Source of the DNA: Agelas oroides
Lineage: Eukaryota; Porifera; Demospongiae; Agelasida; Agelasidae
NCBI GenBank assembly: GCA_949130485.1
Contig: OX422190.1
Coordinates: 681,001-745,000 of the forward strand
Direction of reading: 5' to 3'
DNA: 64,000 nt
The position numbers and the translations under genes were made by a program. The notes beneath the pieces were generated by a model, which was not told where the DNA came from, searched no databases, and saw only the letters and a list, made by a program, of their open reading frames with translations. This document shows positions 1 to 64,000 of the stretch, in pieces. Position 1 is the stretch's first letter. Each line of letters opens with the position of its first letter.

Positions 1-80
1 GTAACAGACTTGAGCAGGCTGTTTACCATTTACTGTCGTGCATCATGGCAGTGTTTGCAATGCATTTCATGGCCATGTAG

Positions 81-252
81 CTTGTAGCATAAATGTATGC
101 ACTCTGCACGTGTGCCGTTTTGCTGGCCATGATACATGCAAAGGTGTTCCTAACAGCTTGTAGCATAAATGTATGCACTCTGCACGTGTGCCGTTTTGCT
201 GGCCATGATACATGCAAAGGTGTTCCTAACAGCTTGTAGCATAAATGTGTAG
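81..252. repeat. 76-bp tandem repeat, about 2.2 copies
   Basis: The same 76-base unit starts at 81, 157 and 233, the last copy being partial. No gene is visible in 1-780 apart from this repeat and a segment at about 430-660 that is repeated at about 2105-2335. Confidence 0.9.
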
Positions 253-429
253 AAATGTATGCACTCGACACAGTCATGATACGATCATGGTACATGCAAA
301 TGCAAGACAGGCGCTTATCTTACCAACATGCTCTTTGCAAGCTGAGGTGGGAGTTCTACGTTTATATAACTTGGAAACTGGGTTTTAAGTCGGAGCTGTA
401 AGTATCCAGTGGTAGAATCATGCCGTTTT

Positions 430-660
430 AAATTGCGAGTCAGCTACGATGTATAGAGAGCAGAGAATGGCTTGAAACAAGTAGAAATAGCTTATTTTGG
501 CAGCGATTAGTCCAGCCTAGTTGCATGCTATGTACACAATTCAAGCCTCAGGCACTGCCCAGACGCTTGTCAACTTTGACCATCAGACTGGACAATGCTG
601 ATTATGGGCAATTTCTGCGTTGCTTGCATTGCTAAAACTGTAACATGTAAATTACTTCTG
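430..660. repeat. Dispersed duplicated segment, copy 1
   Basis: This stretch aligns in the same orientation with about 2105-2335, with small indels. The two copies bracket the decayed zinc-finger exons, so the whole 0.4-2.3 kb block looks like the product of local duplications. Coding potential is not evident. Confidence 0.7.
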
Positions 661-784
661 CTACCAAGCATATGGTTATGCATTCTGGAGGACCTATAAG
701 ACCGTCCGTACCCATCAACTGCACATAAGAGTAGATGAAGGTGGTGAGAGTAGAACACTGACAATAATTAGTGTAGAGACTTAC

Positions 785-1004
785 CATCTGCATGCTTAAG
801 CATGTGCTTTACATATCCCTGGGGTGTCCCACACCCTGCCCAGCAACACAGCTGCAATATAGAGACACATACATGATTGTATAATTTGAACAACATTCCA
901 TCATCGTTCATGAGCTTTACTTACGCTGCAAGTTATTGTTTTCGCTTCCGTTAAGGCTAATTGAGCCTTCTTCCTCCCGTTCTTAATTGGGGCTCCAGCC
1001 TTGC
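785..1004 (-). pseudogene. Zinc-finger exon pair, unit A (frame intact)
   Basis: Two exons on the minus strand. The first, 1004-925 (80 nt), has a CAG acceptor and a GTAAGT donor and encodes a basic stretch ending in TCS. The second, 851-785 (67 nt), follows a TTGCAG acceptor, ends at another GTAAGT, and encodes LCCWAGCGTPQGYVKHMLKH. Joined, they give a C-x2-C...H-x3-H pattern, a C2H2-like zinc finger split by an intron. Together they make 147 nt (49 codons) and the outer phases match (phase 1 in, phase 1 out), so units could splice in series. Related units lie at 1099-1430 and 1892-2100. No start or complete gene was found, so I call it a gene remnant; a fragment of a live gene extending beyond the window is also possible. 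Confidence 0.55.
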
Positions 1005-1098
1005 CTGATTGAAGAAACATATGGTGAGTTGAAACATGACATCACAACTATAGTAGCTAAAAGTGAGTGAGTGAGTGAGTGAGTGAGTTGAGATTTAC

Positions 1099-1430
1099 TA
1101 TCCACATGCTTAAGCATGTGCTTCACGTATCCCTGGGGTGTCCCACACCCTGCCCAGCAACACAGCTGCAATATAGAGACACGTACATGATGGTATAATT
1201 TGAAAAACATATACATCATCCATCAACATATGGAATGCCCAGACACTAGTACATAGATCAAGAGCGCATAAGCCACACTCACCTCAGGCACACCGCTATA
1301 GAGACACGTACATGATTGTATATATAATTTGAATGACATTCACCATCATTCATGAGCTTACTTTACTTGACATGTGAGAATGTTTTAGCTTTTAACTTTC
1401 GTTTTTTTCTTCCGGAAATTTAATTAAATC
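1099..1430 (-). pseudogene. Zinc-finger exon pair, unit B (decayed)
   Basis: The second exon, 1165-1099, is almost identical to the unit A finger exon, but its donor is GTAAAT. The matching upstream exon (about 1430-1371) has an in-frame TAA in the basic linker before the TCQ that should precede the finger. Both changes indicate decay. Confidence 0.55.
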
Positions 1431-1891
1431 AGTCAGTGAGTACAATCATTCATCATGGGAACGTGTATTACTTGTCATAATAGTAATACACAAACCTATT
1501 GTCAACCTTGGCATTGTTGCCCTTGCCCCTTGAGGCATTTACCAGGGGCATGGCTGCTAGTTACAATCACAGCTACTTCAGTGGGATCCCAGGAGACTGG
1601 GTTCCTATACTGACCAAAGTGGGCGTGGCCCTCAGTCAGCCTAACTAGTGTCAATGTCTTCTAGCCAGGTGCAGTTGAATCCAGGGATGGCCTCAATCTT
1701 TGGACCATTGGTCTCGGCTTATTGTGGCTGCAAGCAGGTATCTTTCATCAATCCATTTGTGAACTTGGTATGTCTTTCCAGAGACTCCATAGAGCCAGAT
1801 GTGGCACTTCTTGGTGCCAGTAAGCCTGAGCCAGAGTCAATTGCAGGTTCAAAGTACAGTTCCTGTGGAGACTTACAGTGTAGAGACTTAC

Positions 1892-2100
1892 CATCCGAAT
1901 GGTACTTAGTCATGTGTTTCACAAATCCCTGGGGTGTAGTACACCCTCCCCAGGCACACAGCTGCGCAATATAGAGACATGTGCATGATTGCATTGTTTG
2001 AAAGACATATCCATCATCATCGTTCATGAGCTTTACTTACTCTGCATGTGACCTTTTCAAATTTCTCTAGTGTGATCTTGGCTTTCTTTCTGCCATTAAT
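1892..2100 (-). pseudogene. Zinc-finger exon pair, unit C (upstream exon truncated)
   Basis: The finger exon 1961-1892 (70 nt, one extra codon) encodes CAWGGCTTPQGFVKHMTKYH with a GCGCAG acceptor and GTAAGT donor. The exon before it ends at 2041 with GTAAGT and encodes a basic run ending in VTCR, but I see no acceptor at its start. There the sequence switches into the duplicated segment at 2105, so a rearrangement probably cut it. Confidence 0.5.
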
Positions 2101-2104
2101 TTGA

Positions 2105-2335
2105 CCAGGTAAGCTACAATGTATAGGCACAGAGAATGGCTTCAAACAAGTAAAAATAGCCTATGTGGCAGCAAACAGCTATTTTGATAAACTATCCAGC
2201 CTAGTTACTATCTACACAAAATCAGGCCACTGGCATCGCTCTGGGCTTGATTAGCAACGCTTGTCACTTTGACCTTTGGACTAATCATGAACAGCTTCTG
2301 CATTAATAAATGGTGACGTTGAAATTACTTCCACA
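2105..2335. repeat. Dispersed duplicated segment, copy 2
   Basis: Second copy of the 430-660 segment, same orientation. Between 2335 and 2870 I see no gene; an 83-codon open frame at 2431 has no recognisable features. Confidence 0.65.
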
Positions 2336-2873
2336 TTCAAAGAGTTAAAAAGAAATCACATACTCGGCATTATGTTCAAGATGCACCATTCTTTAACAGG
2401 AAATGAAGCTAACACTATGGATAAGACAGATTGCACTTAGACTGTCATGATTCTATTGGCAAGAGCAGTTGCACTCCGAAATTAGTCTCATTGCTTACCA
2501 GTGTAAGGTTTGGTGTTCTCAGTGACATTTCTTGTCACATGGGGCTTTGCTTACAGCACAAAGAATGTTATCATTGTCTTCTAAGTCAGGATCTCGTGAT
2601 GCTGATGACTAAATGTTTGCAGTTTGCAAAAGGCGAGTTTTCTCTGTGGCTCAAAATGTGCAATTTTGCTTACATCATGTAAACACAATTGTGCCTTCAA
2701 TTCTCTCCATTTCACCTACTCTCATTTTGCCTACTCAACAAATGCGTACAGAATAGCAAGTAGTTAAGGACAATATATTTAAACTGACTGATATTTAGGG
2801 GGTTGATAAAGTTTACATGTTCAGAGTCTACGGTCTATCTGGGCAAGAGGTGCTTGGTACATGACAATAAGTA

Positions 2874-3424
2874 CCGTAGAATCGGGTTATTAGGTGCATG
2901 CGCTTAATGGGATAACAGTAAAATAATATACGCTACATAACGAAGTGTGCCAAATAGCGAGGGTCGAAGGTTGACCACGCCTCTAAAAGTATGACGTCAT
3001 TGGCTAGCACGCGTGATGCAGTTGACTGGGCTGAACCAGTTTACGAGGAGCTTGTAAGGCAGCTATAAAATGACGAATGGCAGTCGTGTACGCAAGTTAT
3101 TCTTCTTGAAGCTCTTCCTATGTGTCTTTTCCACAGGGGTTCCAGTGAGTGTAAGCCAATTCTATGGTCCTTTTCACACTTCTAGCGCACTTCTGACTGG
3201 TTATTTGCAAAAGTGATCCCCATTGGTTATTCGCAAAGTGATCCTCGTTCGCACTACCTTTGCGTGCTTGCTCTAAACTCGTCTCGCCCACTCCAAATTT
3301 TCGTTTGATGAGAGCAGTGCGCTTCTTATCGAGGGTCAAGACAGATTTTGTCAAGAAGACAGCATGCGCCTAATAAGTGGTATGCGCTAAATAACGATGT
3401 GCGCCTGATAACCCGATTCTACGA
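2874..3424. mobile_element. MITE with TA target duplication (Tc1/mariner- or pogo-like)
   Basis: The ends are inverted repeats: CGTAGAATCGGGTTAT at 2876 and its complement ending at 3423, with further matching bases inside. TA stands on both sides (2872-2873, 3425-3426). A related sequence without the insert, at about 4016-4060, reads straight through the target, which fixes both borders. The element is 551 bp. A minus-strand open frame at 3354-3118 contains LTLDKKRTALIKR, which resembles the N-terminal helix-turn-helix of pogo/Tigger transposases, but this is only a suggestion. Confidence 0.85.
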
Positions 3425-3450
3425 TATGTAACCTTTAGTGTAAGTACCTC

Positions 3451-3914
3451 TTGTAGTTGGCCTCTTCTCAGTTTGTAGTTGGCCTCTTCTCAGTTTGTAG
3501 TTGGCCTCTTCTCAGTTTGTAGTTGGCCTCTTCTCAGTTTGTAGTTGGCCTCTTCTCAGTTTGTTGTTGGCCTCTTCTCAGTTTGTTGTTGGCCTCTTCT
3601 CAGTTTGTAGTTGGCCTCTTCTCAGTTTGTAGTTGGCCTCTTCTCAGTTTGTAGTTGGCCTCTTCTCAGTTTGTAGTCGGCCTCTTCTCAGTTTGTAGTT
3701 GGCCTCTTCTCAGTTTGTAGTCGGCCTCTTCTCAGTTTGTAGTTGGCCTCTTCTCAGTTTGTTGTTGGCCTCTTCTCAGTTTGTAGTTGGCCTCTTCTCA
3801 GTTTGTAGTTGGCCTCTTCTCAGTTTGTAGTTGGCCTCTTCTCAGTTTGTAGTTGGCCTCTTCTCAGTTTGTAGTCGGCCTCTTCTCAGTTTGTAGTTGG
3901 CCTCTTCTCAGTTT
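3451..3914. repeat. 22-bp minisatellite, about 21 copies
   Basis: Unit TTGTAGTTGGCCTCTTCTCA plus GT, repeated head to tail with a few substitutions (TTGTTG, AGTCGG variants). A related single copy occurs near 4073 in the duplicated neighbouring sequence, so the array probably arose from one unit of that sequence. Confidence 0.95.
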
Positions 3915-4337
3915 TGTTGTTTTAGCATCTCTGTTTGGAAGGTGTAATAATCACTGTCAGTTAGGTCGACAACAGCTGCTGACTACATTTTACAACCAGA
4001 TATACTACACTAGCCAGAGGTGCTTGATACATGGCTATAAGTATGTAAGGATTACTGAAATTACCTCTAGTACTTGGCCTCTTCTCCTCAGTTTGTTTTG
4101 TCTTGTTTGGTCTCCTTCCTTCACTTCTTCTCTGTTAGTAACTCTGGGGAAGAAGGTGTTATATGTTTTGTCAACAACTGCTGAGTACATTTTACAGCCA
4201 GATGTAACTAGCCACAGAGAGGCATATTGGAGGCAAGTCTCAGTGACCAGTTTCTGCTGCATAGCGCTAACACCCTCTCAAAGTAGGGACAGTGTAAAAA
4301 ATTTACGATACTATTCAACCATAAATGCATTATAAGC

Positions 4338-4840
4338 TCACATAAGCACCCAGTGTTGATCTCAACTTGAAGTGATTTTACATCTTCTGAGATTATCTAA
4401 TTTAAAGAAAATCTGTTAATAAATAACGTAGCCACAGAGGCATATAGACAGTACTATTCATTCATAAATTCATAATAAGCACCAAGTGTTGATCTAAACT
4501 TGAAGTGATTTTACATCCCAGGGGGATGTCATTTGTCTCACGAGAGAACTGTGTACCCATATGTAAATTCCTTGCAATGGCTGTCTCATGGCAACATTTT
4601 GCTCATTGATTTAAGTCAAACAGTTATACGTTTTAATGAAAGACTAGTACATTACTCAAACTGCACATGTATCTAAAGTATACCAAGTGTCCTGTGTTAC
4701 CTTGCTCCTTCTCCTGCCTCTTTCTCTCTCACTAGTTCACTCAACACCTTGCTCAGGCTCGCCCCCACAATGTTCTACATTTTCTAGTGAAAGACTAGTA
4801 CATTACTCAAACTGCACGTGTATTTAAAGTATACCAGTAC
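4338..4840. repeat. Short local direct duplications
   Basis: About 50 bp at 4338-4390 recurs at 4472-4518, and about 50 bp at 4638-4690 recurs at 4789-4840. No gene is supported between 3915 and 5168. Confidence 0.7.
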
Positions 4841-5168
4841 TTGTTTCAGTTACTGCTCTTTGGTAGAGGAAGTGGCCAAAGTGGATGGAATGTTACTATT
4901 TCTTTGAGACCATTTGGTGGCAGTTTACCCAATCATGTCATAATCGCTAACTGCCACACGGAGAGTGGACTAAAGTTGTTTTTGACACTGGCAAGCACTG
5001 ACATAACTCACTGTGACAGTGAAACCATTGCGTATGCTTGGCAAACCCAAAATCTGATGTACAGCCAGCCCAAGCACAGAGCTAAGTCTTGTTGGATACA
5101 GCTATCATCTATACTTTGCAAGTGACTTTCTTGCACCTCACCAATGCCAATCTTGCATAGTTAAAATT

Positions 5169-5330
5169 TCTTGAAGAAATCTCAGATTTACAATGTCTTG
5201 AAGAAATCTCAGATTCTTGAAGAAATCTCAGATTTACAATGTCTTGAAGAAATCTCAGATTTACAATGTCTTGAAGAAATCTCAGATTTACAATGTCTTG
5301 AAGAAATCTTAGATTTTCAATGTCTTGAAA
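5169..5330. repeat. 27-bp tandem repeat, about 6 copies
   Basis: Unit CTTGAAGAAATCTCAGATTT plus ACAATGT; one copy is 19 bp because it lacks the last part. Period 27 keeps an open frame, but nothing indicates a gene. Confidence 0.9.
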
Positions 5331-5435
5331 GGACTGGATGTTTCAGGTTTAGCCTCTATGACCGTCTTTATGGTGACATCAATAACTAGCAATATTTACA
5401 AGTTCCAAGTTGACGTATTTAAGGTCGCTGTTTAA

Positions 5436-6023
5436 CCCTTTAAGTCCGAATGTTGCAGATCTGCAACATTTTGACATTGAACTATTTTGTGGCTTCTCTC
5501 TTCGTAACACTTTCTGCCCAAGCACTGACATTATTACAGTTAGTTTATTAGTACTTCCTCTCTCTCTGGCTCTAGTAATTAAGGCGGGCTAAGGTCCTGT
5601 ACAATGAGGCAAGCAGCTGTCAAAACAGAGACAGTGTGCCAGCGATAACGTCGATCGAACGGTACAAGTAAAACGGCCTTTGTTCCGAGCTTACCTGGAG
5701 TAGCGCTCCTGTTGTGAGTTACTGTGGACCTCTTCTTTCCAGCAGTGCGGCAGCAAACGTGAAAACAGACAGTTTCACAAAGCTACGACTCACACGCTTA
5801 CCGCGTCGCTACCTTGGAGATGGCCCCGCCCCTTGCATCCCACCTCTTCCTGCCCAGAGCAATAATCATTATAAATAACCATCGGGGCATACCCCCGAGG
5901 CTGTTGAATGCTGTAATTATCGTCGTAGGGTGTATTGAGCAGCGCTACACGCTCTTGAAGTACAGTTGTCAGCAGCTATACCACGTGGAGTAAATTTTGC
6001 AAGTAATTTTAGGACCCAAAGGG
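5436..6023. mobile_element. piggyBac-like MITE (TTAA target)
   Basis: TTAA stands at 5432-5435 and 6024-6027. Inside it the ends are CCCTTTAAGTCC and GGACCCAAAGGG, an inverted repeat with two mismatches that starts with CCC, as piggyBac ends do. Length is 588 bp. No transposase is encoded. Confidence 0.75.
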
Positions 6024-6199
6024 TTAATGCTGCAGAAGTTAGTACAGTAGTACATATGTATGTGTAGGGATGGCCCAGTTTTTAAATGATTGCCACATTT
6101 CAAAGTGCATAAATGACACACTTGAAAAAAGTCTGCAGTAGACCATCTGATTGGATCTCAGTCTTGTTTTGATAAGAACATGTGGTTAGCATCAACTGC

Positions 6200-6399
6200 N
6201 NNNNNNNNNNNNNNNNNNNNNNNNNNNNNNNNNNNNNNNNNNNNNNNNNNNNNNNNNNNNNNNNNNNNNNNNNNNNNNNNNNNNNNNNNNNNNNNNNNNN
6301 NNNNNNNNNNNNNNNNNNNNNNNNNNNNNNNNNNNNNNNNNNNNNNNNNNNNNNNNNNNNNNNNNNNNNNNNNNNNNNNNNNNNNNNNNNNNNNNNNNN
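6200..6399. other. Assembly gap (200 N)
   Basis: Exactly 200 undetermined bases. Apparent open frames crossing it are artefacts. Confidence 1.
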
Positions 6400-6620
6400 T
6401 TGCACAACATTGGATAACATGCGCTATATGTCTAACTCAAGTACAAGTTATTAATGCACTATTTTCCTACACACATGCAACAGAAGAAGACTGAGAAGCA
6501 TTTTTATTTTTTTATAGTTATGTAAACAATAACATAATAATACATTAGACATTAGACAGTGACATGTACAGTATAAGATGAGATGGTAAGCAAAAATGAA
6601 ACAAAATATATCTACATATA

Positions 6621-6676
6621 TATTTGATGGGTGAGAAGGCAATATGGCTAGATATTGCCTTCTCGCACATCAAATA
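6621..6676. repeat. 24-bp-arm hairpin
   Basis: Arms at 6621-6644 and 6653-6676 pair at 22 of 24 positions around an 8-base loop. The surrounding 6400-7260 is AT-rich with no supported gene. Confidence 0.8.
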
Positions 6677-7265
6677 ATTATATACTACTCTGATTTAGCA
6701 GTACCTAGAAGATGGACAGCTACTGCGCATGCGCAGTACAAAGGTTGTTGCTGCATGCATATGTAATGAGCTGGCTGCAGGCCTGTTTCTAAAGGGTAAA
6801 AATACATCACGGGTTTCTCAACCAGTAGACTGGACTATACCACACATGAAATTTTTATCATTAATGTATTTTATTTTCAATGCGATTAACAATGAAATTC
6901 AAAACTTGAAAAAATTATCCATATAGACATGCTACATTGCAGAACTGTCACACAATAATTTTAACACGAAGATTTTTGTGAACATTTCTGATGTAGGATA
7001 CTTGATGTTGGAGTATAGCTACCCATGGCAAATCACAATTGAGCAAATTCATTGTGCAAGTAGTAGTGAAGTGGTTTCTATTGCCATAGCAACAGGTTTC
7101 AGTAACACTCAACATGTTCACAATAAAAACACTCAAAAATAGTAAACATTCTGTATCAGTGTGTGATTAAAATTTGTGTGAGCTAGTAAGCCAGGATAAT
7201 ACAGTTCTGGTAAGGTGGGAGGGAAGACAGCTACTATGGAATATAATTACACTCAATTACACTAG

Positions 7266-7943
7266 CTACAAATAGGGGAATAAAGTTGTCATTAGTGCTC
7301 CACTGCTCCCAGTGACACAGGGGCATGTGCAGCAATAGTAAGTTGTCTGTTCGTCAATACCATTAGCAAAGGTCCAAATGTGTTGGCGTGGGGAGCCATG
7401 TGCTAGACTAATTCCATCAACATAATAGGTATTGATGGATCGAACAGAACCTCGGAAAGAGTCTGTGTTTCCTAACTGGTAGCCAATGATCCTGCCACAC
7501 ACCTGGTCATACTGTTCACCACTAGTGGAGTAAGTGAGCCCCTCACAGCTACCAGTAGAATTTCTCCCACACACCCTGTGTGGGGTGGTGTACTCCCTCC
7601 ACACAGAGGGACACTGCTGGGAGGGGTCAGACATGTAGAGGTAGGCTACACATCTCCAGCCAGTCCCACCGCAGGGATGCTCAGTTGATGGCTCAGCTGG
7701 GAGTTGGGTACGCAGGAGGGGTACCACTGACTCATGAAGCAGACTCAGGGTTGGATTGTCAACTTCAGTCCTCACTCTCTCTCGTTGCTCCTCAGAAAGG
7801 CAGGTCTGGCTGCCATCTCCTTGCAAGACTGGACCATGGTAGGTGAGGGGAAGGTTGGTGTTGGCTCCCTGGGCAACAGCTGGCTGAGCTAGGACAGTAA
7901 AGCTAGCTACAGCTATGCAGATAAGATACACAAGGGTCTCCAT
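7266..7943 (-). CDS. Secreted cysteine-rich protein, family X, copy 1 (intact)
   Basis: A single-exon frame of 225 aa. I start at the ATG at 7943 rather than 15 codons upstream, because the product then opens with a signal peptide (METLVYL, hydrophobic run, AQPAVAQ) that lines up with the paralog at 57122. The body carries paired cysteines and the blocks VCGRIIGYQLGN, YYVDGISLAHGSPR and HIWTFANG. The same blocks occur in the copies at 8470-8985, 53628-54558 and 56104-57122. Compared with the longest copy it lacks the C-terminal block with PLWDG and PWFCK and ends soon after a CCTCPC cluster, so it is a short form. I recognise the family as common in sponges and cnidarians, often with the fibrinogen-like phrase SGNYWI, but know no assigned function. 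Secretion is inferred from the signal peptide. Confidence 0.8.
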   Translation of the reverse strand: METLVYLICIAVASFTVLAQPAVAQGANTNLPLTYHGPVLQGDGSQTCLSEEQRERVRTEVDNPTLSLLHESVVPLLRTQLPAEPSTEHPCGGTGWRCVAYLYMSDPSQQCPSVWREYTTPHRVCGRNSTGSCEGLTYSTSGEQYDQVCGRIIGYQLGNTDSFRGSVRSINTYYVDGISLAHGSPRQHIWTFANGIDEQTTYYCCTCPCVTGSSGALMTTLFPYL

Positions 7944-8017
7944 GATGTCTGCATGTACACATACACTGACTGTAAAAAAGAAAAACATTTAGGTCATCTC
8001 CATCCTGCTGAGTGACA

Positions 8018-8420
8018 CAGTCCAAGGAATGCTTCCAAATGTTTCATTGCAAGTCCATTGAAGAGCTGCTTCTTTTGATCTTCTGCTCAGAAGACCTATT
8101 TGGCTACATTCCTGGCATCTCTGCCATAACTTTCCAGAGTCAGCAAAGCCGAGTTCCCATGAGGTCTGATGCACACATGCACTGTACAAACTTTTAATCA
8201 GAAGTTCAAGGAAATGCTTCAAAATATGTTTCATTGAAAGTCCATTGAAGAGCTTCTTTAGTTTAATCAGTATCTTCAAGTTTTCAGAAGACCTATTTGA
8301 CTACATTCCTGGCATCTCTCTGTAACTATGCATGCAACAGTGAACACAATCTTCCCAGCCAGCAAAGCTGAATTCCCATAATGTCTAAATGCACACAAAA
8401 ACACTTTATCAGAAGTTCAA
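8018..8420. repeat. About 200-bp direct duplication
   Basis: Sequence from about 8018 to 8207 is repeated, with small indels, from about 8207 to 8420. It separates family X copy 1 from its broken neighbour. No coding function is seen. Confidence 0.75.
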
Positions 8421-8469
8421 GGAATGCTTCACAAATAGATTTTTTAAAAAGATGGTTGGAGCTTCTTGA

Positions 8470-8985
8470 TTAGAAGTAGTTCTGGCCAACAAATGAGGGA
8501 ATACGACTTCCAGCAATGCTCCTAGTAACACAGGGACATGTTCCATAAGAGTATCGTGTCTGTTCATCTACACCAGTAGCAAAGGTCCAGATGTGTTGGT
8601 GGGGGGAGCCTCGTGTGACACTAACTCCATCAACATAGTAAGTGTTGATTGACAGACTATGACTAAAATGAAAGGACTCCTAACTGGTAGCCAATGATTC
8701 TGCCACACACCTGGTCATACTACTCACTACCAGTGGAGTAAGTGACACCCTCACATACCTCCAGTGGTGGACCTTCTCCCACACGTTCTGTGTGGGGTGG
8801 TGATCTCCTACCACACAGAGGGACACTGTTGGGAGGGGTCAGACATGTTGAGGTAGGCTACACGTCTCCAGCCAGACCCACCACAGGAAAAGTTCTGCAG
8901 GAGGGGTACTACTGTCTCTTGGAGCAGACTTAGCATTGCACTATCAACTTCATTCCTCACTCTCCTCCAGTGACTGGGTGAATGT
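8470..8985 (-). pseudogene. Family X, broken copy
   Basis: Nucleotide similarity to 7290-7790 runs through the HIWTF, VDG and VCGR blocks, but the reading frame is interrupted several times by short indels; for example, the stretch before the block at 8690 does not stay in frame with it. No signal-peptide exon is present. It is a tandem duplicate of copy 1 that has lost its frame. Confidence 0.8.
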
Positions 8986-9960
8986 TGGTTGTTGCAGTCT
9001 TCAAGTGAACGTGCAAAACCTCATTCCCAGGACTCCACCCAGTGCCATTTTCAGTACAGTGTACTGGGAATGAGGCTAGGAAACACAAACACATACTTGG
9101 AGTCCACACATGCCAGGTCTCTACCATATCTAAGTTTTGACCATATTAAAAATGGCAGACAATGTTAAATAGAAAAAAGTTGGAAATGCCGAGGATTGAA
9201 CTGCTTTGGTAATGTTACTGCCATGCTATTGCTGTGTACATTTGCTGATTTCTTACTGGACAGACTGACACACAGATATGACCGATTATTGCTTCATGCA
9301 TGCATTTACGGGTAATCACTTGGTTTCTGACACTTGCTAGACCTTCCCCACCTCCAGTTTTGATTACTTAGAGTATGCAAGTGCAAAGGCCCGGGAATGA
9401 GGCTATGGCTCTCCAGCTTACTGTGCATGGGATAACAAACTACTTCCAGCTTGATGCACTCCTGGTCCCCTGACCAGACATTCTTATCTGGCTAGATCAA
9501 AATCTCATCCTCTAATCTGATGAAAACCTAGCTCACCTACCCTGGCCAGGTCTTGCAAGGAGATGGCAGCAAGACCTGCCACTCTGAGGGACAGCGAGAG
9601 AGAGAGTGAGCATTCACTTCAAGAGTATCCGCTTGACAGGTGAGTAAAACCACACTCAAGATGCTGATAACTAGAACGGGGTGTGGCAGGCTGGGCAAAA
9701 GACTAGATTGCCTGTTGGAAAACAGACAATCCATCTACCATTTCTACAATCAGCTTTGAGTATAGATACTTAGTACATGTAAATATCATGGTGAGTACAT
9801 ACCACAGTTCGGTTTGCTGACATTAAAATAGTGCGGGTACACTTACGGCTTCTTTGAAAACCCCTAGTTTTCATAGTGCTAAAATCCCACAATTGCATTA
9901 TTTTGCTTTGCATTATTTTGTAGTACTACAACATATATAGTGTACTCAGTCTCATTCCCA
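8986..9960. other. Intergenic stretch
   Basis: I see no gene. Fragments of the TAGCCTCATTCCCAGG repeat family occur at about 9017-9078 and 9385-9400 and just before the SF3B2 remnant at about 9950. Confidence 0.6.
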
Positions 9961-9993
9961 GACCATGGACTAAAACATCCCCCTCCCCCTTAC

Positions 9994-10179
9994 TTCCTCC
10001 TCCTCCTCCTCTTCTTCCGACTCCAGTTCTCCCCACAGTGACTTATCAATCTCCTCTTCGTCCATTGCTGTACCCGCGTCTTGTAAGTCCACACCAAACA
10101 CATCCCCATACAATGGCTGTCCCATTTCGTCCAGTGGGATTTTCTCCCACCCACCCACAAAATAGCCAAAGGAGCATTC
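9994..10179 (-). pseudogene. SF3B2: SF3B2 exon, C-terminal half (remnant)
   Basis: A 186-nt exon with a CACTAG acceptor and GTAAGG donor. It encodes ECSFGYFVGGWEKIPLDEMG, then QPLYGDVFG, EEEIDKSLWGELE and a glutamate run. This matches human SF3B2, the SF3b subunit of the U2 snRNP, around SFGYHPGGWGKPPVDE, KPLYGDVFG and EEEIDRTPWGELE. The frame is open and both splice sites look good. Yet no SF3B2 exon follows downstream, and about 250 residues that should lie between this exon and the other one are missing, so I call it a fragment of a duplicated or deleted gene. Confidence 0.85.
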
Positions 10180-10189
10180 CTAGTGTGGG

Positions 10190-10335
10190 TAGTGATGGAT
10201 GGTGGTGGGGAGGTTGGGAGGAGTGGTTAGGGAGGAGGGTGGTGGGGAAGGGTAGTGTGGGGAGGAGTGGTGGGGAGGAGTGGTGGGGGAGGGGAGATAG
10301 GGAGGGTAGTGGTGGATTGTGGTGGGGAAGGGTAG
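10190..10335 (+). repeat. G-rich low-complexity tract
   Basis: Runs of GG and GGGG separated by T, TAGT or AGGAGT cover about 145 bases on the plus strand. Long frames on both strands here come from the composition, not from a gene. It fills the place where the internal SF3B2 exons should be. Confidence 0.8.
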
Positions 10336-10640
10336 TTCGTTCTCGCAAGCCTGAAAAGTGCACACACCCCTCGATAAAAGCATAGTTTCATTCTCAGTCC
10401 TCCTGGGAACCGGGCTAAGGCATGTTTCATCTTCACTGGGCTAGACAGTAGCTGTGAGCACCAATTGGCATCTTAGTATAGTTAATGACAGGGTCTCACA
10501 CATTTGGGGCAAGTCTCGCACATTTTTTGATGAGGTGTCTCACTCAATTGAGACTGCTGACCTTGAGAGGTCTGCCAAGTTAATATCAGGAAAGATGAAG
10601 CATTTATGATCATCTACATGTACGTTATTGGGATACTCAC

Positions 10641-10750
10641 TCAATCTCCACCTCATTCTCAGTCTCCCTCATGGCTCCCTCTTGCATCCTCTGCTCCTGT
10701 TGGTTGTGACGTCGACGACGCTTCTTTTTCTTCTTACGCTTCCCTTTCTC
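10641..10750 (-). pseudogene. SF3B2: SF3B2 exon, lysine-rich region (remnant)
   Basis: A 110-nt exon after a CTATAG acceptor, ending at a GTGAGT donor in phase 2. It encodes EKGKRKKKKKRRRRH, a glutamine/glutamate-rich linker and NEVEIE. Human SF3B2 has the same order (KKKKKPQR, then VEIEYV). The next surviving exon (10179-9994) starts in phase 0, so joining the two would shift the frame. With no room for the N-terminal exons before DNAJC21 at 11150, the locus cannot make a full SF3B2. Confidence 0.75.
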
Positions 10751-11149
10751 CTATAGAGAAAGGGAGAGAGTTGTAGTGGGTCAGTAGTCTTGTGATGAGA
10801 TCTTCCTTCAACCCCAATCAGAGGCAAGGATACACAAACACATGAAGCAGACAACCCGATACAGCCCATACACCACTACCAAAGAGCTGGTCAACTCAGG
10901 ATTCATTTATGCTGCATCACTGAGCAGCGCAGCTCTCGGGTTATCCTAAAGCATATTGTACTCACCTCCCTGGGGTAGAGAGCCTGAGAGGGTTGTGCGA
11001 GCCTCAACTCCCCCCCCCCCCCACCTTTGGCTATGTCCTATTCCGATACTAGCACATTATCCGTTTTGTTATGGGAAGAGACCATAGCACTGCGTAGTGG
11101 GGATCGTGTATGAGTGTGCACATGTACAGGAGCGATCTGAGCGGCAGAC

Positions 11150-14100
11150 ATGGCCATGAAGTGTTACTACGAGGTCCTGGGGTTGGAGAGGGACGTCTCT
11201 GATAGTGATCTGAAGAAGGCATACAGACAACTGGCCTTGAAGTACCACCCAGGTACATAATTTTAGATGTGGCAGATCAGTTTCTGGTACCATGCACACA
11301 GGTAGTGGATCAGGGATCAGAACAGCATTGAAAATCCTGTCGAACTCTTAGTCTCGTCCCCAGACCCTACTCTCTTACGAGGAGAAACGGTCTGTTGAAC
11401 CAAGTCAAATTTCTTGGGCTAGACATCTAGCAGATGCTTTGGCGACAGTGTAACCTAGAAAAAATGTTGCTGCCAACTCGCTCAAAAAAGGTATGGATAC
11501 TGGAATGAAGATGAACAAATTTTAGTGTTGTAAGGGAAGTGCTACGTAATAATTACACAATCTCATTGGTCCTTACCACTTTTGGGGAATAAGCCCAAGG
11601 AATTTGACTTCGTTCACCAAACCATTTCTCGTCAGGAGGCACATGCGGGCTGAGCACAAGACTGTATCAAACCCTAACCCTTACTCTATCTACGTCCTAA
11701 CACTGATCCAGATTCTGGTGCCATTCTTTCCAGTTGACCAGACCCTGATCAGTTTCTATGATAACGATCACAAGTTGAAGGATTTTTGAGATAGTAGGGG
11801 AAATCCCCGACACACAAAAATGAATTACCATGTTGGTGTACAAGGAGGCAGTAGCTTCTATGGTGATCTTAACGAATGAAGCTAGTTTGTGTACTGCTAT
11901 GTAAGTCACAACAGCTGTATAAATGCTTACCTGCGGGATTTGCAATCAATTTCACATATCATGCCATTGATGTACTATACATGTTGTACACCAAGATCAT
12001 GGCTCAAGGTTAGTGTACGGAATTAAGATCATGTGATGAAAAAGTTCTATAGCTCTACAGTACAAAGCCAAGTGCCTAAAGAACCCCTGTCACTATTGTC
12101 ACTAGCCTAGCAAAGCTATATCGTCTCATGCACCATTTGCTTTTCTATTTCACAGACAAGAACCCAGACAATGTGGAGGAGTGTACCCAGCGATTCAACA
12201 CTATCCGACAGGCCTATGAGGTGCTCAGTGACCCCCAAGAGCGAGCATGGTGAGGCGTGTGATTTAGATATGTATATATTCTAAGCAAGGTGATGGAGAA
12301 AAAGCTAGGTAAATACAGTGTAATACGTTTATATTTTTATTAGTCTCATATTCAGACCACGTACAAGACTAATGTTTAATGTATATTGTATAACCTATCA
12401 AATCTACACCCAACCTGATGTCCATGTTTTAGTATGGCCCCATGCATCTGACCCACTGTGCAACAAGACATTTGGATGAATGGAGAGATAATTTGATTTT
12501 ATCATGCAAACATCTCAATGTATGCTAGTTGGGATTTTGTTTTAGATCTTTATCAGCAGTTGTTTCTACGTGTCTGTTTGCAGGTATGATAAACACAGAG
12601 AAGAAATACTGCGCGGAGGTACGTATGGCCTCATTCCCAAGTTCTGTAGCTAGCCTCATTCCCTGGCTCTCTCCTCCTCCCCCCCCCCCCGTCCTGTTTT
12701 TGAGGAACAAGCCAAGAAACAAGGTTACCCTGCAAACTTCAGAGGACTGGGAATGAGGATGGTTATGATCAAGTTTCATTCTGGTGCATTTTGTTTAACT
12801 TGTTTGATGTTGTGTTTTCCTTGCAGCTGGTTCAGATTATAAAGACAACAGTTTGAATCTCATGCCGTTCTTCAGTACCTCATGCTATACTGGGTATGGG
12901 GACGATCACAAGGCAAGTATTATATAACGACATAGAGTGTGTGTGTACATTGCTAGATTCGTGCAGATACAGTATGTGTAGACATACATGCACATAACTG
13001 TGTCTATTGATCTGATATTGATCCGATGTTTTTTGACAGGTGAAAAAATGTATTTTTAGGTGATGGTCTGCTGCTAGTCCCCCTCTCTCAATCTGACCCA
13101 CCTAAGAATCCTCTCTGATATTGAATGAGAATCTAGCTTAATAGACTAGACTGACATCCTGCAAAAGGTTGTATTTGAGTGCTCCTTCTTCTCCCATGTT
13201 TCCATGGTGTAGGGGTTTTACACAGTGTATGGAAGTATGTTCCAGAGGATAGCTGATGAGGAGGAACAGTACATGGACGAGGACGAAGAATCCCTCCCAC
13301 CTTTTGGTATGCCCTTGTAATTAAGACAAGCCTCTGCTAGTGAGTATAGGGATAGCCCTAAAGTTTCAGGTCTTTAAGCAATTGTTGGTTGCTCTCTTCA
13401 CTTTCTTAATAGGTACCTCCAAGAGTGATTATGAAGAGGTACAGATAATTTTTTGCACGAAGTTTGGATACTTAATCACTCACTTTCTATTTCCTCCATT
13501 CCTTTCTCCTTACCATCCTTCACCCTCCCTCTGCTCTGCCTTCCCCCTTCCTCTCACCCTCCTACCCTTTCCTTCCTCCCTCCATCCTTCCCGTCCTCTC
13601 TCCTTTCTTCCCTCCTTCCTTCCTTCTCTCCTTTCCTCCTTCTCTCCTTTCCTCACTCCATCCTGCAAAAGGTTGTACACACATTCTATGCCTACTGGCA
13701 GAGCTACTCAACCTGCAAGTCCTATGCATGGGAGGACAAGTACGACTTGAGGCAGGTACAAAACTGGGCAGTTGAATTAGTAGGAACATGTAGTGCCCTT
13801 TGCTCTAAATCTATTACCAAGTACCCTATTTTGTGTGCCAAGTTTTACTGCCTGAAGGTCACAAGAACATCTCACTGGCCAAGTTTCCAGCAACCTTCAT
13901 GGGCTCAATATAACTGCATTGTTTCAATTTGAGTACAACTCAGCATAGAAAATACTGACAGCTACAGTATTAAAATGTGTATAGTGTCTTAGTGTAGCTA
14001 CCTCCTGACAACAGAGCTATACGTATGTTTCATAGGCTCCCAACAGGAGAGTTCAGAGGCTGATGGAGAAAGAGAACAAGAAACTGAGAGATGCTGAGAG

Positions 14101-16900
14101 AAAGAAGAGAAACGAAACTGTCAGGGTACGTGTTTTGTTTGTTGCTGTACTTGTATTTCCTTTTTAGTGGTGTCTTACGACTGTCAATGCAGCAATTGGT
14201 GGCTTTTGTTCGCAAGAGAGATAAGAGAGTGGAGGCTTACAAGGTATACTTTTAATTTGTGAGTTGTCCCTTCACATTGATGGTCAAACTATAAGCACTT
14301 TATGAGTTTTGGAACTTGAAACTTATACACTTGAGATTGAGTCAGAAGTAGGTAACTGCGTGATGTGAAAGGGTTAAAATACACAGTAGGGCACTTGCAG
14401 AGGGGTTAATTTATTTTCCTGGGAATTTGCTCAGAGACTGTCAATATATGTGAGCCTCACATGAACTGACTGTGACATGTTTCTAAAAAAGATAGGAATT
14501 TTTAAGCCAAATGTTTTGGTGATTGGGGACGAGATTGCTTTCTGCTTTATGTTCAGCACCTGATGGAGCAGCAAGAGAAGGAGAGACAGAAAAGAGTGGC
14601 AGAGAAGAGAGCTAGAGACATGAAGAAGCTACTCAAGTGAGGAACCTCATGTACTAGACTAAATCCTTACATCAACAGTCTCGCAGTATTGATAGACTCC
14701 TCTACAGTTCAAAAGCCTTCAAACTGTAAAGTCTCTTGGGTACTAGCAAGAGTACATGATGACATCATACTTATTGCACTCAGGGTACTGTGCTTCAGTA
14801 TAATGGAGGAGGGGAGGAGGGTACATGATGACATCGTACTTATTGCACTCAGGGTACTGTGCTTCAGTATAATGGAGGAGGGGAGGAGGGTACATGATGA
14901 CATCGTACTTATTGTGGTAAAAATGACATTGTACTTATTGCACTAAAAATGAAATCATCATGTGCTCAGGATACTAGTTGGTTTAACGCTATATGGTATG
15001 TTGGACTAGCTAGAAATAGAAGCTTCTGTTTTTTTCACTTGGTAATACTGTATGTTACTGGACATGTGTTGCAGGAGACAGGAAGAGTATCAGCAATATC
15101 AACCTCATGAACAAGAAGCTGCAGCTCTGTTTGAGGAGGTATGTATCATGACAGCACTGCTACAAGTAATCTGGCCCCCAACCATTACTGCTAAAAGGAT
15201 AACTTAGTGGTATGTAAAACAAGTTGTCAAGCACTGGAAATTGCACAGACATGCTACCATACGGATAAGTTCAGCCACCTGACTGTTTTGCATCAGTTGC
15301 ATGAGATAGCAGTTCCCATTTGCGGTTCACTCAAGTATACATCTGATGAGCCTGGTATGCATCCTGTGCAGTGGATGTGTAACTAACCTAGGCCTGCTAT
15401 TTTAAGGGAGACATGGTTCATTAAAATTGTTCATGTGTACAAGCATTCTCACAGGAGTGAATTCAGTGTTTGTAGATTAGACCACTCATCCATCAGCTAT
15501 TACTGTACCATCAATAGCATCATTGTACGGGGGGCTTATTTTAATAAACAGCACCGTACATGCAGAAGCGTAATTATACATACATACTGCAGGAGATGCA
15601 GAACATGGAAGAACATTTGAATGCTGAGTATGGAAGGGACTCTGATGGTGAGTTGATTGTCTAGCCCCATCCTCAGCTAATTTGGTTACATAATGTACTG
15701 GAAATAGCTATAGGGAACAAAGCTATGAACCCTTAGCCTTGTACCCATGAACCCATGGTAGGAACATGTTATATATACCTATCTTATAATGTGCACTTAC
15801 AGATGGTCGTGGCTCAAGTGACTCTGACGTTCCTCCAGAACTGTTTTGTGCAGCTTGCAACAAACTCTTCAAATCTGACAAAGCGTAAGGTGTCATACAG
15901 ATTGAGTATTTGAATGCTATACCTGTTACATAACCTTATAAGGCAAATAATACTCTTCCAGGTTTTGTTAATAATACTTCTTATGGTACTTTAAGTCTCA
16001 GTTAAAATTTCTGTTGTTGTTGTTTGTTTATCTACTGTTGTTCTTCCTGTTGTTGCTGTACCTGGGGAGCACTTTATTCAGGCTAGGTCCTTCCGTAAAA
16101 ATCTAGTTGCAATAGAAGACCAGGTGTTACTACCCATTCACGTCTTTCTCAGGTTTGCTAACCATGAAAGATCCAAGAAGCACAAAGAGAATGCAGCACT
16201 TTTGAAGCAGGTGTTGGAGAAGGAAGAGGAAGAACAGCAGTTACTTGGTACCCAGTTGGATGATTCTGCCTCAAAAACGACAACTGCTGTGGGTGATGAG
16301 AGTGGTGACTCAACTGCAGTGGACGCAGAGACAGTTAGAACCAAATTAGAAAATTCTGTCAGTGAGCAGGAGACAAGTTCTACAGTATTAACAAGTGCTA
16401 CATCAGTCTCCACACCCGATAATATTGACTTTGCAAAGCTGGACATAGATGACATTGACGAAGTAGAAGTAGCCACTGAAGGCATACAGGAGGCCCAGCG
16501 TAGTAACAAGGGAGCTCAAGAGAGACACAGTGGAGAGGGTTCGGAAGATGACCTGTCTTATGGCATGTTGGGGTATGTAGTTTATTTCTCTCGTGCATGG
16601 TCACCCCAGTGAAGCTGCATGGTCAGGCCTGCATGGTATCGGCTGAAATGCATTCTGGGTAACTTTGTATAACATCTAGGCCTGCCTTTTTTTCTGGGAG
16701 ATGTGGTTCATTGCATGAGCTTAGAGACCTCTTTTAGCTTCCTTTGTGGTATGCATATTATACTGTGTCTGTTCACTGCAGTGGAGGCACGAGACAGCAG
16801 AGTTCTGTCCAGTTTGACAATGTAGCAGTTGATCCCAATCTGATGACAGTGGTGGACAAGGGTTCTGATGAGTAGGTGGAAGGCAGTTCCTGTTGTGTGT

Positions 16901-16931
<31 letters not shown>

Positions 16932-17445
16932 GGGGGTGTCCCCGTGTCCATCTGTCTGTGTGTCTGTCTGTCTGTGTGTGCATGCGTGTATGCATTGTGT
17001 GTATGTATAACCTCACACCCAGGGTCTTTCTCACAGTTAAGTCTGGCTACATACTATGTACATTGTGGTACATGACTGTCTTTTATCTGTTTGTGTAATG
17101 GACGCTTGCATGGTTCTGCATTCCTGTTCAAACGTCTTTACACTATCTTTACCTACACTACATGCACACACACACCCTGATACCAACAGTGAGTGGTTTT
17201 CAAAGTCTAGGAGTGCAAAATCTAAGGGAAAATCAAAAGCCAAAAAGAAAGCAGCGGCGATCTCTTCCCAGGAGGATCCTGACACAGTCTGCAATGTGTG
17301 CAAGAAAGAGTTCCCCTCAAGAAACAAGTTGTTCCAGCACATTAAGGAAACTGGACATGCTGTACATGTCTCAGTATCCAGCACTGAGGCTGGAGTTAGT
17401 AGGACCAGTGACCACACTAGAAGAAAGGGAAAGAGGAGAAAGTGA
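11150..17445 (+). CDS. DNAJC21: DnaJ homolog subfamily C member 21
   Basis: Sixteen exons: 11150-11252, 12156-12249, 12584-12618, 12827-12912, 13213-13306, 13413-13438, 13672-13755, 14036-14125, 14193-14243, 14557-14636, 15075-15138, 15593-15647, 15803-15884, 16153-16572, 16782-16871, 17190-17445. They total 1710 nt and encode 569 aa, close to human DNAJC21. The J domain is at the N terminus with HPD at residues 33-35. Then come the family blocks [16 protein letters not shown] and FYAYWQSY, a charged coiled region, one U1-type C2H2 finger (CAAC...H...H, about 303-324), an acidic low-complexity stretch and a C-terminal finger (CNVC...H...H, about 520-540). Known role, with yeast Jjj1: Hsp70 co-chaperone in late cytoplasmic 60S ribosome maturation. 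Exon 4 ends with a GC donor (AAG, then GCAAGT), and exon 6 is only 26 nt. Introns hold a MITE, a 69-bp repeat and a G tract. Confidence 0.95.
11349..11666. mobile_element. TAGTCTCG-family MITE (family B), intron copy
   Basis: Starts with TAGTCTCGTCCCCAGACCC and ends with a degraded complement. It is collinear with copies at 21321-21627, 27886-28172 and 29636-29909. Lies in intron 1 of DNAJC21. Confidence 0.8.
12626..12762. mobile_element. TAGCCTCATTCCC-family remnant (family A)
   Basis: CCTCATTCCC motifs at the left and GGGAATGAGG at the right bracket a C-rich core in intron 3 of DNAJC21. It looks like a decayed member of the palindromic family best seen at 30776-30939. Confidence 0.55.
13490..13665 (+). 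repeat. Polypyrimidine (TCC)n tract
   Basis: About 175 bases of almost pure C/T just upstream of the DNAJC21 exon 7 acceptor at 13671. It would act as a very long polypyrimidine tract. The purine-rich frame on the other strand is a shadow. Confidence 0.85.
14752..14945. repeat. 69-bp tandem repeat, about 2.8 copies
   Basis: GTACATGATGACATC starts a unit at 14752, 14821 and 14890. Located in intron 10 of DNAJC21. Confidence 0.9.
16890..16938 (+). repeat. (GT)n followed by a poly-G run
   Basis: A GT microsatellite passes directly into about 20 consecutive G in intron 15 of DNAJC21. Its length may be unreliable in the assembly. Confidence 0.9.
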
Positions 17446-17892
17446 TGATTTGCCACTCAGTACTTGGCATAGTCATGGTGCATTGTGGAAATTAATATTG
17501 TAGAAGGAATGAAAAAGTATGTGACATTCGGTCTTCACTTTAGACACCATGCAAAAAACCCTTACTCAATTTTCCCTTCACTTTCACCTAACAAACTTAT
17601 GCATGCTCTTACCACACCCCTCTTCTAAACTCATCGTAAATCACAGTAAACAATTAAGGTGCATCAATCCTTAGGCTAGGATGAAGCCAGGAAGCTAGCA
17701 AATAGAAATCATGCATGTCCGTGCAGAGAAAGTCCACCATTCATGCATTAATTGACTCAGTATGTATAGTTGCAGGTATCACTCAGGCTTGCCCCACCCG
17801 AACTATACACAAGTGCATAACCCAAAGACAATCGTACCCTACATACACATTGCAAACACAAAATGACAGTTAACACACATCTAGAGGTAAGT
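17446..17892. other. Convergent intergenic spacer
   Basis: DNAJC21 (plus) and the LRR gene (minus) end facing each other. I see no gene, element or clear AATAAA signal in this spacer. Confidence 0.5.
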
Positions 17893-19584
17893 TTAACAGA
17901 GAGTCTTTGCCATCATTTCTAAGTTGCTTTTGTCCACTGGCATTGCATTTCCACAAACACACAGCTTCCTCAGAGTCTGTCCACGGCTTGTTTTCTCCCA
18001 CTCACAGTAGAGTTGATCAAGATGCCCTGCTTGAAGGTGACAGTTCTTCAGCACCAGCTCTAGTTCAGAGAGGTGGGGGAGATGGAAGATAGCATCTAGG
18101 AGTGGACTATAGCTAGCTTTTACAATGATTGAAGAAAGATCAAATCCTGAAAGATCAAGGCATCGCAATGTTCCAGTCCCCTTTTCAAGTGCTGTGGTGA
18201 GCTTATGAATATCAGCAGGGTCTGGCCAGGGATACCTTGAGTGAAGCCCGAACTCTTGGATGCCAGGGTACAAGAGAATTCCAGAAGCAATATCTATTTC
18301 TTCCTCTATTCTGCAGTTGATTACACTTAGAGACTTTGTGTGTACAGTACTCTCTGAAGTGTATGTTATGTCCGTTCTTTTATTAAAGCTGTGAACACGC
18401 AAGTTCCTTAGTACTAATTGTTGCTTTCTGCAGGCAGTGGACTTCAAAAACTGATATTCAACATCAAGCAGGTCAGAAGCCTTAACATGAAGGTTTTCAA
18501 GAATAAGACACTGAAAGTTTGGCTTTTGAAAACAGCTCGCCATCACCTGAAAGATTTCTTTGCATAAAGAGAGACCGGTACGTAAAAAGTAGGTATTTAT
18601 AGCTGAAATCTCAAGAGTTTCCAAATGTTCTTGGCTATTAATGATAGCTGTAAGTTCTTTAATCTCCACAGATTTCAAGAGCCTGAAATTTGCTGCAATT
18701 TTCACCACCTTTAGGCTTAAGAGTGGAACTACATCTCGGTTTGGAGAGAAGAATGGAGCAATGGTACTGATCACCTCACCATACTTTTGATAAGAGCAAT
18801 CACGGCCGATATTTAGGTAAAGGTCCTGCAGTGTTGAAGGATTTGAGACCAGACCCTTTAGAAGACCTTCTAGGAAGCTGCTACTGCATTCACTGAAGTA
18901 CTGAGAATCACATATCTCCAATGTGTAAACATGGCGAAGTAAGTACTGAAATGGTGCTTTTGTAATGATTGACATTTTGTTTACTGGCAGTGTGACTAAA
19001 ACTCCTTCTAGTTTAAGTGGAAAAATATTCAAAAGCGCTGTTACAGCTTCAATGAAGAACGAGTTAAGTTTGGCTAGTGGTGACCAATAAGCAAAACACT
19101 CGAGATATTTTGGTGAACAGTAGAATTTGTAATATCTGCAATCACTGCACCAACAGAAGTTGTATGTGATCTGCTGAATTACACCTTTTCTTCCCGTGCT
19201 TACATTTTCTTTGAAAGGCACAGCAAACAGAACACGACATACCCCTACTTTAGTCAGAATATTCGTCTGAGAACTACTAATGGAACACGTGCACTCGAGC
19301 TCATCTTCAAATCTAAGTGTGAGTGTCGTGGGTTTAGTTAACCATTTTGTTGCCTCACAGAGCCGCTCCTTGAGTATCTCCTTCCAGAATTTATCCACGT
19401 CAATACCTTCGGTTACTGATGGGGGAAGTCTGTGGAGGTCCACCAGCGGGAGGAGAAGGAACACTCTTCGTCGTTGAAGAGGAGGGAGGAGGGCCAATGC
19501 CTTCAACGGGAAACTTCCCGCGGATATGAGGGACAGAAGGAAAAACAAAACTTGCTGGAAGAGTGCAACCACTTCGTCCTCCAT
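17893..19584 (-). CDS. Leucine-rich-repeat-type protein, unidentified subfamily
   Basis: A single-exon frame; I start at the ATG at 19584 (MEDEVVALFQQ), giving 563 aa. The open frame continues 50 codons upstream, but that part (LASFPG, WERGYE) is a translation of a family A MITE and is probably 5' UTR. Residues about 20-50 (FPLKALALLPPLQRR, then LLLPLVDLHRLPP) resemble the N-terminal BC-box/F-box-like start of LRRC14-type proteins. The C-terminal two thirds contain spaced leucine motifs (LETLEISAI, LRCLDLSGF, LSELELVLKNC) typical of irregular LRRs. By analogy it may recruit a substrate to a cullin ligase, but this is inference. I cannot name the subfamily. Absence of introns next to intron-rich genes suggests an expanded or retroposed lineage gene. 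Confidence 0.6.
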   Translation of the reverse strand: MEDEVVALFQQVLFFLLSLISAGSFPLKALALLPPLQRRRVFLLLPLVDLHRLPPSVTEGIDVDKFWKEILKERLCEATKWLTKPTTLTLRFEDELECTCSISSSQTNILTKVGVCRVLFAVPFKENVSTGRKGVIQQITYNFCWCSDCRYYKFYCSPKYLECFAYWSPLAKLNSFFIEAVTALLNIFPLKLEGVLVTLPVNKMSIITKAPFQYLLRHVYTLEICDSQYFSECSSSFLEGLLKGLVSNPSTLQDLYLNIGRDCSYQKYGEVISTIAPFFSPNRDVVPLLSLKVVKIAANFRLLKSVEIKELTAIINSQEHLETLEISAINTYFLRTGLSLCKEIFQVMASCFQKPNFQCLILENLHVKASDLLDVEYQFLKSTACRKQQLVLRNLRVHSFNKRTDITYTSESTVHTKSLSVINCRIEEEIDIASGILLYPGIQEFGLHSRYPWPDPADIHKLTTALEKGTGTLRCLDLSGFDLSSIIVKASYSPLLDAIFHLPHLSELELVLKNCHLQAGHLDQLYCEWEKTSRGQTLRKLCVCGNAMPVDKSNLEMMAKTLC

Positions 19585-19654
19585 CGTCTGTATATGCGCG
19601 TACCATGGTACGTGTTTGTTCATGCAAAAAAAAATCTTCCACGTGGTCGGTTCA

Positions 19655-19712
19655 TAGCCTCGTTCCCAGGTACTGCAAGCGATGATGGCACAAAGGCCTG
19701 GGAACGAGGCTA
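19655..19712. mobile_element. Family A MITE, short palindromic copy
   Basis: TAGCCTCGTTCCCAGG at the left and CCTGGGAACGAGGCTA at the right are exact complements, with 26 bases between. It lies just upstream of the LRR gene start; a further half copy is at about 19872-19890. Confidence 0.85.
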
Positions 19713-20011
19713 GTAGGTTGATGGTCGACGTCATGACTTTTACATAACATGATGATGAAAGACTGTGGACTCACTGCTCATTCTCATGCAGGTTCCTCCC
19801 CTGTGAAGGTAAAGTTGCGAGGAGCCTGGGGACAAGGCCTTCTCGCTGCAAGCAGTCAAAAACTGGACAGTGGGAAGGCCTGGGAACGAGGCTAATAATG
19901 CCACTAGTATACAGTGTAGTATACATCATAAACAATAATATAGTACATCATAAACAAAATAATAAACCACCCAACAAACTACTAAAATTAAAATGTGATA
20001 TAAAAAGAGAG

Positions 20012-23000
20012 CTACCACAGGGAATGGAGGTGTAAGTTCCGACTGAGTACGGAGCGGACGTCACTGGTGAATCTGAGGGCGTCCAACACTGGGAGGAGTT
20101 CCAGGAGAGCCGTGTCATGTGGGTCAGAGAACCAGGACTTGACTGGAATAGCATTATCTGTTTCAGTGGTAAGCAGACATATTACATAATAATGTTTGCA
20201 CCAAAAAACCAACTTGAAACTGTGTTTTGATTAGTCAAAATTAATATCATATTAGTTGACGTAGACAATAGTCTTTTCCTGCTTGGTCGCCATTACCATG
20301 GTAACAAGATATTCTTCCCCCTTTGTCAAAGCCGTATAACTTTCCACAAATATGCTAAAAGCTTATTTGAGCGCCCAGCCTTCCTCTTTGAGCACTTTTA
20401 TGATCAGCAAGACTCATGATTATAGTTTCCCAAAAGCCTCAGCGGAAGACAGCTAAATGCAAAAGTGTGCAGTAGTGAAAGTGCCATTTTTGTTATTCTT
20501 TACCACAAAATTGATGCTCATCACAGCATGCAGCTTCACATAACATACATAGGTAGTAGCATGTACATGAAGTAGTGTAGTGTCACATGTCGGCGGCAGG
20601 AAGTTTGCATAGCAACATGAAAGTGAATCCAGATCATAAGCAGAAAGTAAATTGTGTGTTTAGGGCCTGTGCCACCTGCACAGTCAAATAGCATACACCT
20701 GTATTATCGAAGACGAACTATTAGTTTGTCAAGTTGTGTGTAGAGTAAGGTATAATTGGAGTGAAGGTAGGAGGGAGAAGCTGGCATTCCCCCCACCCCC
20801 ACCCCCTCCAAAAAAATTTTTAACTGTTCTAGTCACTGTCATTTTTTCTCACCTTTCTCACGTCTTTATTTCTCACCTTTCTTTCTCAGTGACTTTGACC
20901 AGGTTAAGGTCCGACTGTCAGGTCTGGAGCATGTTAAAATAACTGAGCCTGCGCCTCGCGCTTCACGCTTGCCGCACACTCCACCCCCCCCCCCCCCCCC
21001 CCCCAAAATTTAACCGCTCTGCCTATCGGAATTCGGCTTTTTCACCCACTATGGAAATTACCATGGTATATTAACTCATAGCTCACCTGGGTTGCTTCTG
21101 TACGCAGCAGGGGAGTTATCCAGGATAAAAATACTGGAGAGATCCGGGTTTATAGTGGCCAAATCTTTCGTGTAACCATTGAAATCCATCGTACAGTGCT
21201 GAAGGTAGAAGGTAGGAAAAAAATCTACCCTAAATAAAATTTTAGGCTATTGACCCTGAACACTAGCCTTGTTCCCAGGCTTCTGGCCTCAGTATTTGCC
21301 ACTGGCAGCACTAATAACGGTAGTCTCGTCCCCAGACCCCACCCTCTCACGAGGAGAAACATTCTGGTGAACCAAGTCGAACTTCTTGGGCTAGCGCATA
21401 CTTTTGTGACAGTGTCACCTAGCAATGTTCAACGCCAAATCCGCTCAAAAAAGGTATGGATACTCGAGTAGCAATAAAAAATTTGACTGTTGTAAGGGAA
21501 GTGCTACGTAATAATTACCAATCTCGCAATCTCATTGGTCCTGACCACTTTTGGGGAATCAGCCCAAGAAATTCGTTCACCAGACCATTTCTCGCCGGGA
21601 GGTGTGCGCAGGCTAGGCACGAGACTATAATAAGGGCTACTGAGTACAAGTAAGGGCACATCGACTGATAAGCCCTCGTACAAGGCTGGTGCATACCTGT
21701 CTGAAGTATCGTCTCTGGAAAATAGTTCTGTGTTTGCTTTTATCAAGTTTATCTGCAACTGCCATTCCATACATCTGAAATGAAAGATTAAAACATGAAG
21801 GAATCAACGTTACATCACATATGTGGTACTTCACAGACTTGCAAGGACTGAGTTGTCACTGTGCGTACCTCCATACTAGCAGTGAATATTACCAGATCAT
21901 ACATTGTGCGTACCTCCATACTAGCAGTGAATATTACCAGATCATACATTGTGCGTACCTCCATACTAGCAGTGAATATTACCAGATCATACATTGTGCG
22001 TACCTCCATGCTAGCAGTGAATATTACCAGATCATACATTGTGCGTACCTCCATACTAGCAGTGAATATTACCAGATCATACATTGTGCGTACCTCCATG
22101 CTAGCAGTGAATATTACCAGATCATACATTGTGCGTACCTCCATACTAGCAGTGAATATTACCAGATCATACATTGTGCGTACCTCCATGCTAGCAGTGA
22201 ATATTACCAGATCATACATTGTGCGTACCTCCATACTAGCAGTGAATATTACCAGATCATACATTGTGCGTACCTCCATGCTAGCAGTGAATATTACCAG
22301 ATCATACATTGTGCGTACCTCCATGCTAGCAGTGAATATTACCAGATCATACATTGTGCGTACCTCCATACTAGCAGTGAATATTACCAGATCATACATT
22401 GTGCGTACCTCCATGCTAGCAGTGAATATTACCAGATCATACATTGTGCGTACCTCCATGCTAGCAGTGAATATTACCAGATCATACATTGTGCGTACCT
22501 CCATACTAGCAGTGAATATTACCAGATCATACATTGTGCGTACCTCCATACTAGCAGTGAATATTACCAGATCATACATTGTGCGTACCTCCATGCTAGC
22601 AGTGAATATTACCAGATCATACATTGTGCGTACCTCCATACTAGCAGTGAATATTACCAGATCATACATTGTGTGTACCTCCATACTAGCAGTGAATATT
22701 ACCAGATCATACATTGTGCGTACCTCCATACTAACAGTGAATATTACCAGATCATACATTGTGCGTACCTCCATGCTAACAGTGAATATTACCAGATCAT
22801 ACATTGTGCGTACCTCCATACTAGCAGTGAATATTACCAGATCATACATTGTGCGTACCTCCATACTAGCAGTGAATATTACCAGATCATACATTGTGCG
22901 TACCTCCATACTAGCAGTGAATATTACCAGATCATACATTGTGCGTACCTCCATGCTAACAGTGAATATTACCAGATCATACATTGTGCGTACCTCCATA

Positions 23001-26000
23001 CTAGCAGTGAATATTACCAGATCATACATTGTGCGTACCTCCATACTAGCAGTGAATATTACCAGATCATACATTGTGCGTACCTCCAGCTAGCAGTGAA
23101 TATTACCAGACCATACATTGTGCGTACCTCCATACTAGCAGTGAATATTACCAGATCATACATTGTGCGTACCTCCAGCTAGCAGTGAATATTACCAGAT
23201 CATACATTGTGCGTACCTCCATACTAGCAGTGAATATTACCAGATCATACATTGTGCGTACCTCCATACTAGCAGTGAATATTACCAGATCATACATTGT
23301 GCGTACCTCCATACTAGCAGTGAATATTACCAGATCATACCACTTGCTGACCTGCAGGGAGAAGAACACGACTACAGTGCCAAAGTGTATTTCAAAGCTC
23401 TAATCTGATTGGTTGGGTCAGGGTTGGATTAGGGTTTAATTTAGGGTGTTGTTAGGGTAACAGTATATACGCACATATATTGACCAATAGGATTAGAGCT
23501 TTAAAAGTTCTTCGGAGTACCTCGAACACGAAGCCACAGACACTTTATTCCCAGGGTCCTCCCCAGTTTTCACTGCCTCACTGCTCCCTACTTGCTTACT
23601 ACCATGCATACAGTACGAGGCAAATGCTTGGGAGGAGCACAGTGATGCTGGAGAGGAATCTGGAAGTGAGGCTACATCAGCTAGCTACACAGTCACCGGC
23701 TGGCAGCCAGATCGAGCACCACAATAATTTTAACACATTGATGCATTATCACATAGGAGGCAACGCTGCAATCTTACTGTGAATGAACAATCAACGATCC
23801 CCACTGCAGGACATGAGCGGCATACCACTGACATTTTAGGAGAGGCTATGTCAGTGACTCCAGATTGTTGCTTCAACTATATAAATGTTGTTACTACCTT
23901 CTGTTAAGCATACACACAGATGATATGGATATGATAATTGTAACAGACTTTCCTTGGAATAAAATCTTAGCCTCATTCACAGACTCCGCTTTCGTCACAT
24001 AAGACTAGGCAAACTAGATTTATTGTTTCGCATCACTGCCCGCTTCCTTTGAGACTTGCCACCTCTACTGTCATAGCCGTAGATTTGCTGATCTTGTATA
24101 TGCCGTTGCTCATAACAAATAATGAATAATGACTGCCTTCCTGCATGCAAATCGAGTAAGTAGCTGATGTGAAAACAATAGATCTAGTTTGCCTGGCCTA
24201 ATGTGCGCAGATCCTGAGATTGAACATACACTCTCACACTTTCACTCTCACCTTGTCCAAAAAGTAGTCAACATGAGGTCGCTTGTGTACAAAGAACCTC
24301 ACCGGGTGGTTCTCCACTCTAACCTGAAGTCAACAAAGAAAGAAGCAGGATTAAGAGATGATATTTCCAGGTAGAAATACGTTAAAATTCACCAAAGGCT
24401 ATCACTAGATGAAGAGCACCTTCATTACAATGTTATGTACCGTCTACAAAACTGAGACAGTGCCAAACGTTACCATCAGCGAAGGAAACAATATCATTAT
24501 CCAATATTTTGACTATACAGTACTTTGACTGTCTTCATAGACTGTTTTCTTTTCACTGGCAATAAGTTTGACTAAGTATCACCACCTCAGATGGAGTCAA
24601 TGGGGAAAGCTTGCAGCTGTGTGTAGTCGATAAAAAACGAGGGCTTATCGGTCGATGTGCCCTTACTTGTACTCAGTTTTTTTACTACTTGTGACGCGAA
24701 AATCCGTATCAGGTACTACAAACCATGTGCGCTGCGTCTGAACATGCAATGAAACCGAAGGTTCGTATGATAAAATCATTATCACCATAGTACCAAGCTA
24801 TGCCGAAAAAAAGTTTGTTGCCGTCTGTATTGTTACGAGTGCGCAGCTTTGTACTATGGTGATACTTATATAGTACAATGACTTTTCTGAGAATCTGTCA
24901 TGATGACAAAGCTTACCCGTACAATGAAGTCTGGTGGTGTGAGTGGAGTAAGGGGGTTGATAGATCTGGAGAACCAATAGGAAAATCAATATGAGATACA
25001 GTTGGTTGCTTAGTAACCACAAACATTACTCACCCATCATGGTGGGAATGGATAAGGGTCTCGTCCAAATCAAGAACCATGATCTTTCGCCGAACAGAAT
25101 CTATGAAGAGTAATAATAACATCTGATAACTAGCAATTTAGAGGCTTGCACTTCCTGTTTAGAGGCCAAATGCAGCCCTCTAATTGGTCAAATCTTACAT
25201 CTAGAAGAACATCTACATGTAAATTTCATTTATATGTTATGTTCATGAATCTCCAGTTCTCACTCTGCACATGTCCAGTGCTAGCCTCGTTCCCAGGCTT
25301 TCTCCTCAAGAAATGAGGGGGGAGGAGAGCCTGGTAACAGTCACATGAAAAACTGTCAATGGGGACTCACACTAGCCCAACCTGGCCACTCTACACACTG
25401 CCCTGAACTCCATAAATAGGCCCAAGAGGTGGGGAAAGGTGAGCTTATCACACTTACACAGTCTGGTCTCTGTGAGTGGAGATAGCCGGCAGTTATAGTA
25501 GCGGACAGCTTGATATTCTGCAGCCTAGAATGAGCGAGAGAGGGAATGGGGGAATGAGGGGGTGAGTGGGATAGTGGGTAAGTGGAGATCAGGAGGAGAG
25601 GAACACGGGGACTCATAAAACACAGTGAATGATGCTTGATTTGGGGTCCGAGTGGTTTAATGGTAAGAGCGTCTGACTAGTATTCAGAAGGTCTTGGGTT
25701 CAAATCTCAGCTGGATCCCGGATTTTTTTTCCATGGATTTATTTCTCACTCTCTCAACAAAAACATCATCGTTCAACAGTGAATGATGTTGGAGAGGCTG
25801 TGTTTTTGATAAAATGTAGTTAATTGTTTGTTGGACCTGGACCAAGGTTCATCAGCTGCAAAATGTCTGGGAAGCCTGTCTGCGTTTTTGCTGCTGATTA
25901 GCAGTTGATTAAACACACTTGATCCAAACCATGACAACTCAGTAATTCACTCAACAGCTCTCTGACATTCAGCAATGTAGTTATGAGTATATAAGTGATC

Positions 26001-27279
26001 ACAGCACAATAGTTCAAAGAAGGACCACCATTACTAACATACTCCTTGCAAGATTAAAAAGTTTACCCTCAAGCCAAGAATCTAATTACAAGTTATGAAT
26101 TGCATAATCACAAAGCATGTGTTGCACAAAATTTAATATTAGCATGATTTCCACTAAATGCGCAGCAGAGCTTTACAGGAACATTTGTGAGCAAACAATC
26201 TAGCATTTCATGCACAAAACTTCGTCATGTGAGATACCTTCATCTAATATACCCACACAATCTTTGGCCCAAGAGGTTTATATAGTTAAGATTTAATTGT
26301 CGAGACAAAGGATATTTTTCTCTCATTTTTCAAGACTAAAGTGAAAATAATTAGGCTTGGGTGGATGCTAATTGGTGATAATTGTAGATACTTAGAGGCA
26401 GGACATGTAAACAGTTAGTTTGGGCATAGTGGAGGACTCTACTATCTACGGTTTGGGCTGCCCAATAGACCTTATGCAATTGACGTCATCACCTCATGTA
26501 ACAAAACGTGAAACGGATAGTGGACGGAAATGCAGATACTACACCACCATTTTGAGTGGTAAAAATGACTGCAGTCTATGGAGCTTAAGTGGAGCAGTTA
26601 GCGAGCTCCTTCTCACCAGCGCAGAAACTGATTTTACATTTACAGCCAGAATGCACAAGGTCTCAACAAAGCTCACCGAAGTGAATAAGCTTACCTGCAT
26701 GCCTCGTTGACGCAGTGAGCTCACAAAGTGCTTCGCTGTACTTAAGCTCCATAGACCGCGGTCTTCCTTGCCACTCAAAATGGCGGCGTAGTACCCGTAT
26801 TTCCATCCACTGTCCGTTTACATTTGGTTACATGATGTATTGCATAAGGTCTATTTAGCCAGCTAATTATGAATGGCTAACAGAGGCCGTGCTCAAACAT
26901 GCACACATACGTGGTCAAAATCTATACTTCAGTCTCATGATAGATAGTGGACTATCTATGGTCTCATGTCCTGACTGCAAATCTGCCATTTGATAGGTCT
27001 CAACAGATTTGAAACATAGTGTGCTTTAAATAGAACATAATCCGACTACACAGTTTGTAAAAGGCTTGAAACCACACATCTTAGGCTCTTAGTCCATGCT
27101 AAAACAATCACATATCTTGACAGCCAGGTACGTACATAATTAGCACCACCTAACACATCCACACCCACTGACACAGTCTCTCTCTTCCAATCCCCCACCT
27201 TTCTGTAGCTTAGTCGCAGCAGACCAAGTACCAGAATACAGACGCGTTTGATGAACTGCAAGAGGGCACCTAGAACCAT
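20012..27279 (-). CDS. CTDNEP1: CTD nuclear envelope phosphatase 1 (Dullard)
   Basis: Nine exons in transcript order: 27279-27199, 25524-25458, 25100-25034, 24965-24917, 24323-24252, 23351-23307, 21774-21697, 21198-21087, 20157-20012. They sum to 717 nt (238 aa; human 244). An N-terminal hydrophobic segment (membrane hairpin or anchor) is followed by YQAVRYYN, motif I DLDET (D60, D62, T64), [14 protein letters not shown], motif II FTAS in exon 6, RRYFRQ, DNSP (about residue 180) and the C terminus [20 protein letters not shown]. The family is a HAD/FCP-type Ser/Thr phosphatase of the ER and nuclear envelope that dephosphorylates lipin with CNEP1R1. The start at 27279 gives an N terminus nearly as long as the human one; the frame is open further upstream. 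Exon 6 (45 nt) is extended by a huge tandem array, annotated separately. The promoter is shared head-to-head with SLC33A1. Confidence 0.95.
21321..21627. mobile_element. TAGTCTCG-family MITE (family B), best copy
   Basis: 307 bp between TAGTCTCGTCCCCAG and GGCTAGGCACGAGACTA. The flanks TAATAACGG and TAATAAGGG look like an imperfect 8-9 bp target duplication, as for hAT elements. It lies in the CTDNEP1 intron between exons 7 and 8. Confidence 0.8.
21640..21679. repeat. 40-nt inverted repeat, arm 1
   Basis: Complementary to 24637-24676 at 39 of 40 bases. This arm lies in CTDNEP1 intron 7, 17 bases after the exon 7 donor site. Confidence 0.95.
21862..23351 (-). repeat. 45-bp array built from CTDNEP1 exon 6 and its donor site
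   Basis: The true exon 6 is 23351-23307, after a CCCTGCAG acceptor and before GTACGC; it encodes [15 protein letters not shown]. From the donor on, a 45-bp unit repeats 32 times: GTACGCACAATG followed by the same 33 exon bases TATGAT...ATGGAG. Donor sequences recur at spacing 45 from 23306 down to about 21868, 33 in all. Two units (beginning on the plus strand at 23076 and 23165) are 44 bp. Variation is low: mainly a synonymous AGT/AGC, and three units with ACT-GTT-AGT giving TVS in place of TAS. Read through, a unit encodes [15 protein letters not shown]. Confidence 0.97.
23394..23503. mobile_element. Short MITE
   Basis: AAAGCTCTAATC plus ATTGGT at the left is repeated inverted at the right. 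The core contains several TTAGGG-like words. In CTDNEP1 intron 5, next to the array. Confidence 0.6.
24637..24676. repeat. 40-nt inverted repeat, arm 2
   Basis: Complement of 21640-21679 with one mismatch; lies in CTDNEP1 intron 4. The two arms enclose exons 5, 6 and 7. Confidence 0.95.
25282..25342. mobile_element. Family A MITE, short copy
   Basis: TAGCCTCGTTCCCAGGCT at the left; GAGAGCCTGGTAAC at the right is its damaged complement. In the CTDNEP1 intron between exons 2 and 3. Confidence 0.65.
25638..25775 (+). mobile_element. tRNA-derived SINE
   Basis: The head folds like a tRNA. The acceptor strand GGGGTCC pairs with GGATCCC. An A box (TGGTTTAATGG) and B box (GGTTCAAATCT) are present, and the anticodon stem TCTGA/TCAGA encloses loop CTAGTAT, anticodon AGT (Thr). 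Two extra bases between T stem and acceptor, and a weak D stem, argue against a working tRNA. The 13-bp ACAGTGAATGATG occurs on both sides (25622, 25776), as expected for a retroposition target duplication. In CTDNEP1 intron 1, opposite strand. Confidence 0.7.
26460..26860. mobile_element. Foldback element with about 140-bp arms
   Basis: From AATAGACCTTATGCAAT at the left to its complement ATTGCATAAGGTCTATT at the right, both arms run about 140 bp with moderate divergence. The centre, about 115 bp, shows no recognised domain. In CTDNEP1 intron 1. Confidence 0.8.
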
Positions 27280-28392
27280 CACCAGCAAGGCGGTACGCTT
27301 CCTGCTCGAGTGCTTATTCGCGACGTCGGGTGCCCAAGCTGTCGGTTGACACTGCACGACGATATTGACTGTTGTAGAACGCATGAACACCAGACTTTAC
27401 GGCAGTGGGCCTCCCTCGTAGGCAAAGAGAACCTAGAGTGTCTGCAAAGGACGGTAAAGTTGCAAAGTACTGCTCAGGCAGCAAGTTCCCGCATTGTTGT
27501 TCGCCGCTTGACTTGGATCACGTGACACCCTCAAGCAAGAAGCCATAAAGTTTGTGCAGTGTGAACTTTGACCCGAAATCGTCGGCCTGAATGGAGACAG
27601 GCAGACAGAGCTGTAGACATACTACTCATACTCAACTACACATGGTGAGTGTTTAATCAGTACAGCTTATTCCACCAGTGTATCTGGATAAAGTGTAGTA
27701 GCTTTAATTAAGAACTCCCATGATTTGATTAAGCCATTGGGTTCTCAATGATGCATATCACCCTGATTGCCTGGGGAGGGCATGATATCATTGACAAATT
27801 TCTTAGTGTTCATTTATTGCCACAGTACGTTACCCTCCATAAGCTACACAATAATTTATGTGGGTTAGGGTGTGGTTTAGCTGGGTTGTGCCCAGACCCC
27901 ACCCTCTCACAAGGAAAAGTGGTCTGGTGAACCAAGTCGAATTTCTTGGGCTAGTGTAACCTAGCAACGTTTGAAACACTTTGTGCCACACCCACTCAAA
28001 AATTGCTCAGATACCTGAGGAGACACGAAATTGTACTGCTGTAAGGGAAGCGCTATGTAATAATTAACAATCTTGCAATCTCATTGGTCCTTACCACATT
28101 TTGGGATAGGCCCTGGAAATTCGACTTTGTTCACCAGACCATTTCTCACCAGGAGGCACACAAGGCCAGGTATGGTTAGGGCTGGTATATATGATACGGA
28201 GGATAACATACATTCTGCTGCTAACAGCTTGAATTCAGATTGACTAACTTTCTACCACTGAAAGGTGGGGAAGGAAGGTACGTATCTATCTATTTATGAG
28301 ATTACAATTTTTCCTGCTTTTATTTCCGTTGATGCAGATCTTTGCTGAAAGTCTACAAGTCCTGAAAGGTTGATGGTAATTTGCGTCTGATT
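27280..28392. promoter_or_regulatory. Bidirectional promoter region, CTDNEP1 / SLC33A1
   Basis: The two genes start 1.1 kb apart in opposite directions. On the plus strand a GTGAGT at 27642 and a polypyrimidine/GCAG acceptor ending near 28337 suggest a 5' UTR intron of SLC33A1; if so, the core promoter lies around 27300-27600. A family B MITE (27886-28172) would sit in that intron. No TATA box is obvious. Confidence 0.45.
27886..28172. mobile_element. TAGTCTCG-family MITE (family B), copy 3
   Basis: Collinear with 21321-21627 over almost its full length (CCAGACCCCACCCTCTCAC, GAACCAAGTCGAA, CTCATTGGTCCT). The terminal TAGTCTCG is eroded. Upstream of the SLC33A1 coding start. Confidence 0.8.
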
Positions 28393-31300
28393 ATGGCTAC
28401 ACAAAGACTACTACAGGTACCCAGTGATGAGGAAAGGATGACTCTGGAAGCAGAATACGATAGCAAAAGAGACCAAACTGACCCTCCACCACGTTCAATG
28501 TTTAGCAGACTTGCCAAAGACAAAAACAGCATCCTCCTCCTCCTCTTCCTCTATGTCCTCCAGGGGATTCCCCTTGGTTTGGCCAGCAGTGTCCCCCTGG
28601 TGCTACAACAGAGGAAGATTGGCTACCGACAGCAAGCCATGTTCAGCCTGGTCTCCTGGCCATTCAGCGTCAAGCTCCTATGGGCACCCATTGTAGACTC
28701 CTTGTATAGCCGGAGCTTTGGAAGACGTAAGACCTGGCTCATCCCGACACAGTACGTCCTAGGACTTTCCATGATCTTCATCTCGTATGTTGTGGACGGT
28801 CTGATGGGTGACGAGGGACAGCCACCAAACGTACTGTTTCTCACTGGTCTATTCTTCTTCCTTCATTTTCTTGCCGCAACTCAAGACATTGCCGTTGATG
28901 GGTGGGCACTGACAATGCTGTCAAGAGATAACGTGGGCTACGCCTCCACCTGTAACTCAGCTGGACAGACCACAGGGTTCTTCTTGGGGTACACCATCTT
29001 CCTAGCGCTGGAATCTAAAGAGTTCTGCAATGCGTATCTTCGTTCAGAACCCCAGGAAACTGGTATTTTTACACTCCCCTCGTTTCTGTTTTTCTGGGGG
29101 CTGATGTTTATTGTCATGACGACGGGAGTCTGGTGGTTCAAGCGGGAGGGGAGGGAGGTCCACGATGAGGTGAAGAAGAATATCTTCACTGGCTACAAGC
29201 AGCTGTTGAATGTGCTCAAGCTGCCAAGCGTGCAGGCCCTCGCAATTGCTGTTTTAACTTCCAGGGTACGTACATTGTACGCAAACAGAAATGTAGGCAT
29301 ACAAGGAGTGAACTGGTTGGTTGTTAGCCCCACCCAGCTGGTAAAGTGTGCAAGAGCTTGGTAACTTTCTCACATGAGTGACGTAAAGGGTAAGACGGAC
29401 AGTGGGAAGATTTAATAATTTGAATAGAAGGATATGTACCAGGCAACTTACTACCTAGCGACTGTCATACAAACTGGACAATTGCACGAAATGTTGCCTT
29501 TTTGTTCTGAGAATTTTACCATTTGTAGAGTAACCCAAATTGGTCTGGATCCTTGAACTTGCAGGAAGTGCTGAAGCCAGGTGTTAGATTGGATTTCATT
29601 GCATGTTAAGAATCTCTTTCACAGCTGTGACATTGTGGTCTGTTCAGACCCCACCCTGTCACGAGGAAAAACAGTCTGGTGAACCAAGTCTCGCTAGCGT
29701 GCAACTTTGCAACTAGTGTAACCCAACAAAATTACGCCACATTCATTAACAAAACGTGGGGATACCCAGGGCAAAAATTTTACTACTAATGGTTGACAAT
29801 TTTGTTGTCTTGTTGGTCCACATGTTGGTAATACGCACAAGAAATTTGACTTTGTTCACCAGACCAGTTTCTTTTGCCAGGCAGTGCACGTGGGTTGGGG
29901 GCAAGACTAGTGGCATTGCATCTAGCAAAGTTCCCCCTCTCTTTCTCACTCACCCAGATTGCATTTGCTGCCTCAGACAGTGTGACTGGCCTGAAACTGA
30001 TGGAGGCGGGGCTCCCTCGGGAACATATTGCCCTCATTGCAATCCCCATGGTCCCCCTACAGATTATTCTGCCGTGGATCATCAGGTGATCACAAGTTAC
30101 AGTGTGTGATGTCGTTGCACCAAAGCTCATTTTATACACACTTTCTACGTCTACAAAGAACGGACGGCTAGAGTAAGAGCGTGTAACTCCACAAAATTTG
30201 AAACCAGTCGGAATTTACCGCCAATGCTAAAAATAGTAACACGTACAGTGCATGCTGTGTGGACATAAGCCGTTGTTGTTAAGCACATGACTGGATGTTC
30301 TGTTTTTAGTACAGTTCAGTAATTTTGACCGGACTATGGGCTTCACGCTCTTACTCTAGCCACCCGTTCTTATGTGCTCTTGTCTAACAAAGAGCCTATG
30401 TTTGTAGTCGTGTACACAGAGGGTCTGGCTACAAGACTACGGGAATGAGGCCAATAATGGAGGATTTGAGTGATTCTATTGAGCAGTGTAATGGAGTCAG
30501 TAGTCTGGGGACAGTGACTGACTCATCCTACAGGCTATAGTTTAGTAGATTCAAGTACAGCCAAGTAGAGCCATGGTAGAGTGTAGTAGAGTCAAGTAGA
30601 GCCAAGTAGAGCCATGGTAGAGTGTACGGTAGGAAGTCACTTATCCGAACTTCAGTTATCCAAACACGTCGGTTATCCCAATGCACTTCCAGAAGTGGGC
30701 AGGCTGGTCCGGGAGACTGTAACTATCCACACGCATCATCGGCACACCACACCTACATGTACACACTCTACAGTGTAGCCTCGTTCCCAGGCCTCCCCCG
30801 TTTTACCTTCCGTTTGCGTTCACAATAATACACGGGAGCGGAAGGCCGGCAAAAAACGTTTTTCGCCGGCCTTCCGCTCCCGTGTATTATTGTGAACGCA
30901 AACGGAAGGTAAAACGGGGGAGGCCTGGGAACGAGGCTACTACAGTGTGTGATGTCGTTGCACCTGGGCTCATTTTATACATGGGTTCATTTCATAGTCA
31001 GGTTCACTTCCTCTTTCTACGTCTGACAAAGAGCCTGGGTTTGTAGTCTTGTACACAGGGGGTCTGGCTACAAGACTACGGGGAATGAGTAATGGAGGAT
31101 TTGAGTGATTCAATTGAGCTGTGTAGTCTGGGCACAGTGACTGACTCATCCTACAGGCTATAGTTTTGCACTTCCAGAAGTGGGCTGGCTGGTCCACGAG
31201 ACTATAATTATCCACACGCATCATCGGCACACCACACATACATGTACACACTCTACACATTTGTATATGTAACTATTTCACACATAACACAAATGCATGT

Positions 31301-34300
31301 TACATGACAAACCACATGCACACTTACGTGCAGACACACACTAACTTACACACACTTGTCCATGCACACACCCACACATGTTATTCCACACACTCATCAC
31401 ACACATACTCTCGTCTCAGTCATGCAACTGCAGGGCCACGCCCCCTAGACGTCTTCCTCAAAGCCTACTTCCCTCGAATGGTGATGAGTTTGATCTTTGC
31501 CCTCCTTGTGTGGTGGACCTCGTTTGTTGGCAACAATGGGGAATTCCCCTTATACTATTACATTGTCATTGTGGCAGTCTTCGCACTACACCAGGTTTGA
31601 ATCCAGGGGAGGATAGAAGCTAGTAATTAGTAGCCACTGTGAATAAAGGCCCATAGTGAAATCTAACCAGACTACATTGTATCTCCCCTCCTTTCTCTCC
31701 TCTCTCCTCCTCCCCCTCCTCCCCTCCTTCCCCTCCCCCTCCTCCCCTCCTTCCCCTCCCCCTCCTCTCCCTCCTCTCCCTCCTCTCCCTCCTCCCCCTC
31801 CTTCCCCTCCCCCTCATCTCCCTCCTCCCTCTCCTCCCCTTCCTCCTTCCCCTCCTCTCCCTCCTCCCCCTCCTCCCGTCCTTTCCCTCCTCCTCCTCTC
31901 CCTCTCCCCTCCTCTCCCTCCTCCCTCTCCTCCCCTTCCTCCCTCCTCCCCCACCTTCCTCCTCCTTTCTCCTCCCAGGTGGCAACTTACTCCATGTTTG
32001 TTTCCAGTATGGCCTTCCATGCAACAATAAGTGACCCTGCCATCGGAGGCACCTACATGACCCTTCTCAACACCATTGTGAATCTGGCTGGCACATGGAC
32101 AGGGACACTCGCCCTGTGGCTGGTGGACAGTGCATCTTTCAAGGACTGTGAGGGTGTCACGGATTACCGCCTGGATTGTGACACACTTCAGGAGCTCAAG
32201 GTGTGTGTATGTATGTGTGTGTGTGTGTATGTGTATGTGTGTGCGCATGTGAGTGTGCGTGTGCATCCCTGCTGATTCTAAATCTCTGAGCATCTTGGGA
32301 TACGGTTATACTTTGATCAAAGCTACACTGTAGCCAATCATAGTGCAGAGTGTTTTGGAGTAGTTTGTTGCCAAATATTATATTGTTCAGCTGTAAAAGA
32401 TTCTGCCTCCCACCGCCACAAGACAATGGAACTTTCAACCAAACTCAACTTTATTAGACAACCAACAATCCAACTGAATTTCGACACCCAAATACAGAAC
32501 AGATGAGACCTTAAGGTTACGATGAACACCTGTCCTATCTCAGAATTCAATAAATGCGCTTGAATGTCAGCGTTATAACTCTAGAGTGCTTGGAGGTATT
32601 TTAGCGCTTCAAAAGCCTATGGAGATACCGAAGACCAGGCTATACACAATGCTCTTTTGGTCATAACAGCTCTAGCAGCTTATAATCCACACCATCCAGA
32701 ACAAAGCCTTCACATAAACTCTCTTGCGTCAAATTTCTGCTTACTGACGGCCCTCAAACTCACCGTTTTCGGTTATTAGTCTCCTAGCACAAGTATCTAG
32801 GTCGAGTCGATGGCAATTTTCAAGCAGCGCTCGAAATGTAGGCGCTACATAAAATTTTGAGTAGCATTCTTCGTAAACCACGACCGAAAAAGCCATTTTC
32901 TGACGGTTTGTCCAGAACTTTTTTGGCAAAACTTGACGAGTCGACCTCGAAAATTTAGTACGGAAGGCCGTAGAGCTGTTATCTTCCGCAGAAAATAGAA
33001 GTAGTTCGCTAAAATTGACGCAAAGTTAGTAACGGTAGGAATGCATTCGGTCATGAATATAATTATAAATAAGCGCGCGCACAGCTTGTTCATCGTAACC
33101 TTAAATAGCTTACAAATCCATGATATAACCTGTTACCTAGGCAACATCTGAGAATGTTGCTAATATCTACAGTGAAGTTGCCTAGGTAACGGATTATATA
33201 ACCCTCCCTGGGGGTGGTCTTACACATTGGTGTTGGGCTACACTGAACACTAATGTGTAAAATGACCACCATGTAGAGAACACACCAAGATTATATCAAA
33301 AGGATGACTTACATCCAATCACATGACGGCTCATATGATACATGTGCAACCACCAGATCAAGTTGATGACATCATACAAGGGGAATACAATATGAGTCAG
33401 TATCCTACACATGCCCCAGGGAGGATATAACTATTACATAACAGAACCAAACAATATCCTGGACTAGGAACATAACAGAACCAAACAATATCCTGGACTA
33501 GGAACATAACAGAACCAAACAATATCCTGGACTAGGAACATAACAGAACCAAACAATATCCTGGACTAGGAACATCTGGTTACAAAAAGGAAACCACATG
33601 TACAAATATTAGGTAATCAACTAAAGAAATGTCACAGAATGTCGCCCACAAGATACAAGGATAAAGGATGACCTAGGTGACCAACAAAGTTGCACAACTC
33701 CCATTAACTCTAGCTAGCCTGACACCTGTGACCTAAGCCTACTGATTGTACAAAGATCATACCTCAAAAGTCAATTAGCTAGCAAATACAAGTCATGAAC
33801 TAAATAATATATATTAAAAATAAGATATCGGCAATCGGCAGCCTACCAGACCTTGTGCTATGCCTATGCATGTGTGTTGGGGTGAGTGACAAGTACTTCA
33901 GGAATAAAATAACAATGTTCAGTTAGAACCACAACTCACCAGAATTTATGGGCCAAAGGTCACAAATAATATCTCATGACCACGCCCCTCATCTTGAATG
34001 TGGTAACTGTCAGTACCAAACACTTGTTGCACTGTCAACAAACCATTTCAGTTGATTGAGTTCAATGTTTACAAAACATTTTAGTTGACACTAAGTTCTA
34101 TATCCAGAGCCCAGACAGTTTTTAAGTTCAAGTATAGTTCCAAGTGGCTGTATGTTGGTTTTGGGGTGGAACCCAAGGCACGTTTTTGGTTTGGGGCAGA
34201 CCCAAAGGGCACATTAGAGGCCCCAAAGGGCATCCTTTGGGAAAGGTCTAGCGAGAAACCCTTAATCACCACCACTGTCTTCCTACCCCCTCCCCCCCAA

Positions 34301-34488
34301 CATACATACACACCACACAGGCATGTGAGGCAGCGGGAGGCCACTGTGTAACCCACCTGGACGGCTACTACGTGGAATCTTTCGTTTGTTTTGTGATTGG
34401 ACTGCTATGGTTTTGGTGGCAGCGAAAGAGACTATTATATCTGCAGTCACTTGATGACTCAGCCTGGAAATGTTCATTATCACCATAG
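28393..34488 (+). CDS. SLC33A1: Acetyl-coenzyme A transporter 1
   Basis: Five coding exons: 28393-29265, 29958-30085, 31420-31594, 31979-32200, 34321-34488, total 1566 nt, 521 aa (human 549). ATG 28393 (MATQRLL) is the first methionine codon of the frame. Diagnostic stretches match the human protein: LLLLFLYVLQGIPLGLA, KLLWAPIVD, FGRRKTWLIPTQY, ATQDIAVDGWALTMLSR, NVGYASTCNS, GGTYMTLLNT and, in the last exon, LDGYYVES. About a dozen hydrophobic segments fit the major-facilitator fold. Known role: import of acetyl-CoA into the ER lumen for acetylation of glycans and proteins. All splice junctions fall in phase. The exon 3 donor (GTTTGA) is weak. The C terminus ends in a short tail (WKCSLSP) unlike the human one. 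Introns contain MITEs, a near-perfect palindrome and a 300-bp pyrimidine tract. Confidence 0.96.
29636..29909. mobile_element. TAGTCTCG-family MITE (family B), copy 4
   Basis: Collinear with the other three copies, with an internal deletion and an eroded left end; ends GGGGGCAAGACTA. In SLC33A1 intron 1. Confidence 0.75.
30158..30378. mobile_element. Inverted-repeat element with AAGAACGG ends
   Basis: AAGAACGG then GGCTAGAGTAAGAGCGTG at the left; the complement GCTCTTACTCTAGCC then CCCGTTCTT at the right. A related segment further on in the same intron (about 31012-31030) lacks the insert, so the flanking duplicate acts as an empty site. In SLC33A1 intron 2. Confidence 0.7.
30631..30690. mobile_element. 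Possible Tigger/pogo end
   Basis: Repeated TTATCC words (CTTATCCGAAC, GTTATCCAAAC, GGTTATCCC) are typical of the termini of Tigger-type elements. Only one end is seen. Confidence 0.4.
30776..30939. mobile_element. Family A MITE, near-perfect 164-bp palindrome
   Basis: Arms of 82 bases are exact complements except for one position next to the centre. It starts TAGCCTCGTTCCCAGG. The 8-bp CTACAGTG occurs directly on both sides (30768-30775, 30940-30947), the target-duplication length of hAT elements. Confidence 0.95.
31670..31978 (+). repeat. Polypyrimidine (TCC)n tract
   Basis: About 300 bases of C/T before the SLC33A1 exon 4 acceptor. The long purine-coded frames on the minus strand are shadows of it. 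Confidence 0.9.
32515..33100. mobile_element. piggyBac-like MITE (TTAA target), second type
   Basis: TTAA at 32511-32514 and 33101-33104 flanks the inverted ends GGTTACGATGAACA / GTTCATCGTAACC. 586 bp, no transposase. In SLC33A1 intron 4. Confidence 0.8.
33118..33270. repeat. CCTAGGCAAC repeat, copy 1 (inverted-repeat MITE)
   Basis: GTTACCTAGGCAACAT and its complement ATGTTGCCTAGGTAAC-like sequence fold on each other. A related copy in both Ig receptor genes (52048-52197, 63412-63560) shows the same core and the same CACCAATGTGTAAAA tail. Confidence 0.7.
33437..33572. repeat. 34-bp tandem repeat, 4 copies
   Basis: CATAACAGAACC starts a unit at 33437, 33471, 33505 and 33539; the copies are essentially identical. 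In SLC33A1 intron 4. Confidence 0.95.
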
Positions 34489-34859
34489 AAACACTAGTGC
34501 TTGGGTCCTAAATAATATCACCTTTTGTGCATCTCCACATCTCCAGGGTTTAATTAGTGGCACCTCATTTTAAGGTGGTTTAATCTGCCTGTCACTTAGT
34601 AATAATTACAGCCCCTTCAAGTGCATGTACAGCCCTAATTTTCATTTATTTGCATACACCTGTAATTTTATTCATATAATACTAATGAAAATTTATTATA
34701 TAAGATAGAAATCCCCATACTGCCTATTTCCCAAGTGCATGCAATCATAAAGCTGAAGTCTAACAACATCCCAACTAAATAAGACATTAAAAATGAAGTG
34801 CCCCTGTAAACATAGAAATTATAACCAAATTTCATAGTCATTTACACTAATCTTACAGT

Positions 34860-35095
34860 TGCCAGATGACACTCTCAACCTAAGAACACATTTGCTGGTC
34901 TATGTCGCTGCATCTGGCAAATGTGTGTTCTTAAGTTGAGAGTTTGCTGGACAGCATCTGGCAAATGTTCTCAGGTTGAGAGTTTGCTAGATAGCATCTG
35001 GCAAATGTGTTCTTAGGTTGAGAGTTTGCTAGATAGCATCTGGCAAATGTGTTCTTAGGTTGAGAGTTTGCTAGATAGCACCTGGCAGATGTAAT
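34860..35095. repeat. About 42-bp tandem repeat with an inverted copy
   Basis: GCATCTGGCAAATGTG starts four or five units from 34914. The complement of one unit lies at about 34860-34900, so the array can fold back. Downstream of SLC33A1; 34489-34860 holds nothing recognised. Confidence 0.85.
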
Positions 35096-35727
35096 TATCT
35101 ATGGCTTGATGTCCAACCAAGACCGAGCGATTTTCCTGCAAACGCCTTCGAGCAGAAACGCAAGGCTTCATTGAAGGTTGGCAATAGGCTATTCAGGCCC
35201 GTAGGCAGGGGGGGTTCGAGGGGGTTCGGTCGAACCCCCCTTTTGGCTCGAAAAGATTTTATATGCACCGCTTAACTGTGCATTTTAAGTGCCCTACCGT
35301 TTGAAATTGGTCCACTAGCCTCGATGCTATTGAGAATCACCGCCGTCAAAACAAGTCTGGTTGCAGCTATGCGAGTTTGTTCATGGAGGACCAGCTAGGG
35401 TTGGGCGGATTATGCTCCATTTTTTACCCATTATGCTATTCCAATATGCTCAAAATTGTACCGATTATGCCCGCCTATTATGCTCAAACTATGCCCATAA
35501 TTTCTGGAAGGAGCAAACTTAGATGTTCGAATAATTATTTAACACTGTACAGAAAAAGTAAATTGAAACAGTCTAACAGGATGGCAGTTCATCGACCATT
35601 GTAGTCTCGCGTGGCCACGCTAACATCATGGCAAGTAGATCACCAGACTCTGCGATTGCTGATCATTGCTCCCTCACTTCGCCGCTTACCAACAGGGCAT
35701 GGGACGAGATACTTCACGGTCTGGGAC

Positions 35728-38700
35728 TTTTTTTTTCAAGAAAGTAAAATAATGTGATGATAATACGTATATAGAGCAAACTACAAAGGAGAAATAAAAA
35801 ATATATAGAATACAACTGTGTGAAAAATGACGACTTAGTTCATAGCTTTTCAAGGGGCACTTGACCTTCGCTGACTACTAGGTCAACCGGCCCATTGTGT
35901 GCGGCGTGTCCGGAAGACGAACGGGCCCCTCGCAGAGAGGTGATGGCTGACCTCAAGAGTGAAAAACTCAGATGGCAACGTAGCCAGGCTATCACAAGGC
36001 TGTACGGTTGGTCTCGCTTCCTTGCCAGCAGGGATGCAAGCCGTTTGTAGGCCACGGAGGCGCATTTCGCCATTCCACCAGAAGTCGAGAACACAAGGGG
36101 AGTGAATGTACCCAGTTCAACCTCGCGAATCCGCTGTTCGTACGTTCTCTGCTTCTCTCTCTCCTGTTTTCGGTAGACTGAGGCTAGCTGGAGCTTCCGG
36201 TGAGTCTGAGCGTTGGGGTTAAAGACCCTTACATCGAAAAATGCTCGCTGATACCGGTTGTCCCAGAAGCCTTGAGCGCTGATATCAAGGCGGGCACCGT
36301 CTTCCGTGTTGGCTGTGGCATATCTGAGTGTTTCACCTGTGAGGGGCTGCAGTGTTGGCTCTAAACACACGTCATGGCACACTTCGGTCATGACTTTTGC
36401 TGTGAAATCCCTCAGCTCATTATGTCTGATGGTTGGGAAGCCTCCAGTGGAGCAACTGAGAGCATGATCAACCGAGAAGGAATGACCACAGACACAATCG
36501 TTGGGTAGGTTGGCCGGCTGCCAGTTATACCGAAGGCACAGGGCATCTCTGAATGCTCCTTTATGCAGTGCAAATCCATGCTCCTCAATGGGTAAGACGG
36601 ACAACCAGGAAGAGGCACCTTTCTCACTACCCAGTTCCATTGCGCGCTGGAGGTGCGTTGGTAGTGTAGTCCGTAGCTGTGTGGCTGTTACAGCCTGTTT
36701 TTGTTGTCTGAGTCGCTTGATTTCAGCCTTTGCACATTGTTGTTCTCGGATGGTGTCGAAGGTGATCTCATGTTGTTGCAGGAGAATGAGAGTGGCAAGA
36801 GGAGCAGTGACTTTCTGAGAAGAGGAAAATTCGTGGGCAGCTGTATCCGTTGGTTTCGTAAGGCCTAGGCCACCGAGTCGGGTAGGAAGAGCAAAGAGGT
36901 CTCTCTCAGCGGTGGTAACACAGCCTTTTCCAGTCAGAGCAGGGATGAAGTGGAGGTTGATTGCTTCTTCGAGGGGCTGCAGTAAGTCTGAGATTTCAGG
37001 GATGGTACGGAGGAAGTATGTCCACTTGCTTGCTAAGCCATGTGTGAAAGCGGAGTAGGCAGCATGTGGTTGGGTCGTGGCAATGGATGCAAGCTTCTGG
37101 ATGGAAGATGTCCATTCCTTCACCTTGTCCTGTATGTAGCTTACAACAAAGGACCTCGAGCCAAGAGCAGCCCCAAGGTGTCTCTTTCCTTCGGTGGTGA
37201 TGTTCACTCCGGTATTCAGAAATCTCTCTGTTGCTGTTGACAGGTGTTTCTCTTTCACGATCAGCCATGTTTTGCTGGGATTGGCAAAGTATCCAAATGC
37301 GGGGCCAAGGTTGTTCAGCTTCACCCACCACTCATGAAGCTGTTCAAGGCGGCCACTAGCCGTGGCGTCGTCAGCAAACCACACTTGCTTTGCATCAGTG
37401 GACTGTAGTTGGTTAATGAGGGGTAGGATGCCTATGGCATACATGGCCATGGCCAGGGGATCTCCTTGTGTCGTCCCCTCACGTGAGAGAAGGGTTTCAC
37501 CATCAATGAACAGCTGTATATCCTCTCTGTATGTGTTCGTTATGACAGTAGCAAGTGAAGGACAGAGATGGTGGATATTCTGTAGGGCAGCTTGACGATT
37601 CAGGCTGTTGAATGCGTTGGTAGCGTCAACAAGTAATACGGCTTCGGATTGCTCATCTTGGAAGACACTACGCATTGCATGGATGGCAGCTTCACTACCA
37701 GCCTCCTGACCCGCACAAAGTTGGAGAGAGCCTGCAGCTTCTAGGATGTCATACTTAATAGCTGCAAGAATGGCTTTGCCAATAATTCTGCGGGAGGTTT
37801 CTCCAATCCCAATTGGTCGTACACCTGGGCATTTGTCAAGGGCTATCAAACGGCTAGCAGTAAGTGGAGCTATACCTCGAGGATCAACATAGTTAGTGCA
37901 TAACTTCCTTGCAACTGAAGCTAAACTGTTGCACAGGTCTGCCGATGCATTTTGAAAAGAAGTGCATAGGCGTCTCCACCCAGTTGAATCAATCCCCGAA
38001 GGACCAGCGGAGCCATTGGTGTGGAGGGCAGCAGTACGGATGCTTGCACCATCTAGACAGTCAAAAACAACTGGGTGAGGTACTGGTCTGGGGGTTGTTG
38101 AGGAGATAAGGGCGTCAGGGTGTGCTGGCTGTCCTGGTGGATGTTTTTTTAGCAACTCGTCACGGACAGTAGTAATCGGTTGATCTGGATGTGTACTCAG
38201 CCTTGTGTCAATGGGGAGTGGTCCTCCTTTTGATTCGTTTGTGAGGATTCGAAGGGCAGCCCTGACCTTTCCCTGCAGCATCAGTTTGGTGAAAAGGCGT
38301 GTAGTTTGTTCCTCCTTACTACTGCGTGCGTGCCTGTGATTCTGTTTGAGGCGGTGTTGTATGGTGCGTCCCTCAATAACGAGATTGTTGATGTCACCCA
38401 TTTGCCAAGAATCGAGTCGTCGTTGTAGGCACACCACATGCTCACGGGCTTTTGATGAAGAGTGTGGTTTTTGAAGGAGCAGTGCAGGCATGACCATGGC
38501 TGCCTTCAGGGCGATGGGTTCGAGGCCAGATCCTTCGCCATATGCGCGAAACAGCCTTGCAAGTTCTGAGGTGAACAGTTTGCCAGCCTTGCCTGAGGGT
38601 GTGAGAAAGAGATTATGTCGCCAATGCACCACTTCTGCATAGGCCGCTGAAATCATCTGAGTAAAGTCGGCTCCATCAACACTCTCAGTCCAGACAAACG

Positions 38701-39212
38701 CTGAGGAGGACAGTGTGATGTAGGATGGTAGTTTGTAAGGAAGAGATGTAACAGAGTCATTGCTATTCATGCTTCTTGCATGAAGTGTAGCTGTTTCTCT
38801 CTGATTTCCTGAATTAGCAGCATGCATTGGGCTACCCAATGGAGCAGGGGTTGGGTACGGTGGGTTCACATCTCCAGCAGGTGGGATGACACCATGACAG
38901 TCCGTGGTAGTGTGGTCACTAGTGTTAACTGTCCCCTCGGGTTCGACGGTTTCTCTCCGAGTTTGGTTCGTTTGGTTCGGATGTGGTGTGGTTGTCCTAC
39001 CATGTGCATGTACTTGTGTTATGTTTGAGCAAGTTCCCTTTCGTCCTGGTAGGCAGCTAGTGCATAGTCTTCCTTCTTTCACACAGGAACAGTTCTTACA
39101 CCGGCCGCTGCCGTTACACCGGCAGCATGAGGGCATGGTGTAGGCAAGGCACGTCTTTCCCTCTCGGACTATCGACCTAGCGTGCGCTCCAAATAGAGTC
39201 ACTATCAGCTCT
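35728..39212 (-). mobile_element. Non-LTR retrotransposon with restriction-like endonuclease
   Basis: On the minus strand it runs from 39212 to a 9-base A tail at 35736-35728. The 10-bp GTCCCAGACC flanks it directly (39222-39213 and 35727-35718), a typical target duplication. Length about 3.5 kb, with one open frame, so it looks full-length. Confidence 0.85.
35840..39136 (-). CDS. Reverse transcriptase with C-terminal restriction-like endonuclease
   Basis: The frame is open from 39202. I prefer the ATG at 39136 (MPSCCRCNGSGRC), giving 1098 aa, because the cysteine-rich N-terminal domain of this family begins there. In the numbering of the longer frame, the domains are: cysteine cluster CxxCxxxGxCxxC at 26-58; reverse transcriptase with LLVDATNAFNSL (D about 525), GTTQGDPLAMAMYAIG (about 576-591) and the catalytic FADD (609-612); and a C-terminal part with a CxCx(8)HxxxxC knuckle at about 900 followed by LDIS...FFDVRV, the layout of the PD-(D/E)XK endonuclease of R2/Hero-type elements. 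Target-primed reverse transcription is the known mechanism. No stop or frameshift is present, so the element may be young. Clade assignment is uncertain. Confidence 0.88.
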   Translation of the reverse strand: MPSCCRCNGSGRCKNCSCVKEGRLCTSCLPGRKGTCSNITQVHAHGRTTTPHPNQTNQTRRETVEPEGTVNTSDHTTTDCHGVIPPAGDVNPPYPTPAPLGSPMHAANSGNQRETATLHARSMNSNDSVTSLPYKLPSYITLSSSAFVWTESVDGADFTQMISAAYAEVVHWRHNLFLTPSGKAGKLFTSELARLFRAYGEGSGLEPIALKAAMVMPALLLQKPHSSSKAREHVVCLQRRLDSWQMGDINNLVIEGRTIQHRLKQNHRHARSSKEEQTTRLFTKLMLQGKVRAALRILTNESKGGPLPIDTRLSTHPDQPITTVRDELLKKHPPGQPAHPDALISSTTPRPVPHPVVFDCLDGASIRTAALHTNGSAGPSGIDSTGWRRLCTSFQNASADLCNSLASVARKLCTNYVDPRGIAPLTASRLIALDKCPGVRPIGIGETSRRIIGKAILAAIKYDILEAAGSLQLCAGQEAGSEAAIHAMRSVFQDEQSEAVLLVDATNAFNSLNRQAALQNIHHLCPSLATVITNTYREDIQLFIDGETLLSREGTTQGDPLAMAMYAIGILPLINQLQSTDAKQVWFADDATASGRLEQLHEWWVKLNNLGPAFGYFANPSKTWLIVKEKHLSTATERFLNTGVNITTEGKRHLGAALGSRSFVVSYIQDKVKEWTSSIQKLASIATTQPHAAYSAFTHGLASKWTYFLRTIPEISDLLQPLEEAINLHFIPALTGKGCVTTAERDLFALPTRLGGLGLTKPTDTAAHEFSSSQKVTAPLATLILLQQHEITFDTIREQQCAKAEIKRLRQQKQAVTATQLRTTLPTHLQRAMELGSEKGASSWLSVLPIEEHGFALHKGAFRDALCLRYNWQPANLPNDCVCGHSFSVDHALSCSTGGFPTIRHNELRDFTAKVMTEVCHDVCLEPTLQPLTGETLRYATANTEDGARLDISAQGFWDNRYQRAFFDVRVFNPNAQTHRKLQLASVYRKQEREKQRTYEQRIREVELGTFTPLVFSTSGGMAKCASVAYKRLASLLARKRDQPYSLVIAWLRCHLSFSLLRSAITSLRGARSSSGHAAHNGPVDLVVSEGQVPLEKL

Positions 39213-39792
39213 GGTCTGGGACTGGGATACGGTCTGAGGACGAGACTACCAGTCTACGTACCACAGACACATTATGCTCAAAATGTACCTATTATTCCCG
39301 CATAATGCTCAATGCTTTCTGGTACCTATTATTCCCAAAATTATGCCAGCATAATCCGCCCAACCCTAGGACCAGCGCGGAACGCTCGCGTAAGCTGTTT
39401 ACGCCGCTGCGATGAAAGGACGCGCGTAAATACGTGCGTAAATAAATCGCTATTTCAGGCGCTCGAGAGTTCACCAGTTGTCTTCCAATGATGTCACCCA
39501 ACCTGCTGCTCTGCCAACCTTAGTACCTTCTCTCTTGGAAAATTCGAAGTCAGCTAGCTTAGCAAATGCGTACGTGGACAGCCAAAGCAATACTCCGCGA
39601 ACCATGTAGCTACTACGGCTCTGCTTCTGTCTCAAAATGGCCTCAGAAGCAATCTCAGAGCATCTAATTTCTAAAATTTTCCTGGGGGAGCATGCCCCCA
39701 GACCCCCCTAGTCTTGCATGCTCATGCATGCATACATACACATCTGACGTGACACCCATGTAACCCCCCTTTTAAAAATCCTGGCTACGGGC

Positions 39793-41135
39793 CTGCTATT
39801 GTTTGTTGAGTAACACCTCCTATTTGTTCATTAGCGTGCATATCGCAGTTACTGCACTCGCGATCTGCATTTTCACAATGGATCCATGTTTTCACTCGCC
39901 TTCAGCCCGTGAAAGTACGGCGCCCACCCATGCAGTAACCCGCGATATAACGCTAACTCGCGCAATAAGACTCGCTCTGTACAGTGTGGGACCAATCGCA
40001 GCACAGTATTCTGTCACATGAGTGCTGATGCGGAAATTAAGCGAAACCACAAGTAGCTACTTCATCAGTCTTCGAGATAATTATGCAGCCTTAGTAGCGT
40101 GTCCAAACAAAAAATAAAATTTTGCGATCGAAAAAAGTTAGTAATACAGGCTTAAAGAGCAGCCTTAGAGTAATTGAACGATATGCATATTGCCTGGGTT
40201 ACCTATACTTAACCCCAAGGTATGGCTTTCCGAAGTCAAATGGTACCGTACCCACTTTTTACAACAAAATTCAATGGAGAGGGTGGCACTGCGCAACATC
40301 ATTTAAAGATCAAGTACATACAACACCTCATCCAGTTTTAAATTTTCTGGGGATCTAAATGAGTCCTGTGCTATGATATCCTAGTATTTTTTTGGAGCAC
40401 AAACAGCTCACAGCAGTGGTATCAGTGCATATTATGGTAGATGTTTAAAGTTTGTTTCTTTCAAGAGCTGGCTATTGGGATGACTCTGATGATGAAAATG
40501 ACGTTTGTTTTGGCTAATGACTCTAAGTGTAGCTACCAGTGAGTTCCGAAACATGAAGACAGGAGTCACCAACATGCATGGTCATCATAATCTGCACCTT
40601 AGTGCCTGGAGTCTCTAGGAAGGGCAGTACGGCTTGTCCACCTATTCCCTTCAGCCCAATCACTGGTCATTCACCATCACATTCTTGTTTGTGCATCTCT
40701 TAATAGTCCATCTTCTTTGCAACTGCAAACACTCTCTTCTCTTCTTCATCATTCTGTGGGCCCACTTTATCTACCAGCAGCTACAGCTGTGGATTTCATA
40801 CTCCCTTTAGCTCTATTATGCATGAACAGACTTGCTACCACACACACAAGCATATGCAGTTCTTATGTCAGTACACAGCCTCCACCACTCAGGTATCAGG
40901 AGTGAAATGTTTGTTTCCAAGATCAGCTGAGGTCCTTTGGTAATCATAATGAGAATAAAGTAAGTTTCAGCAGCAAATGACTGTACTGGAGTGACACTCG
41001 CTTGCAATGTCCTGAGCTTTTGCTGGTTGCCACAGTAGTGTGACTGTTTTGACGGCAAATACAACCCAAATAATTGAAATCTGCACCCCAAGAAACCTAT
41101 TTCCCATGGTAAGGGTTGCATATACCTTAGAAGTC
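39793..41135. other. Intergenic stretch
   Basis: No supported gene; several open frames below 80 codons have no recognisable motif. The start of the following LINE cannot be placed exactly. Confidence 0.5.
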
Positions 41136-44100
41136 CAGTGAAATTTGTAAAAAGCGGCTAAAACACCAAAAAAAAGGTAGAATTTTTTAAAAAATGATTG
41201 TTCTTACCAGCAGAATTGAAAAGAAGAACGAAAGCGCTTCAATTTGATATGCGTTGTAAGGCTATTGGCCGAAATTTCGACTGTGGGTGCGGGTTTTTAC
41301 AAGACACGTACAACGGTGCCGCATTCAATATGGCACTTCCGCTCCGAAAAGGGTTACGCAATTTTTCACTGTTATGAATATCATTTGGACTCGCTAGCCT
41401 TAGCTAATGTGCAATGCGAGTAAATGAAATTCCTGTGCAACAAGCGGGGCACGGCTGTGACGAAGTTACCAGACCCCTCGAATTCCTTCTCTTGCAGAAC
41501 GGGGTGTTGCCACTAAGACTACAGATAACTGCAGTAACTTCTGTGCCTTACGTGGAGGGCGAAAGCTCTCACTCTGTCCCAATACCTGGTCAACCTAGTT
41601 CTAATAACTTTTCAATTCTCTATTTTAATGCAAGAAGTATCTCACCAAAGCTGGACGATCTAAGGGCTGTGGTTGCAGCTCAGAACCCTTCTATAATTTG
41701 TATTGTTGAGTCATGGCTTTCTGAGGATATATCAGACCTTGAAATGTCAATTGAAAACTATCATCTAACTAGACTTGATCGAAACAGACATGGTGGAGGT
41801 ATTCTCATTTATATCCATGCCTCACTCACCTGGGAAGTTTTGTTAAGGGGTGCAAATGACTTGGAGTTTTTAAGTTTATCACTTACTTCATCTGGTAGTC
41901 TTTCTAAACATTGTGTTTCAGTTTTGTACCGTCCCCCATCCTCACCAGTTTCCTTTTTTGACAATCTTTGTACTACACTTCAATTTTTATCACCCCATCG
42001 TTTTTCCAGTTTTGTACTAGTTGGTGATTTTAATATTAACTTTTTTAACAAAGACCACCCCTATTTTTGTAGACTCCAGAGTATACTCCAGTCTTTTTCA
42101 CTGTCACAAGTTGTACATACCCCTACCCACACAAACTCCAATGGCCACGCCTCTCTAATTGATTTGGCTCTTGTGTCAAACAAAACACAGCTTCTTGACT
42201 GCTCCGTAGTTCCACCTCTCGCAAATGCAGACCACAATGGCCTTGAACTCTTCCTTAAATGGAAGCACTGTGACAAACAAGTACGCATAACACCAAGAAC
42301 AGTTTGGAGGTATAAGGATGCAGACTACAGAAAAGCATGTCAGATGATTGATGAAACAGACTGGGATGGCCTCCTCCACAATGATGATATTGACTGCTCT
42401 GCCATCAACTGGCACAACAGGTTCATGGAAATCATGTCTACTTGCATTCCACAACAATCACTGAAACGCAGGAGGAATGTGCCATGGCTTACAAAGAACA
42501 TTATTCGACACATAAGAATGCGAAATGCTGCATTTCAAGCTGCTAGGGGATCAGCTAAGCCTGCACAATACTCCAAATTCAGAAAACTGCGCAACAAGGT
42601 TTTGAAAATGATCCGAAATGCCAAGTCATCCTATTTCAAGAATCTAAATCCTAGAAACAAAAAACAATTTTGGAAAGCTGTTAAATACCTGAACAAACAA
42701 CAGTCAACCATCCCAACGCTCCACTATCACGATACTGCTGCTGAATCTGACTCTGAGAAAGCTAGTCTGCTCAATGAGTGTTTCTCTGCCTGTTTCAACA
42801 GAGACATTCCTCCTCTCTCACCTACAGATAATGACCATCACACTGTGCATTTCAGTCCATGCTCAGATGAGCTCCTTTGTACAGCTGATGAAGTTCTTTT
42901 TCTCATAATGTCCCTGGACCCATCAAAAGCTAATGGGCCTGATGGAATCTCAGCTCAAATGCTTAAAGGTACAGCACACAGCATTGCTCCATCTCTCACC
43001 AAACTTTTCAATATCTCCATTAGTCAAGGTCGCTTCCCTGAGTGCTGGAAAACATCTTCTGTTGTTCCAATTCCTAAATCTACAAATCGCAGTGAAGCTA
43101 CCGACTACAGACCCATTTCCTTACTCTCAGTAGTAAGCAAAATGTTGGAGCGACATTTTCACCAGTATGTCACCAAACATCTCAATGAACACCACCCACT
43201 ATCCAACAAACAATGGGGCTTCCAGTCTGGCAAGTCAACAGTTACAGCTCTCCTCTCTGTCACTCATGATTGGTTTCAAACACTCGAGGCTGGACAAGAA
43301 GTGTGTTCCATCTTTTTTGACCTCAGAAAGGCCTTCGACTCTGTTCCTCATAGACCACTGGTAGATAAATTAGCCAACCTTGGACTTGATGCTCATGCCC
43401 TTTCATGGATCACCAGCTATCTGACTAACCGGAAGCAACATGTGGTTGTGGGTGGAGAATCATCGCTGGACACACCTGTTCTCTCTGGTGTACCTCAAGG
43501 CTCTGTGCTGGGCCCACTGCTATTTCTTGTTTACATTGATGATGTTTCTGATGTTCTCTTATCAGATGGAAGCACACTCAATCTTTATGCAGATGACATG
43601 CTGTTGTACAAACCTGTAAAATCGATTGAAGACATTCACCACCTGCAAATGGACATTGATTGTATCAGTGAGTGGGTAAGCTGCAATAAGCTAACACTTA
43701 ATCCTACCAAGTGCAAGACCATGGTAATCTCACGAAAAAGGAACTCTGTCCAACCCTATGCACAGTTTGTTTTGAATGGCAGGCCACTTGAGCAGGTAGA
43801 GACTTTCAAGTACTTAGGAATCCTCCTCTCATCAGACCTCTCATGGTCTGCACATATTGAGTCTATCTGCACCAAGGCAAGAAAACTGATTGGTCTGCTG
43901 TACAGGAGGTTCTATGGCAATATTGATGACCACAGCCTACTTGAACTGTACAGTGTACTTGTACGTCCTCACCTTGAGTATGCTGCCCCTGTCTGGGATC
44001 CACACCTCACTAAAGACACTAACAAACTTGAAAGTGTCCAAAAGTTTGCATTAAAAATGTGTTTGAAACAATGGGACCTAGGATACCACGACCTTCTTGA

Positions 44101-44490
44101 CCTGTCTCAGTTCCCTACTCTTGAGAATCGTAGACTATACTTAAAGCTTTGTACTCTTTATAAAATTATACATGGTTACTTTTACTTTCCTCCTAATGTA
44201 TTTGTACCTCAAGTAAGTAGACAAAGTTATTCCTTACCTTTAATACATCAACCACATGCACATACCAATGCCTTCCAGTCGTCTTTTGTACCTAGCTCTG
44301 TTTCTGTTTGGAATCACTTACCCCATGAAGCACTTGCAGCACATTCCATTAATTCATTTAAATCACTCGTTGCACCCTTGTTTTTGTATTCATAACTGGT
44401 TACACACTCGTATTAGCTTACCAGCTATTTGTGTATCCTTGCATTAATGCAAAAAGTTTTATAGAAAAAAAAAAAAAAAAAAAAAAAAAA
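41136..44490 (+). mobile_element. CR1/Jockey-group LINE, apparently full-length ORF
   Basis: It consists of a 5' leader of about 270 bases, one long frame, a short 3' UTR and 26 consecutive A at 44465-44490. The left border is approximate because I could not find a matching target duplication. Confidence 0.8.
41414..44395 (+). CDS. LINE protein: AP endonuclease plus reverse transcriptase
   Basis: 993 aa without interruption. Residues about 66-280 form the apurinic endonuclease (LYFNARSI, ESWLSE, HGGGILIYI, VGDFNINF, then ADHNGLEL). The reverse transcriptase spans about 505-790, with ANGPDGI, FFDLRKAFDSVPH (634-646), GVPQGSVLGPLLFLVYI (692-708) and the catalytic YADD (725-728). The C terminus keeps the usual LINE tail (YAAPVWDPH, VPSSVSVWNHLP). 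No separate ORF1 is seen upstream. The domain order and GVPQGSVLGP motif fit the CR1/L2/Jockey group; the exact clade needs a tree. Confidence 0.92.
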   Translation: MRVNEIPVQQAGHGCDEVTRPLEFLLLQNGVLPLRLQITAVTSVPYVEGESSHSVPIPGQPSSNNFSILYFNARSISPKLDDLRAVVAAQNPSIICIVESWLSEDISDLEMSIENYHLTRLDRNRHGGGILIYIHASLTWEVLLRGANDLEFLSLSLTSSGSLSKHCVSVLYRPPSSPVSFFDNLCTTLQFLSPHRFSSFVLVGDFNINFFNKDHPYFCRLQSILQSFSLSQVVHTPTHTNSNGHASLIDLALVSNKTQLLDCSVVPPLANADHNGLELFLKWKHCDKQVRITPRTVWRYKDADYRKACQMIDETDWDGLLHNDDIDCSAINWHNRFMEIMSTCIPQQSLKRRRNVPWLTKNIIRHIRMRNAAFQAARGSAKPAQYSKFRKLRNKVLKMIRNAKSSYFKNLNPRNKKQFWKAVKYLNKQQSTIPTLHYHDTAAESDSEKASLLNECFSACFNRDIPPLSPTDNDHHTVHFSPCSDELLCTADEVLFLIMSLDPSKANGPDGISAQMLKGTAHSIAPSLTKLFNISISQGRFPECWKTSSVVPIPKSTNRSEATDYRPISLLSVVSKMLERHFHQYVTKHLNEHHPLSNKQWGFQSGKSTVTALLSVTHDWFQTLEAGQEVCSIFFDLRKAFDSVPHRPLVDKLANLGLDAHALSWITSYLTNRKQHVVVGGESSLDTPVLSGVPQGSVLGPLLFLVYIDDVSDVLLSDGSTLNLYADDMLLYKPVKSIEDIHHLQMDIDCISEWVSCNKLTLNPTKCKTMVISRKRNSVQPYAQFVLNGRPLEQVETFKYLGILLSSDLSWSAHIESICTKARKLIGLLYRRFYGNIDDHSLLELYSVLVRPHLEYAAPVWDPHLTKDTNKLESVQKFALKMCLKQWDLGYHDLLDLSQFPTLENRRLYLKLCTLYKIIHGYFYFPPNVFVPQVSRQSYSLPLIHQPHAHTNAFQSSFVPSSVSVWNHLPHEALAAHSINSFKSLVAPLFLYS

Positions 44491-45294
44491 GATTATCTAC
44501 GGCGAGACTATCTGTCGTCGTCAGTAACGTAATATCCAGAGTTCATCGGTCAGTAAGTCGCTTAGCCACTTGTGCGTGCATGTCCGCGGGGTTTTTTATA
44601 ATCATGCATGCAGGATTCATACCTTCTGCAGTTTGGTTTCTGGATAGCTAGTGGATTAATAGTTAACAGATGTGAGCCTTTCTTTTAACATGAGCTATAC
44701 ACCCCCCTAGAGAAGAGTCTTTTGGTTCAGACCAAGAGTTTATAACAGTTATGAACTCTTGTTCAGACTAATGATTGTCCTCATGGTCATCTGTGGGTAT
44801 ACCAATTAACTCAGATGGGTGATTATCCCTAATTTAGGTTGGATGGTTGATGACTATACTCATGGGAAGGATTTATGCATGGCAAAACATGCCACCAGTT
44901 ACTCGTGGGGAGGAATTATGCAAAACATGTTTTGCACAATTCCTTCATAATATACAACCTTCACACTATCTTCATGGGAAGGATTTATGCAAAACTCACG
45001 CAGTGTAAATAACTGTTATTGTTTTTATATGACTGTGAATCTCATTAACATGTGCAAGTTCCACATCTAGATGACTTTGTGCCCACTGTTGTATGGCTCT
45101 GCAGTGTTCTCTTATTGAAAACCCTCATAGCATAGCATTGCCATTGTAATTTGTGAGGAATCTCATCACCATGTATCAAAGTATATACATAATAATGATG
45201 CAATTTTGCATTATAAAGTGAATAAGTAGAAGAGATTGAGATGATCAAAATTATGGTACATAGATGTTGATGGTTCATATATTATAGTATCCTG

Positions 45295-45445
45295 TAGCCT
45301 CGTCCCCAGGCCTCCCCCGTTTTTTGTTCTTCAGTTTGCGTTCAGTATAATACACAGGAGTGGAAGAACTTGCTCTTCCGCTTCCGTGTATTATACTGAA
45401 CGCAAACCGAAGAACAAAAATGGGGGAGGCCTGGGAACGGGGCTA
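45295..45445. mobile_element. Family A MITE, 151-bp palindrome
   Basis: TAGCCTCGTCCCCAGGCCTC at the left, with its complement at the right. The arms are about 70 bp and diverged at several positions. Flanks GTATCCTG and ATATCCTG match at 7 of 8. Confidence 0.9.
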
Positions 45446-46599
45446 AATATCCTGGTAGCTATAGCTATAGCTGTGGTATACTAGGCATGGTGAATTGCTT
45501 TATCATCATGATGTATGTAAGCAGTCTGATGATAAGCTGGGAAGTATATTCACCATACTATAATCTGTCAAAATTTAAGCATGGAACAACTGTATTTTCC
45601 TGTCTTCTACTTTAAAGTACATTTCAGTTTCTTTTTCGTGTACTGCAGATTTGGTGGTTTGTAGCTGTAAGTAGCTGAGGAAGTGTTGGGGTTGCTTTCC
45701 TTTCCCTGTTTGATGGTAATGAAGTCCATGTCATCATCATCATCATCCCAGCCTTTTATTTTGCAAGCAGATGTAGTTACACTTGATTTGCATTCACAGG
45801 TGTCGTTTATCAACTAACTTTGGCATAACACCACCCTAGCTCCATGGCAATCATTGAAGTATGATGTTATGTATTTGATCATGCATCAAGAAATAATTTG
45901 TTTGTGTAGTTATGTATATACATTGGTTTGAAAGGACAAACACATTTTAACAAGCATGTATGAATTTATGCAAAGTATATATTATAGTGCCTCTTTCTGG
46001 ATGTTTTGAAGTGCCTTTGATAATCAGGGGAACCATGCATGGATAGCATTGTAGATAATCTTCAAACGTCTATGATCAGTGCTGACTTGCAGCTGTTTTG
46101 CAACCTTCACAACTTCTGTCAATGTACATGTGTGTAATAGAAATCCCATCCATGCATGTGTTGTGTTTAAAAGATTGATAGTTCCGCTCTGCACAGAACT
46201 ATTGAGGCATTCTACCGTGCTGCCATTGTTTTTCCACCCCACCATTAGTGTCTGCCGGACAATAATCACGTACATCATTATCCATCAGTGAACAATTATG
46301 TGCATGTGTGTGCATGTGTGTGCATGGTTGCATCCATACCTGATGGTAGCTGACATTGCATAATAATGTCTTGTGGCAACAATAATATGTAGACATTTTT
46401 TAGTCAGCGTAAGACTTTGTTATTATAGGAAGTTACAGTCACACAATCCTGAACTCTCTACCATAGCATGATGAATGGAGAAACCTTTCATGATGAATAG
46501 CTACATCATGCCCAACTGCTTGATCTAATCTATTGACTTCAGCATCTGAATAACCAACATTCCTTCCTTGAGGACTTTCCCTGGCTTAAAGCCTGAGTG

Positions 46600-46706
46600 A
46601 TAGGCTTTCAAATTTTACCCTCGTTTCCTGTTTTTGTTTGTTCTTTAGTTTGCGTTCAAACCGAAGAACAAAAAATCATGGAGCTAGGAGGCCTGGGAAC
46701 ATGGCT
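46600..46706. mobile_element. Family A MITE, decayed copy
   Basis: The core TTTGTTCTT...GAAGAACAAAAA and the right end AGGCCTGGGAACATGGCTA match 45295-45445; the left end is eroded. Confidence 0.6.
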
Positions 46707-46799
46707 ATTCTATTTTGGAAAGGTTTTGCTATGAATGCTAATGAATTTACTTATCAGTAGGCCAGGCTTAGTAAACAAAACATGGCACTACACCTACAT

Positions 46800-47915
46800 A
46801 TAAAAGGGGATTATGCTGTTGTGACCAAAACTTTGTTGTTTTAAAAATGTGCAGAGATACTTCTGTGAGTTGGTTAAAAATTCTTGTATTCCCTAGAGCA
46901 CTGTAACTTCTGGGGACAAGTACATATGTGGTATCATCTGTAAATGAATATTTATAATCCATGCTCTGGGGATTTTGCATTCACTAAACATCTGTGCCTT
47001 GGGTGATTGGAAGATGTTACTAAGCAACATTTGTCACTAACTCACAGTAGCTAGTATCTTATATAATTATTCACTTGCACTTAAAGCTAGTGGGCTATAT
47101 ATGTAATTCAATTCTGGTTTGTTTTTTTTTTACTTTGTGTAATTTTAAATTGGTTGATGAAGAGTCTGAATCAGCTTTCCTTCTTTTCTTTACGGAATGT
47201 GCACATTGTCAAACTTACTTCACACAGAGTCTAGAGATATTAATAGTAAATGACCCAAAGGATGCTATTTCAGTTGTACAAGTGAATAAGATGCTAGCTA
47301 TACTGTCAGGTGCTTAGTAACATCTCCAAACACCCAAGGCACAGATGTTTAGCAAATGCAAAACCGCCATGAATATTTACAGATGATACCATATATGTAC
47401 TTGTCCCCCAGCTATAGCTACTGTGAGTTAGAGACAAATGTTGCTTAGTAACATCTCCAATCACCCAAGGCACAGATGTTTAAAACCGCCATGAATATTT
47501 ACAGATGATACCATATATGTACTTGTCCCCCAGCTATAGCTACTGTGAGTTAGAAACAAATGTTGCTTAGTAACATCTCCAAACACCCAAGGCACAGATG
47601 TTTAGCAAATGCAAAACCGCCATGAATATTTACAGATGATACCATATATGTACTTGTCCCCCAGCTATAGCTACTGTGAGTTAGAGACAAATGTTGCTTA
47701 GTAACATCTCCAAACACCCAAGGCACAGATGTTTAGTGAGTGCAAAATCCCCAGAGCATGGACTACAAATAGATAATTGTTCCCCAGAGAAGCTATACAG
47801 CGCTCTAGGGAATACAAGAATTCTTACCCAACTCACAAAAGTATCACTGCACATTTCAACTGTTCACTGATGCAACTAAAACAACAAAGTTTTGGTCACA
47901 ACAACATCATCTCTT
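46800..47915. repeat. 1.1-kb inverted repeat with an internal tandem array
   Basis: The arms at about 46815-47060 and 47690-47910 are complementary, sharing for example the TGACCAAAACTTTGTTGTTT region and the CACCCAAGGCACAGATGTTTAG region. Unit starts at 47311, 47442, 47564 and 47695 define a tandem repeat of about 131 bp inside or next to the right arm; one unit is 122 bp. Confidence 0.8.
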
Positions 47916-48634
47916 CTTAGAGTGCCAGCATGCACATTCACCTTCATCATTAGCATATATGACCAGTACTAAGACATTATTAAGCATACCAAAATGGACT
48001 TACCTATTATACAGTATGTATGCATGCACGTAGTAATAAGCTACTGTGTGAGTTTTGCATAAATCCTTCCCATAAAGGAAACATGGAGAACTATACTAGG
48101 AAAGGATTTATGCAAAAGTCATAGAACATACCCAAACACTGCAAACAGTGATGAGATTCATAGTCAATTACAAAGAAATGATGAGGTATATGCTCTTTTC
48201 AACTTTTGCATAAATTCTTCTCATGAAGATAGACTGGACAGGAGACTATAAATTACTGATTACTGCACGTGTACAAAAAGCTATAACTTAGCATAATTAT
48301 GGTGATGTAAAAAGTGGAAGGAAGAGACAGGTATGGTTTTCAGCTGATGTATACAATCAGCTACTCTAATAATAAATTGCTCATGAATATTGCTTGCATG
48401 ATGATTACGCTTGTGTATTAGCCTTATACTCAGCTTCCCAGCTTCTGTCCCTTGTCTATAGTATGAGAAGGAAGAAAGGCTTTGCCAAAAGTCCTTATGT
48501 GGTAATGCACGGTGTAATGTAAATGTGCATGGATACATATCAATCCCATTCTGAAGCCAAATACCGGCAGCATGCACTCACACAATATCTACTGCATATT
48601 TGTGTAACTACTGTAGACATTCTGTGAGTCAGCT

Positions 48635-51600
48635 ATGGCTGCCTACCACCAATGTCTGGTGCTGCTGGCAACCTCTTTGCTTGTGGGTCTTCTTCCTCAG
48701 ACAGTCCTAGCTCAAGGTGAACAACATGTCAACATAAACTTTATAGTTGTATAGTTGTACTATGTGGGTGGATGTGAAAGAGAGAGCTGCCATGTTTGTA
48801 CACTGCAGACCACTAGTCTCATGTAGCCAGAAAGAGAGAGTCTGGTACACTGCCCGTATAAGAGTTGTTCCAATTGACACCTCATCTGGGGTGAGCCTAG
48901 CCTCACATCCAGGCGTGAGACTACGTAGCAGACCATATGCAATGAGTACTTACCATTTGACCTTCCTATCAGAATGTGATACTATATATACAAACCACAC
49001 TAGCCTGTAGCGTATGTACTTAACAAACACACACTGTAGAGACTGTAGTATAGCTAGAGGATACTTATTCATCTAGAGTGATATAATGTCTAGATCAAAA
49101 ATACAGGGACTATATCACACGTGTGTATATAGTAACTAATGGTGTTTCCAAGGAAAGGAGTGTACTACAAATTCTAGCCTCATTCCCAGGCCCCCAATCC
49201 AGCCTTTCATACTGCAATTGATAGAAATCTGGGCGGGGGACTGGTAACAATAAGCACAAAACATTTGTGTGTAGGCACTGTTGACCGTGCCTGGGAAAAT
49301 GTATCAGTCATTTGTAAAATTATGTACTGGGTACATTTAAATTTTCACAGTTGATAAATTTTTGCATGTTTTTCAAGTTAGTCTGCATGTGCAAAATTAT
49401 GAAAACTGCAAAATTACATGACAGTGCATTAGACACAGTGATGTGCACGCCACACCATCACAAAAATTAAAACTGTGATAATTTCATGAAGCAAGGTTTT
49501 TCAGGTTTTTGCATCCCCACGAAAATTTTTATGTATATACGATAGCTGTTTACGGATACTATAGTAATGACAACACCTTTCATGCATCACAAACCAGTTT
49601 CTCAGATTGTCATCTCACCTGAGAACACATCAACAGTTGCTGGCAGTACTATAGTACTGGCCTGTGTGGGCTATGGTAGTCCATCAGTGACCTGGAGCAA
49701 AGATGGTGCTGTGCTTGTGAACAACTCTCAGGTTAAAATCTTTGAGGATCAGGCGACCAGGAGAGGGTTCACATTCGCCAAGTCAGTCCTGCAGCTATGT
49801 GACACTCAGGATGTGAACAGTGGACAGTACAGCTGCATCCAAATGAACGACAGTGCCACTTTTGAGCTATCTGTTACTCCTAGTGTGGGTACGTTGTGAG
49901 TCTTTATAACACCTACCTGGATCCATGAGTCAATTCAGTTTGTGCCCGTAGGCAGGGGGGGTTCGAGGGGGTTTGTTCGAACCCCCCTATTGGCCTCCGA
50001 AAGATTTTATACACCGCCTAGCTACCGTATAGCGGGAAATTTTCGTATGGTGCAAAATTTCGCATATTTCACATAAAACTCCAAGATGCAAACATTTAAA
50101 CTACGAAAAATTTTTCCGTGCGAAATTTTGAAGACATCAAAATTTTGATTCTAGCATGAGGAGCACAGAACAGTTTGAGATCAAAAGTAAAAGAGATGGA
50201 ATATATGCAACCTCTGGACGCCCTTCCAGACCCCTAACCCCTTGCGTAGATAGAGAGAGCAAACAGATAATATCTTCTTCGGAACGTGGCCAATGATGGC
50301 CTCCCCTCTGACCACCGCTACAGCGAAAGGGTTGGCTCTGTTGCCATCTTCACGCTGGCATGGCAATTCCTCACCGACAACAGTAGCCCAGATATCCTTG
50401 TAGACATAGTAGCCTCTCACCATTGCCTCAACCAAAAACGACGCCATAATTGCTGCAAAATGACACGTCGTGTGAGGGGGCGTGGCAACATGCTAGCGTT
50501 TGCGTGTGAAAATTAAAATACAAAAATTTCTTCTAAAGGCCAGTCAGTCATTTATGCAAAAATTTGCACCATTGAAATTTTCCCGCTATACGGTATACAT
50601 TTTAAGTGCCCTACCGTTTGCAAGTGGTGCACTGGCCTCGCTGCATGCCATTGAGAATCACCGCTGTCCAAACGAGTTTGGTTGCAGCTATGCACCCTGT
50701 GGAACGCCCGTAAACGGTTTACGCGGCTGCAATGAAAGGACGTGCATAAATACGTGTGCAAATAAATCGCTATTTCAGCCGCTCGAGAGTTCGTCCTTCT
50801 AGTGGGTCACCGCCAACAATGCTGTTCTGCCAACCATAGTACCTTCTCTCGTGGAAAATCGACGTCACGTGGCTTGGCAAATGCATATAAGGACAGCTAA
50901 AGTTGGATGTAATACTCTGCGAGCCATGTAGCTACTACTGCTGTTTTGTCTCAAAATGGCCTCAGAAACAATCTCAGAGCATCTAATTTCTAAAAATTCC
51001 CTGGGGAAGCATGCCCCCAGACCACCCTAGGCATATAAATATGTGCACACATTCATGTGACCCCCCTTCTGAAAATCCTGGCTACGGGCATTACAGTTTG
51101 TGGCAAGGTCAGGAGACAAAGGAGTGGCAGGGGGCAGGGGGAATTATAGCACAATAATCCAGCCAATGAACACTTTCATGAAATCACATTTGAAAGGACA
51201 GACACCTACAGATGCCATGCAACCTCATGGTTTTAACCAGTTGTACTTTATTTTGATCATGCAGCTATTACAACCTCACAGCCAACTGCTACCATTTCAC
51301 AGCCAACTGCTACCATTTCACAGCCAACTGCTACCATTTCACAGCCAACTGCTACCACTTCACAGCCAACTGCTACCATTTCACAGCCAACTGCTACCAT
51401 CTCACTGCCAGTTGGAGTTAGTGTGGTCACTTTGGCAACTTCAGTAGCAGTTGGTGGTGTGGTGTTCATTGTGGTCATTATCATAATGATCGCTATTCTC
51501 TCTGTGTGTATCATGAGAAAGAAGAAGAAAAGGTGAGGCTGTTTGACTCGCCAATACACATGTGCCGTACCAGTAAAGCAGGTCCCCAAAAATCATGGTT

Positions 51601-52508
51601 GGATATTCTAATGAACCATGCACTTCACACCCTGTCTGCTTGCTATACAACATGCAGCAAGGTGATCCAAAATACCTGTATTGCAAGGGGAGACAAGGGA
51701 GTGGCAGGGGGCAGGGGAGATTTATAGCACAACAACCCAGCCAATGGACAAGTTAGTCACTGAATGAAGAGAATGTTATCTAAACTTCTCTTCATTTATG
51801 CAGAATATCTATCAAAATACCTATTGCTATCTGACTACCAGTACTGTAAAACCTAACAACCTACAATGAAGCATATGGTTCCATTGATCCTGAGTATGAG
51901 GTTGTAGACGATAGTACATTACCACGACCATCACCTATCCCAGCTATCTGACTACCAGTACTGTAAAAGCCTCAGGATTTTATGTGATTGAGTGTGTACA
52001 ATTTAGTCAGAAGTAGGTAAAGTTACACCTTCTGGTAAGTATTTTATAACCATTACCTAGGCAACATATAAGGATGTTGCTCATATCTCTCTTCTACAGT
52101 GATGTTGCCTAGGTAACAAGTAATATAGGTTATATCCTTCCTATGCCGGACACCAATGTGTAAAACGACCACCCCCAGGGAGGGATATAACTATTACATC
52201 CAATGCATCAATGTACTGTAGTTTGTATCAGCATTGATGAAATATTGAAACTTTGCAGGTCTTCACCAATACCACCAATGATGACTGACAACCAAGCATA
52301 TGGTACAAAGATGACCTACGATCCCATGACAACCTACAACCAAGCATATGGTCCCTTGACAATCTACAGTGAAGCATATGACCATGTTGATCCTGAGTAT
52401 GCAGTTGTAGACGATATCAAAGATCGTGCACCACCACAACCATCACCTATCCCGGCTGAGGAGAGTAAAGACCAGACTAGCTCTACAGACCACCCAGCTG
52501 CAGATTAG
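48635..52508 (+). CDS. Ig-domain single-pass receptor, copy 1
   Basis: Four exons: 48635-48716, 49598-49888, 51265-51532, 52259-52508; 891 nt, 296 aa. Exon 1 is a signal peptide (MAAYHQCLVLLATSLLVG). Exon 2 is one Ig domain (VLACVGYG, VTWSKDG, GQYSC). Exon 3 holds a Thr/Pro/Gln-rich stalk with six SQPTATI-type heptads, a membrane segment (VAVGGVVFIVVIII) and MRKKKKR. Exon 4 is the cytoplasmic tail with tyrosines in YNQAYG, AYDHV and PEYAVV; two YxxV sites three residues apart resemble, but do not match, ITAM/ITIM spacing. Exon phases are continuous. Compared with copy 2 it lacks four residues after YSC, just where the Ig fold closes. Adhesion or immune-type recognition is plausible, not shown. 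Intron 2 carries a Mutator-like element. Confidence 0.75.
50025..50593. mobile_element. TA-target MITE, CCGTATAGCGGGAAA ends
   Basis: CCGTATAGCGGGAAATTTTC at the left and a complement with small differences ending at 50593; TA on each side (50023, 50594). It is nested in the 49944-51089 element; the other copy of that element lacks it at 35275. It contains the frame 50447-50181. Confidence 0.85.
50181..50447 (-). CDS. HIRAN-like fragment carried by a MITE
   Basis: A minus-strand frame of about 88 codons with YYVYKDIWATVVGEELPC, NPFAVAVV and IIGHVPKKI. The order (bulky start, G-E-L-C, N-P-x-A-V-x-V, G-H-V-P) is that of the HIRAN domain. It probably derives from a coding exon picked up by the transposon. 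No promoter is seen and the start is uncertain, so I do not claim expression. Confidence 0.45.
   Translation of the reverse strand: MASFLVEAMVRGYYVYKDIWATVVGEELPCQREDGNRANPFAVAVVRGEAIIGHVPKKILSVCSLYLRKGLGVWKGVQRLHIFHLFYF
51859..51951 (+). pseudogene. Vestigial cytoplasmic exon of the Ig receptor
   Basis: In intron 3 of copy 1 this stretch reads TYNEAYGSIDPEYEVVDD followed by PRPSPIPA and a stop, a diverged and shortened version of exon 4. No acceptor or tail precedes it, and copy 2 lacks it. It shows that the tail exon was once duplicated. Confidence 0.65.
52048..52197. repeat. CCTAGGCAAC repeat, copy 2
   Basis: The inverted core TTACCTAGGCAACAT / ATGTTGCCTAGGTAAC lies in intron 3 of Ig copy 1, just before exon 4; the same insertion is in copy 2 at 63412, so it predates their duplication. 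Confidence 0.75.
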
Positions 52509-53362
52509 GAGATCCCAACTCTTGAGAACAAGCAGTTCAAAAGACCACTGTAACAACTTTCGTGCATAGTTTGTCATTCTGTGTTTTATTTTAGGTGCTA
52601 CATGTAATAGTTGTACCGTGGGCTTCTAGTGAATGAGGCTAATCACCACATACATTGTAACGATTTGTTGCATGACATTGTGCAATGTGCATATTCCAGT
52701 AAGGCAGTAACAAGTATTTGACTGTGAGTTTTAATGTTGAGACTTTACCAACATCATTGAGCACCTAGTACAAGTTCCATTTAAAATCACAAATACCAAA
52801 ATACAATACAAAATCTGTCTACGGAGCAATCTAGCAAACTATAGGAGACTGGAGAGCTCTAGTAAGGACCAAGTACACTAGCTCTTTACTCAACAGTAGT
52901 CATGCCCGTAATAGACTACAACTGTAGTGTATGGGGTTATGAAAACACAGTCCCTTAGAACCCATACAAGGAAATGCTGTGCAATATGTTTTAGGAGTTG
53001 GGAAGAACTTCCCCATTGTTGCCCTTTATCCTGTTTGGATAACAAATGCTTTTGCTGTGATAAAATGGTGGTTTAGATTAAGATCTTATAGTTCTAATAG
53101 AATTGCAAATGCAGTTTTCCAATGGTCTATATATATAGCCTCGTTCCCAGGCTCTCCCCCCTCCTTAGCGGGGAGAGCCTGGGAACGAGGCTAGTCTATA
53201 TATAGCTATGAATTATGGCTGAATCTGGGTATAAGAATTGGTGCTGAGTTAAACACGCAGCTACTAGTTAATATTATCAAGCTCCTACACCTTTCTCAGT
53301 AGACATACCAAATGGGTTTTCTGTAACCACAACTCTGTCTTTCATTAAAAAATGAGCTCATT
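52509..53362. other. 3' flank of Ig copy 1 and spacer
   Basis: The first 150 bases match the sequence after Ig copy 2 almost exactly (3' UTR). Beyond that, no gene is recognised; one MITE lies at 53136-53193. Confidence 0.6.
53136..53193. mobile_element. Family A MITE, 58-bp palindrome
   Basis: TAGCCTCGTTCCCAGGCTCT at the left and its complement at the right. GTCTATATATA occurs on both sides. Confidence 0.9.
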
Positions 53363-53605
53363 GATCTAGTGGAAAGAGTTTGCTCAGAGGATCTACATAT
53401 ACATGTAGTTAGAAACTCAGAAAGTGGAGGTAAACTCTGTAACTACAAACTAATTAAAAGCTGCTCTGATACTGCCGGTTTTGTGTCTCCAGCACAAGGA
53501 ACCTGCATGCATACTAACATGCAAGTTATCTGACCACAGAAACATCAATTGTGTGTGGAACTGCTGTAGTGATTTGTTGAGAGACCTGAATGACCACATT
53601 TACAA
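53363..53605. repeat. Direct repeat flanking a pseudogene, left copy
   Basis: About 240 bases recur at 54556-54788 with few differences, one on each side of the broken family X copy. Confidence 0.85.
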
Positions 53606-53627
53606 AACCAACTATTACTAGTATTAA

Positions 53628-54558
53628 AACAAGATATACTCCTCACTCAAAGATAAGCTATCACGAACCTCCAAGTAGTCAGTAGTTGGCTGAGGAAGCT
53701 CCTTGCAGAACCATGGGAGGTTTGGGGGATCACAGCATGTGCCCTCAAGTCCATTGCAATCTCGCCCATCCCACAATGGGTCATTAGAGTGGAGAGCAGA
53801 AGGCCACCATGGAGAACGGTTAAGTCCTGACTCACAGTAGTAGTCAGAACCCACGAAAGAAGGAGATTCTCCACTACCAGTGCACAGGCAAGTAGATACT
53901 CTATTAACTTCTCCTGTTCCATTTTCATATATTCCAGCTGCATACGCCCAGATATGCTTTCTTGGACTGTCTCCATGAGTTATACTAACCCCATCAACAT
54001 AATCAATGGTGCAGGGAGCTGCATGGGCACCTATTAAATGCATCTGGTGATCCAAACTGGTAACCCCTCACTCTCCCACACACTTTTTTGTACTGAACTC
54101 CATAAGTAGTGAACGTGACCGAATCACAGCCACGATCAGTTATCCTTCCACACAGTCGTATAGGGTTTGTGTATGACAGGTTTAAATTCTCTGGGCATTG
54201 CTGTTCAGGGTCTGTCATGTTCAAGTTGGCTGCCCTCACCCAGCCTCTGGTGACATTGAGACTAGCTGGAAACACTTCACCCATTTCACAGAACACTTGG
54301 ACTGGTGACTGTGTGGAGTTGAGGATCCAGTAATTTCCTGAGAGGATGTCTGGCTCTCGCTCTGCAAGTTCTGTACAGGAGTTAGCTGGGTGCTCGGGGG
54401 TCCGGCCTAGTAGCATACAGTGTACCACTCGATTCTTGCAGCAAAGCAGAGATATTCAGATTGATCTCATTCACAAGGTCCCCACCTCCTGAAGCTGGAC
54501 ACTTCCATGAACTGCAGGAAGAGAATCTGTGCAAGAATTAGCAGCGGAGCCATCATAT
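53628..54558 (-). pseudogene. Family X, broken copy near 54 kb
   Basis: Closely similar to 56104-57122. It lacks the signal-peptide sequence, has a damaged start, and shifts frame at about 54030 between SPDAF and the CTIDYVDGVS block. The C-terminal block is present (SYYCE-like DYYCESG, NDPLWDG, PPNLPWFCKELPQ) but the tail ends prematurely in a different frame. I regard it as non-functional. Confidence 0.8.
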
Positions 54559-54788
54559 AGTGGAAAGTGTTTGGTCAGAGGATCTACGTATATAGTTAGA
54601 AACTCAGAAAGTGGAGGTAAACTATGTAACTACAAACTAATTAAAAGCTGCTTTGATACTGCCAGTTTTTGTGTCTCCAGCACAAGGAACCTGCATGCAT
54701 ACTAACATGCAAGTTATCTGACCACATATTGTGTGTGGAACTGCGGTATAGTGATTTTTTGAGAGACCTGAATGACCACATTTACCTA
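54556..54788. repeat. Direct repeat flanking a pseudogene, right copy
   Basis: Second copy of 53363-53605. Confidence 0.85.
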
Positions 54789-55014
54789 TACATAATCAAG
54801 TATTACTAGTACTAGAAAATGTAGACATTGTGGGGGCGAGCCTGAGCAAGCAGCTACCATGGTTACACATGAATAAACTAAGCTTCACGCTGAAATCATG
54901 AGCTGAATCGCTGGCCGTGGCGTTTATGAGTGCCGTTTATGCCGACCCTTACCTGAAGCGATCTCAACCCCGCGTGTCATTTTGTACGGTCTGCGAGCAG
55001 CCTGCTGTTGATCA

Positions 55015-55069
55015 GCCTAGTCCGCGCAGGCCAGACTCTCACACGGGGAGAGTCTGGCCCGCGAGACTA
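55015..55069. mobile_element. Short TAGTCTCG-type palindrome
   Basis: TAGTCCGCGCAGGCCAGACT at the left and AGTCTGGCCCGCGAGACTA at the right, loop about 10 bases; no clear target duplication. Confidence 0.65.
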
Positions 55070-55276
55070 GTCACCGGATGCCGGGTCGGTCCGTAGCTGC
55101 TGTGACAAACAAGAAGTAAGGTGCCGTGCGTGCTTCAACTTGAGTCGTCTCCGCTACAGTTGCCGACGCTGCACTCCGGCTGTAGCCCAGCATTGCTCTT
55201 CACCTATTGCACGAGGACGTTCAATTTTCGGAAAATATTTAAATGCGCATTTAAATTTTACGGTACCGGTATCAAG

Positions 55277-55842
55277 GGGTGGTCATAGTCTCGTGCCCAG
55301 ACCCCACCCAGCTCACGCGAGGGTTGGGTCTGGGCACGAGACTAGGGTGGGCACGAGACTAGGGTGGTCACGTCACTCCCATAGGCGTCGTATACGCGTA
55401 GTCACGGCTGCGACCGGGGTCAAGGAGCGGTCAAGGAGCGGTCAAGGGGTCAAGGGCTGTTTTTGGTGTCGGTCAAGCGGTCAAGGACAAATTTCAAACT
55501 CGGTAACGCGGTGAAGATGCAATTCCGGATGGTCACATTTTTATGGCGCATTAACATCAGGAACGGCAAGTAGCTCATACATCTCTCGATCCTAGAACTC
55601 TAGCAGCAGGCTATTAAATTATGGCGAGCAGACGGCGAGTCGTAAAAGCCGACTAGCCGAGTAAAAATGTCCTTGTTTACGTTTTGCGCATGCGTATTAT
55701 AGTGCAGTCAAGTGTGTGCGGTCAAACTGTCAACATCCCGTTTGCGGTGCGGTCAAGCGGTCAAGCAACAAAAACGATGATCAAAATTTTTTGACCCCAG
55801 TCGCAGCTGTGACTACAGCGCCTATGGGTGTGACCACCCCCT
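55277..55842. mobile_element. MITE with GGGGTGGTCAC ends, interrupted
   Basis: The left half contains CCCATAGGCG and GCTGCGACCGGGGTCAA and the right half their complements; the terminal repeat is about 50 bp. A small palindrome (55286-55362) has inserted at its very left end, so the first bases stand at 55278. The interior has several GGTCAAGCGGTCAAGG direct repeats. Confidence 0.7.
55286..55362. mobile_element. Family B mini-element with exact 8-bp target duplication
   Basis: TAGTCTCGTGCCCAGACCCC at the left, GGGCACGAGACTAG repeated twice at the right. GGTGGTCA is duplicated exactly at 55278-55285 and 55363-55370. Confidence 0.85.
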
Positions 55843-56103
55843 GGGTATATGGCCGCAAGCATAGATACATACACACACACTTCCGCAATGCAGTCCCGCT
55901 AGTGTGGGGCTCGCTCAGGCTCGCCCCAATTAAAACTCCTGACTTCAAAGGTAAGCTATCACCAAGAATAAGCTCTGTTACTACAAATACCATTCAGTGA
56001 ATGTATAGATTCAGTTGGCGGATACTGCACCACTGCATGGGGTACTGAAATACTACGTTAATTATCAAGTTTAGAATCACACACAATATCTTCATAGTTA
56101 AGT

Positions 56104-57122
56104 TCACTGTATGTAGAGTTGAACAAGGTCAATGGGAACATTTTCATTGGTGCGAGACTCATCCCCACATAAACGAAACTCTATGCTGTCAGTAGTTGAC
56201 TCAGAAAGCTCCTTGCAGAACCATGGGAGGTTTGGGGGATCACAGCATGTGCCCTCAAGTCCATCACAATCTTGTCCATCCCACAGTGGGTCATTGGAGT
56301 AGAGAACAGGAGGATCCCATGGTGAACGATTAAGTGCTGCCTCACAGTAGTAGTCAGAGCCTACAAAACTAGGAGGAGATGTTCCACTACCAGTGCATGG
56401 ACAGTTGGATATCACTGTTTCATTTTCATATACTCCAGCTGCATATGTCCAGATGTGCTTCCTTGGACTGGCTCCATGAGTTATACTAACTCCATCAACA
56501 TAAGACTTGTCAATGGTGCAGGGAACTGGGCAAGCAACGGCATTGAATGCATCTGGTGATATAAACTGGTAACCCCTCACTCTCCCACACACTTGTTGGT
56601 ACTGAACTCCATAAGTATAGTGAACGTGACCGAATCACAGCCACGATCAGTTCTCCTTCCACACAGTCGTATAGGGTTTGTGTATGACAGGTTTAAGTTC
56701 TCTGGACATTGCTGGTCAGGGTCTGTCATGTTCAGGTTGGCTGCCCTCACCCAGCCTCCGGTGACATTGAGACTAGATGGAAACACTTCACCCATTTCAC
56801 AGAACACTTGGACTGGTGACTGTGTGGAGTTGAGGATCCAGTAGTTTCCTGAGGGGATGTCTGGCTCTCGCTCTGCAAGCTCTGCACAGGAGTTAGTTGG
56901 GTACTCAGGGGTCCGGCCCAGTTGCATACAGCGTACCACCTCTTGCAGCAAAGCAGAGATATTCTGATTGATCTCATTCACAAGGTCACCACCTCCTGAA
57001 GCTGGACACTCATCTTCTCTTCCATAAACTGCAGGAAGAGAAGCTGTGCAAGAATTAGCAGCAGAGCCACCAGTGGCAGTTGATAGCATGACGACAAGCA
57101 CTGCTACAAAAAACGATTCCAT
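56104..57122 (-). pseudogene. Family X, longest copy, one frameshift
   Basis: A single-exon frame with signal peptide (MESFFVAVLVVMLS...), a cysteine-containing spacer, SGNYWILNST with VQVFCEMGE (fibrinogen-like), GWVRAANLNMTDP, then a two-base insertion at about 56621-56625 relative to the 54-kb copy. After it the frame resumes as VCGRVRGYQF, VDGVSITHGASPRKHIW, CPCTGSG, DYYCE, NDPLWDG, CCDPPNLPWFCKEL and a tail LVQLYIQ. Length without the insertion would be 339 aa, the full domain order of the family. Everything else is intact, so the shift is either a recent mutation or a sequence error; it may be a living gene. Confidence 0.75.
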
Positions 57123-57297
57123 TTAGCATAGATAGTTATAGGCTAGTTCCGCGAGTACTAGTACTACTAGTAGCTACCTCACTGAAGCAAACCATAGGTA
57201 TAGATCACGTATACAGTGGCCCTACAACATTACGTACTGCATTTCCGAGCTTTCGCACCACTTCCGGTCGGCAAATATAACCTGAAAGGTTCTCGCC

Positions 57298-58180
57298 GTG
57301 GATAATATAGTACACGTAGGTGGATAGGAAACGCAGATAGTATACGGAATAGTCCGCGGAAAAATTGTTATCCATCCTGGTATAAATGCCCTTTTTGTGC
57401 GAAGTTTTTGTTAGCTAACCTCGGCAACAGAAGAAGCTACAGCGAAAACCTGTAGGATTCATAGAGTATAATAGCAGGTGTACTGGGATAGCTATGTAAG
57501 AGCCGGATCAGTGTTAGCAGTGTCTTTCAGTAAACGTCTGAATTGTCCGATTTGGCCATCGTTACGGCCAAATGAGCCGCATGTGACGGCAAACTTTTTG
57601 TTAGGCAATCTTGGCAACAGAAGAAGCTACGGCGAAAAGCTGCAGGATTCATAAACTATAGTAGCTGGTGTACTGGGATAGATATGTGAGCGCTGGCTCA
57701 GTGCTACCAGTACCGTCTATAGTTACCGAATTGCCCAAATTTTGCCTCATTTAGGGGCAAATCCCCTGTTAGCATGCAGATCTCCGGAACAGAAAGAGCT
57801 ACGATGAAAAGCTGCAGGAATCATAGGGTACAGTAGTTGGTCTACTGGGATAGCTATATAAGAATTAGCTCAACATTAGCTATGTCGTTCAATAACTGTC
57901 TGAAGTTTCCAAAGTGGAAATTTTCAGCCCTTAGACCCGTACCGCGGGTGTAGTTTTCCATCGTCCACGTCTCAGACAGACAGGCTGCTGCTTTTTATAG
58001 TCGCTATCCCAGTTCACCCATTATCGTACTTCAGCTGTAGCATAGTAAGAAAACCTGGTGGTGTTCGGGTTTTGCATGAGATCAGCTAACAGGGAAAAAC
58101 CGTTTCTCGGATTGGCAACCAGAAGTGCTCCGTATACTACGTCGTTTCCTATCCACGTACGTGTACTATATTATCCATGC
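57298..58180. mobile_element. Inverted-repeat element containing a 3-unit tandem array
   Basis: TGGATAATATAGTACACGTA at 57299 and its complement near 58160-58179 belong to arms of about 50 bp. Between them a unit of about 170-190 bp, marked by CAACAGAAGAAGCTAC at 57426 and 57615 and a variant at 57786, occurs three times. 57123-57297 contains no gene. Confidence 0.75.
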
Positions 58181-58240
58181 AGCCGTTTCGCCAGCGTACA
58201 ACTTCCGCCAATTTTAATTTAGCCACGCCCACTCGTTTTG

Positions 58241-58372
58241 AGTCAGCAAACGGACGCCTGAAATGAGAGAGATTCTTCGTGCGACTTGGATGTACTATAT
58301 CTCGGTGGTGGCGCCACTTACTGCTGCTTTACACGCAGCACATATGAAGGCGGCTTTCTACAGTCCAACAAA
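58241..58372 (+). CDS. Candidate exon, unidentified
   Basis: From the ATG at about 58264, MREILRATWMYYISVVAPLT and a further 19 residues lead to SPTKQ and a GTACAA donor at 58377. It reads like a coding exon, but the opposite strand is also open here and I recognise neither. One of the two is a shadow. Confidence 0.2.
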
Positions 58373-58640
58373 GCAGGTACAATTTTGCTACCCACCTCAT
58401 AGTTGATACCACCGCCGATCTCGTACAGCTCCTCAGAATCACAGCTAAAAACCCTAGTGTAAACTGTCCTCCCGAAAAGCGTTTCGCCAGCTGCATTCAA
58501 GTCAAAATTTTGTATACTGACAGCAGATTGTTAGCTCGATTCTCACCCTGGGAAAGAACTTGTTCTGGCCATTCTTCGGGTCGCTGTGTCCGCTCAAAGT
58601 CGACCCAAATATTATCACCTATGTACCACATAAACAGCCC
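58321..58640 (-). CDS. Candidate exons, unidentified
   Basis: A possible exon around 58630-58555 encodes NIWVDFERTQRPEEWPEQVL and SQ and ends at GTGAGA. After an intron of about 58 bases with TTGAATGCAG, phase-matched sequence reads AGETLFGRTVYTRVFSCDSE, ELYEIGGGINYE and on to a stop at 58321. The intron is very short, and I cannot name the product. Confidence 0.3.
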
Positions 58641-58703
58641 GTTCCCAGGCTCCTCCCCCAGCTTTTCAGTCGCATAATGTTACAGGAGCCTGGGAATGAG
58701 GCT
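58635..58703. mobile_element. Family A MITE, short copy
   Basis: CCCGTTCCCAGGCTCCTCCC at the left; GGAGCCTGGGAATGAGGCTG at the right. Confidence 0.75.
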
Positions 58704-60381
58704 GCTACATCACTACAATGCCATGCATACACCAGTTAAACAAAAAAATCCACCTATTTGTACAAGATGGTGTTCTCTTGTGGGTATCAAAATATAACCA
58801 GACCAGTCTTATCATGCAAAAATGGCTCCTGTTGTAAGTTTGAGTTGGCAGGGACAAAGAGCGTGTTTGCCTTACGGTACTGTGTGCCATGACAAAGTAG
58901 TATATAGGTATAAGAAGTTCAGCAGTAATGCAAACTATACAGTATATACTAGTATACAACAATTCAATGCAAAGCCTGTGCACACTGGTTATTCATCAAA
59001 GATGGAGACAGTCTCCCTACAGAGAGAAGTGAACAGAAGCAAGATTAAAACTAATATTGCATAGCATCAGTGGCAGTGTTGCCACTCTGGCTGGTCCAGT
59101 TTTGGCTAGATGACTTTCCCGCAAAGGCTTTATAAAAGGCTTGCCAAGCCACCAATGGTGGCGAGAGGGCATGCAACTGGCATATCCTAATATGTGAAAT
59201 AACCTCTTTATTAGTATTGTACCCTAGCCTCATTCCCAGGCTGTGTGGGAGGAGAGAAACGGCCCAGTATTGACTGTTTGTGCATACACAATCATTCCCA
59301 GAATCCGTTAACGTTTTGAAATTGTCAGTAAAATCAATAAATATATGTCCAATATATTTCTGTATCACTGACTTGTAGCCATCTATTGCCAGTTAGAATT
59401 ACCTTCAAACCCAAGAAAGTGGAGGCTATTCCCCGTACATACAAAGGTGAAGATGCTTTCTTGCAACTAGTTTCGGTAAAGTCAGCACACTGTGAGGTTC
59501 AGTTTACCTATTAAAAGACCACACAGCAGGATTGTGCTCTCTATGAGACACATTCAGGGGGGCAGAACTGTCATCGCTTTGACTGCATCATCTCGTTCAA
59601 GGCTAACATACACTTCAAAGCTACCTTAAAACTTCAAAGTAATCCTGCTGAGGTGGGGTGGATAATCAGTTCAGTGTAGCCAGTGTAGTGCATTTGGTAC
59701 AGCTGATGAAGGACCTCAACTACATTCAATAATCTGCTCAACAATCACCCCTCTAACCCTGAATGTGTCTCACAGGGAGCATAACATACAACCATGCAAT
59801 ATGGTCTTTCAGTAGATGAACTGAAATTGGCTGTATTTAGCCGAACGGAGTAACATGTAGGCTACCAGTGAAATTTCACAAGTTGTGCCAGTCTACACCA
59901 TGAAACTAGAAATCCAAAGTTAGTATAAATACTAAAGTAATGATATAAAATTTGCTGGATAACAAAGCTTTTACCTACGTACCACTGAATTCTAAAGTGT
60001 TTGAGCCGAGAAAACCTGAAGCACTAAACTGCTTATGAGCATGTTGGGGTGCGGTTACTTTGCTCGTATAAATACTAAAGTAATGATATAAAATTTGCTG
60101 CATAACAGAGGTAAAAATTACATACTCTTTCCTTAAGTAAAGTGCACTGGCAACTAGCCAACTACATAGCAAATGGTTAGAATAGCTTTGCAAAACCATG
60201 CAGAGAGGGCCTAGCTACACATGTGAACCAAAGATGATTTTCGTGTCAACCCTACCGATTTTCACCTGACATCAAGTTGCCGTATTTCCATGATTTCTTC
60301 CTGCCCTTTGAATTACCCCGCATGCACATACCCGCTTGAGCTAAAGAAACTTAACCCCACCTTCGAATAGTTCCCGCACAG
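58704..60381. other. Intergenic stretch with small repeats
   Basis: A 24-base inverted pair (TGAGACACATTCAGG words at about 59534-59560 and 59757-59785) delimits a small foldback. A 40-base direct repeat occurs at 59923 and 60065. A family A end lies at 59224. No gene is supported. Confidence 0.5.
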
Positions 60382-60547
60382 TAATGAAATTCATAAGACT
60401 GGAGGGGTGGTGGCGGATGCTGCAGCAGCGATCTCGGCTAAGGCAGCCACGCTCATTGCTGGCAACGAGGACGACTTGGACGGGTCAGATCCCTTTGCTA
60501 ATGATGAAGAATTTGAGGATGACGAAACTATCACAGACGATAACTAG
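60382..60547 (+). CDS. Candidate terminal exon, acidic C terminus
   Basis: After CCCGCACAG, 55 codons run in one frame: NEIHKTGGVVADAAAAISAK, then an acidic tail (GNEDDLDGSDPFANDEEFED...) to TAG at 60545. The alanine-rich helix and acidic end look like protein, and the acceptor is good. I found no upstream exon and cannot identify the protein. Confidence 0.35.
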
Positions 60548-61839
60548 CTAGGTTGTGTAACTACGTTAAAATGTCACAATATTTGTCACTTGCTGAATCA
60601 CCAAAGCTAGCCGAAAGTCTGTACTCACACACTGTACTGCACTGTACGTACCTACCACTTGTACCGTACCATGACTGAGGTCAGTCATGTGCATTTCTTG
60701 GGCATGCATGTGCACATAATTGATGGTGCACATGCATGATCGGAGCACACGCTGGACTAGGCTGAAGTTAATTGAACCAGCCCTTGTATTGTACCCACGG
60801 ATACGTACGGTCTGAAATTAATAGTACCCGTGGGAAATAATCAAGGAAATATGGTAGTCACTGCACATAGCCAGTATTACCAGGCCTTTCTGGTGTATCT
60901 TAAAGCTGGGGTAAAACTCTGGACATGAGGCCTACAGAAGGTTTGAGGGATCCACCATTCATAGTGTAATAAAATAGGCGGGTGCAAGGTGAGTGCTGCA
61001 CAACATAGCCAGGTCAAACTGCTTCAATATTACAATTTTTTTAGTCTCAAATACACAAAAAGTATGTATGGGAACAACTTACTATTTACTTGGTAGAAAG
61101 TTGCACCAAAGGACAACATCCACAGCAAAAATCGTCATCTCTGCTAATGGCGAAACGCTGTTCGGGAGGCGATCGTGTCCCTCATTCGGGACCAGCAAAA
61201 TGGAGGATACCTCGAAGACGACGCTATTTCTCCACTGTTTCAAGACGTAGGAATACCGGACTTGTTCAGTTACATAGTATAGTCCTTGCTCTTCCTCCAA
61301 GACCCAATCAACTGCTGCGTGCTCATACACGAACGACTCCAGCTGCCCTCAAACGAAGTGCTCCAAATGGAGTCCGCCACGTGGTCGGTGAATTCATGAC
61401 GTATTCGTATTTACGCCAAAAATTAAAAAATGACCACTCCTATTGCACTTCCGGTCGCTGGCGAAACGGCTGCATGGTTCTCATAAAGAATGTCGCTATA
61501 ACCTTACGGACGTGGTTTGCGGTGAAGGAAATGCAATTTCCTCCCTTTTCAAACGCAGGTTTAAAAAGGAAACGTTGATTGTGTAAACCACAGGAAGCGG
61601 TTAAGCCAATTAAGTCATCTGAAAGCGGGAAACTTGAGGTGAGGAACACCAGCTCACACACTTTTAGCCTGTGTTCTGGACATAGATCACTAGTACATTC
61701 ATTGGTTGAACTTCTCCCACAGAGAGTCTTAATTGTGTCCAGCTTATAGATGCAGAGTTGCAGTGCTCAAAATAAATACACATTAATAATGTATTCATCG
61801 TCCCTGCTGTAACTACTGTAGATATTCCGTGAGTCAGCT

Positions 61840-63880
61840 ATGGCTACCTACCACCAATGTCTGGTGCTGCTGGCAACCTCTTTGCTTGTGGGTCTTCCTC
61901 GGACAGTCCTAACACAAGGTGAGCAACATGTCAACATAAATATAGTTGTATAGTTGTACTATGTGGGTGGATGTGAAAGAGAAAGCTGCCATATTTGTAC
62001 ACTGCAGACCATTATATAGTCTCATGTAGCCAGAAAGGGGGGAGTGTGGTACACTGCCCATATAAGAGTTATTCCGTTCAACATGTCATCTGCATGGGGT
62101 GAGCGTAGCCTCATGTCCAGGTGAGACCACGCCTGGGTGAGCGATAGTCGTGGCCATCAGCTATATTAGTGACGTATCAAGTGCACCATTCCTCATTTGA
62201 CACACTAGACACAGCACAATTATATAAACTCTGTCGTGGGCACCTATATACTTATCAAGCATATATATCCTGCATACTCACTTGTCGCATAATACAGGGG
62301 CTATATCACACGTCCATGTGTATATATATATTTTTTACAGGTACTATATAGTAATGACAACACCTTTCATGCATCACAAACCAGTTCCTCAGATTGTCAT
62401 CTCACCTGAGAACGCGTCAACAGTTGCTGGCAGTACTACAGTGCTGGCCTGTGTGGGCTATGGTAGTCCATCAGTGACCTGGAGCAAAGATGGTGCTGTG
62501 CTTGTGAACAACTCTCAGGTTACAATCTTTGAGGATCTGGTGACCAGGGGAGGGTTCACATTCGCCAAGTCAGTCCTGCAGCTATGTGACACTCAGGATG
62601 TGAACAGTGGACAGTACAGCTGTAGTATAGAGGGCATCCAAATGAACAACAGTGCCACTTTTGAGCTATCTGTTGCTCCTAGTGTGGGTACGTTGTGGGT
62701 CTTTATAACTAGGAATACACCAACCTTGATCCATGAGTCACTTTAGCATTACAGTTTGTGGTAAGGGGAGACAAGGGAGTGGCAGGAGGCAGGGGGGAAT
62801 TATAGTACAACTACCCAGCCAATGAACAAGTTAGTGACTGTTATAGTACAACAACCCAGGGGGGGATTATAGTACAACAACAACCCAGCCAATGAACAAG
62901 TCAGTCATTTCCATGAAACCACATTTGAAAGGACAGACACCTACAGATGCTAACTTCATGATTTTAACCATGTTGTACTTTATTTCATGCAGCTATTACA
63001 ACCTCACAGTCAACTGCACAGCCAACTGCTACCATCTCACAGCCGACTGGAGTTAGTGTGGTCACTTTGGCAACTTCAGTAGCAGTTGGTGGTGTGGTGT
63101 TCACTGCGGCCATTATCATAATCATCATCATTCTCTCTGTGTGTATCATGAGAAAGAAGAAGAAAAGGTGAGGTTGTTTGACTCGCCAATACACATGTGC
63201 CATACCAGTAAAACAGGTCCCAAAAATCATGGTTGGATATTCTAATGGCCATGCACTTTACACCCTGTCTGCTTGCTACAACATGCAGTAGGTAATCCAA
63301 AATGCCTATATTGCTATCTGACTACCTGTATACTGTAAAAGACACATGATTTTATGTGATTGAGTGTGTACAATTTAGTCAGAAGTGGGTAAAGTTACAC
63401 CTTCTGGTAAGTATTTTATAACCATTACCTAGGCAACATATAAGAAAGTTGCTCATATCTCTCTTCTACAGTGATGTTGCCTAGGTAACAAGTAATATAG
63501 GTTATATCCTTCCTATGCCGGACACCAATGTGTAAAACGACCACCCCCAGGGAGGGATATAACTATTACATCCAATGCATCAATGTACTGTAGTTTGTAT
63601 CAGCATTGATGAAATATTGAAATTTTTCAGGTCTTCACCAATACCACCAATGATGACTGACAACCAAGCATATGGTACAAAGATGACCTACGATCCCATG
63701 ACAACCTACAACCAAGCATATGGTCCCTTGACAATCTACAGTGAAGCATATGACCATGTTGATCCTGAATATGCAGTTGTAGACGATATCAAAGATCGTG
63801 CACCACCACAACCATCACCTATCCCGGCTGAGGAGAGTAAAGACCAGACTAGCTCTACAGACCACCCAGCTGCAGATTAG
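61840..63880 (+). CDS. Ig-domain single-pass receptor, copy 2
   Basis: Four exons: 61840-61918, 62385-62687, 62993-63167, 63631-63880; 807 nt, 268 aa. Domain order equals copy 1: signal peptide (MATYHQCLVLLATSLL), Ig domain with VLACVGYG, VTWSKDG and YSCSIEG, a short stalk with a single complete SQPTATI heptad, a membrane segment and the same cytoplasmic tail. The tail exon encodes the same 83 residues as copy 1, and long intron stretches also match, so the duplication is recent or homogenised. Copy 2 lacks the Mutator-like insertion in intron 2 and the vestigial tail exon in intron 3. The phase-1 junction uses the acceptor before TTCCTCAG; the upstream TTTTTTACAG would give a stop. The window ends in its 3' flank. 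Confidence 0.78.
63412..63560. repeat. CCTAGGCAAC repeat, copy 3
   Basis: Same position before exon 4 as in Ig copy 1, nearly identical sequence. Confidence 0.75.
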
Positions 63881-64000
63881 GAGATCCCAACTCTTGAGAA
63901 CAAGCAGTTCAAAAGACCACTGTAACAACTTTCGTGCATAGTTTGTCATTCTGTGTTTTATTTTAGGTGCTACATGTAATAGTTGTACCGTGGGCTTCTA

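Follow-up and report, generated by a model that had tools for sequence, protein, structure and literature searches.

The CTDNEP1 (Dullard) gene of the sponge Agelas oroides carries a 45-bp minisatellite of 33 units that spans the border between exon 6 and intron 6 and repeats the exon 6 donor in every unit, opposite a single acceptor. This array is probably an ordinary minisatellite that was seeded across the exon-intron border and is tolerated as the first donor is mainly used. The analysis covered a window of 64,000 nucleotides, the whole stretch of DNA given above, along with searches of the complete genome assembly.

The gene lies on the minus strand (27279..20012), where nine inferred coding exons, joined by GT-AG borders, encode a protein of 238 residues; the exon borders were set by translation and splice consensus, not by RNA.

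27279..27199, 25524..25458, 25100..25034, 24965..24917 and 24323..24252, minus strand: coding exons 1-5 of CTDNEP1 (inferred)
23351..23307, 21774..21697, 21198..21087 and 20157..20012, minus strand: coding exons 6-9 of CTDNEP1 (inferred)
23307..23351, minus strand: exon 6, 45 nt, 15 residues, the motif II segment FTAS; acceptor CTGCAG; aligns ungapped to human CTDNEP1
21697..21774, minus strand: exon 7, with the acceptor faced by all array donors (translation and splicing in script)
21775..23306, minus strand: intron 6 when spliced from donor 1, 1532 nt (splicing in script)

The predicted product contains the DLDET motif and motif II in the form FTAS, and matches CTDNEP1 above the SCP phosphatases: the best match is the human CTDNEP1 chain 8ujl_A (E 3.4e-95, 321 bits), and the next chain, an SCP-type phosphatase, scores 135 bits. 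Pfam NIF (PF03031; E 9e-50) and the NCBIfam dullard-like phosphatase domain TIGR02251 (211.9 bits, E 4.9e-63) both match. Altogether, 206 residues align with human CTDNEP1, and exon 6 joined at donor 1 falls within a gap-free stretch of 24 residues. The gene is intact outside the array. Translation and splicing in script bear out the preliminary description of this DNA with respect to the identity of the gene, the position of exon 6 and the start of exon 7 at 21774.

A single array, far beyond chance, is identified by TRF at 21860..23340 (period 45, 33.0 copies, 97% matches, score 2829), and was cut into units on the minus strand.

21857..23339, minus strand: 45-bp minisatellite of 33 units; unit 1 straddles the exon border (final 33 nt of exon 6, then donor 1), units 2-33 are within intron 6 (TRF, unit cutting)
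23161..23204, minus strand: unit 4, 44 nt, one base lost, which puts donor 4 out of frame (unit cutting, splicing in script)
23072..23115, minus strand: unit 6, 44 nt, the second one-base loss (unit cutting, splicing in script)

A full unit consists of 33 nt of exon 6 followed by GTACGCACAATG, and the last unit ends in ...CAGTG. Except for units 4 and 6, with 44 nt each, the units (31 of 33) are 45 nt long; there are eight distinct unit sequences, and 18 of the 33 units are identical. The donor GT is present in all 33 units, as GTACGC in 32 and as GTACAC in unit 15, in agreement with the preliminary account of a 45-bp array with 33 exon bases and a donor per unit and 33 donors in all. AGGT, the motif expected under the Rogers model of intron gain, is present in the duplicated segment, as GGAGGTACGC in the units. 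Each unit also contains AG dinucleotides, one of them as CTGCTAG.

The initial claim that a coding exon had been amplified holds for 33 of its 45 nt but is too strong for the exon as a whole: the acceptor and the first 12 nt of exon 6 are present once, outside the repeat, and the repeated part starts at base 13 of the exon (23339 on the minus strand), not at 23351, where it had been placed. Given that no acceptor is repeated, the interpretation of the units as separate exons, or as a cluster of mutually exclusive exons, was rejected, on the basis of the exon 6 acceptor rather than of the AGs inside the units.

To compare the consequences of donor choice, all 33 donors were joined in turn to exon 7 in script and the products were translated.

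23301..23306, minus strand: donor 1, GTACGC, the sole donor giving the normal 238-residue protein
23256..23261, minus strand: donor 2, GTACGC, in frame, 15 additional residues if used (253 total)
23211..23216, minus strand: donor 3, GTACGC, in frame, 30 additional residues if used (268 total)
21863..21868, minus strand: donor 33, GTACGC; intron of 94 nt and an early stop in the product if used

Because units 4 and 6 are each one base short, donors 4-33 (30 of the 33) yield a premature stop, at codon 214 with donor 4 and at codon 180 with donors 5-33. The period of 45 had been presented as a multiple of three; this is correct for the unit but not for the array, in which the two 1-nt deletions leave only donors 1-3 in frame. 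One long in-frame exon reading across the array was likewise ruled out, the exon frame stopping at codon 180 for donors 5-33. Separately, a different frame runs without a stop for 424 codons, starting at the end of unit 6.

Energies of pairing with the U1 end rank the exon 6 donor (-5.7 kcal/mol) as the second weakest of the eight donors in the gene (range -4.9 to -11.1). The energy is equal for all array donors and does not separate GTACGC from GTACAC. Besides its true donor, intron 6 contains 32 sites of equal or better pairing energy, all 32 being array donors; this amounts to 20.9 such sites per kb, compared to 0-8.6 per kb across the seven remaining introns of the gene. Elsewhere in the window, beyond the array, their density is 3.6 per kb per strand. 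The possibility that donor 1 is singled out by RNA structure was rejected, the predicted accessibility being alike across the 33 donors (0.36-0.46, with 0.41 for donor 1). Nothing that was computed favors donor 1; it is favored only by its place beside the true exon and by the need for a working protein. For the choice of 5' splice sites, the array amounts to a natural assay: with 33 near-identical donors in a repeated context facing one acceptor, junction counts would directly reveal the effect of position alone.

These measurements bear on an alternative under which the array sets the dose of CTDNEP1: the 32 extra donors would bind up U1 and send a substantial fraction of the transcripts into premature-stop forms, exon skipping or slow splicing, such that the copy number would tune the output. 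The excess of competing sites in intron 6 over the other introns and the window, the weakness of the true donor in U1 pairing and the early stop from 30 of the 33 donors are all in its favor. There is also a human precedent, the VNTR in intron 18 of ABCA7, which has a 25-bp unit in about 12 to 427 copies and starts at the exon 18 donor; in the available portion of the report (PMC5954066), longer arrays accompany lower expression, with the longest allele pair 33% below the shortest, and skipping of the next exon grows with array length. Against this alternative, the donors that would serve as decoys show no sign of selection, one lacking the GTACGC form and two sitting in units short by a base. 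Moreover, the same portion of the ABCA7 report (PMC5954066) indicates that retention of a single unit, which amounts to use of the second donor, breaks the frame, runs at about 2% and stays the same whatever the array length, and that decay, too, showed no effect of length to the authors. We therefore consider such dosage control unlikely. The preliminary description had left the choice between tuning by donor competition and neutral use of the first site; by analogy with the human cases of ABCA7 and IFI6, the latter appears to be the better bet.

The variation among the units carries some information on how the array has evolved. Units of the AGC type are confined to units 17-30, a clustering with P 0.0026 in a test chosen post hoc; the Ala-to-Val type occurs in units 9, 13 and 14 (P 0.053, also post hoc), and the deletion type in units 4 and 6. 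A regular higher-order repeat was rejected, autocorrelation of unit types showing no P < 0.10 at lags 1-11; only the clustering of the AGC type was significant. Short blocks of unit types recur along the array. Synonymous, amino-acid changing and frame-breaking changes are all represented, and the pattern fits a duplication of local blocks in which most units are under little constraint, the independent changes being too few for a test of constraint.

With part of a conserved catalytic exon inside the repeat, turnover of the array might in principle change the coding sequence. A bolder proposal, which overlaps with dosage control, builds on this: exon 6 and its 32 intronic copies would evolve in concert, turnover rewriting the coding sequence from untranslated copies, and at the same time the out-of-frame donors from unit 4 on would act as a brake on CTDNEP1 that depends on copy number, through decay of mis-spliced messages. 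This scenario seems to us distinctly improbable.

For the genomic background, 20 stretches of 10 kb (200 kb) were sampled from the assembly and searched for arrays with a period of at least 10. The 74 arrays detected cover 8.15% of the sampled bases, and two of them are longer than the CTDNEP1 array; eight have at least 10 copies and a period of at least 15 (mean period 30). Among the 65 arrays with a period of at least 15, the period is a multiple of three in 22, roughly a third of them, and no particular cause has to be invoked for a period of 45. Thus, the CTDNEP1 array is unexceptional among the sampled arrays in its size and exceptional in its place. By rough extrapolation, the 259 Mb of the assembly would contain about 10,000 arrays with at least 10 copies and a period of at least 15, and if these are placed at random, one to two hundred of them, as a rough count, would be seeded on a donor, assuming 100,000-200,000 donors and ignoring selection.

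Under the reading that we prefer, the tolerated minisatellite, a 45-bp segment that reached from the 3' end of exon 6 into intron 6 by 12 bases would have been duplicated in tandem and would then have spread to 33 copies via ordinary minisatellite turnover, by slippage or unequal exchange of blocks. Only 94 nt separate the last donor from exon 7, so intron 6 was probably short before the array lengthened it to 1532 nt. Donor 1, which directly follows the true exon with its acceptor, would be the one mainly used, yielding the normal protein, with the array removed as intron and nearly neutral in effect; donors 2 and 3 are perhaps used occasionally (adding 15 or 30 residues), and donors 4-33, if used, would give frameshifted or stopped messages, the expected prey of nonsense-mediated decay. 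This reading is supported by the intactness of the rest of the gene and the fact that donor 1 alone gives the normal product; by the presence of unit changes of all kinds, the clustering of variants and the abundance of such arrays in the assembly; and, as far as the available portions of the human studies go, by the rarity of second-donor use in ABCA7 and the predominance of the 130-residue form of IFI6. Several observations count against it: the array donors share the same U1 energy and have similar predicted accessibility; the autocorrelation of unit types is not significant; the ABCA7 array, as described in that partial source, is not harmless, given the lower expression, the increased skipping and the excess of other forms over the canonical one in one brain region; and the 94-nt intron left by donor 33 is of a size that the gene also uses (intron 3 is 68 nt long), so intron definition could favor donor 33.

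If donors 1, 2 and 3 were all in regular use, the array would generate proteins extended behind motif II by 0, 15 or 30 residues. All three donors keep the frame, and there is a parallel in human IFI6, where, according to the available part of the source (PMC4526556), the normal donor is joined by two more from downstream repeat units and three mRNAs result, although the 130-residue protein predominates. In CTDNEP1, however, the motif II strand would be duplicated inside a conserved catalytic domain, presumably with harmful effect, and human CTDNEP1 has no insert at this position; variation in protein length therefore appears very doubtful as an explanation of the array.

The array and the gene each appear to be single in the assembly (259 Mb in 141 contigs). 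A 39-nt motif of the array has 19 exact occurrences, and 31 with up to three mismatches, and all the places listed in either search lie in the CTDNEP1 array, the two 44-nt units being absent from the list; by this motif search, no second array was found elsewhere in the assembly. A second intact CTDNEP1 locus, which according to the preliminary description would speak against its interpretation, was looked for with a protein search of the assembly and was not found, with less certainty for short exons, given that the search missed exons 4 and 6 of this very gene. Seven of the 10 protein matches are exons of the CTDNEP1 gene, and the other three, on other contigs at 34-35% identity, are as would be expected of other phosphatases of the family. 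A scan of the window against Rfam at the gathering threshold gave a single match, a tRNA, and no RNA family at the array. That the array or its length is an artefact is most improbable: assemblies are error-prone at tandem arrays and this one is known from one assembly, but its 1.48 kb sit inside a contig of 10.4 Mb (10,367,247 bases) between single-copy gene flanks, its units are internally varied, and comparable arrays occur elsewhere in the assembly.

Several known systems resemble the CTDNEP1 array, to different degrees. In the tandem duplicated, mutually exclusive exon clusters of the Dscam type, coding exon sequence is also repeated in a row within one gene, but there each unit is a complete exon with both splice sites, acceptor and donor, whereas the CTDNEP1 array repeats no acceptor. 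Closer is the human interferon-induced gene 6-16 (IFI6/G1P3), in which a minisatellite reportedly provides multiple splice donors, as stated in the title of a 1995 paper by Turri, Cuin and Porter (Nucleic Acids Res 23:1854). That paper is referenced in PMC2915984, to go by the part of the latter available. As in IFI6 and ABCA7, a tandem array lies over a true exon end (that of exon 6, at 23307) and contains the donor of that exon in each of its 33 units. To the extent that the sources describe it, IFI6 shares with CTDNEP1 the minisatellite at the exon end and the serial donors in the repeat units. It differs in the gene and the unit, and in that several of its donors are shown to be used, whereas the CTDNEP1 array is known from sequence alone; conversely, the CTDNEP1 unit holds 33 nt of a conserved catalytic exon, and most of its donors break the frame.

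The ABCA7 array, in the portion of the report available (PMC5954066), likewise begins at the exon end and repeats the donor of the exon in each unit. The first two bases of its unit are the donor GT and the unit is described as intronic, whereas the CTDNEP1 unit also takes in 33 coding nt of the exon; only for ABCA7 have polymorphism and effects on RNA been demonstrated, the CTDNEP1 array coming from a single assembly. The ABCA7 VNTR is linked to Alzheimer's disease risk, and in one brain region the other forms together outnumber the canonical one in 90% of cases (PMC5954066, same portion). The MIR137 VNTR, judging from the available part of PMC6692358, is not a close parallel.

In fission yeast, introns made of tandem repeats (SPOG_01682 and SOCG_00815; PMC3629103 and PMC4974935, available in part) resemble the CTDNEP1 case in that exon-sequence repeats with splice-site-like sequence are partly removed as intron. 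However, new introns arose in the yeasts, whereas the CTDNEP1 intron may well have been present already: its own acceptor and the 94 nt beyond the last donor lie outside the array, which, within this one gene, suggests that intron 6 predates the array. Among the titles listed by a literature search on CTDNEP1 in sponges, none concerns such an array, and a paper on one may nonetheless exist. In its anatomy, the CTDNEP1 array works like those of IFI6 and ABCA7. Human genes already offer examples of this kind; the novelty of the CTDNEP1 array is in how large the copied coding piece is and in its location within a catalytic motif.

The CTDNEP1 array, a 45-bp minisatellite in which each unit repeats 33 nt of exon 6 of this phosphatase gene together with the donor, is crossed by long open frames on both strands because the unit length is a multiple of three:

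21779-23182, plus strand, open frame of 467 codons
21852-23093, plus strand, open frame of 413 codons
21815-23089, minus strand, open frame of 424 codons

A gene predictor could misread these frames as repeat proteins. Within intron 1 of CTDNEP1, near exon 2, lies a tRNA-like sequence (25646-25717, plus strand; Rfam tRNA, 40.7 bits; assigned by ARAGORN to Thr, anticodon AGT), which may be either a tRNA gene or a tRNA-derived repeat. Downstream of CTDNEP1, a 625-codon open frame (17893-19770, minus strand) gave no match in a Pfam search at E 0.001. Elsewhere in the window, there is a dense minisatellite at 3451-3914 (unit of 22 bp, 21.1 copies, 97% matches), and two long open frames that are likely to represent non-LTR retrotransposons:

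35840-39253, minus strand, reverse transcriptase domain (RVT_1, E 1.9e-08)
41408-44395, plus strand, reverse transcriptase and endonuclease domains (RVT_1, E 7e-36)

In the stretch 31685-31979, a polypyrimidine minisatellite of about 280 bp on the plus strand reaches nearly to an AG at 31977-31978, and the coding segment that directly follows this AG matches acetyl-CoA transporter 1 (Pfam Acatn, E 4.4e-17). The minisatellite resembles a 3' splice-site pyrimidine tract and thus would be, after the CTDNEP1 array with its repeated donor, the second array in the window to touch a splice signal.
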